Shown here one piece after another: positions 1 through 40,565 of a DNA stretch of 40,565 nucleotides (the first letter of the stretch is position 1; every line of letters begins with the position of its first letter). The translations under genes and the position numbers were made by a program. Below the pieces are notes generated by a model. That model saw only the letters and a list, made by a program, of their open reading frames with translations. It was not told the origin of the DNA and did not search any database. This DNA comes from Clostridia bacterium (GTDB lineage Bacteria; Bacillota; Clostridia; Christensenellales; Borkfalkiaceae): the NCBI GenBank assembly GCA_021202395.1, contig JAJQDC010000043.1:1-40565 (forward strand), in the 5' to 3' direction.

Positions 1-21
1 TTTAAAGGATATTAAATACTG

Positions 22-50
22 TTGACAGTTTAGTAAAAATAGTGTAAAAT
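22..50 (+). promoter_or_regulatory. Sigma-A-type promoter of the pseudopilin gene
   Basis: TTGACA at 22-27, a 17-nt spacer and TAAAAT at 45-50 form a near-consensus vegetative promoter. It lies about 40 nt before the start at 90, with an AGGGAG ribosome site at 71-76 (spacing about 13 nt, somewhat long). Confidence 0.8.
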
Positions 51-89
51 TTTAACATAATATTTTATTCAGGGAGAAAATAAAAAGTT

Positions 90-785
90 ATGTCTGAATT
101 ACATAAAAACAAAGCCGCAGGCAAAAGGGGCTTTACTATTGTTGAATTATCGATAGTAATTGCCGTAATCGCCATTCTTGCGGCGATACTCGTTCCCACA
201 TTTGCAACCATTTTTGAAAAGGCTAACAAAACAAGCGCGTTGCAGAACGCCAAAAATACCGTAGCCGAGTACATAGCCGAATTTGACAAAAACCCCGAAG
301 ACGGCTCCGCAATTTACGACGGAAGCGATTATTTTATTTTGTTTTCTAAAGACGGCACCTACACTACGTATAATTACGTCAGCACCGACGAAAATTACAG
401 CTATATCAATGATGAGTATTACGTATTTGAAGGCGAAGTTGCAACGGTATACAATGCCGATGCGGCAACAATTAATGCGGGAATATATTCGAACGAAGAG
501 CTTTTAGAGCTTGCATTTGCAAACATTGAAGGTGAAAGTGATACAGATGAAATTACGGTAGTAAAACTCCCCACCACTACAGCAGAAAAGTATGATTATT
601 ACGTAGTTACCGAAGATGCAAGCAGCGGTTACGTTTTAACAGAAATCACTGTAACCATATCAACAGATACAACTTATACCTACGTCAAAGATACCAAAAC
701 GTATACAATAACATTAAATACACCTTCCGGCACATTCGCCGCCTGCACCGTTTACTACAACGCAACGGAAGCAGAAGCACAATAA
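90..785 (+). CDS. Prepilin-type N-terminal cleavage/methylation protein (pseudopilin-like)
   Basis: The 231-residue product opens with a short basic leader and then the class III signal G-FTIVELSIVIAVIAILAA, the pilin signature. The cut falls before F, the conserved Glu is at position +5, and a hydrophobic helix is followed by an alpha-helical spine with a KANKTSALQNAK-like stretch. The C-terminal two thirds is acidic and beta-rich (many Y, T, D, E), unlike any pilin head I recognise. The family is cleaved and N-methylated by a prepilin peptidase and assembles into type IV pili or type II-secretion-like filaments; neither partner is in this window. The gene has its own promoter (22-50) and terminator (824-850), so it is monocistronic. 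The N-terminal assignment is secure; the function of the head is unknown. Confidence 0.85.
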   Translation: MSELHKNKAAGKRGFTIVELSIVIAVIAILAAILVPTFATIFEKANKTSALQNAKNTVAEYIAEFDKNPEDGSAIYDGSDYFILFSKDGTYTTYNYVSTDENYSYINDEYYVFEGEVATVYNADAATINAGIYSNEELLELAFANIEGESDTDEITVVKLPTTTAEKYDYYVVTEDASSGYVLTEITVTISTDTTYTYVKDTKTYTITLNTPSGTFAACTVYYNATEAEAQ

Positions 786-823
786 AGCCATTAAATCGAT
801 AATATATGGCTACCAATACATAT

Positions 824-850
824 AAAGGCGGCAGATTCTCTGCCGCCTTT
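824..850. terminator. Intrinsic terminator-like hairpin, possibly bidirectional
   Basis: A perfect 12-bp stem (824-835 with 839-850) and a 3-nt loop. The AAA...TTT ends supply A/U runs on both sides. It follows the pseudopilin gene on the plus strand and the small ORF 855-989 on the minus strand. Confidence 0.75.
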
Positions 851-854
851 AAAG

Positions 855-989
855 CTATATAAGCCATAATTTGATATGTACCAATAACTCTATTTTATTT
901 TCAATTTCGTTTTTTTTGCTTAAATCATCTTCAGCAAAAACCTTATATGAAAGTGTTTCAAAGTTACTGATTATTTTTTCAATATCCAT
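855..989 (-). CDS. Possible small protein, 44 residues, unknown
   Basis: An ATG-to-TAG reading frame encodes 44 residues starting MDIEKIISNF and ending LLVHIKLWLI. It is rich in Glu, Lys and Ile and looks like one or two amphipathic helices. It lies downstream of the unknown gene 1072-1461 on the same strand and ends five bases before the 824-850 hairpin, which would serve as its terminator. The ribosome site is weak (GGGA about 13 nt upstream). I do not recognise it. The hairpin placement is the main support, and it could be chance. Confidence 0.35.
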   Translation of the reverse strand: MDIEKIISNFETLSYKVFAEDDLSKKNEIENKIELLVHIKLWLI

Positions 990-1071
990 AAAAATATTTT
1001 CCCGAATAATTTAAAAATCTCTTTTTCCAACGGCATTTATTGAAATAATAAAGCAACCATCATATATGGTG

Positions 1072-1461
1072 TCAATGGCCGCTTAACTTTATTAAATCAT
1101 TAAACAGCTGAAACCCGATGCCGAAGCTGGTATATAGCTGCAATGTTTTATTCCCTTGCTGGTTTAAACCTAACACAGTTAAAACTTTTTCAGGTGTTAC
1201 GCCTGCCGTCTTTTCAATGTTTGTATAGCGTTTGATAATCTCTTTATCGTCAATCAAATAGCATTTAAAATTCGAAACTGTGATTTCGTCTTCAGTATAC
1301 AAAGTTATTGTTTGCTCTTCCGCCGATATTTCAACAATTTTACCGTTTTCATATCCGCAACAAGGAAACGGCTTTACAATTTCGTTAAGCGAAATTTCCT
1401 TAACTTTATATTTAGTTTTCAGCAAATTTTCTGCACGTTTAAATGAAGCAATATATTTCAT
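1072..1461 (-). CDS. Hypothetical protein, 129 residues
   Basis: Not recognised. The product is soluble and mixed alpha/beta. Its N-terminal half reads like a small beta domain (KVKEISLNEIVKPFPCCGYE, then EEQTITLYTEDEITVSNF), and the C-terminal half is helical (ekvLTVLGLNQQGNKTL, then FQLFNDLIKLSGH). There is a vicinal Cys-Cys near residue 35. No signal peptide or membrane segment is visible. It starts 38 nt downstream of the DUF4143 ATPase stop on the same strand and could be cotranscribed with it, although its ribosome site is only an A-rich AAAGAAAAAG. Confidence 0.6.
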   Translation of the reverse strand: MKYIASFKRAENLLKTKYKVKEISLNEIVKPFPCCGYENGKIVEISAEEQTITLYTEDEITVSNFKCYLIDDKEIIKRYTNIEKTAGVTPEKVLTVLGLNQQGNKTLQLYTSFGIGFQLFNDLIKLSGH

Positions 1462-1499
1462 ATTCTTTTTCTTTATAAAGGTTATAGTGATTTATAATT

Positions 1500-2771
1500 T
1501 TAATACTTCAGACAATCAACGGGAACGACATACACACCGTCGGCACGTCTGTAAGCAAAAGGGGCAGTTCCTGAAATTACCATCAAAAATGCTGGCTCCT
1601 TCATTTTTTCAGTGTTGACATTTGCTTTTAACGCAAGCAAATTTTTTGCAGCTTCGTCTATATGGTCTGTGCCGAGTTTAATTTCTATTGCCGCCCAGTC
1701 GCCGTTACGCAAGTGTATTACGGCATCGCTTTCAAGCCCGTTTGAATCTCTGTAATGGTAGAGCGTTCCGTCAAGATAGTCGGCGTAAACCCTTAAATCT
1801 CTTACACACATACTTTCAAACATAAACCCGAACGTGTTTAAGTCGTTTATAAGGTCTTTGGGTCCTAAACCGAGAGCGGATATTGCTATAGACGGATCAA
1901 CGAAATGCCTTGTGTTAGACGTCCTTATTGCCGCTTTGGAACGCAAATTCGGATTCCATGCGGGGAGTTCTGCTACGGCAAACAACTTTTTAAGGGCGTT
2001 AACATAGGAAAGTACTGTATCTTCACTGAGCGAATCGGTATCGTTAGCTAACATATCTGCTCTTATCTGCGTGTTCTTTGCCTGGGTGCATATATTTCTT
2101 GAATAAGACCGCAGTAAAAGTTTTACCCTTTCTTCACTGCGCTCCACGCCGTCCACTTCCGACATATCCGTTTCTACAAGAGCATCATAGTAATCTCTCG
2201 CCTGACGCAAGGCAACCCCTTCAGATTGACCTACAGCAAGCGGCCATCCGCCGCGGCATACCAAAAAAGCAAGCCCCTTTAAATCGGTTTGGTTTTCACC
2301 GCTTACGTTACTTTCGCCATCAAACAAACTTTGAAAAGAAACTGTGCCGCTTGAATCTCCCGATTCAAAAAGCGTCATAGTGCTCATTGATATTTTAGAA
2401 ATTCTGCCTGTACCCGTATGCGTGATTTCCTTTTTATCAGGCGGAACGGCGGAACCCGTCAATATAAACTGACCGAACTTGCCCCTGCGGTCAATCTCAT
2501 ACCTGACGGCATCCCATAATTTTGGGGCAAGCTGCCATTCATCTATAAGGCGTGGATTTGTCCCTTCAAGAATATATGAAGGGTTAATTGAAACCATCTC
2601 CGCATACTGGTTTCGCCTTACGGGGTCGTCCATACGAATAATACTCTTTGCAATCTGTTCCGCCGTAGTAGTTTTACCGCACCATTTGGGGCCCTGCACC
2701 AAAACCGCCCCGCGGGCTTCTAACGCTTCCTTTAATAGTTTATCTGCAATTCTTGAACGATACTGGCTCAT
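1500..2771 (-). CDS. AAA-type ATPase with DUF4143 C-terminal domain
   Basis: A 423-residue protein of the large AAA_14/DUF4143 family. The N-terminus carries a Walker A loop (GPKWCGKTT, about residues 27-35), a Walker-B-like LIDEWQ and the sensor-like FILTGS near residue 105. The C-terminal part (about 215-400) has the DUF4143 features, including FESMCVRDLRVYAD and the nuclease-fold-like ESDAVIHLRNGDWAAIEIK. The family is widespread in gut anaerobes; its cellular role is not established, although the C-terminal domain resembles restriction-endonuclease-like folds. The start is set by AAAGGAG 6 nt upstream. It has its own promoter (2790-2818) with tandem repeats just upstream, so it may be a stand-alone, possibly self-regulated unit. 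Confidence 0.85.
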   Translation of the reverse strand: MSQYRSRIADKLLKEALEARGAVLVQGPKWCGKTTTAEQIAKSIIRMDDPVRRNQYAEMVSINPSYILEGTNPRLIDEWQLAPKLWDAVRYEIDRRGKFGQFILTGSAVPPDKKEITHTGTGRISKISMSTMTLFESGDSSGTVSFQSLFDGESNVSGENQTDLKGLAFLVCRGGWPLAVGQSEGVALRQARDYYDALVETDMSEVDGVERSEERVKLLLRSYSRNICTQAKNTQIRADMLANDTDSLSEDTVLSYVNALKKLFAVAELPAWNPNLRSKAAIRTSNTRHFVDPSIAISALGLGPKDLINDLNTFGFMFESMCVRDLRVYADYLDGTLYHYRDSNGLESDAVIHLRNGDWAAIEIKLGTDHIDEAAKNLLALKANVNTEKMKEPAFLMVISGTAPFAYRRADGVYVVPVDCLKY

Positions 2772-2789
2772 AACTTTCTCCTTTTAAGT

Positions 2790-2818
2790 ATGATACCATA
2801 CCCACCCACATTTGTCAA
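2790..2818 (-). promoter_or_regulatory. Promoter of the DUF4143 ATPase gene
   Basis: Reading the minus strand, TTGACA (2818-2813), a 17-nt spacer and TATCAT (2795-2790) precede the AAAGGAG ribosome site. The G-rich spacer (GGGTGGGTATGG) is unusual. Confidence 0.7.
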
Positions 2819-2823
2819 TACTT

Positions 2824-2882
2824 TTCGGCGTTTTGTGGCGATTTTGTTCGGCGTTTTGTGGCGATTTCGTTCGGCGTTTTGG
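2824..2882. repeat. 23-bp tandem repeat, about 2.6 copies, abutting the -35 box
   Basis: The unit TTCGGCGTTTTGTGGCGATT plus TTG (or TCG) occurs at 2824-2846 and 2847-2869, with a partial third copy at 2870-2882. The array begins five bases upstream of the -35 box of the ATPase promoter, the place expected for an activator or repressor site. Confidence 0.85.
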
Positions 2883-2890
2883 AGATATAT

Positions 2891-2920
2891 AAAAAACACA
2901 ACCGTAAGGCTGTGTTTTTT
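2891..2920 (-). terminator. Terminator of the ECF/ABC transporter operon
   Basis: A stem of 12 paired bases with one mismatch (2891-2903 with 2908-2920) and a GTAA loop ends in a T6 run on the minus strand, 13 nt after the EcfA stop. An A-run on the other side makes it potentially bidirectional. Confidence 0.85.
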
Positions 2921-2933
2921 ATAATTATTTAAT

Positions 2934-4343
2934 TTACTTTCCGAAATAATCTTTTACTAATTCCTTGCCGCCCTGTTTTGCAACTATGCCATCTTTAATT
3001 AAAATTGCTTTATCGCAAAGCGCCTCGGCGCAGCGCACGTCGTGGGTTACGGTTATCATCGTGTTGCCGCTCTTATTATGCAAGTCGTTCAAAATATTTA
3101 CCATATCGCAGAGCCCGTCGTAATCTTGACCAACGGTAGGTTCGTCCAGAAGCAAAATTTTGGGATTGCAGGCAACAACGGCGGCTATACTCACTCTGCG
3201 CTTTTGCCCTTCGGAAAGGGACTGCGGGTGCCTGTTTGCAAGATGACGGAGTTTAAATAAATCTATAATAGTTTGGGCATATTCGGGGGTTTGTGCACCG
3301 AATAAAATCTCCTTTTCAACCGTGGGCATAAAAAGCTGGTAGTCGGGATTCTGATACACCACTCCCACCGCCTTAAACCACTTTTTATTGCCCTTTTTAC
3401 CCTTAAACCCGGGTAGTACGCTCTGTTCTACGCTGCCGCCCGTAGGTTTGTTAAGTCTTGCTATAATGCGCATAAGCGTAGTTTTGCCGCAACCGTTTTC
3501 ACCGAGCAGTACCACCCTGCTGCCCTTTGGTATATCAAAGGTAACGCTTTTTAAAATCTCTCGTTTTTTTGCGGTAAAAGCTACTTGGTTAAGGGATAGT
3601 ATCGTGTCAATCTTTGTAAATACAGGGCAAATATCTTCGATTTTTGTAGTCTGTGATGTAAGATAACTGCTCCTATCCGCCACTTCTTCCGTCCTGCCGC
3701 CGCCGACGTGCCAAACTCTGTCTACATAAGGTAGCACCATATCTAAACGGTGCTCTATAACAATTACGCAATAGCCCGCCTTTGCCAGCGAGCGCAGCGT
3801 GGACATCAATAAGTCAGCCCCGTCTTTATCCAGATTAGCCAAAGGCTCGTCTAATATTATAATCTTCTGCCCCATAGCAAGCGTGGACGCCGTAATTAAT
3901 CTCTGTTTCTGCCCGCCCGATAAAGTACGCGTCTGCCAAGATTTATCCAGCTTTAACAGATTACAAACAATATTTATCTGTTTTTTAATTGTTTCCTGCG
4001 GAAAAGCTAAATTTTCACAGCCGAAAGCAATTTCATCTTCTACAATTTTATGTACTATCTGCTCGTCGGCGTTCTGCAAAACCAAGCCAACTTTGCGGCA
4101 TATGTAGCCTAACTTTTTGCCCTTTATATCTTCGCCGTCAATAAAAACTTCGCCCGAAAGGGTACCTTCGGTAACGTTTGGAATAACGCCGCTGATTATG
4201 TACATAAGCGTGCTTTTGCCTTCACCTGAGTGCCCCGAAACCAAAGTAATTTCGCCATATTCGGCGGTGAATCTGATATTATCAAGTATCTTAGTATTGC
4301 CGTCGTAAGAAAAACTTACGTTATTTAAATTAATCGCGCTCAT
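2934..4343 (-). CDS. ECF transporter ATPase, two nucleotide-binding domains fused (EcfA-EcfA', SiaH-like)
   Basis: A 469-residue cytoplasmic ATPase made of two complete ABC domains. Domain 1 has Walker A GHSGEGKST (about residue 37), signature LSGGQKQR and Walker B IIILDEPLANLD. Domain 2 has Walker A GENGCGKTT (about 282), signature LSEGQKRR and Walker B ILLLDEPTVGQD. It would power the ECF transporter formed with the adjacent T (4340-5014) and S (5016-5720) components. Its ATG overlaps the EcfT stop (ATGA), so the two are translationally coupled. The fused arrangement is common for stand-alone (group I) ECF systems. Next to a Trep_Strep-type S component and an exporter-fold ABC pair it corresponds to SiaH of the streptococcal sia heme operon; the substrate remains an inference. 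Confidence 0.93.
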   Translation of the reverse strand: MSAINLNNVSFSYDGNTKILDNIRFTAEYGEITLVSGHSGEGKSTLMYIISGVIPNVTEGTLSGEVFIDGEDIKGKKLGYICRKVGLVLQNADEQIVHKIVEDEIAFGCENLAFPQETIKKQINIVCNLLKLDKSWQTRTLSGGQKQRLITASTLAMGQKIIILDEPLANLDKDGADLLMSTLRSLAKAGYCVIVIEHRLDMVLPYVDRVWHVGGGRTEEVADRSSYLTSQTTKIEDICPVFTKIDTILSLNQVAFTAKKREILKSVTFDIPKGSRVVLLGENGCGKTTLMRIIARLNKPTGGSVEQSVLPGFKGKKGNKKWFKAVGVVYQNPDYQLFMPTVEKEILFGAQTPEYAQTIIDLFKLRHLANRHPQSLSEGQKRRVSIAAVVACNPKILLLDEPTVGQDYDGLCDMVNILNDLHNKSGNTMITVTHDVRCAEALCDKAILIKDGIVAKQGGKELVKDYFGK

Positions 4344-5014
4344 AATATCACCGTTAAAACCATTCCGATAATTAACCCTATTAAAAATAGTATGTCGGTA
4401 ATAGCGACACGTTCAGGTTTATATACTGAATATTTTACCTTACCCAGCGCAAAACCGCGGGTTTCTACCGAGAGTGAAAGGGTATCGGATATATTAACCA
4501 GCCGCATTACAAGCGGCACTAAAAAGGCGCGGTAAAATATTTTGGGGTTTAGCATACCGCCTGCGCCGCGGGTTTTCATCGCTTCGCGCACGCGCCTTAT
4601 TTCCGTTTTTAAAAGCGGCATAAACGAAGTTGTAATAAGCATTCCAAGCGTAATTGACCGCGGGGTATGCACCTGCGAAAGCGCACGCACGGTTGAGACG
4701 GACTCGCAGGCAGAAGCCACTGCCATACCTGAAAACACCGCACCGAAGCGGTTTGCCATAGCCAATGCAGACATTGCGCTTCCCGAAGCCGCATAGGTAA
4801 TACCTGCGAATATGCCGCCTACTATAATAAAGGCAGCCAACATTCTTACGCAAGACCGGGCGCAGCCGAATATGCAAAGCCACACGAATAAGGCAATTAA
4901 AAAATAGCTGCACTCAACGTGCTTTGCCATAACCAGCCCGAAAATTATTATAGCTACCGCCGCAATTACATTCACCAGCGGAAAGAGTTTGTATTTTGGT
5001 TTAAAAAAAGCCAT
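4340..5014 (-). CDS. ECF transporter T component (EcfT, CbiQ-like; SiaG-like)
   Basis: A 224-residue integral membrane protein with about five hydrophobic segments. It carries the two coupling-helix Arg motifs of the family in its C-terminal half: around SFMPLLKTEIRRVREAMKTRG (A-R-G type motif, about residues 128-150) and SLSVETRGFALGK (about 179-192). The T subunit links the S component to the ATPases. It sits one base after the S-component stop and overlaps the ATPase start by four bases, so S, T and A form one tightly coupled translational unit. Confidence 0.9.
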   Translation of the reverse strand: MAFFKPKYKLFPLVNVIAAVAIIIFGLVMAKHVECSYFLIALFVWLCIFGCARSCVRMLAAFIIVGGIFAGITYAASGSAMSALAMANRFGAVFSGMAVASACESVSTVRALSQVHTPRSITLGMLITTSFMPLLKTEIRRVREAMKTRGAGGMLNPKIFYRAFLVPLVMRLVNISDTLSLSVETRGFALGKVKYSVYKPERVAITDILFLIGLIIGMVLTVIL

Positions 5015-5015
5015 T

Positions 5016-5720
5016 TTAATTTTTAAGTACCCCTGCCTTTCTTAACTCTCTGGAAATCACCATTCCAAGTAAAGAGCCTACAAAGCAAATTGCAATTACG
5101 GCTATCACAATACCTGCAATAACACCTGCGCTTGCGTTGCCGCCTATGTACATACTAACCGCCGCCTTTTCGGTACCGTCAACCGTGTACATTACGTTGT
5201 AGTAAAGATACATAAACGGCAGAGTCATCGGCATATACAGCGTACCTGCGAACACACACGCCCAGTCAGATTTATAGCCCCTGAAAATGAGCAAAGTCAG
5301 AAGTTCGGCTATAAGTCCGCACACCACTATAAACGCCATAGGCGGGAACATAAACACAAGAAATATTCCCATAAACGCCGACTGGAATAAAAGCGCACCA
5401 GGCTTGCGCACCTTCATCATTCCTATTACGGGGAACAGCGAAAACTGTAAACCCAGCCCCATCTGTATAATCCCATAGCACGGCACGTTTACCAAAAGCG
5501 GCATAAAGGCGCTTGTAACCAGCGTGCATGCCGTGATTATTGCAAGAAAGACGATATCCTTAATTTTATACTTTTTAAATATTTTACCGTCGGCTTCAGT
5601 TTGTTCTACGGCGTCCGTCCTTACCGCCGTTGTTGCCTCTGCCGCTGTTTCTTCCTGCGCATGCTGTGCGTTTTGTATTAACTGCTCGGCGGCGAGATCG
5701 TTGTTTTTTTGTTCGTCCAT
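5016..5720 (-). CDS. ECF transporter S component, Trep_Strep/MptE-like family (SiaF-like)
   Basis: A 234-residue protein with an unusual hydrophilic, Glu/Ala/Gln-rich cytoplasmic leader of about 50 residues, followed by six membrane segments typical of ECF substrate-capture subunits. The start of the membrane part (KYKIKDIVFLAIITACTLV) is the usual S-component opening, with small residues in TM1 for EcfT contact. Composition and neighbourhood match the Trep_Strep family, whose streptococcal member SiaF takes up heme. AAGGAG lies 8 nt before the start. Substrate is inferred from the operon layout and the NEAT-like protein upstream, not from motif residues. Confidence 0.82.
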   Translation of the reverse strand: MDEQKNNDLAAEQLIQNAQHAQEETAAEATTAVRTDAVEQTEADGKIFKKYKIKDIVFLAIITACTLVTSAFMPLLVNVPCYGIIQMGLGLQFSLFPVIGMMKVRKPGALLFQSAFMGIFLVFMFPPMAFIVVCGLIAELLTLLIFRGYKSDWACVFAGTLYMPMTLPFMYLYYNVMYTVDGTEKAAVSMYIGGNASAGVIAGIVIAVIAICFVGSLLGMVISRELRKAGVLKN

Positions 5721-5734
5721 TATTATACTCCTTG

Positions 5735-7423
5735 TTAAACTTCTTTCATATAACCGCTATCTACACGGTAAATTCTGTCCGCTATCGCCATAGTAGATTC
5801 CCTGTGCGAAACCAAAATAATGCTGCGCTTGTTCTTCTGCTCGGCAAGGGCTTTTAAAATTATGCCTTCGTTTATGCTGTCTACATTGCTCGTAGGCTCG
5901 TCCAGAAGTATCAGGCTGCTGCCGCTTAAAAAGGCACGGGCAAGACCTATACGTTGTTTTTCTCCTGCAGACAGATTGTCGCCCAATGCCCCGACCTGCG
6001 TTTTATAGCCCTGGGGAAGCGTCATAATAAAATCGTGTACCGAAGCCATTTTGCACGCCGCTTCTAACTCGGCTTGCGTGGCGTTCTTTTTTGCAATACG
6101 AAGGTTGTCTTCTATGCTCATATCAAAAAGATAGGTGCTCTGCGAAACCATAGAAACGTTGTCAGATAAACTGTCCGAATTTATGCCGTCTATATCAATT
6201 CCGTTGTAATTTATCGTGCCGCCGTCCTTTTGCCAGAACCTTAAAAGCAATTTAAGGAACGTGGACTTGCCGCATCCGCTTTCGCCGACTATACCCACAA
6301 TTTCGCCCTTTTGAGCGTGCATACAAATATCTTGTAATACGGCGGTCTGCTTGTCGTAAGAAAAGTTTAAATCGTTTACCTGTAAATTATCAAATGTAAA
6401 GTCCTTGCCATCAGTAATTGCCGTAACCGCAGGCTGTTCTTCCAAAAGATTTAATACCCTGTCGCCGCTGGCAAAAGTCTGCGTAAGGTTGCCCGGCAGT
6501 GCCGAAACTGCGCTTACGGGACCGAAACTTGAAAACACTGCCACAACGCCGATTATCATTTTACCTATGGTGAGCGTACCGCAGTTTACAAGCACAATGC
6601 CCACGATAAGAGTTACCGCGATAAACAGTGTTATCGTAAGCTCGGTTGCCGCCTGTGCCGCCGACGTGTCGTGCTTCATCTTTTTTGTCTCTTTAAGCAA
6701 AATATCTGAACGGCAGTTTACTTCACTCTCCCTTTCGGCTTCGGCGTTGTTTAAAACTATATCTTTAACGCCCTTTATGCTGTCTAAAAAGTACGCGTTG
6801 AAGGAAGCGAACTCCCTGCGGTAGTTTACGCCCGACTGCTTTAATTTACCCGACGAGATAAGCGGAACTACAATTCCTATGGATATATATCCGAGCAATG
6901 CAATGAGTGCCAGCCACCAGCTTGAAATAAAGCCGACGAACAGGAACACGCCCAGCGACACTAAAACCGCGATACACACGGGGCTTATTGTATGCGCATA
7001 GAACACTTCAAGCGTCTCTATATCTGAAGTTATCATTGCTATTATGCTGCCCTTTTGCTTGCTTTCGAGCTTGGCGGGGCAGAGAATACGCAGCGCGGCA
7101 AAGATTTTATCCCTTAAAACGGCTAAAAGCCTGAACGCTATATAATGGTTACTGTATTGCTCTAAATACCGCAAAAGACCGCGCAGTATGCCAAAACCAA
7201 CGGCTAAACCTATTATCCAGCCGTAGGAAAGGGCGATACTTTCGCCAAGGGCCTTTGCTATGCCGACCGCGCCCATTACCGTTACGCCGATAGAGCACAC
7301 GTAGCCAAGACAGCCGTTGAACACGGCTAAAAGCATAATATAGGCTAAACTTCCTAAAAGGGTTATAAGGCTTGCCATAATCTTTATCCCGCTTCGGCGG
7401 GTTGCCGTTTTCTGCGCCTTCAT
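5735..7423 (-). CDS. ABC transporter ATP-binding/permease protein, exporter fold (SiaE-like)
   Basis: A 562-residue half-transporter with six N-terminal membrane helices (about 1-310) and a C-terminal ATPase: Walker A GESGCGKST (about 386), signature LSAGEKQR, Walker B LILLDEPTSNVD, then the H-loop LVSHRES. It pairs with the gene immediately upstream, which it overlaps by ATGA, as a heterodimer. Members next to ECF heme systems (siaDE) and siderophore importers (YbtPQ, IrtAB) have the exporter fold but some of them import, so direction cannot be read from the sequence. It ends 14 nt before the S-component gene. Confidence 0.9.
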   Translation of the reverse strand: MKAQKTATRRSGIKIMASLITLLGSLAYIMLLAVFNGCLGYVCSIGVTVMGAVGIAKALGESIALSYGWIIGLAVGFGILRGLLRYLEQYSNHYIAFRLLAVLRDKIFAALRILCPAKLESKQKGSIIAMITSDIETLEVFYAHTISPVCIAVLVSLGVFLFVGFISSWWLALIALLGYISIGIVVPLISSGKLKQSGVNYRREFASFNAYFLDSIKGVKDIVLNNAEAERESEVNCRSDILLKETKKMKHDTSAAQAATELTITLFIAVTLIVGIVLVNCGTLTIGKMIIGVVAVFSSFGPVSAVSALPGNLTQTFASGDRVLNLLEEQPAVTAITDGKDFTFDNLQVNDLNFSYDKQTAVLQDICMHAQKGEIVGIVGESGCGKSTFLKLLLRFWQKDGGTINYNGIDIDGINSDSLSDNVSMVSQSTYLFDMSIEDNLRIAKKNATQAELEAACKMASVHDFIMTLPQGYKTQVGALGDNLSAGEKQRIGLARAFLSGSSLILLDEPTSNVDSINEGIILKALAEQKNKRSIILVSHRESTMAIADRIYRVDSGYMKEV

Positions 7424-9159
7424 ACGTTCACCCCCTTATAGCCTTCTTCCAACTGCTTCTGCGTGTTATACAGTGCCGCATATCCGCCGTTTACTTTCAT
7501 AAGTTTTTCGTGCGAGCCGCGCTCCTTTATCTCGCCGCTCTCCATATAATAGATATTGTCGGCGGGAACGACGTTCGCGAGTCGGTGCGAAATTACGATA
7601 ACGCTCTTTTGCTCGCTCAGCTTTTTTACGTTTTCCATAATTATAGCTTCGCTCTCTACATCTATATTGCTTGTAGCTTCGTCAAAGACGTAAATATCTT
7701 TATCTGCTACAAGGTTGACGGCGAGAGCCAAACGCTGCTTCTGCCCGCCCGAAATATTCTTAGCATCTTCTGAAATTACCTTATCCAGTCCGCCGTTTTC
7801 ACGGATAAATTCGTCAAGGTTTACCGCCTTCAATGCGGCATATATGCCGTCGTCTGAGATATTTTTATTGGCAAGGTAAAAGTTATCTTTTACCGTGTCG
7901 TTAAAGATATATGTGTTGTAACTTACCGCCGCTAAGCGGGAATAGTACGCCGGGCGGGAATAACTTTCAAGCGGCTTGCCGCCAACCAGCACTTTACCTT
8001 CCTGCGGACGGCATGCGCCCGTAATTAAATTTACTATGGTGGACTTGCCGCATCCGCTTTCGCCCACTATGGCAGTCATACCCTTTTCAGGAAAATCGGC
8101 TGAAATATTTTTAAGCACTTGCCTTTCGCCGTCGTAGGAAAAAGTTACTTCATTAAGGCATATATCGGTACCTTTTACCTGATTTTCTCCCCATTCGGGA
8201 TCAGGCAAAGATAAAAGGGTTATTATTTTTTTACCCGCGCTGGCGCCGTTCATCGCAACATGGAAAGCACTGCCTAAAGCCCTTAAAGGTAAGAAGAACT
8301 CAACGGCTACAAGAATTAAAAACAACGCCTGCGCTATTCCTGCGGCGGTTGGTATGGTCTGATTCATAACGCCCGCTATAGCAAGGGCTATACCCGCACC
8401 CGCTCCGCCGAACGCAACCAGGTCCATAATGGTAACGCTTGCAAGCTGCATTACCAGCACTTTCATTGTGATTTTGCGGAACTCTTCCGCACTTTGGTTT
8501 ATATACTTGTGCTGCTGCCCGTCGGCTTTGTAAATTTTCAGCTCGTTCAAGCCCTGAACGCTGTCTAAAAACTCGTCGCCCATAGAAGTGTATTTATCCC
8601 AGTACTTGTTAAAAATGCGCTTGGCGTACTTGGATACCATTACTATAGACATAGGTATAAGGGGTACGCAGCAGATTAAAACGAGCGACACCTGCCAGTT
8701 CATTCCCACGCACACACAGAACAAAATCACTGGCACTATAAGCGAAAAGAAGAACTGCGGCAGGTACGTTGAATAGTAAAGGTCAAGCTGCTCTATTCCT
8801 TCCATGCTCACCTGGGTAAGCCCTGCCATGCTCATACCGTCCGCGCCCTTTGCGCCGAGAGTTAAAATTTTATTGTACGTCCTTTCGCGCAGATCCTTTT
8901 TTACCTGCCTGCCAAGCGTGTCCTTTAAACTACCCGTAACGCGCGTTGCCGCATAGCGCACCATAGCCAACAAAACCCCGATAATTGCGGGATATATGTA
9001 GGTCAATGGCTCTGCGTCCGTTATTGCAAGGTACACCGTCCAGCATATACAGGCGGTTATGCCGATATTTGCAAAACTGCCCAACAGCATTACCAGCACG
9101 GTGTACACCACATACTTTTTGTTGCCGCCCAACAGCCGCAACAACTCTTTATCTATCAT
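7420..9159 (-). CDS. ABC transporter ATP-binding/permease protein, exporter fold (SiaD-like)
   Basis: A 579-residue half-transporter: six membrane helices (about 15-310), then an ATPase with Walker A GESGCGKST (about 363), signature ISGGQKQR, Walker B YVFDEATSNID and H-loop ISHRLAN. It is the likely heterodimer partner of 5735-7423. Its start codon overlaps the stop of the YgbA-like gene (ATGA) and its stop overlaps the next start, so five transport genes run on one transcript. The same five-gene order (two exporter-fold ABC, S, T, A) occurs at the end of the group A streptococcal sia heme operon. Confidence 0.9.
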   Translation of the reverse strand: MIDKELLRLLGGNKKYVVYTVLVMLLGSFANIGITACICWTVYLAITDAEPLTYIYPAIIGVLLAMVRYAATRVTGSLKDTLGRQVKKDLRERTYNKILTLGAKGADGMSMAGLTQVSMEGIEQLDLYYSTYLPQFFFSLIVPVILFCVCVGMNWQVSLVLICCVPLIPMSIVMVSKYAKRIFNKYWDKYTSMGDEFLDSVQGLNELKIYKADGQQHKYINQSAEEFRKITMKVLVMQLASVTIMDLVAFGGAGAGIALAIAGVMNQTIPTAAGIAQALFLILVAVEFFLPLRALGSAFHVAMNGASAGKKIITLLSLPDPEWGENQVKGTDICLNEVTFSYDGERQVLKNISADFPEKGMTAIVGESGCGKSTIVNLITGACRPQEGKVLVGGKPLESYSRPAYYSRLAAVSYNTYIFNDTVKDNFYLANKNISDDGIYAALKAVNLDEFIRENGGLDKVISEDAKNISGGQKQRLALAVNLVADKDIYVFDEATSNIDVESEAIIMENVKKLSEQKSVIVISHRLANVVPADNIYYMESGEIKERGSHEKLMKVNGGYAALYNTQKQLEEGYKGVNV

Positions 9160-9515
9160 TTATTGCTTATCTCCTTTTTTTGGCTCCTTTTATATTTTAT
9201 CATCTGAACGACGTGCGAAATTGCGAATATCGGATGCGAAAATAACATTCTCGGTCCCGAATATCGCATAACGTCCTTTATTTTTTGCCGCATATCCGGC
9301 TTGTAACAATGCACTTTACAAAAAGAGCAAAACTGCTTGTTTACCTTAAAGGGGCACTTTTCAAGACGGAACAGGGCGTAATCGCAAAGCTGCCTGCATT
9401 CCGCACACATATCCCCCTTGGTTTTATGCTTGCCCCTGCAAAACTTTTTTATCATCACGGGAATAAGCTTCTTTTCCCTGTTCCACTTTTGCAAATCCTT
9501 CTGCTCTTTCGTCAT
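9156..9515 (-). CDS. YgbA-like (nitrous-oxide-stimulated promoter family) Cys-rich protein
   Basis: 119 residues with nine Cys in the family pattern: CRGKHKTKGDMCAECRQLCDY, then EKCPF, QFCSFCKVHCY, and the conserved tail MRYSGPRMLFSHPIFAI. This matches the family of E. coli YgbA, whose gene responds to nitric oxide stress and which has been linked to iron-sulfur or heme stress; the biochemical role is unclear. The Cys spacing suggests an iron-sulfur cluster or zinc site. Here it is the first gene behind promoter 9551-9579 and overlaps the ABC gene by ATGA, tying it to the heme-type transporter. Confidence 0.85.
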   Translation of the reverse strand: MTKEQKDLQKWNREKKLIPVMIKKFCRGKHKTKGDMCAECRQLCDYALFRLEKCPFKVNKQFCSFCKVHCYKPDMRQKIKDVMRYSGPRMLFSHPIFAISHVVQMIKYKRSQKKEISNK

Positions 9516-9550
9516 AACTTTTTCCGCTCTCTAAATATTAACCATAGCTT

Positions 9551-9579
9551 ATTTTATCATATTGTTTAAAATATTGCAA
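9551..9579 (-). promoter_or_regulatory. Promoter of the YgbA-ABC-ECF operon
   Basis: On the minus strand TTGCAA (9579-9574), a 17-nt spacer and TAAAAT (9556-9551) precede the YgbA-like start by about 35 nt. This gives the transporter genes their own start point separate from the methyltransferase genes upstream. Confidence 0.6.
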
Positions 9580-9585
9580 TAAATT

Positions 9586-9599
9586 TTCACCAAGGTTTA
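9586..9599. promoter_or_regulatory. Candidate DtxR-like operator (degenerate)
   Basis: The minus-strand sequence TAAACCTTGGTGAA matches 11 of 14 positions of the palindrome TTAACTTTGGTTAA found before the lipoprotein gene (16688-16701). It sits seven bases upstream of the -35 box of the transporter promoter. AT-rich sequence makes chance matches possible. Confidence 0.35.
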
Positions 9600-9642
9600 G
9601 TTTCGATTTATAAAAATCATCGCTGCGATTATATAGCTTTGC

Positions 9643-10290
9643 TTATTTTTGCCCCTTTTCAGGCTTTAACGAGCAACTGCCGCGCAAGGCGTACAGACAG
9701 TTACAGCAATCATCGCCGTATCCAAGCGTTTTGGTTCGGTAAAAACCCGTCTTCATATAATAGCCTATCATATAATCAACGGCGCATATCCCGGGCAGAA
9801 TACCCCTTGCGCCGAATTTATCCGCGTATGTAATAAAGCCGCACCTCGTTATTGTGATTTTAAAAGTATTCTCGTTTATATCTTCATATTCAATCTCCCA
9901 GTCAAACGGGTGCAGTTCACCCCTTTCCTGCCGCTCTATGTGCTTTTTTGCCTTTTTACGGAAGCCCTTTAAATAGCTTTTACCTACCATATGTAAAAGC
10001 GGCTTCGGGACGGATAGTAGCATTTTCTCGTTCATTTTCCACATTAAATCGTCCGCCTGGTTTTGATTTAAATCGAGTTCAGTCATCGCTTTGTACCAGG
10101 CGACGTAGGACGGCGCATAGGAGTAATTGAAAGAAAAAATGCTCTTCCCTATATCGGGCGTTTGCTTTAACAATTTTTAAAACCACTGCTTTGAAAGCGC
10201 TTTAAATCTCTTATAAAATTCCTTGCCGTAATCGGCTTTTATCATACGCCTGCTTCGCGCCATCGTAAGGTAATATATAAATTTTTTCAT
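9643..10290 (-). pseudogene. ATC-hydrolase-family protein interrupted by an in-frame TAA
   Basis: Reading from ATG at 10290, 37 residues (MKKFIYYLTMARSRR...) run into TAA at 10177-10179. The same frame then continues for about 178 residues with clear homology to the L-2-amino-thiazoline-4-carboxylate hydrolase family: TITRCGFITYADKFG, then LPGICAVDYMIGY, and TLGYGDDCCNCLYAL, the conserved C-terminal D and C-x-x motifs. Without the stop the product would be about 215 residues, the same length as the intact paralogue at 11491-12138. The downstream part could start at TTG 10173, but no ribosome site supports this. It is probably a decaying copy, less likely readthrough or an assembly error. Confidence 0.7.
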
Positions 10291-10323
10291 AATTTTTTAC
10301 TTTTTTCAAACTCTCATATAATT

Positions 10324-10818
10324 TCAGATAAACAGCGTACATATCCCCGCCGCAATCAAAGCTATAAACGGGAAAATTATAATATGTATTATATGCTGCT
10401 TTTTGTTAAAACCAAATTGGTGATACCCTTCACATCCCTCGGTTTCGGATGCGTAATGCTGGTAAAAATGAGATTTAGTCAACAAAAACCAATCAAGAAA
10501 GATAATATCGAACACCTTTAAAAGATATAATATAGCTATATATCTTCCGAAAAACATCCAGAAGTTATAACCCTGCCTGACGCCATCCCATCCCGCGAAA
10601 ATAAAAACAGCGGGAAAAACGGCTATACAAAGGAATGCTATCGCATACCCTATCAACCTTGCCCCGCGGAAACGTTCGCTTCTCTCTATAATAGCATCTT
10701 GTATATCTTTCGGCGCGCTGGAATAAAATTTTTTCTTTTGTATAAGCGCAACCGCCGCCCAAATCATACAAAACATTGCCGCCATCAGTACAAGCGACAA
10801 AATCAGTGTTGTAACCAT
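10324..10818 (-). CDS. Four-helix integral membrane protein, unknown
   Basis: 164 residues from ATG 10818, chosen because AGAGGG lies six bases upstream; a longer frame to 10851 lacks such a site. Four membrane segments are visible: residues about 3-25 (LILSLVLMAAMFCMIWAAVA), 48-70, 80-105 and 140-162. A conserved-looking charged region sits between TM1 and TM2 (SSAPKDIQDAIIERSERFRG). I do not recognise the family. It lies between the GNAT gene and the broken ATC-hydrolase gene on the same strand and is probably in the same transcript. Confidence 0.7.
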   Translation of the reverse strand: MVTTLILSLVLMAAMFCMIWAAVALIQKKKFYSSAPKDIQDAIIERSERFRGARLIGYAIAFLCIAVFPAVFIFAGWDGVRQGYNFWMFFGRYIAILYLLKVFDIIFLDWFLLTKSHFYQHYASETEGCEGYHQFGFNKKQHIIHIIIFPFIALIAAGICTLFI

Positions 10819-10860
10819 AACTATCCCTCTTTGATTGTTTATCAAAAGCAACCTTATTTT

Positions 10861-11454
10861 TTACTCGTTTTTATAATCTCTCTCCATAGTGTACATAATG
10901 CCGCCGCCTTTAAGCGGGGTTTCCGCCGATTTTTTCATACCGCAGGATACGTACTTTTTTACTTTTAATTCCGTGTCCGTATCTAAAACGCAGAGCAATT
11001 TCCGTTCTTTTGCTATGCGGAACGGCTCTTCCAACAGCACTCGCAAAAAACCCTGTCCCTGAAACTCCCGTCTTACGGCAACCATTGATATGACAATATA
11101 GTCCGCTTCATTTTTATATATCTTTTCATAAGGGTTATTAAGCACGGGCAGCAACTTTTTTATAGAGTCGAACGAAAGACCGCGAAGAAACCGCCATACC
11201 ATACGGACAGACTCCCGCCCCATTTTCAGTTTTTCATCTTTTCGCCAATATGCGAGATACCCCTCCTGCTTATCGGACGTCGTATATAAAACGCCGAGGC
11301 GGTAATAACACTCCGTCATAATTTCAAGAGTTTTGATTGCCTCGTCGCGTTCAAGACGGGTAAACGCACCCTCGCCCTCGTCATAAAACGCCTCGCCAAT
11401 GCGCCTGCCGATTGTTTTAATTTGCTCGTCGGTCAGATTAGTTAGTTTAATCAC
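10861..11454 (-). CDS. GNAT-family N-acetyltransferase
   Basis: 197 residues. The acetyl-CoA binding motif A is visible as VISMVAVRREFQGQGFLRVLLEEPF (R-x-x-G-x-G/A type, split here over residues about 120-145), followed by the beta5 region LLCVLDTDTELKVKKYVSCGM. Substrate is unknown. It is embedded in the methyltransferase/ATC-hydrolase row, 36 nt after the intact ATC-hydrolase gene. The N-terminal third (LTDEQIKTIGRRIGEAFYDE) is typical of the family and shows no targeting signal. Confidence 0.82.
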   Translation of the reverse strand: MIKLTNLTDEQIKTIGRRIGEAFYDEGEGAFTRLERDEAIKTLEIMTECYYRLGVLYTTSDKQEGYLAYWRKDEKLKMGRESVRMVWRFLRGLSFDSIKKLLPVLNNPYEKIYKNEADYIVISMVAVRREFQGQGFLRVLLEEPFRIAKERKLLCVLDTDTELKVKKYVSCGMKKSAETPLKGGGIMYTMERDYKNE

Positions 11455-11490
11455 TCTGCTTCCCCTTATTCTTAATAAAGCCGCTGCTGA

Positions 11491-12138
11491 CTAACTTTTA
11501 TTCGCCGTATCTTTATCGGGCAAATACAGATAGTCGCACATCGTGCCGCCGTCTGCCAAGGTGTTTTTCCTGTACAGGTCGGCGTGATAGAGTTTGGCTA
11601 GAATAAAATCAAGCTCGCACATAACAGGCAAAATTTCCTGGTAGCCATACGCCCTTGCGTAATCGTTTAAAGGGCATCTTGTAAAGTAATAAGCTATGCC
11701 TTTGCCCTGCGGCGTTCCCCCCCGGTTAAAGTCCCAGGTCTTTTCTGTATATCCGGGGTTATCTTCCGCCCACTTCGCGCACCTATTCAGCTTTGCCCTG
11801 AACTTTTCCATATCCTTCGGCCTATTAACGTCCAGCCCGCCCATAGCCTTTTGAACAATTTTAATTGATAAAAGCTCTCTCGTCATCTCGCGCATATCGT
11901 CGGGAGTTATAGTGCCGTCCGCCGCTTTCCATATCGCCATAAACACGAACGACATATACATATTGTGCGCCATAGGATTTTTAGCGCCTATGTCGTCCGT
12001 CTCATTAAGCATCTGTCTGTAGACGGACTTCGCCTTTTTTATATACTCTTTGGCTGACTTTTTTCCGTATCTTTTCGCCATCGGCTTTTTTATAAACGGT
12101 GCTATTACAAGCCAATATTTGCCCGTGTATTTCATCAT
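11491..12138 (-). CDS. L-2-amino-thiazoline-4-carboxylic acid hydrolase family protein
   Basis: 215 residues, full length. The C-terminal half has the family hallmarks: YFTRCPLNDYARAYGYQ, then LPVMCELDFILAKLYH and NTLADGGTMCDYLY (the conserved Asp and D-G-G-x-x-C-D/N ending). The founding enzyme opens the thiazoline ring of an L-cysteine precursor; most Clostridia members have no assigned substrate. Together with the methyltransferases next to it, it may modify a small molecule moved by the linked transporters. This is inference; the family call is good, the reaction is not known. Confidence 0.8.
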   Translation of the reverse strand: MMKYTGKYWLVIAPFIKKPMAKRYGKKSAKEYIKKAKSVYRQMLNETDDIGAKNPMAHNMYMSFVFMAIWKAADGTITPDDMREMTRELLSIKIVQKAMGGLDVNRPKDMEKFRAKLNRCAKWAEDNPGYTEKTWDFNRGGTPQGKGIAYYFTRCPLNDYARAYGYQEILPVMCELDFILAKLYHADLYRKNTLADGGTMCDYLYLPDKDTANKS

Positions 12139-12150
12139 ATCAATACCTTT

Positions 12151-12762
12151 TTATTTTTCCGCGATAAAGCATATCCAGTGTTTATTTTGATTTCTATGCA
12201 CTGTAACTTGCAAAAACCCCGCCTGCTTTAAACAAGCGGTAATTTCACTCTGCTTATATATCTTCATACCGTCAATTTTTTGTTCCCACTTTGCGCCCGA
12301 AGCGTCTTCGCCGTCGCTCTCGTTGCAGATAAAAAACCTGCCGCCATTTTTTAAAACGCGGTAAACCTGCGCAAAAGAAGCCGTAATATCCCAAAAATAA
12401 ACAGTTTCAAACGCCGTGGCAAGGTCAAACGAGTTATCTGCAAAAGAGAGCCTGCGCACGTCTTCCTGCCGTATATCGCAGCGACCCGCTTTAACAGCTT
12501 TGGCGTTTACCTTACGGCTTTTGTTTACGCTTACTTCGGAATAGTCCACGCCCGTTACCATTCCATCGGGGCAGAGTTTTAAAAGCCGCTTGACGTTAGC
12601 GCCGCCACCACAACCTATTTCAAGAATATTTAAATCGTCTTTAAGCGTAAGATTAGATAAACCCCACTTTGCCAAAGCGGAGTGCCCGCCGATATTCATT
12701 GTGGCAACCATAATTTTGCCGCCTAACCCCTGCGGCTTGCAGGTGTTCTGAAAAAAGCCCAT
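12151..12762 (-). CDS. Class I SAM-dependent methyltransferase
   Basis: 203 residues. SAM-binding motif I is ILEIGCGGGANVKRLL (about residues 45-60). An acidic ribose contact region (GVDYSEVSV) follows, then motif II-like FDLATAFETVYFWDI and motif III LKNGGRFFICNE. The fold is the Methyltransf_11 type, which acts on small molecules. It starts nine bases after the stop of the preceding methyltransferase and is followed after 12 nt by the ATC-hydrolase gene. Substrate unknown. Confidence 0.88.
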   Translation of the reverse strand: MGFFQNTCKPQGLGGKIMVATMNIGGHSALAKWGLSNLTLKDDLNILEIGCGGGANVKRLLKLCPDGMVTGVDYSEVSVNKSRKVNAKAVKAGRCDIRQEDVRRLSFADNSFDLATAFETVYFWDITASFAQVYRVLKNGGRFFICNESDGEDASGAKWEQKIDGMKIYKQSEITACLKQAGFLQVTVHRNQNKHWICFIAEK

Positions 12763-12771
12763 TTTATCCCA

Positions 12772-13599
12772 TTAAATAAAGTCAACCCTTACAATCTTCA
12801 TTCTCATAAATTTATCGGCTACTTTTGCCAAAAGCCGATAGGTTTTGCTTACAGATTTATCCTTTAAATTATTATAGCCGAGCATATATCCCCTGCTTGT
12901 AACCATTACGTTTTTCAAATGCAAAGCAAGGTCTTTATTTAAATTATCAATATAGGTGAACGCGTCCACGTCCATACCCGATTTATTGATAATTTCCTTT
13001 ACCATAACTTTTACGGCGCGCTTGTTCGCCGCGTCGAATACAAGTTTGCCGCCCTTAAATTGTTGCGCCATGGCGTTAATAAGCGTTATAACCTGCTCCC
13101 TTTTAAAGTAATAAAACACGCCCGCCGCGAAGAAAACCGCACCATGGCTATTATCTATTTTATCAAACCAGCTGAAATTATTTATATCGGCGGCTATATT
13201 TGTAACCCTTTTTGCAGGCGGCAAAAGCCGGTTTCGCACGGCTATAACGTCGGGCAGGTCTATGTTATAAATTTTGCATTGCCCGTTGTCGCAGTTTTCG
13301 CCCGTCTGATCGAGCCCGCAGCCAATATTCACCACGGCGGCTTTGGGGTAGGTTTTAAGATATTCCCGCACTTCTGCCGCCATATCGTATTGCCGCATCG
13401 CCGTTTCCAACGCGCCGAATTTAACCGAAAAGCTGTCGGCGTGTATCTGCGAAAAATCGTAATCGAGCCGCCCGATAAGTTCAACCGCCCTTTCGTCCTT
13501 AAAAAGGTTGGGGTATTTTTCCGTGCAGAGCTTTCGCGCGTAGAGCGGAATTATAAGCGTTTCCTGCACCGTATTGCGTTCAATATGTATCTTTTCCAT
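12772..13599 (-). CDS. Leucine-carboxyl-methyltransferase-type (LCM/PPM1) O-methyltransferase
   Basis: 275 residues. Features of the PPM1/LCM family are clear: a long N-terminal helical region with RKLCTEKYPNLFKDERA and LDYDFSQIHAD, then the motif VVNIGCGLDQTG (about residues 91-102) and YNIDLPDVIAVRNRLL. Bacterial members methylate carboxylates or hydroxyls in polyketide, siderophore and other small-molecule pathways. Its ATG overlaps the stop of the membrane-anchored methyltransferase (TAATG), so both are made together. Substrate unknown. Confidence 0.85.
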   Translation of the reverse strand: MEKIHIERNTVQETLIIPLYARKLCTEKYPNLFKDERAVELIGRLDYDFSQIHADSFSVKFGALETAMRQYDMAAEVREYLKTYPKAAVVNIGCGLDQTGENCDNGQCKIYNIDLPDVIAVRNRLLPPAKRVTNIAADINNFSWFDKIDNSHGAVFFAAGVFYYFKREQVITLINAMAQQFKGGKLVFDAANKRAVKVMVKEIINKSGMDVDAFTYIDNLNKDLALHLKNVMVTSRGYMLGYNNLKDKSVSKTYRLLAKVADKFMRMKIVRVDFI

Positions 13600-14402
13600 T
13601 ACTTTCTGCCTACCAGCATACGGGAATTACCCAGCATCATCAACGCCGCGCGGCGTTCCGAGCCGAAAACAAGTTCCGCCGTGTTTACTATACGCACTTC
13701 TTGATAGCCCATATCGCGCAGTTTTTGAGCGAACGCCTGCATATCGCCGTACATTTTGGGCTTCATACAATCGTTAATGGCGAACACGCCGCCCTTCTTT
13801 AAAACGCGCAGACTCTCCAAAAGCAAGTCCTGCTTGTTTGAACCCATAATATTGTGATAAACGTAGTTGCTTATTACCGCGTCAAAGGTTTCGTCGGCAA
13901 AATCAAGTTTGTTAGCGTCGCCCTTTTGGAATGTGCATTGAGCGGCGACGCCTTCCATAGCCGCGTTCTTTTCGCATACGGCTTTGCTGTAATTGTACAT
14001 TTTACCCCAGTAGTCCACGCCGACTACCTTTGTATTTTTCCACGTAAGGGCGGCGCGGATAGCCAAAGGTCCTGAACCGCAGCCTACTTCCAAAAGCGTA
14101 CCGTTGCCGTCATAGTCAAGATTTTCCAGCACCACCTGATGCGCTTTATCCATCATACCACCGCCGCCGAACGCGTACTGCCTGCGTATCCAGGTTATCC
14201 AGCCTATTACCGCCAGCAACAAGGCAAGAATAACGATAAACACTATGCCCAGCGCAAGTATATGGAATACCGTGAAAGATAATACCGCAAGTACCAGCAC
14301 AACAAGGGCGATGCCTCCCATCATAAAAAACACGGGGTTCGACATCCAGCTGCCGTAATTTTCGCCGTGAGTGCCAAGGCGTATTGTTTTTTGTCTATCC
14401 AT
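13599..14402 (-). CDS. Membrane-anchored class I SAM-dependent methyltransferase
   Basis: 267 residues. Two hydrophobic segments near the N-terminus (about 23-45 and 47-70) precede a SAM methyltransferase domain: motif I LLEVGCGSGPLAIRAAL (about 103-119), GVDYWGK, then FDAVISNYVYHNI and LKKGGVFAINDCM. The anchor suggests a hydrophobic or membrane-delivered substrate. It is the first of three consecutive methyltransferase genes; AAAGGAG lies eight bases before its start. No promoter stands out in the 60 nt upstream, so it may be read from the surface-protein genes. Confidence 0.87.
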   Translation of the reverse strand: MDRQKTIRLGTHGENYGSWMSNPVFFMMGGIALVVLVLAVLSFTVFHILALGIVFIVILALLLAVIGWITWIRRQYAFGGGGMMDKAHQVVLENLDYDGNGTLLEVGCGSGPLAIRAALTWKNTKVVGVDYWGKMYNYSKAVCEKNAAMEGVAAQCTFQKGDANKLDFADETFDAVISNYVYHNIMGSNKQDLLLESLRVLKKGGVFAINDCMKPKMYGDMQAFAQKLRDMGYQEVRIVNTAELVFGSERRAALMMLGNSRMLVGRK

Positions 14403-14463
14403 AAATTTATCTCCTTTTTTAATAATTTTTTAAATTGATTTAGCGCTTTACGCATCCGAAATA

Positions 14464-15768
14464 TTATTTACCCGAAAGACGCTTTTTCTTGCGCTTTTTA
14501 TGTATGACGACGGGAATTGTTATTGCAACAGCTATAACCACGACGAGAAGCACTGCGGCAAGTATAATCATCTTCGTCATTTTAGACATCGCCACGCCCG
14601 GAATACATACGATAAAAGTACCCGTTTTGTCGGTTGTAACCTTTACATACCCGTCGGCTGGCGAAGAAGACAATTTTGTTAAGTTGCCTTCGGCGTCCAT
14701 ATAATACACCACTGCCTTAGAAGTATTCAGCGTAGTTGCGATATATATGCCTATCTCTCCGCTCAAATCGGCTTCTTCTGCACCGTTATAGATAAGCACG
14801 GAATACACTTCATAATTATCTGAAATATCAGCCATTCTATCAGCCGCCATATCGTACACTGCACCGCTTGTAACCGCACTCGCCTGCATTACGGCACTAT
14901 CAGTAAGCACCCCGTCGGCATCTTCAAAGTAGGCTACCGAAGTTGCCGCCGCTGTAGAAGTGATAACTACTTCGTATTCTGAATAAGTATCATTGCCGAG
15001 CATAGTTTTATAGGTTGAACTTTCAGCCCTGTAAATCAGGTAGTACTCACCGGTATTTTCCGCAACGAAACTCGAACCGTTTAATTCAACCGATTCATTG
15101 CCGTTAGTTGCGGCATAGTATACGGTGTAAGTTACATCGCAGCTCTCTGCGCCCAACGTTGCCGTAGCCGATGGTATTGCAAACGAAGCCCCCGTTTGTA
15201 CCTGGTATTCACTGCCTGCCGAAGTCGTTATGGTGGGTACAAACTCGGCTGGGCGGTCGGCGATTGTATCAGCTTCACCCACGTATGTTGCGCTGTCAAG
15301 GTTAAGCGTTATAGTAAACGACTGCGTCGTGCCCATAGCCGATATGTACACACTGTAATTCAAAGTTGAAGCAAGATTTTCCGCCGACAGAGTATAACGG
15401 TAAGTCTTGCGGCTATCGGTATCTTCGGTTATTTCCTGCCCTATCTGCTTGCCGTCGGTGTTACTATCCAGGGTAAGCGTAAGATTTTGCATAGAGCTTA
15501 CACTCTTTACAAGCGAAAGCGACATATAGTAGTTGTCGCCTACTTTATCTACCATTACCGTGTCATCAAAGTAGTTGGCAATCATACTCTTGCCTATAGC
15601 GGAAGTTCCGCCCACTTCATAGGTTACGCTATATGTACCGTCTTCCCAGTCCGAAACGCCTTCTGCCGCAACGCTTACAGAACGGCAAACCCCTGCCGCA
15701 AAAATGCAGCAAAGCAATGCAATTATAAAAAATAATGTGATTTTTAATCTGCTTTTTACAAATTTCAT
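14464..15768 (-). CDS. Membrane-anchored surface protein with a NEAT-like domain
   Basis: 434 residues: signal peptide (1-35, cut after VAA), an extracellular part, then a C-terminal helix (about 398-422) and a basic tail KKRKKKR; no LPXTG. Residues about 41-162 follow the NEAT pattern: DGTYSVTYEV, then SMIANYFDDTVMVDKVGDNY, YMSLSLVKSVSSMQNLTL, RKTYRYTLSAENLASTLNYS and TITLNLDSA. NEAT domains bind heme or hemoproteins in Gram-positive bacteria. The heme-ligating Y-x3-Y is not exact (Y138 and Y141), so binding is uncertain. A second beta-rich region (about 300-390) is unassigned. Location beside an ECF/ABC set of sia type supports a heme-capture role. Confidence 0.72.
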   Translation of the reverse strand: MKFVKSRLKITLFFIIALLCCIFAAGVCRSVSVAAEGVSDWEDGTYSVTYEVGGTSAIGKSMIANYFDDTVMVDKVGDNYYMSLSLVKSVSSMQNLTLTLDSNTDGKQIGQEITEDTDSRKTYRYTLSAENLASTLNYSVYISAMGTTQSFTITLNLDSATYVGEADTIADRPAEFVPTITTSAGSEYQVQTGASFAIPSATATLGAESCDVTYTVYYAATNGNESVELNGSSFVAENTGEYYLIYRAESSTYKTMLGNDTYSEYEVVITSTAAATSVAYFEDADGVLTDSAVMQASAVTSGAVYDMAADRMADISDNYEVYSVLIYNGAEEADLSGEIGIYIATTLNTSKAVVYYMDAEGNLTKLSSSPADGYVKVTTDKTGTFIVCIPGVAMSKMTKMIILAAVLLVVVIAVAITIPVVIHKKRKKKRLSGK

Positions 15769-15788
15769 AAAATTTACCCATTATCCCA

Positions 15789-15820
15789 AAAGAAGCGTCC
15801 CATCTCAAGAACGCTTCTTT
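15789..15820 (-). terminator. Terminator or attenuator between lipoprotein and NEAT-like genes
   Basis: A 10-bp perfect stem (15789-15798 with 15811-15820), a 12-nt loop and a short T-run on the minus strand. It lies 21 nt after the lipoprotein stop and would reduce transcription into the surface-protein gene. Confidence 0.7.
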
Positions 15821-15841
15821 CAGATATGTTTTATTGCCCGA

Positions 15842-16651
15842 TTATTCGGCTGACGTTATGTAAGCCGCCGTGTAAGTGGCGAAACTGCCGTCTTCGGTTG
15901 TGGTACTGCTGTCAAACGAGCTTGAACCCCAAAGCAAAGCGGAAGTAAAAGTTATCGTATTTGCGGTATAGTCGTAGGTAAATGTGGTAGTTGTCGCTTC
16001 GCCCACCGCTTCCGAATAGGTCATTGTATAAACGCCGTCCGCGTAGATAACGCTGCCTGTACCCTTGCTGGTATCGGGCGAAGATTGGTAATATAAATTG
16101 AACGACATTGACGACATATCAATATTTACTATCGCGGTTACGTAAGCCGCCATACCGCCCGTCCATTCAAGGTCTACGTTGTATTCGCCGCTTGCCACTA
16201 TAGGCTGCGCCTTGTAGGTTGCAAAAGAGCCGTCTGATGTGGTAGTGCTTGTATCAAAAGAACTTGAACCCCATAAAAGGGCAGACGTGAAAGTAATTTC
16301 ACTCGTCTCACTGTCAAAGGTGAAAGTTGTGGTATTTACGCCATCCACACTTATGTCGGAATAGGTCATGGTATAAACACCCTTACTGTAAGAGATAGAG
16401 CCCGATCCTTTGCTTACAGTGCTGCTTGATGTGTAGTATTGGTTGAACGTATTGTCTTCGGCGTTTATGTTTACTACAAGCGTCATATAGTTGTTCATGC
16501 CGCCCGTCCACGATACGTCCACAATGTACTCTCCGCTTGTCAGCTCGCTCTCATCATCCGAACAGGCGGACATTGCCGCAATGGTAAAAATAAGCGCCAC
16601 GCCCATTATTGCCGCAATTAAAACCTTGAAACAATTAATAACTTTTTGCAT
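15842..16651 (-). CDS. Lipoprotein with two tandem copies of an unknown beta domain
   Basis: 269 residues from ATG 16651, chosen because AGGAG lies seven bases upstream; a longer in-frame ATG at 16684 would bury that site. A type II signal peptide ends in AMSA-C30. The mature part is two copies of about 105 residues. Each starts SGEY(I/N)VD(V/L)(S/E)WTGGM and contains YSKGVYTMTYS or YADGVYTMTYS. Each also has FTSALLWGSSSFD and ends DGSFATY. I do not recognise the domain. It is the first gene behind DtxR-like sites and is followed by the NEAT-like protein, so iron-dependent expression and a cell-surface role in iron or heme capture are plausible. Confidence 0.8.
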   Translation of the reverse strand: MQKVINCFKVLIAAIMGVALIFTIAAMSACSDDESELTSGEYIVDVSWTGGMNNYMTLVVNINAEDNTFNQYYTSSSTVSKGSGSISYSKGVYTMTYSDISVDGVNTTTFTFDSETSEITFTSALLWGSSSFDTSTTTSDGSFATYKAQPIVASGEYNVDLEWTGGMAAYVTAIVNIDMSSMSFNLYYQSSPDTSKGTGSVIYADGVYTMTYSEAVGEATTTTFTYDYTANTITFTSALLWGSSSFDSSTTTEDGSFATYTAAYITSAE

Positions 16652-16676
16652 AAAATTCTCCTGCAAATAAAAAATT

Positions 16677-16701
16677 TTAACCAAATATTAACTTTGGTTA
16701 A
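16677..16701. promoter_or_regulatory. DtxR-like operator downstream of the lipoprotein promoter
   Basis: Inverted repeat TTAACCAAA / TTTGGTTAA with a 7-nt centre, containing TTAACTTTGGTTAA (16688-16701). It lies between the -10 box and the ribosome site, where a bound repressor would block transcription. The half-site TTAACC resembles DtxR/IdeR-type iron boxes; the regulator is not in the window. Confidence 0.55.
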
Positions 16702-16710
16702 TCTATTTAT

Positions 16711-16739
16711 AGTTTAGCAGGATAATTTTTACAAGTCAA
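16711..16739 (-). promoter_or_regulatory. Promoter of the lipoprotein/NEAT operon
   Basis: On the minus strand TTGACT (16739-16734), a 17-nt spacer and TAAACT (16716-16711). It is flanked on both sides by DtxR-like palindromes. Confidence 0.65.
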
Positions 16740-16767
16740 CTTATTTTAAGGTATTTTGAAAGAAAAT

Positions 16768-16781
16768 TTAACTTAAGTTAA
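16768..16781. promoter_or_regulatory. Perfect 14-bp palindrome TTAACTTAAGTTAA
   Basis: A perfect palindrome about 30 bp upstream of the lipoprotein -35 box, 12 of 14 positions identical to the site at 16688-16701. The pair brackets the promoter, as expected for a dimeric metal-responsive repressor. Confidence 0.55.
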
Positions 16782-16875
16782 TTTTTATATTTTTCTTTAT
16801 AAAAATAAAACAATAACTATTGAAAAATTACAAGCAGCTGAAATAAATTCTGCCCAACCTTTTATACAAGATGTA

Positions 16876-16935
16876 TTGAGTACGGTGAAAGCGGACATTG
16901 CGATAAAGAAATATGTAGGACATTCCCTTGGAGAA
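16876..16935 (+). pseudogene. Tyrosine-integrase C-terminal remnant
   Basis: An open frame here contains KADIAIKKYVGHSLGE, which aligns with GIAEVALKKYVGHSLGG of the integrase at the right end of the window, the conserved GHSLG box with the catalytic His. The match is lost right after. About 150 nt further on, TGCACC (17085-17090) and TACACC (17096-17101) recur at 11-bp spacing, like the repeats after the complete integrase (40077-40106). The rest of 16685-17213 holds the promoter and operators described and nothing else I can assign. This looks like the scar of an earlier insertion. Confidence 0.6.
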
Positions 16936-17129
16936 CAGCTTACGCTCTCACACGAAATGCAGAGGTGTACCCGAAGTTATCGCCACCGAGGAAGGCTAAA
17001 GCTTGTTGAACTTGAAGGCATAGAAAAGCCCGATTTTAACGTTTTTCGGCAAAAAATGCCCCGTTTTTGCAAAATTTTAAATCGTGCACCGCTCGTACAC
17101 CGCCCCATCGGGACGCCGATTTTCACACG

Positions 17130-17158
17130 AAAAGCACCGCTGTACCAGCGGTGCTTTT
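17130..17158. terminator. Terminator hairpin after the AlbA_2 gene, possibly bidirectional
   Basis: A perfect 13-bp stem (17130-17142 with 17146-17158), 3-nt loop, A4/T4 ends. It lies 55 nt downstream of the AlbA_2-protein stop on the minus strand. Confidence 0.7.
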
Positions 17159-17213
17159 AAGTAACTTTTAATAAAAATTCCGTTTCGGAAAAAAAATTAA
17201 AAGTTGGCACATA

Positions 17214-18488
17214 TTAATTTATACTATAATAAATATTTTTCCCCTTTCCGTTTTTCCTGATTTTTCCGTTTTCTTCAAGCCTGGATATTATACCAAGAGT
17301 TTTCGTTAATTTAAACCCTGTATGTTCCTGAATATCCGCTCTTGTGGTTTTGCCATTTTCTGCGATGAAATTATACACCAATTCATCATCGGTAAGTTTA
17401 GTCTTTACCTGAACGGTTTTGTTGGGCAATACAAGCAAAAAGCCATTGTCGGAAACTTCAAATCTTGGTGAAACTGCGGCGTTTACGTAATCGCCCTGTA
17501 TCTTCTTTACCCCCGTGCCATATGCTTCGACGTAATGTAACCTGAAAAATATATCGGCTAATTTTTCATTTCTTGTACGGGAAACACCAAGCATCATATC
17601 CGAATAGGTCATACCTGAAATCAATCCCCCGATTGAAATATACTCTATGCGGTCGGGATAAATATTTATTATATTGCTACCGTTCAGCGAGTAATCACGG
17701 TGTATTAAGCAATTTAACAGCCCTTCGCGCAAAACAAGATCATCGTAATCGCTTTTATCTATGCGCATAAGTCCGTCGTAATCACCGTGTTTTTTATTGT
17801 TTAGCCGTAAATATTCATACGCGTCGTCCGCCTGCTTCAATATACTACCGCTAAACTCTTTTCTGTCAACAAAATTGCTCTTATAGTCGTCATCGAACAC
17901 AGCTGCTTTTATGGAAAAAGGACACTGGTCGGATAACAACAAAGCGAGATTAGTATATTCCCCGTCCGAGTTTTTGATTCCGAGAGTTTTCTCTTTGACT
18001 TCCAACTTCGCGCGTTTAAAAGCAAAGTTAAGGTAATCAAAGGTTAAATCGCTTTGCATACAGGGCAGCGATTCATAGGCATTATTTTCGCTCTCCATAA
18101 TCATCTGCTTTATGGCGTATTCAGATGCCTGTTGCGATGTGTTATTTATACGCAGATACACGCCGCTGGGCTTTAAACCCTTTTCATAGATATAGTACGG
18201 CTTTTTTACACCGCGCCCCACTTCCACTCTTACTAATGTTTTACCGTTATCCGTATATTCTTCTGCACTGCAAATAAGCGAAGGGTCAGGACGTATTGCC
18301 TCGTGAATCATTGCGGAAACACGTTCAATTATGCTTTTAGCGTCGTTTACGCCGATGACTGCACCATTATCATCCACGCCTATTATCAGTGTTCCGCCGT
18401 CGCAATTCAAAAAGGCGACTATCTCTTTTTTTATATCTGCGGTAAACAGCTCTTTTAATTCCAGCCTTGCACTTTCTTTATAGGTCAT
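17214..18488 (-). CDS. AlbA_2 (Schlafen-like) DNA-binding domain protein with GHKL-like C-terminal region
   Basis: 424 residues from ATG 18488, chosen because AAGGAG lies six bases upstream; the longer frame to 18674 crosses the promoter. Residues 1-110 form an AlbA_2 domain: ARLELKELFTADIKKEIVAFLN, then GGTLIIGVDDNGAVIGV. A middle region ends in REGLLNCLIHRDYS and ISIGGLISGM. A region with GTGVKKI resembles the HATPase_c_4 domain often found with it. A winged helix closes the protein (TTRADIQEHTGFKLTKTLGIISRLEENG). These proteins are usually annotated as putative transcriptional regulators or RecG-like. Own promoter with direct repeats suggests self-regulation. Confidence 0.85.
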   Translation of the reverse strand: MTYKESARLELKELFTADIKKEIVAFLNCDGGTLIIGVDDNGAVIGVNDAKSIIERVSAMIHEAIRPDPSLICSAEEYTDNGKTLVRVEVGRGVKKPYYIYEKGLKPSGVYLRINNTSQQASEYAIKQMIMESENNAYESLPCMQSDLTFDYLNFAFKRAKLEVKEKTLGIKNSDGEYTNLALLLSDQCPFSIKAAVFDDDYKSNFVDRKEFSGSILKQADDAYEYLRLNNKKHGDYDGLMRIDKSDYDDLVLREGLLNCLIHRDYSLNGSNIINIYPDRIEYISIGGLISGMTYSDMMLGVSRTRNEKLADIFFRLHYVEAYGTGVKKIQGDYVNAAVSPRFEVSDNGFLLVLPNKTVQVKTKLTDDELVYNFIAENGKTTRADIQEHTGFKLTKTLGIISRLEENGKIRKNGKGKNIYYSIN

Positions 18489-18505
18489 ATTTTGCTCCTT
18501 TATCC

Positions 18506-18566
18506 TTTCTATCGCTATTCTATCGTTTTTCTCTCGCTTTCTATCTATTCTATCGCTTTCTCTCGC
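18506..18566. repeat. Imperfect tandem repeat over the AlbA_2 promoter (purine-rich minus strand)
   Basis: Two copies, 18506-18537 and 18538-18566, each with TTTCTATC, ATTCTATCG and CTCTCGC in order. On the coding (minus) strand the motif GCGATAGAATAG occurs over the -10 box, and CGATAGAATAGCG recurs downstream, the expected placement of a repressor site. Confidence 0.7.
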
Positions 18567-18575
18567 TTTTGTCAA
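18547..18575 (-). promoter_or_regulatory. Promoter of the AlbA_2 gene
   Basis: TTGACA (18575-18570), a 17-nt spacer and TAGAAT (18552-18547) on the minus strand, overlapping the repeats. Confidence 0.75.
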
Positions 18576-18615
18576 TAGAAACAAACAGGATATTTTATAA
18601 TTTCTTGTCAAACAT

Positions 18616-18774
18616 TCATAACAAGCCGCTGTACATAAGGTTTTTTGTTGTCTTTGCCGGGAACACCTTTGCAAGTGAAATCAAATCGGAAGGACTTACG
18701 TTATTTGCCGCCATATAATTCTTTACTCTGTCCCTTGCCCTTGTATCTATGTCTATGTCCATGTTTTGAAACAT
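18616..18774 (-). CDS. Possible small HTH-like protein, 52 residues
   Basis: An open frame with two candidate ATGs (18774 and 18762). The product reads MDIDIDTRARDRVKNYMAAN, then VSPSDLISLAKVF and TTKNLMYSGLL. The SPSDLISLAK stretch resembles the start of a helix-turn-helix of the XRE type, but the protein is far shorter than a normal XRE domain, so it may be a truncated remnant. It lies between the GNAT terminator and the AlbA_2 promoter. No convincing ribosome site is visible. Confidence 0.4.
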   Translation of the reverse strand: MFQNMDIDIDTRARDRVKNYMAANNVSPSDLISLAKVFPAKTTKNLMYSGLL

Positions 18775-18790
18775 TTTACACTAACACTTT

Positions 18791-18818
18791 AAAAGCGGCA
18801 TTTGTATCCGCCGCTTTT
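18791..18818 (-). terminator. Terminator after the GNAT gene
   Basis: A 9-bp stem AAAAGCGGC / GCCGCTTTT (18791-18799 with 18810-18818), 10-nt loop, ending in a T-run on the minus strand 17 nt after the GNAT stop. Confidence 0.75.
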
Positions 18819-18834
18819 GAATTGCATTATTAAA

Positions 18835-19275
18835 TTAAGTATCGTATCTTACCATATTTGTTATAACTTTATTACGGTATACAATATCATTTCTTACAGT
18901 AAAACCTTGTGCTTCCCAAAAGGCGTTGCCGTCTTTATTACGTTCAAACACCACGAGAGCAACCTTTGTTATGCCTATTTTTTCAAACGCCGTCATCACG
19001 GTATTGACAAGGCTCGTACCGATGCCATTATGCCTGTAAGACGGCGCAACTGCCGTGTGATAAATATAGCCTCTGCGACCATCGTTTCCCGCCATAATCG
19101 CGCCAGTTATCACGTCATTATCCACGGCGACAAAACAAGTTTCGGGGTTTCTTGTAAGGAAACGTTCAACACCGTCTTTTGTATCATCTACGTTATTAAG
19201 CCCCATACCTTTACAAGCAGTCCATAAATTATATACGGCATTATAATCTGAAATCGTCATCAACCTGATATACAT
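18835..19275 (-). CDS. GNAT-family N-acetyltransferase
   Basis: 146 residues, a single compact GNAT domain. Motif A is HTAVAPSYRHNGIGTSLVNT (R-x-x-G-I-G, about residues 73-92), followed by VALVVFERNKDGNAFWEAQGF, the usual N-x-x-A-x-x-F-Y/W-x-x-x-G-F motif B. RimI-like in length and layout; the substrate cannot be told. It starts two bases after the flavin reductase stop and is in the same transcript, ending at terminator 18791-18818. Confidence 0.88.
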   Translation of the reverse strand: MYIRLMTISDYNAVYNLWTACKGMGLNNVDDTKDGVERFLTRNPETCFVAVDNDVITGAIMAGNDGRRGYIYHTAVAPSYRHNGIGTSLVNTVMTAFEKIGITKVALVVFERNKDGNAFWEAQGFTVRNDIVYRNKVITNMVRYDT

Positions 19276-19277
19276 AA

Positions 19278-19841
19278 TTATTTTATCTTCAATCCGTCTT
19301 TAAACGCATTACCTACACGCTCCGTTACTTTGTAATAGCCGTGTGTATAAGGATCAAAAGCGATGGCGTTTAAAAAAGATATATCCACGTTACCATTCTT
19401 TAAAACACTTTCCTCTGCGGAAACATTAACGACTTTGCCTATAACTCCTAATCCATATAAACCGTTTTGGTATTCTATAAATTCGCACTCTATGCAGACA
19501 GGCAATTCGTTTATAACGGGAGCGTCCACATTTTTTGCCTTTGTTGCGGTAAGCCCTGCCGCAGACAGCTTATCTTTTACTTTATTGCCGGATGACACGC
19601 CGAAATAATCTGCTTCAACAACATGAGCGGCGTCCGCTATACTTATCGTAAACGCCTTGCGCTTTTTTATGTTTTCTACCGTTTTATGTGTTTCGGTAAG
19701 ATTTAGCGCTACAATATCCCTGTCAACCATAGTTCCCCAAGCCGCGTTCATAACGTTCACGCTGCCGTCGTCGTTATACGTCGCTATAAGCAGAACAGGC
19801 ATAGGAAAAATTGATTCAGTTGTTTTAATATCCTTTTTCAT
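19278..19841 (-). CDS. Flavin reductase family protein (flavoredoxin-like)
   Basis: 187 residues. It has the split-barrel FMN-binding features PMPVLLIATYNDDGSVNVMNAAWGT, then ALNLTETHKTVENI, KAFTISIAD and VEADYFGVSSGNK (about residues 82-94). These proteins carry FMN and move electrons from NAD(P)H or ferredoxin in anaerobes. It has its own promoter (19880-19909) and AAGGAG upstream, and is followed by a GNAT gene. Confidence 0.88.
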   Translation of the reverse strand: MKKDIKTTESIFPMPVLLIATYNDDGSVNVMNAAWGTMVDRDIVALNLTETHKTVENIKKRKAFTISIADAAHVVEADYFGVSSGNKVKDKLSAAGLTATKAKNVDAPVINELPVCIECEFIEYQNGLYGLGVIGKVVNVSAEESVLKNGNVDISFLNAIAFDPYTHGYYKVTERVGNAFKDGLKIK

Positions 19842-19879
19842 AGTAGAATCTCCTTATATCAAATTGTTTTATTTTACTT

Positions 19880-19909
19880 ATTATAGCTAACCAAAAAGGA
19901 ATTTGTCAA
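19880..19909 (-). promoter_or_regulatory. Promoter of the flavin reductase/GNAT operon
   Basis: On the minus strand TTGACA (19909-19904), an 18-nt spacer and TATAAT (19885-19880). Confidence 0.75.
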
Positions 19910-19935
19910 TATACAAAGCAATTTTTTCAGATATT

Positions 19936-21219
19936 TCACCCGTCAACGACGTATATCTTATTGGACAGCATACCCATCCAGCAGGTGTATGTAAAAGTGC
20001 CAGTCTTTTCGGGCGTGAACTCTATTATAACGTCGCCCACGCTTAAACTTACCTGCAAGCCGTATTCGTTTATTATAATCTCGTTATTGCAGCCGTTGAG
20101 TTCGTCTTCATCCACTACCATCGTCCACACGACGGGAATACCTACCGTAACTTTTATGTCTTCGTAGCCGTCGGAATGCAGCGTCGTGGTAACGTACTGC
20201 GCGTCGCCGTCTATGGTGGCAACAATAGCGTTATCCGATCCAGACGAACCCGACCACGGGAAGTTTACCCCTGCCAGAGTAAGGTTTGTGCTTATCATAT
20301 AAATACTTATTACAATAAGGAGTACCGAGCCGACTTTAAGCATAATCTGACGCCAGCGCATCTTAAGCATTGCCGCCGTCAAGCCGAATATAAACACGAG
20401 CGGTATCGTGCCCAGGCAGAAGAAAAACATAGACAGCGCACCCGTTATCCAGCTGCCCGTAGCTATGGCGTAGACCTGCATAGACTGCAAAGGTCCGCAC
20501 GGCATAAGCCCGTTTGCAAGTCCTATTACAAACGAGCCGTATCTGCCGAGTTTTGCTATCCCCGTTGAAATTTTACTTGAAAGTTTTGGAAACAACCTTA
20601 TGCGGAACGAGAAACCACCAAGCATCCTTATACCCATAAAAAGCATAATTATGCCCGCTATAAGACCTATTATAGCTCTTGCCTGGGTGGATATAGCCGC
20701 CTTTTCGCCAATAAAGCCAAGCTATGCGCCTATTAAAGTGTAGCTTACCAGTCTGCCGCCGTTGTATAAAATAGCCCGTAAAAGCGGCTTGGCGTTGCCT
20801 TCTGAAAGGCTTTGCGCAAGGTTCATACCGCCGCACATTGCAACGCAATGCACCGAAGTTAAAAGTCCCACCAAAAACAGTGAAATATAACTCATACTCT
20901 CGCTGCCTATAACGGGGATATTGTTGAATACTTCCAGCCAGCCCATACAATCTGCAAGTACATACAAGCCGAGAATTATAATAAGTATAGCTAAAGTCTG
21001 ACCGACAATTTTTGACTTTTTCGTTACGCCGTAGCCCGTCGCTTTAATAGCTTCCGTTATGGCTTCCTGTGTGCAGGGCTCTGTAAATTCTGCGACAAGT
21101 TCGCCCTTGCCGTAGTTTGCCGTTGCCGACGTTACGCCTTCCAGAGCTTTAACCGCATTTTCTACTCTGCGCTCGCAACCCGAACAGGTCATCCCCGTAA
21201 CGTGTATTGTTACTTCCAT
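19936..21219 (-). pseudogene. HMA-TauE/SafE-cupredoxin membrane protein interrupted by an in-frame TAG
   Basis: One continuous frame of 427 codons is interrupted only by TAG at 20722-20724. Before it: an HMA metal-binding domain (GMTCSGCERRVENAV, about 8-22) and the first TauE/SafE-type membrane helices, with LTSVHCVAMCGGMNLAQS (about 117-134). After it come the remaining helices, with a second GLANGLMPCGPLQSMQ motif. A cupredoxin-like domain closes it, with Cu-ligand-like NGCNNEI and TYTCWMGM. The sequence at the break, TLIGA-stop-LGFIG, fits a Leu codon TTG changed to TAG. The family handles copper with CopA. Last gene of the csoR operon. Either a nonsense mutation or a base-call error; two separate fragments could be made. 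Confidence 0.75.
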
Positions 21220-21229
21220 AAAAATTTCC

Positions 21230-21832
21230 TTAATTATCTTTCCACTTCTTGAACAGGCTGACGTTGCCTTCCAGATAAGTCTGCGAAACGGTAATTATGC
21301 CGTTACTGAGCGAGTATGCTTTAACGGGTACAGGGCTGCAACTATTGCTTGACTTGCCTACGGTATCAATTGATATTTTTGACTTACAGTTCTGGCAGAC
21401 CATATAGTTCCCCGACTGCACGAAGTACGCTTTTTTAGAGCCGTTGCACACCTGACAGGTATTAAACGCAACGCGAACGGTATTATCCGACGCAAGCACC
21501 GCAAAAATTTCCACCGTAAGCCCGTCTATCGTTATATCGTAAAACGTCGCGGTTGATGTTACGGTTGTCGTGTCTATAACTATTCCGCCCTCGTCCGTTT
21601 CGACCTCTTCCTGAGTATTATCATCATCCGAATTTTCTTCTTCCTGTGTGTTATCGCCCTCGTCCGAGTTGTTTTCTTCCGCGGTAATTGACGAAGATCC
21701 TTCCACGCCGTTTATATCGCCGCTATCAGCCGAACAGCCGACGGCAAAAATCAATGCCGCCGACATAAAAACGGCAATAAATATGGTAAAAAATTTTAAA
21801 AATTTACGTTTCGTTGATTTAAAACCAGACAT
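21230..21832 (-). CDS. DUF2318 (FtrD-like) Cys-rich lipoprotein
   Basis: 200 residues. A lipoprotein signal (FAVG-C) is followed by a long acidic linker (residues about 36-85, rich in E, D, S, N, Q). Then comes a DUF2318 domain: VRVAFNTCQVCNGSKKAYF, YMVCQNCKSKISID and NSCSPVPV, that is two C-x-x-C pairs and a further Cys. Related domains are associated with membrane iron and copper transport; the Cys set probably binds a metal or cofactor outside the membrane. It is in the csoR-copA operon and is a paralogue of the next gene, from which the acidic linker is missing. Confidence 0.85.
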   Translation of the reverse strand: MSGFKSTKRKFLKFFTIFIAVFMSAALIFAVGCSADSGDINGVEGSSSITAEENNSDEGDNTQEEENSDDDNTQEEVETDEGGIVIDTTTVTSTATFYDITIDGLTVEIFAVLASDNTVRVAFNTCQVCNGSKKAYFVQSGNYMVCQNCKSKISIDTVGKSSNSCSPVPVKAYSLSNGIITVSQTYLEGNVSLFKKWKDN

Positions 21833-21852
21833 ATAAAGTACTCCGTATTAAT

Positions 21853-22332
21853 TTAATTATTTTTCCATGTTGTAAAGCGGTATGCGTTTGCGGATATGTA
21901 ACTCTTGGAAATGGTTATAACGCCGTCGCTTAACGTATAATTACTGCTTGTTATAGGCACGGGATTACAGCCGCTGGCTGATTTGCCTATGCTGTCCGTA
22001 GCGAACTTGTTTTTACAGTTCTGACAAATAAAATACTTTCCCGACTGCACAAAATACGCCTTCTTTGAGCCGTAGCAAACCTGACAGGTATTAAACGCGA
22101 CGCGCACCGTATCATCCGATGCGCGCACGGCAAACACTTCCACGGTTACGCCGTCCACGTCCGCGTCGTAATAATTAGCCGTAGAGGTTATATCGTCAAC
22201 CGTGATTTGTATTTTTCCGTTTTTTGATACCGTAGTACTGCCGCCCGAACTGCCTGAACAACCTGCGACAAACACAGTTACAGAGATTGCCACGGCGAGA
22301 ATTGCTATAAAAAATTTCTTGAATTTACTCAT
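21853..22332 (-). CDS. DUF2318 (FtrD-like) Cys-rich lipoprotein, short paralogue
   Basis: 159 residues: lipoprotein signal ending VAG-C (about residue 25), a short Ser/Gly linker, then DUF2318 with VRVAFNTCQVCYGSKKAYF, YFICQNCKNKFATD and SGCNPVPI. It is clearly a tandem duplicate of 21230-21832, sharing most of the last 115 residues. It begins one base after the copA stop, and the two duplicates are 20 nt apart, so they are cotranscribed with the copper ATPase. Confidence 0.87.
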   Translation of the reverse strand: MSKFKKFFIAILAVAISVTVFVAGCSGSSGGSTTVSKNGKIQITVDDITSTANYYDADVDGVTVEVFAVRASDDTVRVAFNTCQVCYGSKKAYFVQSGKYFICQNCKNKFATDSIGKSASGCNPVPITSSNYTLSDGVITISKSYISANAYRFTTWKNN

Positions 22333-22333
22333 T

Positions 22334-24712
22334 TTATTTTCTCCTTTGAATGGATATAACTTCGTATCCCGCGCCCGTTACGGCGGCTGTTAAATTGTCG
22401 TCGGATATATCGCCGTTTACTGTAACCTGCGCTGTTCCCTTTTTATGGCTTACGGCAGCCGCCTGTACCTGCGGCAACGCTTCAAGAGCCGTCTTTACCG
22501 CCCTTTCGCAATGTTCGCACATCATTCCTTTTATGGTAATTTCAATATCTCCGTCCTGCGTTAATTCGCCCATACTATCGGGTAAATCTGCTTCTTTTAC
22601 CTTGCGCTTTCTTATTTTTCTTATATTGAAAAGATTAAGGCGCAGTGCGTTTGTAACCACGCAGAACGACGATAGACTCATAGCCGCGGCGGCAAACATA
22701 GGATTTAACTGCCAGCCGAATATCGGTATAAACACGCCTGCCGCAAGGGGAATGCCTATACAGTTGTAGAAGAACGCCCAGAAAAGATTTTCGTGTATGT
22801 TTGTAAGCGTTGCACGGCTTAAACGTATAGCGGCGGGAACGTCCGAAAGCCTGCTCTTCATCAAAACCACGTCAGCCGCGTCAATGGCTACGTCCGTTCC
22901 CGCGCCTATCGCTATACCCATATCCGCAGAAGTGAGCGCGGGCGCGTCATTTATGCCGTCGCCCACCATCGCCACTTTGCCGTACTTTTTAAGCTCTTTT
23001 ATAACCGCTTCCTTGCCGTCGGGCAATACTCCCGCTATTACTCTGTCTACCCCTGCCTGTTTTCCTATGGCGTTTGCAGTCTTCTGGTTGTCGCCCGTGA
23101 GCATAACTACTTTTATGCCCATAGCCTGCAGCTCTTTCACGGCGGCAGGGCTGTCTTCCTTTATGGTATCGGCAACGGCGATTATACCCATAAGTTTGCC
23201 GCCCTTTGCAAATAAAAGCGGAGTTTTGCCGCCGTCTGCAAGTTCTTCCGCCTTTGCGACTATAGCTTTAGCCAGCGGATGCTCGCTTTTTATTTCAAGC
23301 GAATAGGCGGCTGTAAGCAGCTGTTCTTCGGTAAAACCTTCCGCTGCTATAATATCCGTTACGCGCGGCTGTCCTTCGGTTATAGTACCCGTTTTATCAA
23401 GAGCTACTATCTGCACCCTGCCCGTCTCTTCCAAAGATACCGCCGTTTTAAACAGTATACCGTTTTTTGCGCCCACGCCGTTGCCAACCATAATAGCCAC
23501 GGGAGTTGCAAGCCCCAGCGCACACGGGCAGGATATTACCAGAACGGATATGCCCCTTGCAAGCGAATAGGCGAAACCGCCGCCGCACGCCAGCCATACT
23601 ATAAGCGTAACAAGCGATATGCCTATTACCGCAGGAACGAAAATTCCCGAAACTTTGTCGGCGATTTTGGCGATAGGCGCTTTGGTTGCCGCGGCATCGC
23701 TTACCATCTTAATAATCTGCGATAAGGTAGTATCTTCGCCCACGCGCGTTGCTTCACATTTTATAAAGCCCGACTGGTTTATAGTTGCGGCAGAAACGTT
23801 GTCGCCGACAATTTTATCCACGGGTATGCTTTCACCCGTGAGCGCGGACTCGTTTACCGCGCTTGAGCCTTCTATAATAACGCCGTCCACGGGGATATTT
23901 TCACCCGGGCGGACTACGAATATATCGCCCTTTTTAACCTGGTCTATGGGAACGGTTATCTCCTGCCCGTCCTGCAATATAACCGCCTGTTTGGGAGCGA
24001 GTTTCATAAGGCTCTTTAAAGCATCAGTAGTCTTGCCTTTTGAACGGGCTTCAAGCGTTTTGCCTACGGTGATAAGCGTAAGAATGGTAGCCGCCGACTC
24101 AAAGTAAAACTCGTTCATATAGGTCATAACAAGTTCTTCGTTGCCGTTTACCACCGCCGCCGTCATCATAAATAAAGCGTAAACGCTCCATAAATACGCA
24201 GCTGTAGAACCTAACGCCACCAGCGTATCCATATTGGGCGACCTTTTAATAAGAGCCTTAAAGCCGCTTATAAAAAATTTCTGGTTTATCACCATTATTA
24301 TTGTGGTAAGCAGCAGCTGTATAAGCCCCATTGCGACGTGGTTGCCGTTGAACCACGAAGGCAGGGGCCAGTTCCACATCATATGCCCCATAGAGATATA
24401 CAAAAGGGGCAAAAGGAATACAAGCGAGGCTATAAGCCGCTTTACCATAGCGGGCGTTTCGTGGTCTTCCAAAGCCGATTCATCCGCAGATATGCTTGAT
24501 TTACCGCTATCTGCGCCCTTTAATTTTGCACCGTAGCCCGCCGCAGTAACGGCGGAAATTATTGCTTCGGGCGAAGCCGTGCCTTCCACTCCCATTGAGT
24601 TTGTCAAAAGGCTTACCGAACAGCTTGTAACGCCCTGCACTTTGCTTACCGCCTTTTCTACCCGCGCAGAGCAGGCGGCACAGCTCATTCCCGTAACTAT
24701 ATATTGTTCCAT
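22334..24712 (-). CDS. copA: Copper-translocating P-type ATPase with N- and C-terminal HMA domains
   Basis: 792 residues from ATG 24712 (GGAG upstream; the TTG just before is a poorer start). Order: HMA 1 with [15 protein letters not shown] (about 7-21); eight membrane helices; the actuator TGES; the copper motif [12 protein letters not shown]; phosphorylation site [11 protein letters not shown]; hinge [13 protein letters not shown] second [18 protein letters not shown], sits after the last helix. The C-terminal HMA resembles a fused CopZ chaperone. It pumps Cu(I) out of the cytoplasm. It follows csoR by ten bases and is controlled by the CsoR site at 25052-25072. Confidence 0.95.
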
Positions 24713-24725
24713 CAATATTCTCCGT

Positions 24726-25031
24726 TTACTTCATAAGTTTTTGCAGTGTACTTACAAGGTCGTCTATAACTTCGTCCTTGCCGTCCCTGATGTCGGTTAC
24801 AACACAGGTGCGGATATGGCTTGCAAGCAGTTCCTTGTTAAACGCGTTCAATGCGGCGGAAACAGCCGAAGTCTGCGTTAAAATATCCGTACAATAGGCG
24901 TTATTTTCTATCATCCCCTTTATGCCGCGTATCTGCCCTTCTATGCGGCTCAACCTGTTTATAAGGTCTTTATACTCGCTTTCGGGTCTTTGCTTTTTTC
25001 TTTCGCAACAGCAACACTTTTTTTCTTCCAT
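24726..25031 (-). CDS. csoR: CsoR-type copper-sensing repressor
   Basis: 101 residues, DUF156 fold. The Cu(I) ligands are present as C47, H72 and C76 (AYCTDIL and ASHIRTC), and [19 protein letters not shown] is the conserved first helix. The N-terminus carries an extra run of four Cys (residues 6-9), not part of the core family. When copper binds, CsoR leaves its operator. First gene of the operon; a canonical operator lies 21 nt upstream of its start. Confidence 0.93.
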
Positions 25032-25051
25032 AAATTGCAGCTCCTTTTACT

Positions 25052-25072
25052 AAATACCCCCACGGGGTATTT
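25052..25072. promoter_or_regulatory. CsoR operator
   Basis: AAATACCCC / GGGGTATTT with a CAC centre: perfect 9-bp half-sites of the classical CsoR box, just downstream of the -10 box of the csoR promoter. Confidence 0.88.
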
Positions 25073-25078
25073 GCAGTA

Positions 25079-25108
25079 AGTATATACCACCTTTGAAACG
25101 TTTGTCAA
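25079..25108 (-). promoter_or_regulatory. Promoter of the csoR-copA operon
   Basis: On the minus strand TTGACA (25108-25103) and TATACT (25084-25079) with an 18-nt spacer, or TATATA with 16. The CsoR operator covers the start point. Confidence 0.75.
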
Positions 25109-25205
25109 GCGCTTAAGGCATACTATTACATACTTTTTTAATAGGTTTTATAAGAATTGTAACTGTATATACAAAAAAGTCAAGCCATCACGCATTAAAA
25201 CCCAA

Positions 25206-25239
25206 AATTTTCCGACGGGGATAATCCCCGCGGAAAATT
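25206..25239 (-). terminator. Terminator of the thiol operon
   Basis: A long hairpin (about 14 bp with one bulge, 5-nt loop) 24 nt after the TSCPD-gene stop, with T4-GGG-T4 on the minus strand. It separates the thiol operon from the csoR promoter. Confidence 0.65.
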
Positions 25240-25262
25240 CTGGAAGGTCTGCAAACTGAATT

Positions 25263-25520
25263 TCAGCTGTCTGTGATTGATTTTTTGTATTCGCCTATGG
25301 CTTTTGCAAGCTGGTCGGGGCAGGACGTACCATTGCGGCACTTTATACCTTTAAGCGTGGCGGCGACTTCGTCTATGTTTTTGCCTTCGGCAAGTCGGCA
25401 TATGCCCTGCAAATTTCCGTAACAGCCCTTTTTAAAGCTGATATTGTGAATTGCGTTATTTTCGTCCACTTCAAAAGTTATCTGCGTGGAACAAGTGCCC
25501 TGTGTTTTATAAGTAAACAT
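25263..25520 (-). CDS. TSCPD-domain protein (four-Cys family)
   Basis: 85 residues from ATG 25520, which follows the previous stop by one base (TAATATG). It has the family layout YKTQGTCSTQITFEVDE, then FKKGCYGNLQGICRL and KCRNGTSCPDQLA with the eponymous TSCPD at about 64-68; Cys at 10, 33, 41, 60, 66. Small TSCPD proteins are common in Clostridia; the domain also occurs in some ribonucleotide reductases, and a metal site is likely. Function unknown. Last gene of the thiol operon. Confidence 0.85.
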   Translation of the reverse strand: MFTYKTQGTCSTQITFEVDENNAIHNISFKKGCYGNLQGICRLAEGKNIDEVAATLKGIKCRNGTSCPDQLAKAIGEYKKSITDS

Positions 25521-25521
25521 A

Positions 25522-27183
25522 TTACGCCTTGCTTTGCTTGCGCTTATTGAAGAATACCGCAAGCCCTACTATTACACCGACAAGCACAACGCCTCCTATT
25601 ACTATGCCCACTATTGCGCCCGTAGAAAGTCCTTCGCCCGAACTATCCGCATCCGACGCGGTTGCACTACTATCCGTTGTCGCGGTTGCTGCAGTTGTTT
25701 CGGTAAGCCTGCTTGTAAGGGTGATTTCAAGGTCTCCCGCAAGGCTCGATTTATATGCCGTAATAACTTCCTGCGTCTGCGTGGTGTACTTCGTGTAGTT
25801 ATCGGTATTGGATATAGAACTGTCTGACGAGGTGCTGCGGACGTACATAAGCTCCACATAAGAAAGTATGGGCGCATCGTGTGCGTTTTTATCTACGTTA
25901 TTTTTATTGTAGGCAAAGAAATAAGGCACTTGCAATTTATTTGCTTTTACTTCGGTATCTTCCGAATTGGTATAGCTTATATAGGTAGTCGCAACGTCGT
26001 ATTCCGTCTCTATATTGGTAAGGTATGTATTTACAAGGTCTACGTAAAGGCTGGCGAACTCGTTGCTACTGTCGCGTATATGCAGGTCTTTGCTGTAGCC
26101 CCAATACTTTTTGGCGTAGCCCGAATCGAGCTTTGTATCAAAGGTGTACACGGTAAGATTGTTTGTTACAGCGTAGTCGTTTACTATATCTACGATAGCC
26201 TGCGTATTACCGCACCAGCTGCCCGCAAAGAAAATAAGGTAAGCGCCGTTTTGCTGCAATAGCCATTCAAGCTGATGATAGGTAAGCGTTACAAAATTTA
26301 TCTGCTCGGTGCTTTCAAATATTGTTTCGCCCGACTTCTGGTTATATATTGTGCGTATGTAATCGCCGTCGGTAAAGGACGTAAGCCCGCTTTGCGGAAT
26401 TTTACTGAACACGTTGGTTATAAGTGCGTCTTTATAGTCGCATGCGCTTGTGTAAGATTTATTTTCGCCATATCCCGAATACAGGTGTTCTCCGTTTTCG
26501 CCCGTTTCGTCCCAGTAGAGCATCTTTTCGTACCCCGCAACTATGGGCGCACTTTCGCCGCTTATCTCATTATCCTTATTATACAACGCAAGGAAAGGAA
26601 CCTGCACCTTTGGAACGGTTACGTCTTCATTGTTTGAATTTGTATAAGTAAGCGCGCTTGATGAATCTACCGTGTATTCAACAAAATCATTAAGATTGGT
26701 AATGTAGCGCGTTACAAGTTCGCCGTACAGGTAGTTGTAAGTTGCGCCGTCGTAGCTTGCCCCGTTGGTTTCGCGGACATGCGAAGAACGGTTTGCGCCG
26801 TCTAAACGGAAATCAAAGTTGTAAATTGTAGAAACGCCGTAATCGTTGGCAACTTCGTTAATGTAGCCTATTACCGCCGTCGTATTGGGGCACCAGCTGC
26901 CGCCGAAAAGTATAAGGTAGTTGCCTTCGCTCTCAAGAAGAACGACAAGTTCTTCCCACGTTACCGACTGGAACACAACGCTGTCGCCCGAATTTTCTTC
27001 AAGATTATCGGCAAGATGCGTGTATTCCGACTTGTAATATTCCGACTGAACGTCGGTTATCGTTGTGTTATCTGTAGTTTCTGCGCTTGCAGTAAGCAAA
27101 GCGCCTGCACCCACGGTCAACGCTATTGCCGCCGCAGCGGTAAAAGCAAGCGTGCGCAATACGCTCTTTTTTGTATTAGTCAT
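25522..27183 (-). CDS. Secreted, membrane-anchored protein with two thioredoxin-like domains (C-x-x-T)
   Basis: 553 residues: signal peptide (1-35), two related domains of about 200 residues, a Ser/Thr/Ala-rich linker and a C-terminal helix (about 518-543) with basic tail. Each domain has a thioredoxin-like active-site region, YLILFGGSWCPNT (Cys98) and YLIFFAGSWCGNT (Cys324), and a cis-Pro-like strand (KVQVPFLALYNKD, KLQVPYFFAYNKN). The second Cys of the usual C-x-x-C is Thr in both, so classic disulfide exchange is not expected. It may hold mixed disulfides or act as a peroxidase- or transport-associated thiol protein. It is downstream of a cystine-type symporter. Confidence 0.82.
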   Translation of the reverse strand: MTNTKKSVLRTLAFTAAAAIALTVGAGALLTASAETTDNTTITDVQSEYYKSEYTHLADNLEENSGDSVVFQSVTWEELVVLLESEGNYLILFGGSWCPNTTAVIGYINEVANDYGVSTIYNFDFRLDGANRSSHVRETNGASYDGATYNYLYGELVTRYITNLNDFVEYTVDSSSALTYTNSNNEDVTVPKVQVPFLALYNKDNEISGESAPIVAGYEKMLYWDETGENGEHLYSGYGENKSYTSACDYKDALITNVFSKIPQSGLTSFTDGDYIRTIYNQKSGETIFESTEQINFVTLTYHQLEWLLQQNGAYLIFFAGSWCGNTQAIVDIVNDYAVTNNLTVYTFDTKLDSGYAKKYWGYSKDLHIRDSSNEFASLYVDLVNTYLTNIETEYDVATTYISYTNSEDTEVKANKLQVPYFFAYNKNNVDKNAHDAPILSYVELMYVRSTSSDSSISNTDNYTKYTTQTQEVITAYKSSLAGDLEITLTSRLTETTAATATTDSSATASDADSSGEGLSTGAIVGIVIGGVVLVGVIVGLAVFFNKRKQSKA

Positions 27184-27210
27184 TTTAATTATCCTCGTTT
27201 GAAATATATT

Positions 27211-27816
27211 TTAGCAGATTTCTATTTCTTCATCTTCGTCAGAACCGCCGTCATCATCGTCGTCTTCTTCGGATGAAGTTCCTACGCCGTACTGCTCTTC
27301 GGCGTCGGTTAAATCAGAGTAGTTTTCTACCACAATGCCGCTGTCGCCTATTATGCTGTCGTAGACTTCGCGGGCTTCTTCTATGTAAGCTAATATAACT
27401 TCTTCGTCTTCACCGCTCTTTTCGGCTTTATATAACTGCACTATAGAAAGGCGGGTATATTCTGCCCTTGCTTCGGTAAGAAGATCGGCGTTTGTTATGC
27501 GTTCGTCAAGGGATATATTGGTATCTAACGCATCGTAATAGCTTATAGCCGTTTCTATCTTTTCCCGCGTTTCGGTTGTGTAGGTAATGTCGCCGTCCGC
27601 CCATATATCGTCTATCGCGCTCTTTGTTCTGCTTACCGAATACACGGCGGAGCTTATTGCAAGCACAAGCAAAACTATAACTATAGCGCCGAAAGTTATT
27701 GAATATATAGCTATTTTAGGCAGTTTCTTTTTTGTTTTCACGGTAGCGACCGTTTCTTCTTCAGGTGCGGACTGCTCCTGCTTTGACTCGTCTTCGGGTT
27801 TAAATTCTTCCGCCAT
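27211..27816 (-). CDS. Single-pass membrane protein with acidic tail, unknown
   Basis: 201 residues: an acidic cytoplasmic leader, a basic stretch KTKKKLPK, one membrane helix (about 36-58, AIYSITFGAIVIVLLVLAIS), then a helical extracytoplasmic region (about 65-160). A very acidic tail (E/D/S/G) ends in a terminal Cys. Not recognised. It begins one base after the symporter stop and is followed after 27 nt by the thioredoxin-like gene, so it may be an accessory subunit of that extracytoplasmic system. Confidence 0.7.
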   Translation of the reverse strand: MAEEFKPEDESKQEQSAPEEETVATVKTKKKLPKIAIYSITFGAIVIVLLVLAISSAVYSVSRTKSAIDDIWADGDITYTTETREKIETAISYYDALDTNISLDERITNADLLTEARAEYTRLSIVQLYKAEKSGEDEEVILAYIEEAREVYDSIIGDSGIVVENYSDLTDAEEQYGVGTSSEEDDDDDGGSDEDEEIEIC

Positions 27817-27817
27817 A

Positions 27818-29275
27818 TTAAGCCTCCTTTGTTTCCGCGTCGGTGCTTACGTTCGCACTTTCCTCTCTTTCGCCGTCCTCTGTTTGGACAGCGTTCAGGT
27901 CATATGCTCTTTCGTCCGCACCTTCGTCGGAATTAAATATATCGTAGTCAAGCAAGCCTTCCTGCTTTGCGACTACCGTTGTGGCTACCGCCGCAGTAGA
28001 AACGTTGTCAAGCGTGCGCACCATATCGGATATGGTGTTTATTGGCACGAATGCAATCACCGCCGCTACGGGGAGTCCCAGCGTACTGAACAGCGATATT
28101 GCCGTAACCAGCGCTATACCCAGAACGCCCGCACTGCCTATGGATAGCACAAGGGTAAGCACGCCCAATAGCAGATAATCACCGAACGACCAGTTTAAGC
28201 CCGTTGCGTTTAAGTAGAAAATCGCAAGCAGGATAGGCCATATACAGGTACAGCCGGGCATACCTATCGTTGTCCCCAAAGGCGCGGTAAAGTTTGCGAC
28301 TTCTTCCTTTACACCTACCTTATTTTTTAGCGTGCCTATGGTTACGGGTAAAGTGCCGATACTGCTCTGCGTGGTAAACGCCGTTATCTGCACGGGCAGT
28401 ATCTTTTTGAAAAATCTTACGGGGTTTACCCTTGCGCCCAGCGCAACGGTTGCGCCGCCGACTAAATACGTATGCACGATGCTTACGGCATATATGGCTA
28501 TTACAAGGAATAAAAGCTGCAAAAGCGCGTCTTTATCTTCCACAAAACTTGCCGCCGATCCCGCAAGAAGCACCAGCACGGCGTAGGGCGTAAGGTCTAT
28601 AATAAAACCGAGAATTTTATATATAACGTCCTTAAGCGTAAGTATAAAATCACGGAACACGTGAGTGCTCTCTTCGCCCTTTTCCTTGACCGTCTGTATA
28701 TAACCTATCGCCACGGCAACGCCTATAATAATTATAGCGACAACGTTATTTTCGCTTAAATCGGTAATTATGTTGGAAGGGAACAGACCGATAACTACGT
28801 CGGTAAACGACTCTACAAGGCTTTCGTATGCCGACACGGTAGAATCGCTTATACTTGTCTCAAAAACAGATCCCGCGCCGCTTCCGAGCTTGAATACTAC
28901 CCCTACGATAAGAGAAAGGATTATTGCAAACACCGACGAGAGCAACAGCCAGAATACCGATTTAAAAGACAACCTTTTAAGTGAGCCGTTGTTTTTTACC
29001 GATATAAAACTTGAAATTATAGATACAAGTATCACGGGCGCGACAAGCGCGGTTATAATATTTACATATATATCGCCCAGCATATCGGTATATGTAAGGT
29101 AATAATTATCCTGCGAACTGAACGCAACGCCCAGCACAATTCCTAAAATCATTGCAACTATGATAGAGACAGTCCAGCTGACCTTTTCGCTTAAAAGGTA
29201 TATGCCGCCGAAAAGCAGAAAGGCGATAGCTAAAACTAAAAGCCCTATCCAGTTGACGTCCGTCAAAAAATTCAT
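27818..29275 (-). CDS. tcyP: Dicarboxylate/amino acid:cation symporter, probable L-cystine transporter (TcyP-like)
   Basis: 485 residues, about eight to ten membrane segments of the DAACS/SDF family. Signature stretches resemble TcyP/YdjN more than glutamate carriers: TTQSSIGTLPVTIGTLKNKVGV (reentrant loop 1, about 300-320), TAPLGTTIGMPGCT and FVPINTISDMVRTLDNVST (TM8, substrate region). A hydrophilic tail of about 50 residues follows. GGAGG lies four bases before the ATG. The gene sits in an operon with glutamate-cysteine ligase, which fits cystine uptake. It is preceded by the duplicated leader region 29313-29601. Confidence 0.82.
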   Translation of the reverse strand: MNFLTDVNWIGLLVLAIAFLLFGGIYLLSEKVSWTVSIIVAMILGIVLGVAFSSQDNYYLTYTDMLGDIYVNIITALVAPVILVSIISSFISVKNNGSLKRLSFKSVFWLLLSSVFAIILSLIVGVVFKLGSGAGSVFETSISDSTVSAYESLVESFTDVVIGLFPSNIITDLSENNVVAIIIIGVAVAIGYIQTVKEKGEESTHVFRDFILTLKDVIYKILGFIIDLTPYAVLVLLAGSAASFVEDKDALLQLLFLVIAIYAVSIVHTYLVGGATVALGARVNPVRFFKKILPVQITAFTTQSSIGTLPVTIGTLKNKVGVKEEVANFTAPLGTTIGMPGCTCIWPILLAIFYLNATGLNWSFGDYLLLGVLTLVLSIGSAGVLGIALVTAISLFSTLGLPVAAVIAFVPINTISDMVRTLDNVSTAAVATTVVAKQEGLLDYDIFNSDEGADERAYDLNAVQTEDGEREESANVSTDAETKEA

Positions 29276-29312
29276 ACATCCTCCGAATTATAAAAAAATT
29301 ATTAAAACTGAT

Positions 29313-29374
29313 TTGCCGCGGTCAACAGACTCCGCCGCAGCGCCTGTAAAAAATTGTCATAACGCTCTCCTTAA
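29313..29374 (-). repeat. 62-bp direct repeat, copy 1 (next to tcyP)
   Basis: Almost identical to 29540-29601; only a few differences. On the minus strand each unit contains TTAAGGAGAGCGTT, an ATG, a 12-codon frame and CCGCGGCAA after the stop. Between the copies is a 165-nt segment bounded by an 11-bp inverted repeat (29373-29383 and 29526-29536). Confidence 0.9.
29322..29360 (-). CDS. Candidate leader peptide, 12 residues (copy 1)
   Basis: ATG to TGA encodes MTIFYRRCGGVC with two Cys. A strong ribosome site (AAGGAG, six bases upstream) supports translation. The peptide lies 47 nt before the tcyP start. Its twin (29549-29587) differs at two residues. No such family is known to me; a regulatory role, with translation sensing Cys-tRNA, is inferred from position and composition. 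Confidence 0.5.
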   Translation of the reverse strand: MTIFYRRCGGVC

Positions 29375-29520
29375 GGCAATACCACACAATGTTGTATGCT
29401 GTATTGTGTTGGCGTTTTTGAATGGTAAAAAGGCGCTTTTTTGCAGCAACAGCAGAACCTATTGCAAGAAAAAGCAACATATTTACCGCCGAAAACGATA
29501 GCAAGACGGCTTATCGTCAT
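29371..29520 (-). CDS. Candidate Cys-run leader ORF, 49 residues
   Basis: The frame starts MTISRLAIVFGG and contains SCNRFCCCCKK (four consecutive Cys codons at 23-26), ending in TAA that overlaps the ribosome site of the copy-1 peptide. The ATG lies just after one arm of the 11-bp inverted repeat and the stop falls in the other arm. The ribosome site is weak (AAGG about 12 nt away), and an overlapping frame in another phase also exists, so translation is uncertain. The tetra-Cys run, matching the one before gshA, is the main reason to list it. Confidence 0.45.
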   Translation of the reverse strand: MTISRLAIVFGGKYVAFSCNRFCCCCKKAPFYHSKTPTQYSIQHCVVLP

Positions 29521-29539
29521 TTTGCGGTATTGCCTTGAA

Positions 29540-29601
29540 TTGCCGCGGTCAACAGACTCCGCCGCAGCGCCTGTAATAAATTATCATAACGCTCTCCTTA
29601 A
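29540..29601 (-). repeat. 62-bp direct repeat, copy 2 (after the amidotransferase gene)
   Basis: Second copy of the unit described at 29313-29374. It begins five bases after the amidotransferase-like stop. Its ribosome site and mini-ORF are intact. Confidence 0.9.
29549..29587 (-). CDS. Candidate leader peptide, 12 residues (copy 2)
   Basis: ATG to TGA encodes MIIYYRRCGGVC behind AAGGAG with six-base spacing. The C-terminal RRCGGVC is identical to copy 1. Differences from copy 1 change residues 2 and 4, so conservation is seen at DNA level over the whole unit and not only in the peptide. Confidence 0.5.
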   Translation of the reverse strand: MIIYYRRCGGVC

Positions 29602-29606
29602 ATATT

Positions 29607-30377
29607 TTACAACCCCGAATATGCCTGAAATAAATACTTTAAGTCGTCGGGATTATCCTTATAAATATTGCCGTGCCGCCTGCCCGTGAAGACCTTTTCG
29701 CCGCCGCTGTACGCGGTAAGCGTGGTTATCGGCATAAGCTGCCACTTGCCTTTGCCCAGCGGAGACGTTGCGAACACCACACCGCCTTCCGTTTGCTGAA
29801 AATACAGCGAATTTTCATAATTTGAATGCACGTACATATACTCGCCGTCGTACAGCAGAGCGTTGAGTTTATTGCCTGCCGACATATCGGCAAAAATGCC
29901 GTCTAAAAGTTCAAACCTTTCCTTAGCATTGAGTCTGCCCCTTTGCCTTTCGGTATTGTTAATTTCGTCTACTATATATAAAAGCACCCTTTCGCTGTCC
30001 GTCTGCCCCTTCTGCACGTAGGTATAGCCGTTGAGCTTGTCATAGCCGAATATAGTGCCGTTGTGTACCAGCGTCCATAGCCTGCCGCTATCATCCTTTT
30101 CTGTGAACGGATGACAATTGTTGTATTCCATATCGCCTATAGTCGCAAACCGTATATGGGCAAAAATGTTCTTACCCGAAACGTCGGCAGACAGCCTTTC
30201 GTGCAGATAGTAGCTTTTGCTTGCCTGTATAGGCTCGCGTTCTATCTGTGCCGTGTTGCCGTCGAGCAAGGCAAGTCCCCAGCCGTTCGGATGTTTATTC
30301 GAGTGGCTGAAAAACTCTTTAAGGTAATCGTTTACCCTTACGCTGCGGCTGGCGCACAGTCCGAATATTTCGCACAT
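29607..30377 (-). CDS. Class II glutamine amidotransferase-like (Ntn) hydrolase
   Basis: 256 residues starting M-C2-EIFG, so removal of Met would expose the catalytic N-terminal Cys. Other family features: HPNGWGLALLDG (about 33-44), IFAHIRFATIGD, then NNCHPFTEKDDSG and WTLVHNGTIFGY (oxyanion region, NG). It is the YafJ/EgtC/Dug3-like type without a synthase domain. EgtC and yeast Dug3 act on gamma-glutamyl bonds, and this gene starts one base after the glutamate-cysteine ligase stop. Cleavage of a gamma-glutamyl-thiol is therefore a reasonable inference. Confidence 0.85.
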   Translation of the reverse strand: MCEIFGLCASRSVRVNDYLKEFFSHSNKHPNGWGLALLDGNTAQIEREPIQASKSYYLHERLSADVSGKNIFAHIRFATIGDMEYNNCHPFTEKDDSGRLWTLVHNGTIFGYDKLNGYTYVQKGQTDSERVLLYIVDEINNTERQRGRLNAKERFELLDGIFADMSAGNKLNALLYDGEYMYVHSNYENSLYFQQTEGGVVFATSPLGKGKWQLMPITTLTAYSGGEKVFTGRRHGNIYKDNPDDLKYLFQAYSGL

Positions 30378-30378
30378 A

Positions 30379-31674
30379 CTACTGCTCCCCTTTGCCGTTC
30401 AACTGCCGTGAGTAACGTTTTGCAAGTTCAATTCCCTTCGCCACGTAACCGTTGCCGTATTCGCTGCTTATAATTTTTGCGTATCTTTTCAGGGGATCTG
30501 TTACCTTTTCAAGCTGGTAATCTACGGTATCCGCAACTTCTTTACCCGCAAAAACAAACGCCTTTTTTATATCCGTAAGCACCGTCCTTGCCGCACGGTT
30601 TACCGAAACGCAGTCGTACCAGCCCCTTTCTATTACAATTTTACTTTCATCGTACAGCGCCGCGCGCTTCATATTCCTTATGGCAACCGCCTGTTCCGCA
30701 AAGCCGAACGGCTCTTTATCGGTTGTAAGAAGATATAACAACAACACGTTTATAAAATCAAAGTCGCGCACGTCTATTCCTATAGGCGAAAGAGGGTTCA
30801 AATCAAACATCCGCAGTTCTATATGGCTTACGCCGCCGTTTACAAGATTTTCAAGCGAATTATCCCCCTTTGCCTTTAACCTTATAGGGTAGTAAAGTTC
30901 GCTCGCCGCGCGAAGCTGTCCGCCGTCTATGTAGCTTTGTATGCTGTCTGCATAAGTCTTTAACGAAGTAAAATCGAAGTACGGTACAAAGTTGTTCCAG
31001 TAGCCTTCTTCGCCGCATCTGGGCGAAGCGTATTTAGAAAGCACGCTGCTGCCCGATATGCCGCACTCGTAATACGAACTGTCAAAAAGCGGGCTTGCCG
31101 CAGTAAGGTAAACTATAAGCCAGCTGTATTTCGTTACCTTTTCGGCAAGTTCAAGGTAGAGCGAATTTTTGTATTCGTCATAGGATATTCCCGCGTCTTT
31201 CGGGTACTTGCTCTTTAAAAAATCTTCCGCCAGCGAATAATTTACATGTATGCCCGAAAACAGCATCTTCTTTTTACCGTACTTGCCCGCAAGGTAATTG
31301 CGGTAAATCTCTTTACCTTTAAGCCGACCTTCAAAACTTGCCACAGGTATATCTTCTTCCCCGTTTACGTATGGCGGGTTTGAAAAAGCCCACAGATATT
31401 CTTTGCCCGTAGGCAATGTAAGCAGCTTGCCCGTTACTTCTTTCTGAAGGGAATGCAGTTCTTGGATTACGCCTTTAACGCTGCTATGTACGCCCGTTAT
31501 AATTTCAACCTGGTTTTCGCAAAAATCTCTGTCTATATGCTCGTTGCCCTTGAACGGGTGCGGCGTGTGCGAAAGGTTGCCGCTTCCGTTTATGCGAAGG
31601 CTCTCCTTCTCTATGCCAAACTCGCCTGCGGCGAGGTAATCTTTAAGTTCGTGCGGCTCTATGTTAAATGCCAT
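30379..31674 (-). CDS. gshA: Glutamate-cysteine ligase
   Basis: 431 residues of the GshA (Glu_cys_ligase) type: FGIEKESLRINGSGNLSHTPHP (about 19-40, ATP/Mg site), DFCENQVEIITGVHSS, LWAFSNPPYV, then FSGIHVNYSLAEDF (about 138-151) and SHIELRMFDLNPLSPIGID. It joins L-glutamate and L-cysteine using ATP. It lacks the C-terminal ATP-grasp part found in fused GshAB of other Firmicutes, and no gshB is in the window, so gamma-glutamylcysteine itself may be the end product. AGGAG precedes the ATG. Transcription is preceded by the leader peptide/terminator at 31692-31846. The stop is a genuine TAG. Confidence 0.92.
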   Translation of the reverse strand: MAFNIEPHELKDYLAAGEFGIEKESLRINGSGNLSHTPHPFKGNEHIDRDFCENQVEIITGVHSSVKGVIQELHSLQKEVTGKLLTLPTGKEYLWAFSNPPYVNGEEDIPVASFEGRLKGKEIYRNYLAGKYGKKKMLFSGIHVNYSLAEDFLKSKYPKDAGISYDEYKNSLYLELAEKVTKYSWLIVYLTAASPLFDSSYYECGISGSSVLSKYASPRCGEEGYWNNFVPYFDFTSLKTYADSIQSYIDGGQLRAASELYYPIRLKAKGDNSLENLVNGGVSHIELRMFDLNPLSPIGIDVRDFDFINVLLLYLLTTDKEPFGFAEQAVAIRNMKRAALYDESKIVIERGWYDCVSVNRAARTVLTDIKKAFVFAGKEVADTVDYQLEKVTDPLKRYAKIISSEYGNGYVAKGIELAKRYSRQLNGKGEQ

Positions 31675-31691
31675 AAAAATCTCCTGAAAAA

Positions 31692-31722
31692 TAAAAAAGA
31701 CAGACGCCCGTAAAAGCGTCTG
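31692..31722 (-). terminator. Intrinsic terminator (attenuator) before gshA
   Basis: CAGACGC / GCGTCTG stem (31716-31722 with 31701-31707), 8-nt loop and a T6 run on the minus strand, ending about 18 nt before the gshA start. No gene ends just upstream except the 29-residue leader, so it can only attenuate gshA. Confidence 0.85.
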
Positions 31723-31756
31723 CCCACTGCAATTTTTTAATTATATGCGTGTGCCG

Positions 31757-31846
31757 CTAAAACGAACATGAAAAAGTTACCGTATGAGTTTTCATACAGC
31801 AGCAACACATAGCTATATTATTGTAGTTTACTGCAAACTTTTTCAT
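31757..31846 (-). CDS. Tetra-cysteine leader peptide of gshA, 29 residues
   Basis: AAGGAAG with six-base spacing precedes ATG 31846. The product starts MKKFAVNYNNIAM, continues with four Cys (codons TGT TGC TGC TGT, 31807-31796) and ends with TAG at 31757. It includes one more Cys three residues before the end. A hairpin (31782-31787 with 31792-31797) starts at the last Cys codon, and an 11-bp inverted repeat pairs the start-codon region (31836-31846) with 31768-31778. A terminator follows 35 nt after the stop. This is the standard layout of a ribosome-mediated attenuator responding to charged tRNA-Cys; I could not see a clear antiterminator by eye. Confidence 0.75.
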   Translation of the reverse strand: MKKFAVNYNNIAMCCCCMKTHTVTFSCSF

Positions 31847-31866
31847 AATGCGCTTCCTTTTTATAT

Positions 31867-31886
31867 TACCTACTATTTCGATAGGT
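31867..31886 (-). promoter_or_regulatory. Shared operator motif, gshA copy
   Basis: Minus-strand ACCTATCGAAATAGTAGGTA, seven bases downstream of the -10 box, thus over the start point. Partly palindromic (ACCTA / TAGGT). Related motifs lie at 32006-32025 and 34859-34878. Size and AT-rich centre fit an Rrf2-type regulator (IscR or CymR class), but this is a guess. Confidence 0.6.
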
Positions 31887-31893
31887 TATATGT

Positions 31894-31922
31894 ATTATGT
31901 TCTTCCAAAACAGTAAAGTCAA
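31894..31922 (-). promoter_or_regulatory. Promoter of the gshA thiol operon
   Basis: On the minus strand TTGACT (31922-31917), a 17-nt spacer and CATAAT (31899-31894). It is divergent from the HD-gene promoter, with 43 bp between the two -35 boxes. Confidence 0.7.
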
Positions 31923-31965
31923 GCGAATTTACAAACTTTTTTAAATTTTTTATAAGCGGCTTGCG

Positions 31966-31994
31966 TTGACATTTTTATGGCGCTACTATATAAT
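31966..31994 (+). promoter_or_regulatory. Consensus promoter of the HD-tcdA-ttcA operon
   Basis: TTGACA (31966-31971), exactly 17 nt, TATAAT (31989-31994): a perfect vegetative promoter. Confidence 0.85.
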
Positions 31995-32005
31995 AAACAT
32001 ACTAA

Positions 32006-32025
32006 ATATATCAAAATAATAGGTA
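32006..32025 (+). promoter_or_regulatory. Shared operator motif, HD-gene copy
   Basis: ATATATCAAAATAATAGGTA, 16 of 20 identical to the gshA copy, 11 bases downstream of the -10 box. Its 3' half overlaps the ribosome site (AGGTAAAAG) of the HD gene. Confidence 0.55.
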
Positions 32026-32032
32026 AAAGATT

Positions 32033-32581
32033 ATGATTACAAGGGAACAGGCATATAAACTTTTATGCGAATACAACAAAGAGCCGTTTCATTTAGAGCA
32101 TGCTGAAACGGTAGAAAAAACCCTTATGTACTTTGCCGACCTTTTAGGCTACGGCGAAGAAAGAGAGTTCTGGGGAATAGTCGGGCTGCTGCACGACCTT
32201 GATTTTGAAATGTACCCCGATAAACACTGTATAGAAAGCCAGAAAATTATGCGCGAACGGGGCATTGACGAGCGGATAATACACGCAACCGCAAGCCACG
32301 GCTATATGCTTACCGTGGATATAAAACCCGAACACGAGATGGAAAAGGTGCTCTACGCCGTGGATGAACTTACCGGACTTATAGGCGCGGTTGCCGTTAT
32401 ACACCCTTCAAAAAGCGTAAAAAGCCTTGAACTAAAATCGGTAAAAAAGAAATATAAAAGCAGAAATTTTGCGGCAGGCTGTTCGCGGGAAGTTATAGAA
32501 CGCGGCGCGGAAATGCTGGGCTGGACGCTTGACGAACTGCTTGACCGCACCCTTACCGCTATGAAATCTTTTTGCGAGTGA
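32033..32581 (+). CDS. HD-domain hydrolase
   Basis: 182 residues. Metal-binding HD residues are seen as FHLEHAETVEKTLMYFA (first His, about 19-24), LLHDLDFEMYPDKH (the HD pair, about 54-55) and ATASHGY (later His). VDELTGLIGAVAVIHPSK (about 110-127) is typical of this small HDIG-like subfamily, often annotated as a hydrolase of unknown substrate. First gene of a three-gene operon with a TcdA-type enzyme and a rhodanese-TtcA protein; it ends five bases before the next start. Confidence 0.88.
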   Translation: MITREQAYKLLCEYNKEPFHLEHAETVEKTLMYFADLLGYGEEREFWGIVGLLHDLDFEMYPDKHCIESQKIMRERGIDERIIHATASHGYMLTVDIKPEHEMEKVLYAVDELTGLIGAVAVIHPSKSVKSLELKSVKKKYKSRNFAAGCSREVIERGAEMLGWTLDELLDRTLTAMKSFCE

Positions 32582-32586
32582 AGAAA

Positions 32587-33348
32587 ATGCTTAACCAGTT
32601 TTCAAGAACGGAGCTCATGTTCGGCGCAGATGCAATGAAAAAGCTGGCGTCCTGTCGGGTTGCCGTCTTTGGTATAGGCGGCGTAGGCGGCTACGCCGTG
32701 GAAGCGCTGGCGCGTTCGGGCATAGGCGCGATAGATTTAATTGACGACGACAGAATTTGTCTGACAAATATAAACCGTCAGATTTTAGCCACGCGCAAAA
32801 CCATAGGCAAATACAAAGTTGACGTCGCCGCCGAGCGCATAGCGGAAATAAATCCCGACTGCGTTGTTAATACGCATAAAACCTTTTTTATGCCCGAAAC
32901 GGAAAACGAATTTGATTTTTCGGAATACAGCTACGTTATAGACGCTATCGACACGGTAACGGGCAAACTTGCCATAGTGCGGCGGGCAAAAGCGAGCGGC
33001 GTACCCGTTATAAGTTGTATGGGCGCGGGAAACAAACTTGACCCCACCGCCTTTAAAGTTGCCGATATATACGATACAAAAGTATGCCCTGTTGCGCGCG
33101 TTATGCGGCACGAACTTAAAAAACTGGGTATAGACCATCTTAAAGTAGTATATTCGGAAGAGCAACCCATCCGCCCTGATGACAATGCGGAAATAAGCTG
33201 CCGTAACCATTGCATCTGCCCGCCTGGCACAAAGAGGACGTGTACCGCAAGGCGGGATATTCCTGCAAGCAATGCCTTCGTCCCCTCGGTCGCAGGGCTT
33301 ATCATCGCGGGCGAAGTTATAAAAGATTTAGCGGCAATAAACAACTAA
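32587..33348 (+). CDS. tcdA: tRNA threonylcarbamoyladenosine dehydratase (ThiF/E1-like)
   Basis: 253 residues from ATG 32587; an upstream in-frame TTG (32572) overlaps the HD gene and is less likely. E1-like nucleotide fold: VFGIGGVGGYAVEALARSGI (about 26-45), LIDDDRICLTNINRQI (about 49-64), the DAIDTVTGKLAIV region and the C-terminal NAFVPSVAGLIIAGEVIKDL. A Cys cluster CRNHCICPPGTKRTC (about 205-220) resembles a zinc knuckle. TcdA cyclises t6A at tRNA position 37 with ATP, in bacteria often with a sulfur relay partner, fitting the rhodanese-containing neighbour. Confidence 0.9.
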   Translation: MLNQFSRTELMFGADAMKKLASCRVAVFGIGGVGGYAVEALARSGIGAIDLIDDDRICLTNINRQILATRKTIGKYKVDVAAERIAEINPDCVVNTHKTFFMPETENEFDFSEYSYVIDAIDTVTGKLAIVRRAKASGVPVISCMGAGNKLDPTAFKVADIYDTKVCPVARVMRHELKKLGIDHLKVVYSEEQPIRPDDNAEISCRNHCICPPGTKRTCTARRDIPASNAFVPSVAGLIIAGEVIKDLAAINN

Positions 33349-33350
33349 AA

Positions 33351-34475
33351 ATGAATGAAGAAATAACTTTCGGCGAGATTGCCAAAAAGCAAAAAAACGA
33401 GTATATTATAGTCGATATAAGAAGCGCGGAATCGTTTTCATACGGGCATATTACGGGGTCAATCAATATTCCTATAGATAAAATTGACCAGGTGCAATTC
33501 CCCTGCGATAAACAGCTTTATATAATGTGCAAGAGCGGCATAGTAAGCGACGGCGTTGCCGAAAATTTACGGCAAAAGGGTTATTCCGCTTTCAATTTAA
33601 AGGGCGGCTACGTTGAGTGGCTGCGCCGCAACATAGCCGAAATGGACGCCGACAAAGCGCTAAAAGTTGAAGAGAGCATACGCAAAAAATTCCATAAAAA
33701 AATTTTCAGCCGCTTTACTGCGGCAATAGCCGAATACGGACTCGTAAAACCCGACGACAGCATCGCCGTCTGCATATCGGGCGGCAAAGATTCTTATCTA
33801 ATGGCAAAACTCTTTCAGGAACTTAAGCGGCACAACAAGTTCGACTTTTCGCTTACCTTCCTTGTAATGGATCCCGGTTACAGCCCCGAAAACCGCGAGA
33901 TTATAGGGCGCAACGCAAAACTTCTGGGTATCCCCATAACAGTATTTGAAACCGATATATTTGAAAACGTTTATAATATAGAAAAATCGCCCTGCTATAT
34001 ATGTGCGCGGATGCGCCGCGGCAATCTGTACGCAAAGGCAAAAGAACTCGGCTGCAATAAAATTGCTTTGGGACACCACTTTGACGACGTTATAGAAACT
34101 ACCCTTATGGGTATGCTGTACGGCGCGCAGATGCAGACGATGATGCCCAAGGTTAAGAGTGAAAATTTTGAAGGAATGGAACTTATACGCCCGATGTACC
34201 TTATCCGCGAAGACGATATTAAGGCGTGGAGAGATTATAACGGGCTGCAATTTATCCAGTGCGCCTGCAAATTTACAGATACCTGCACTGCAGAAAGCTG
34301 CAAGGCGTCCCGCACAGGCTCAAAAAGGCTGAAAGTAAAAAATCTTATACGCACACTCGCCGCCGAAGATCCCGCAATAGAACTAAATATTTTCAGAAGC
34401 GCAGAAAACGTAAACCTTTCAACGATTATTTCTTATAAGGACAAAAACGGCGTAAAACACCGCTTTGACGAATAA
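33351..34475 (+). CDS. Rhodanese-TtcA fusion: sulfurtransferase plus PP-loop tRNA thiolase
   Basis: 374 residues from ATG 33351, two bases after the tcdA stop. Residues 1-105 are a rhodanese domain with persulfide Cys60 in YIMCKSGIVSDG. From about 115 follows a TtcA/TilS-type PP-loop ATPase: SGGKDS (143-148), PCYICARMRRG with C215 and C218, LGHHFDDVIETTLMGMLYG, and a later Cys cluster (QCACKFTDTCTAESC). TtcA makes 2-thiocytidine in tRNA and holds an iron-sulfur cluster on C-x-x-C plus another Cys. The fusion provides its own sulfur carrier. The substrate could be another tRNA position or a non-tRNA thiolation. Confidence 0.88.
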   Translation: MNEEITFGEIAKKQKNEYIIVDIRSAESFSYGHITGSINIPIDKIDQVQFPCDKQLYIMCKSGIVSDGVAENLRQKGYSAFNLKGGYVEWLRRNIAEMDADKALKVEESIRKKFHKKIFSRFTAAIAEYGLVKPDDSIAVCISGGKDSYLMAKLFQELKRHNKFDFSLTFLVMDPGYSPENREIIGRNAKLLGIPITVFETDIFENVYNIEKSPCYICARMRRGNLYAKAKELGCNKIALGHHFDDVIETTLMGMLYGAQMQTMMPKVKSENFEGMELIRPMYLIREDDIKAWRDYNGLQFIQCACKFTDTCTAESCKASRTGSKRLKVKNLIRTLAAEDPAIELNIFRSAENVNLSTIISYKDKNGVKHRFDE

Positions 34476-34548
34476 CCTCCACCATATGGAAAAGCCGCTG
34501 ATTATAGCAAGAAATCGGCAGTTGTATCAACCTTACACAGGAAGAATT

Positions 34549-34576
34549 TACCTTATACAAATTACTGTATAAGGTA
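34549..34576. terminator. Hairpin between convergent genes, possible terminator
   Basis: Perfect 11-bp inverted repeat TACCTTATACA / TGTATAAGGTA with a 6-nt loop, between the rhodanese-TtcA gene and the convergent Cys-rich gene. It lacks a strong T-run on either strand. Confidence 0.45.
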
Positions 34577-34644
34577 TTTGGTAAGTTTTGTCTGTAAAGG
34601 AGCGCCAAGCGAAAAATATAAAATTTTTAACAATATACCTTGCT

Positions 34645-34851
34645 CTATTTTATATATCGCGCCCGATATTCAGCGTTTATCTCTGAAATTTCCCTTTTGC
34701 CGTCTATATAATCTTGGTACATATCGTAAACGCTGCCGCCACCCAGTGCGCAGGCAGAACAGTTTTCACACCCGCCGCCACAGTCTAACGAGCGGCGTAT
34801 AATTTCTTCACGTTCACTTTTTGTTGTATCTTTAATAAGTATCCCAGCCAT
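34645..34851 (-). CDS. Small Cys-rich protein, 68 residues, probable metal or Fe-S binder
   Basis: The product reads MAGILIKDTTKSEREEIIRR, then SLDCGGGCENCSACALGGGS, then YDMYQDYIDGKREISEINAE. The four Cys at 24, 28, 31 and 34 (C-x3-C-x2-C-x2-C) suggest a small cluster or zinc site. Small unknown proteins of this kind are found in Clostridia; I cannot name a function. It is the only gene behind a perfect promoter (34886-34914) carrying the same operator motif as gshA and the HD operon, so it likely belongs to the same sulfur or cluster regulon. Confidence 0.8.
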   Translation of the reverse strand: MAGILIKDTTKSEREEIIRRSLDCGGGCENCSACALGGGSVYDMYQDYIDGKREISEINAEYRARYIK

Positions 34852-34858
34852 ACTTTAT

Positions 34859-34878
34859 TTCCTACCAATTTGATAGAT
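34859..34878 (-). promoter_or_regulatory. Shared operator motif, Cys-rich-gene copy
   Basis: Minus-strand ATCTATCAAATTGGTAGGAA, 15 of 20 identical to the gshA copy and, like it, starting seven bases downstream of the -10 box. Confidence 0.55.
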
Positions 34879-34885
34879 TTTCTAT

Positions 34886-34914
34886 ATTATATTATAACGT
34901 ACAGTCATTGTCAA
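34886..34914 (-). promoter_or_regulatory. Consensus promoter of the small Cys-rich gene
   Basis: TTGACA (34914-34909), 17 nt, TATAAT (34891-34886) on the minus strand. Confidence 0.85.
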
Positions 34915-34959
34915 TAATTTAAACTTAATTATTTTGTTTTATACCAGTAAGGAATTCAG

Positions 34960-35274
34960 TTATTTTCTTTTATATTTTTTGTGATTTTTTCCTTTCGGCT
35001 GTGTTTCTGTCGGTATACCATATGCCTTGCGGAATTTTATACGCTTGTCCTTTAATTCTTCTACCGAAATATGACAGCGGTTAGCCGTCTTTCTCACCAT
35101 TTCTATAAAAGCGGTGTTAGCGGACTTTTCGTATAAGCCTACCTTTTTAAGATTAGCCGCGCACTTTAATTCCAAAAATATAAACAGCATCTTAAACGCT
35201 GGTCCGAGCTTCCTTGTATGCCGCTCGTATAAAAGCCTGCTGTACGGCTCAAGCAAATTCAACAGCCTGTTCAT
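34960..35274 (-). CDS. Small basic helical protein of the mobile element, unknown
   Basis: 104 residues from ATG 35274, which overlaps the stop of the preceding gene (ATGA) with GGAG six bases upstream; longer frames to 35352 are possible. It is helical (NRLLNLLEPYSRLLYERH, then GPAFKMLFIFLELKCAANL) with a very basic tail (KGKNHKKYKRK). Not recognised. Coupling to the HTH gene suggests that the two products work together in element regulation or replication. Confidence 0.6.
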   Translation of the reverse strand: MNRLLNLLEPYSRLLYERHTRKLGPAFKMLFIFLELKCAANLKKVGLYEKSANTAFIEMVRKTANRCHISVEELKDKRIKFRKAYGIPTETQPKGKNHKKYKRK

Positions 35275-36077
35275 ATCCAACTCCGCCATTCTATCGGTAA
35301 AGCGATATAAAAATATATAACAATAATGAAAAAGCTGGTACGTACCGAACATACAGTCAAATACCTTATTACCATATCCCTGTTAAGCTGCGTAAGAAAC
35401 AGCCATACTTTAACGTCGGCAAAGCTATCCGTTTCACCTGAAATTCTGTAATATTTATAGTCGGCTTCGGCATCAAGACGGCTTTTACTGTATATGCCGA
35501 AATCCATATCTTCTTTAATAATCTTCTGTAATATGACTTTAACCCTGCGGCTTACGGTAGCTTCAGACAGATTTAACAGATCCGCCACCTTATTTTGCTT
35601 TATTTTCTTTTCCACGGCAAGAGAATATATTGCCAAATCCCTGTCGTCAAACGTCTTTAATAATTCCCTCCTGTCCAATTCGCCTGTCATAAAATCGTCC
35701 GACTGCTGCCATTGCCGCCTTACCATAGCGGCTACCTTCTTGGGTGAAAAATATCTTACGCCGCCGTTATCGTCTTCTTCGGGTTCTTCTTCAAATGCGT
35801 CGTGATAGTCTTCCCAAAGGTCCGTATGTTTTTCATCGTGCCTGCGGTTATTGCTATATTCCTTTCTGTCTTCGGCAATAAGAATATCAAGTTGCTCTTT
35901 GGTAACTTCTATATTTTCATAACCGTGCGGACACTGCTCATTCTGGTAACTATAAATATACATATCTTCTGTCGGCGCTTGCCGCATTCTCTTGTTAATT
36001 CTGTAGGGCGAAGTATGCCCGTATTCCTTCCAGTACATACACCCATTATAATACATAAAGCTGACAGTTAAAGACAT
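35271..36077 (-). CDS. HTH protein resembling a sigma-70 region 4 / element regulator
   Basis: Up to 268 residues. The conserved-looking opening MYWKEYGHTSPYRINKRMRQ begins at ATG 36038, which may be the true start; the upstream ATG at 36077 has no ribosome site. An acidic middle (about 90-105) is followed by a clear helix-turn-helix, DRDLAIYSLAVEKKIKQNKV then ADLLNLSEATVSRRVKVIL, like sigma region 4. The C-terminus turns hydrophobic and runs into the next gene by ATGA overlap. It probably controls the mobile element. The divergent spacer 36078-36908 carries direct repeats that could be its operators. Confidence 0.65.
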   Translation of the reverse strand: MSLTVSFMYYNGCMYWKEYGHTSPYRINKRMRQAPTEDMYIYSYQNEQCPHGYENIEVTKEQLDILIAEDRKEYSNNRRHDEKHTDLWEDYHDAFEEEPEEDDNGGVRYFSPKKVAAMVRRQWQQSDDFMTGELDRRELLKTFDDRDLAIYSLAVEKKIKQNKVADLLNLSEATVSRRVKVILQKIIKEDMDFGIYSKSRLDAEADYKYYRISGETDSFADVKVWLFLTQLNRDMVIRYLTVCSVRTSFFIIVIYFYIALPIEWRSWI

Positions 36078-36122
36078 AATTAAAAAATATTTTAAAAATT
36101 TTTAAATTTTAGCCTTTTGGGT

Positions 36123-36263
36123 GAAATTTTCGGGTGAGTTTAACGGTAATAAATAGGGGGACTTTTCAGGCAGATATTTTATAAGTAATATTTATAGATT
36201 TTTATATAAATAATTGCACTGGATATGAAATTTATCGGTGTGTTTATCGGTAATAAATAGGGG
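36123..36263. repeat. Two 37-bp direct repeats 104 bp apart
   Basis: 36123-36159 and 36227-36263 both run GAAATTT, a variable GGTG, GTTTA, then CGGTAATAAATAGGGG. They lie in the 830-nt, AT-rich spacer between the HTH gene and the DUF6291-like gene. Apart from these repeats, the terminator at 36680 and the mini-ORF at 36839, I see nothing definite in that spacer. Possible iterons or repressor sites. Confidence 0.75.
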
Positions 36264-36679
36264 CTACTCTCTTTGCGGCAAACGTATTAGTTAAATTGCA
36301 CAAAATAAAGAAATTTATAAAAATGTGCATAAAATCGGTGTCGCCGTCGCTTTTAATATGGGAGGGTTTGTATTCTTATCTTATAACGAAGATTTGCAAA
36401 AACAGGGCAAAAAATGAGAATTACGATTTCAACGATTTAAAAGGTATTGTAAGAAAACGCCCTAAAACAGCGTATTTTAGAGCAAAAAACACACAAAAAC
36501 GGCACAAAATACACTGTGGCAAAAAACGGCGGTTTTTGATTTCGCTAATCGTCGTTAAGGGAGAGTGATAAAAATTATAAAATTACTTTTATAAAAATGG
36601 AATATTTCGGGCGTTATAACCGCTTGATATATGTAGATCTTTTTACTATCCACAGCAGACAACTTAATAATTATATCGT

Positions 36680-36711
36680 AAAGCCGTTGATATAAGTCAA
36701 CGGCTTTTTGC
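36680..36711 (+). terminator. Intrinsic terminator in the element spacer
   Basis: A perfect 11-bp stem AAAGCCGTTGA / TCAACGGCTTT with 6-nt loop and T5. No solid coding gene precedes it, so it suggests an unrecognised short transcript upstream on the plus strand (between about 36270 and 36680). Confidence 0.75.
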
Positions 36712-36838
36712 ATTGCTACTAATGGGCTCGAAGATAAAAATTTGGTGAAATATCTTAATAGACCGTCATATTTTAAATTTTCGTGTCCTTGTAGTTATAG
36801 AAAAAATACTTTTTCAAAAAAATCGGGAGGTGATACGT

Positions 36839-36850
36839 ATGCGCTACTAG
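36839..36850 (+). other. Three-codon mini-ORF with a perfect ribosome site
   Basis: GGGAGGTGAT, five to six bases later ATG CGC TAC TAG (M-R-Y-stop). The ribosome site is stronger than that of most genes here. It lies 58 nt before the DUF6291-like gene. Confidence 0.4.
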
Positions 36851-36908
36851 AAGGCAACACGGACAAGCCTTTAAACAGTCCGTAAAAATTAAATTATATG
36901 GAGGTTAT

Positions 36909-37562
36909 ATGGAAAACAAACAAAACATTAAACAGAACAGCGGAAATATTACGAGCTTTTTCTTCTATGAAGATTACGCCGCCGCTGTAACGGAACTTAC
37001 GGATAAAGACGCAGGCGAGTTTATAAAACTATTTGGCGCATATATATTCGACAAAAAGCAAACCAAAACCACTGACAGTAAAGCGGCTAAATTATTTACC
37101 TTACTATCGTTAGATGTAAACACTACAGCAAAGCAGGCAAGCAAAAACAGAAAGCACTTTACTTTCTATAGGCAATATCACGAAGTCTTCTCCACTTTGG
37201 AAGACGAAGTTGCAGGCAGTCTTATCAAAAAAGTATGCGGTTATATGTTCGATACGGAATATCAAACGGAAAACGAAAACAGCGAAGCCAATACATACTT
37301 TAATGCAATGAAAGTAACATTAAGTAAAAGCAAAAACAAAGCGGCTAACGCAACTAAAAAGGAAATCACGATAGAAACTATATTGAAAGATTTTCCGCAG
37401 ATACTGGGTAGTTTGCGTATGGACAACCCTATACTTAATGAAGTAAATATGAATAAATTGTATAAGTACATCGAAGAACACACCGAAATGCAGACGGAGA
37501 GAATATACAATATCGTGGTAAATTTCCGCAGAGATAACGGGTTGCCAGAAGTACAAAAGTAA
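36909..37562 (+). CDS. DUF6291-like protein with internally duplicated domain
   Basis: 217 residues. GGAGG lies five bases before the ATG. Two related units can be aligned: residues 17-75 (FFFYEDYAAAVTELTDKDAG, then KLFGAYIFDKK) and 84-145 (FTFYRQYHEVFSTLEDEVAG, then KKVCGYMFDTE). A C-terminal helical part follows (ETILKDFPQILGSLRMD). Single-copy relatives (DUF6291) occur in phages and integrative elements near replication genes; their role is unknown. It is probably a cargo or replication-accessory gene of the element. Confidence 0.65.
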   Translation: MENKQNIKQNSGNITSFFFYEDYAAAVTELTDKDAGEFIKLFGAYIFDKKQTKTTDSKAAKLFTLLSLDVNTTAKQASKNRKHFTFYRQYHEVFSTLEDEVAGSLIKKVCGYMFDTEYQTENENSEANTYFNAMKVTLSKSKNKAANATKKEITIETILKDFPQILGSLRMDNPILNEVNMNKLYKYIEEHTEMQTERIYNIVVNFRRDNGLPEVQK

Positions 37563-37697
37563 AGAAAATACCCCTGACAACACCCAAACTTATCACAACA
37601 AATATACAACAAAAATTGAAAAAAAGCAAAAGTAATAATTTGGTTAAAATACACCAAAAAATCACGAGATATTTTTTGCAATTTTCAAGCAGGATAA

Positions 37698-37766
37698 GAA
37701 AAGTGCCACAGGGGCGCTTTTCGAGCCTTACACTGCCGTGTAAGGGAACAAGTCGGAAACCGACTT
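37698..37766. other. Three consecutive hairpins, candidate oriT
   Basis: Hairpin 1: 37698-37707 with 37713-37722 (one G-T pair). Hairpin 2: CCTTACAC / GTGTAAGG (37726-37733 with 37738-37745). Hairpin 3: AAGTCGG / CCGACTT (37750-37756 with 37760-37766), followed by TTTCTTTGGGGG. Short hairpins just upstream of an RHH gene are the usual layout of transfer origins in Firmicutes mobilizable elements. No relaxase gene is in the window. Confidence 0.5.
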
Positions 37767-37814
37767 TTCTTTGGGGGATTAAAAGAAAAAATTTAAAATG
37801 GAGGAAAAAATAAA

Positions 37815-38273
37815 ATGGCAAAAACAGGAGTTACAGAAAACAGAAACAGACGCTATATCAGGATTAATGATATAGATACATGGGATATGATTGACGAAGT
37901 TTCAGAATTGAACAGCAGCTACAGTTTCAACGAAATCGTAAACCGCGCACTGATGTACGGCTTACCCGAATTAATTAAATATCTGAAAGGCGAAGTTAAA
38001 TTGGAGCCCACAGAGGAAGTTTCAAAAGGTTACAGCGAGTACGAACTTGAGCAGATGAAATATTACGGGACCGTCGTACACTTATTGAAAGAAATAAATC
38101 TCAATTTGCTTTTATGCAAGTCAATGCTCTCGCAACTTGTCAATGCGTATGGCGAAACATTAGCAGGCAATCGGGTAATTTATGAAAAGTACTGCCAAGG
38201 CGCATACAGCGACACGCCTGATTTTCTTGTAGACTACGAAACGAGAGAGCTGAAGAAACTTCGCCAGTACTGA
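37815..38273 (+). CDS. Ribbon-helix-helix-type DNA-binding protein (possible relaxosome accessory)
   Basis: 152 residues. The N-terminus has the RHH layout: a strand RRYIRINDID, helix 1 TWDMIDEVSELNSS, turn, and helix 2 SFNEIVNRALMYGLPELIKYL (about residues 40-60). A long helical region follows (EYELEQMKYYGTVVHLLKEI). RHH proteins of this size next to oriT-like hairpins often nick-assist or repress relaxosome genes. It could equally be the element's repressor or partition protein. GGAGG lies ten bases before the ATG. Confidence 0.65.
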   Translation: MAKTGVTENRNRRYIRINDIDTWDMIDEVSELNSSYSFNEIVNRALMYGLPELIKYLKGEVKLEPTEEVSKGYSEYELEQMKYYGTVVHLLKEINLNLLLCKSMLSQLVNAYGETLAGNRVIYEKYCQGAYSDTPDFLVDYETRELKKLRQY

Positions 38274-38309
38274 TATTGCTTTGCACTACAACTTAATATA
38301 AAAATTATA

Positions 38310-38570
38310 ATTATTATGTAAGTCCCCTTGCACTCATCGGGATAGCGGGTAAGAAATTATATAACTACCCGCCGCGGTTATCGTATCCGCAATGAAAAAC
38401 GAAAAATATAAAAGTGGCTGCGCCGCGGTAAGTTGACGCGGTGCGGCTACTCCCTTCCGTTCGGACTACTCGGACATAATACGAAAATAAATGTAATAAC
38501 CGAATTGATATTGATGTCCACAGCCGACGGAATGGATAAATGTAGAAGGTATATATAACTTTCCGTGAAA
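38310..38570. other. Structured non-coding region before the integrase
   Basis: No gene is seen in 38274-38664. Hairpins: GCGGGTA / TACCCGC around 38345-38374; a 14-bp stem with three G-T pairs, 38414-38427 with 38437-38450; and GTGAAA / TTTCAC around 38560-38580. This could be an untranslated structured RNA, an excision-protein binding region or control of integrase expression. Confidence 0.4.
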
Positions 38571-38664
38571 AATGTTTCACAGAAATACTTGCAATCAACT
38601 AATAAATAATGTAGAATATAAGCACGGGAAAACCTTACCCGTAAAAATAAACTATCGGAGGAAA

Positions 38665-40064
38665 ATGACTCAAGAAGAACTTTTAAACTTATTTAATTTT
38701 ATAACAACCGTCGAATGCTCTGACGAGCAAAGGAGAACGATGCTTGAAGTAGCGGCAAAGACCTTGACCGTTGAAAAGTTAGACGACCTTGTTAATCATA
38801 GCGACGACGAAAATAAGGCAGACGAAATTGAAGAAATCGGCGTCCTGAAATTCACTAAACAGGAGATTTCAAAGATGCCCAAGAATTTCAGAAAAGAATT
38901 CAGAACAGCGGGCTGCACAGCCCACATCACAAAACGGCGCAGCGGCAAAGATAACTGGAACTATATGATACGCTACCGTAAGAACGGTTATAACCTTTTA
39001 GCTTCATCCAACAGTCTTGAAGAAGCCAAGCGTAAATTTATAGAAAAGTTAAAAGAAGCCGACGCCATCAAACGCACGGAAGACCTCGGTTATATGGTAG
39101 TACCCATAATGCCCTATACAAACCAGCAAGCCGTTGGCGCAACCGCACAGCCGCAGGTTATAGGCGCTTACATCGTACCACAGCAGACTTTGGCTACCGC
39201 CGCCATTCAGCCGCAGGTTGCAGCTAACCCCGTACAGCAAGCCCAGCCGCAGGAACAGCCCGAAAAGATAAACGGCATACCAGCCACCTTTGATAAATTC
39301 TCCAACTATTATTTCGAGAATTTTCATATAAGAAAGGTATGCCACGAAACCTACCGCATAGCTTTAAGTAATTATAAAAATCACGTATTCCCCCACTTCG
39401 GCGACGTGCCTATCTCAACCATTACTCCCGCTATTTGCCAGGAACTTTTGGATAAACTGATAGACGAAGACAAGGTGCGCACGGAAGAAAACGTATACAC
39501 AATGCTTAACGCTATTTTCAAGGCGGCTGTAAAGCACAACATAATTCAGCATAACCCGATGGATATGGTATTCCACACCAAACACGCCCGTGAACACGGA
39601 AAAGCCCTCTCTAAAGAAGAAGAGAAAAGCTGCTTGCCGATACGGCGGGTACGCCTTACCAGTTAATGTATGCAGTTGCTCTGTACACGGGCTTGCGCCC
39701 CAATGAGTACAAGACGGCGCAAATCGTGGGTGATTTCATAATCGCTAACAACAGCAAGCGCAAAAATGGTAAAGTGGAATTCAAGAAGATACCAATAACG
39801 CCTATGTTGAAGCCCTATCTCGAAGGTGTGGAAAAATTACATTTTGTACGGCTGGAACAGATGCGTAACCGTATGAAGCAGATTTTACCTAACCATAAGC
39901 TGTATGATATGAGAACGACGTTCTACACAAGATGCAGTGAATGCGGAATCGCGGAGGTTGCGCTTAAAAAATACGTAGGGCACTCGCTCGGAGGACTGGC
40001 GGATACATACACAGATTTATCTGATGAGTTCCTGCTGCGGGAGGGTCAGAAATTAAGCTACTAA
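38665..40064 (+). pseudogene. Tyrosine-type site-specific integrase, frameshifted
   Basis: ATG 38665 has GGAGG four bases upstream. The first part holds an arm-binding-like region (TAHITKRRSGKDNWNYMIRY), a linker rich in Gln and Pro, and the core-binding domain (FENFHIRKVCHETYRIALSNY, ending DMVFHTKHAREHGKALSKEE). At 39622-39630 (GAG AAA AGC) the frame breaks. Stepping back one base gives AAG CTG CTT GCC and then the catalytic domain to 40064: TGLRPNE (Arg), LYDMRTTFYTR (Arg, with Tyr where His is usual), YVGHSLGG (His), ADTYTDLS (Tyr). One missing A in an A-run would explain it. The gene is next to the rRNA/tRNA operon, a usual insertion site. Confidence 0.82.
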
Positions 40065-40076
40065 ACAGCCTACCCG

Positions 40077-40106
40077 TGCACCAAATTATGCACCAATCGT
40101 GCACCA
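40077..40106 (+). repeat. Three phased TGCACCA repeats, candidate integrase arm sites
   Basis: TGCACCA at 40077-40083, 40089-40095 and 40100-40106, spaced 12 and 11 bp, that is about one helical turn, starting 13 nt after the integrase stop. The rest of 40107-40261 is AT-rich with nothing else recognised. Confidence 0.65.
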
Positions 40107-40261
40107 AAATTCAAAATAAACTTTCACCAACACTAAATTTCGCCCTGCCATAAATTTTGTAAAAATGCTTATAAAAAAGAAAAATCTAAAGCCAAAATAA
40201 GCGTAAAATCTGATATATAAGGGAAAATATTTCAAGCTGAAAAAACGAGCAAAAAGTAAAG

Positions 40262-40297
40262 AAAATGACCGTTTTTCGACTGAAAAACGGTCATTTT
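40262..40297 (-). terminator. Terminator of the rRNA/tRNA operon
   Basis: A perfect 16-bp stem (40262-40277 with 40282-40297), 4-nt loop and T4 end on the minus strand, eight bases after the 3' end of the 5S rRNA. Confidence 0.9.
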
Positions 40298-40305
40298 GCT
40301 TGAAA

Positions 40306-40421
40306 TTCGGCAGCTTCCTATCCTCCCAATCCGTGTCCAGATTAGTACTTTCGGCGTAAACGAGCTTAACTTCTGTGTTCGGAATGAGAACAGGTGGATC
40401 CTCGTTGCTATCGCCACCGAA
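40306..40421 (-). rRNA. rrf: 5S ribosomal RNA
   Basis: 116 nt. The ends pair as helix I (TTCGGTGGC with GCTGCCGAA). Conserved internal sequence GTTCTCATTCCGAACACAGA is present. It starts one base after the tRNA-Asn 3' CCA on the minus strand and is followed by a strong terminator. Confidence 0.93.
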
Positions 40422-40422
40422 A

Positions 40423-40498
40423 TGGCTCCGCTTGTTGGACTTGAACCAACGACACCGCGGTTAACAGCCGCGTGCTCTACCGATTGAGCTAAAGCGGA
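40423..40498 (-). tRNA. tRNA-Asn (GTT)
   Basis: 76 nt including encoded CCA. Acceptor TCCGCTT / AAGCGGA, D-arm AGCTCAATCGGTAGAGC (approx.), anticodon arm CGCGG-CTGTTAA-CCGCG with anticodon GTT, T-arm with GGTTCAAGTCC. The sequence beyond it (40499-40565) resembles the processing region that follows 23S rRNA in Firmicutes (ATGTAGTTGTCAGTCTTCAA), so an rRNA operon probably lies just outside the window. Confidence 0.96.
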
Positions 40499-40565
40499 AT
40501 ATTAAGTCTTGAAGACTGACAACTACATAAAGGAAGCAAAGGGAAGAAATCAAATAAAAAGGTTA

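Follow-up and report, generated by a model that had tools for sequence, protein, structure and literature searches.

The DNA analysed here, a stretch of 40,565 nt referred to throughout as the window, carries on its minus strand a Cys-codon leader ahead of the glutamate-cysteine ligase gene gshA. This leader is probably a ribosome-mediated attenuator of the trp type, with charged tRNA-Cys as its signal and gshA as its target; transcriptional readthrough would occur when the charged tRNA is short, and an Rrf2/CymR-like operator would be a further layer. The order along the strand is promoter, palindrome, ribosome site AAGGA, leader ORF, terminator, ribosome site AGGAG, and gshA (Table 1; codon numbers refer to the leader ORF). 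By its parts the leader is of the trp type, and its working like an attenuator is better supported than proven.

Table 1. Coordinates of the leader, its regulatory elements and the genes behind it in the window.
Feature	Position	Strand	Details
Promoter TTGACT-17-CATAAT	31894..31922	-	consensus match only; TATAAT in the close relative (L004)
Palindrome ACCTATCGAAATAGTAGGT	31868..31886	-	Rrf2/CymR-like putative operator; spans the expected transcription start
Leader ORF MKKFAVNYNNIAMCCCCMKTHTVTFSCSF, then stop TAG	31757..31846	-	29 codons, ATG start
Four consecutive Cys codons TGT TGC TGC TGT (Cys14-17)	31796..31807	-	proposed stall site
Segment 1 AUGUGUUGCUGCU	31798..31810	-	Cys codons; can pair with segment 2
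Hairpin inside ORF TGCTGTATGA-AAAC-TCATACGGTA, then ACTTTTTC	31778..31801	-	starts in the Cys run
Segment 2 AGCGGCACACGCAU	31745..31758	-	overlaps the stop codon and extends past it
Segment 3 UGCAGUGGGCAGACGC	31716..31731	-	includes the 5' arm of the terminator; predicted to pair weakly with 31757-31746
Intrinsic terminator and T-rich tail	31688..31725	-	hairpin 31725-31698; -17.9 kcal/mol
gshA, glutamate-cysteine ligase	30379..31674	-	start at 31674; PF04262 (5.7e-63), 431 aa, ligase domain only
Class-II glutamine amidotransferase-like gene	29607..30377	-	PF13230; next after gshA in the operon

The Cys-codon leader ahead of gshA was confirmed: the four consecutive Cys codons of its ORF lie exactly where a preliminary description of this DNA had placed them, and the ribosome site, rated as good there, has its 3' end 8 bases ahead of the ATG. 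A fifth Cys follows beyond the run, at codon 27. A scan for short ORFs on both strands of the window (8-45 amino acids, ribosome site required, all starts counted) produced 94 entries, four of which had at least four Cys, and the leader ORF was the only entry with at least three consecutive Cys. In the own genome, four consecutive TGY codons were matched 22 times, against 15 times for the reversed control. When all 22 matches were read in frame, the gshA leader was the sole one in an ORF of at most 45 amino acids with ATG and ribosome site, and no second short CCCC ORF with a ribosome site was found among these own-genome sites. Another of the 22 matches is the N-terminus of a CsoR-like regulator (PF02583, 25031-24726, minus strand).

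The intrinsic terminator is likewise located just ahead of gshA, as described. Two parts that belong to a trp-type leader are in place: a short ORF with ribosome site and run of the sensed codon, and an intrinsic terminator that separates it from the first gene. The hairpin inside the ORF, which had been said to begin at the last Cys codon, begins in the third. As main terminator this hairpin was set aside by judgement, being inside the ORF and having only three G-C pairs. The leader RNA as a whole was predicted to fold more stably than its shuffles (z -3.4), with the start codon paired into a stem with codons 23-27.

Three segments may connect the Cys run with the terminator, and their order is that of E. 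coli trp, where segment 1 contains the sensed codons and segment 2 lies past the stop. The predicted duplex of segments 1 and 2 amounts to -19.5 kcal/mol (as good in 2.1% of segment 2 shuffles, or in 189 of 3000 in another run), and the hairpin of segments 2 and 3, formed by 31757-31746 with 31731-31716, to -8.4 kcal/mol (equalled by 245 of 3000 shuffles). Both pairings together were equalled by 13 of 3000 shuffles, for segments picked after inspection. Where the preliminary description saw no clear antiterminator, the latter hairpin is thus a candidate, if a weak one. For another possible partner of 31757-31746, the 3' arm of the terminator, the pairing was judged by eye to be too weak against the local hairpin.

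In the proposed mechanism, RNA polymerase would start near 31887 and the leader ORF would be translated. With enough Cys-tRNA, the ribosome would reach the stop codon and cover segment 2, the terminator would form and gshA would be off. With scarce Cys-tRNA, the ribosome would halt on Cys14-17 and cover segment 1, and segment 2, once freed, would hold the terminator 5' arm and let the polymerase continue into gshA and the amidotransferase gene. If the leader were not translated, segment 1 would pair with segment 2 and the terminator would form. A repressor of the Rrf2/CymR type, acting at the start site, would constitute the second layer.

The coupling of stall and terminator was assessed by a switch test, which considers the hold on the terminator 5' arm by RNA downstream of the ribosome before the 3' arm exists, and takes as its value the hold with the ribosome at the sensed codon minus that with the ribosome at the stop. 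The window returned 2.2 kcal/mol (70 of 400 shuffles as good; 2.0 kcal/mol and 72 of 300 in another run), and the close relative (L004) 2.4 kcal/mol (67 of 400; 43 of 300 in another run). The controls E. coli trpL and thrL returned 8.9 kcal/mol (0 of 400, and 0 of 300 in another run) and 8.6 kcal/mol (3 of 400), respectively. The known attenuator hisL was missed, with 0.2 kcal/mol and 154 of 400 shuffles as good, and the weak window value is therefore not a refutation. The window terminator outweighs an antiterminator hold of about 5.5 kcal/mol. When the leader was folded with a ribosome over the Cys codons, as the preliminary description had proposed, the terminator stayed at an equilibrium probability of at least 0.93 with the ribosome on Cys14-17. 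A stall at Cys27 would cover part of segment 2. In these models the sensing and the stopping parts of the window are clear, and a switch joining stall to terminator in this species is only suggestive.

The same folds bear on a Cys attenuator of the opposite sign, in which a ribosome past the run would weaken the terminator, a stalled one would leave it intact, and gshA would be made only when cysteine is plentiful, which would be metabolically sensible for a cysteine-consuming enzyme. The predicted terminator probability was indeed lowest with the ribosome past the run (0.62 at codon 22 and 0.55 at codon 26), and at the stop it was 0.73 as against 0.93 on Cys14-17. However, the stop value became 0.89-0.90 with a slightly different footprint, it rose to 0.98 when the start site was occupied by a second ribosome, and the effect depends on long-range pairs with the ribosome site. 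Moreover, the Ruminococcus bromii leader described below has the usual sign, and control by a CymR-type operator would likewise have it. We consider the opposite sign unlikely. Quite improbable, in our estimate, is a wider proposal which incorporates it, namely that Cys attenuators arose at least twice in Clostridia ahead of gshA, each added to a CymR-like operator, and that the one in the window has the opposite sign, closing down the thiol pathway on Cys-tRNA starvation and sparing scarce cysteine for protein.

For the attenuator with readthrough on Cys-tRNA shortage, conservation was available from one close relative. In samples of 151 family and 395 order genomes, gshA was found in two genomes each, as it was in the 93 genomes of the genus. 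These were the own genome and that of one relative (L003/L004), a distribution suggestive of acquisition by transfer; no further gshA was found in the genus or order sample. As there is only this one relative, and its gshA is 95% identical to that of the window, no covariation is to be had. The relative, with leader peptide MKKFAVNYNNIVTCCCCMKTHTVTFSCSF, retains the sensed CCCC and all residues that follow it, together with post-stop segment and terminator. From the Cys run to the end of the terminator, 1 of 110 bases differs between the two, whereas the fourfold sites of gshA and the amidotransferase gene differ at 34 of 264 (Fisher p 6e-5). Conservation is similar in the upstream intergenic stretch, where 3 of 110 bases differ, and the low substitution rate is thus not special to the leader. 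Over the whole leader, 4 of 212 bases differ and two one-base gaps occur, while codons 1-13 contain three changes in 39 bases, two of which alter the peptide just ahead of the Cys run.

A survey of gshA upstream regions was based on 136 loci, consisting of 80 kept out of 125 confirmed, 29 from the genus of R. bromii and 27 from its family, the genus search having given 30 loci from 43 matches, that of R. bromii itself included. After addition of the window and removal of 19 duplicates and one short sequence, 117 distinct upstreams were obtained. The layout, defined as a ribosome site, an ORF of 8-45 amino acids with at least four Cys, and a terminator at most 120 nt from gshA, was present in three of the 117 (the window, L004, and R. 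bromii YE282, L040) and in none of 7020 shuffles. When at least three Cys were asked for, the same three were returned, with one of the 7020 shuffles. The three represent two lineages, the genus of the window and R. bromii. A terminator within the last 160 nt was found in four of the 117 upstreams, i.e. the three with the Cys ORF and L079. The other 114 upstreams are without the layout, and the device is therefore not a general control of gshA.

These counts also concern two explanations in which cysteine is not sensed. A chance ORF beside an ordinary terminator, which the restriction of the window-type leader to two close genomes would allow, appears very improbable in view of the shuffles, the second lineage and the conservation. 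Another explanation, possible though rather unlikely, is that the terminator and operator regulate gshA while the leader takes no part in sensing: the terminator would then be constitutive or protein-controlled, and the ORF would encode a small thiol- or metal-binding peptide or be untranslated. The window switch, which is not significant, and the pairing of the start codon into a stem are in line with this, but a short ORF with a ribosome site very rarely contains a Cys run, and in two lineages such a run and a terminator occur together ahead of gshA.

The second lineage has the same layout ahead of gshA. Upstream of gshA in R. bromii YE282 are a promoter, an operator, the ribosome site AGGAGG, the leader MTYLNSLVTENCNLSMCTMCMCRICTLSDNYT and a terminator of its own, and the gene behind the leader matches PF04262; the same 460 nt are contained in a MAG record titled Methanobrevibacter (L037). 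The switch test returned 10.8 kcal/mol (0 of 400 shuffles as good, and 0 of 300 in another run), so that by this measure the predicted switch is convincing and as strong as that of E. coli trpL. Of its segments, the first, GGAGAGC, belongs to the ribosome site, the middle one, GCUCUCUG, directly follows the last Cys codon and the third, CGGAGAGC, is in the terminator; the middle one is free with the ribosome on Cys12-22 and covered with the ribosome at Cys25 or the stop. The pairings 1:2 and 2:3 were jointly equalled by 21 of 5000 shuffles. At equilibrium the terminator stayed at 0.98 or above with one ribosome on any Cys codon, and 0.45-0.60 was reached only when a second ribosome occupied the start while the first stood at Cys12, 20 or 22.

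Between the R. bromii and window leaders, no above-chance DNA alignment was found (best 15 nt, E 0.16, on opposite strands). The two peptides align over nine Cys-rich residues, five of them identical, with an E-value of 4e-4 from a two-sequence comparison with composition correction off, a likeness which we read as shared composition, though the two may have a common origin. The R. bromii leader DNA gave some match at E up to 1 in 148 of 161 genus genomes, and in the 160 other than its own only short matches were found, of at most about 73 bases among the matches listed. Together with the anatomy of the window leader and with the close relative, R. bromii gives good support to the trp/his/leu-like layout for Cys claimed in the preliminary description, the window switch being the part that is only suggestive.

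T-boxes and other metabolite-binding RNAs are the usual leaders of amino-acid genes in Firmicutes, and either T-boxes or CymR had been named as what would usually control a gene of this kind. No Rfam family reached its gathering score in the leaders of the window, L004, R. bromii (L040) or the cysK locus (L110). Matches at E up to 10 were weak only; the 13 obtained in the window leader were all far below gathering scores and none was a T-box, so the window leader lacks the covariance model match of a T-box riboswitch. That a T-box or other metabolite-binding RNA controls gshA is accordingly extremely improbable, even with the Firmicutes precedent, for which PMC1262725, in its treatment of synthetase genes, describes T-boxes and no classical attenuation.

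The CymR part of that expectation fared better. The palindrome at the transcription start, a feature absent from the preliminary description, occurs in close form at three places in the own genome: the gshA leader, the promoter of cysK (TIGR01139 match of 447 bits, cut-off 351) and a third site (C36), around which no clear promoter was seen. The operator-like palindrome at the gshA promoter is thus shared with cysK, as in a CymR/Rrf2 regulon, and it would presumably be bound by a CymR/IscR-type Rrf2 repressor. A looser form, CCTA[CT]N5-8[AG]TAGG, was present in 20 of the 117 gshA upstreams and in 14 of 7020 shuffles, often just past a -10-like box among the 18 of the 20 that were inspected with preceding sequence. 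CymR of C. acetobutylicum is described as an Rrf2 protein with a motif resembling that of IscR (PMC3828012). As such a palindrome is present here too, the leader would add a second layer and would not replace control by the palindrome. In the cysK locus (L110, 1440-1860), the promoter has the same palindrome, followed by a short frame ending in Cys, MIQYLYTVKDMRC; the cysK leader is long and extensively folded.

With the E. coli trp and thr leaders, the window shares the short ORF, the run of the sensed codon, the intrinsic terminator and, as predicted, overlapping alternative helices; it differs in the amino acid (cysteine), the thiol-synthesis gene, the Clostridia host, the added operator and the weak antiterminator. 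Short ORFs with Cys-codon runs before genes of Cys metabolism are described for mycobacteria, as leaderless polycysteine leader ORFs (Canestrari et al. 2020, cited in PMC13236596), and for cys/cbs genes of Actinobacteria, without conserved terminator hairpins (PMC1262725); in the window, the ORF ahead of gshA has its own ribosome site and is followed by an intrinsic terminator. In Rhodobacterales, uORFC-8-2 before cysS is a Cys-codon short ORF with a terminator for which ribosome-mediated attenuation is proposed (PMC8632094); in contrast to the window, it has two tandem Cys codons, an alphaproteobacterial host and a tRNA synthetase gene. The His leader peptides that precede hisS*/hisZ of bacilli are likewise amino-acid leader ORFs in Firmicutes and differ in histidine, hisS paralogues and Bacilli; their authors present them as the first, other than ermC, to come from beyond Proteobacteria and Actinobacteria, and weigh a repeated origin from random sequence (PMC2965389). 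A Cys leader before gshA, gshF or a glutamate-cysteine ligase was not found in the literature by title, in a search with subscription journals mostly outside it.

The gshA product also has a match to the bifunctional GshA/GshB model, covering its ligase half and scoring under the cut-off. A relative of the amidotransferase gene was found in 108 of the 136 gshA loci, in 92 of them directly downstream on the same strand and in 16 elsewhere in the locus. The enzyme is class-II and distantly like EgtC, and its widespread pairing with gshA suggests that the two act jointly in the metabolism of gamma-glutamyl thiols.

Further along the minus strand, a gene for a sodium:dicarboxylate-type symporter (29275-27818) is preceded by two short ORFs of almost the same sequence, MIIYYRRCGGVC (29587-29549) and MTIFYRRCGGVC (29360-29322), which lie 227 bases apart and each have a good ribosome site. 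Between the two ORFs are a pair of complementary sequences, AAGGCAATACC and GGTATTGCCTT, and a 49-codon frame, MTISRLAIVFGGKYVAFSCNRFCCCCKKAPFYHSKTPTQYSIQHCVVLP (29521-29372, minus strand), with four consecutive Cys codons and without a ribosome site. No terminator-like site was found near the twin ORFs. Their CGGVC-stop motif had one match outside the own genome among the 151 family genomes, with no such ORF seen around it by eye, and among the same 151 genomes the symporter was found in the own one only. In L004 (3840-6474), a heavy-metal P-type ATPase gene (PF00122, PF00403) takes the place of the symporter, and its promoter has a similar palindrome, ACCTATTAAAAAAGTAGGA.

If the attenuator reading is true, two gshA Cys leaders in Clostridia without evident common DNA sequence, the second of them in a named species, R. 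bromii, would suggest that such leaders arose repeatedly. Thiol synthesis would then be tied directly to the charging of tRNA-Cys, and the leader would make it possible to test whether an enzyme that consumes cysteine should respond to cysteine starvation and, if so, with which sign.
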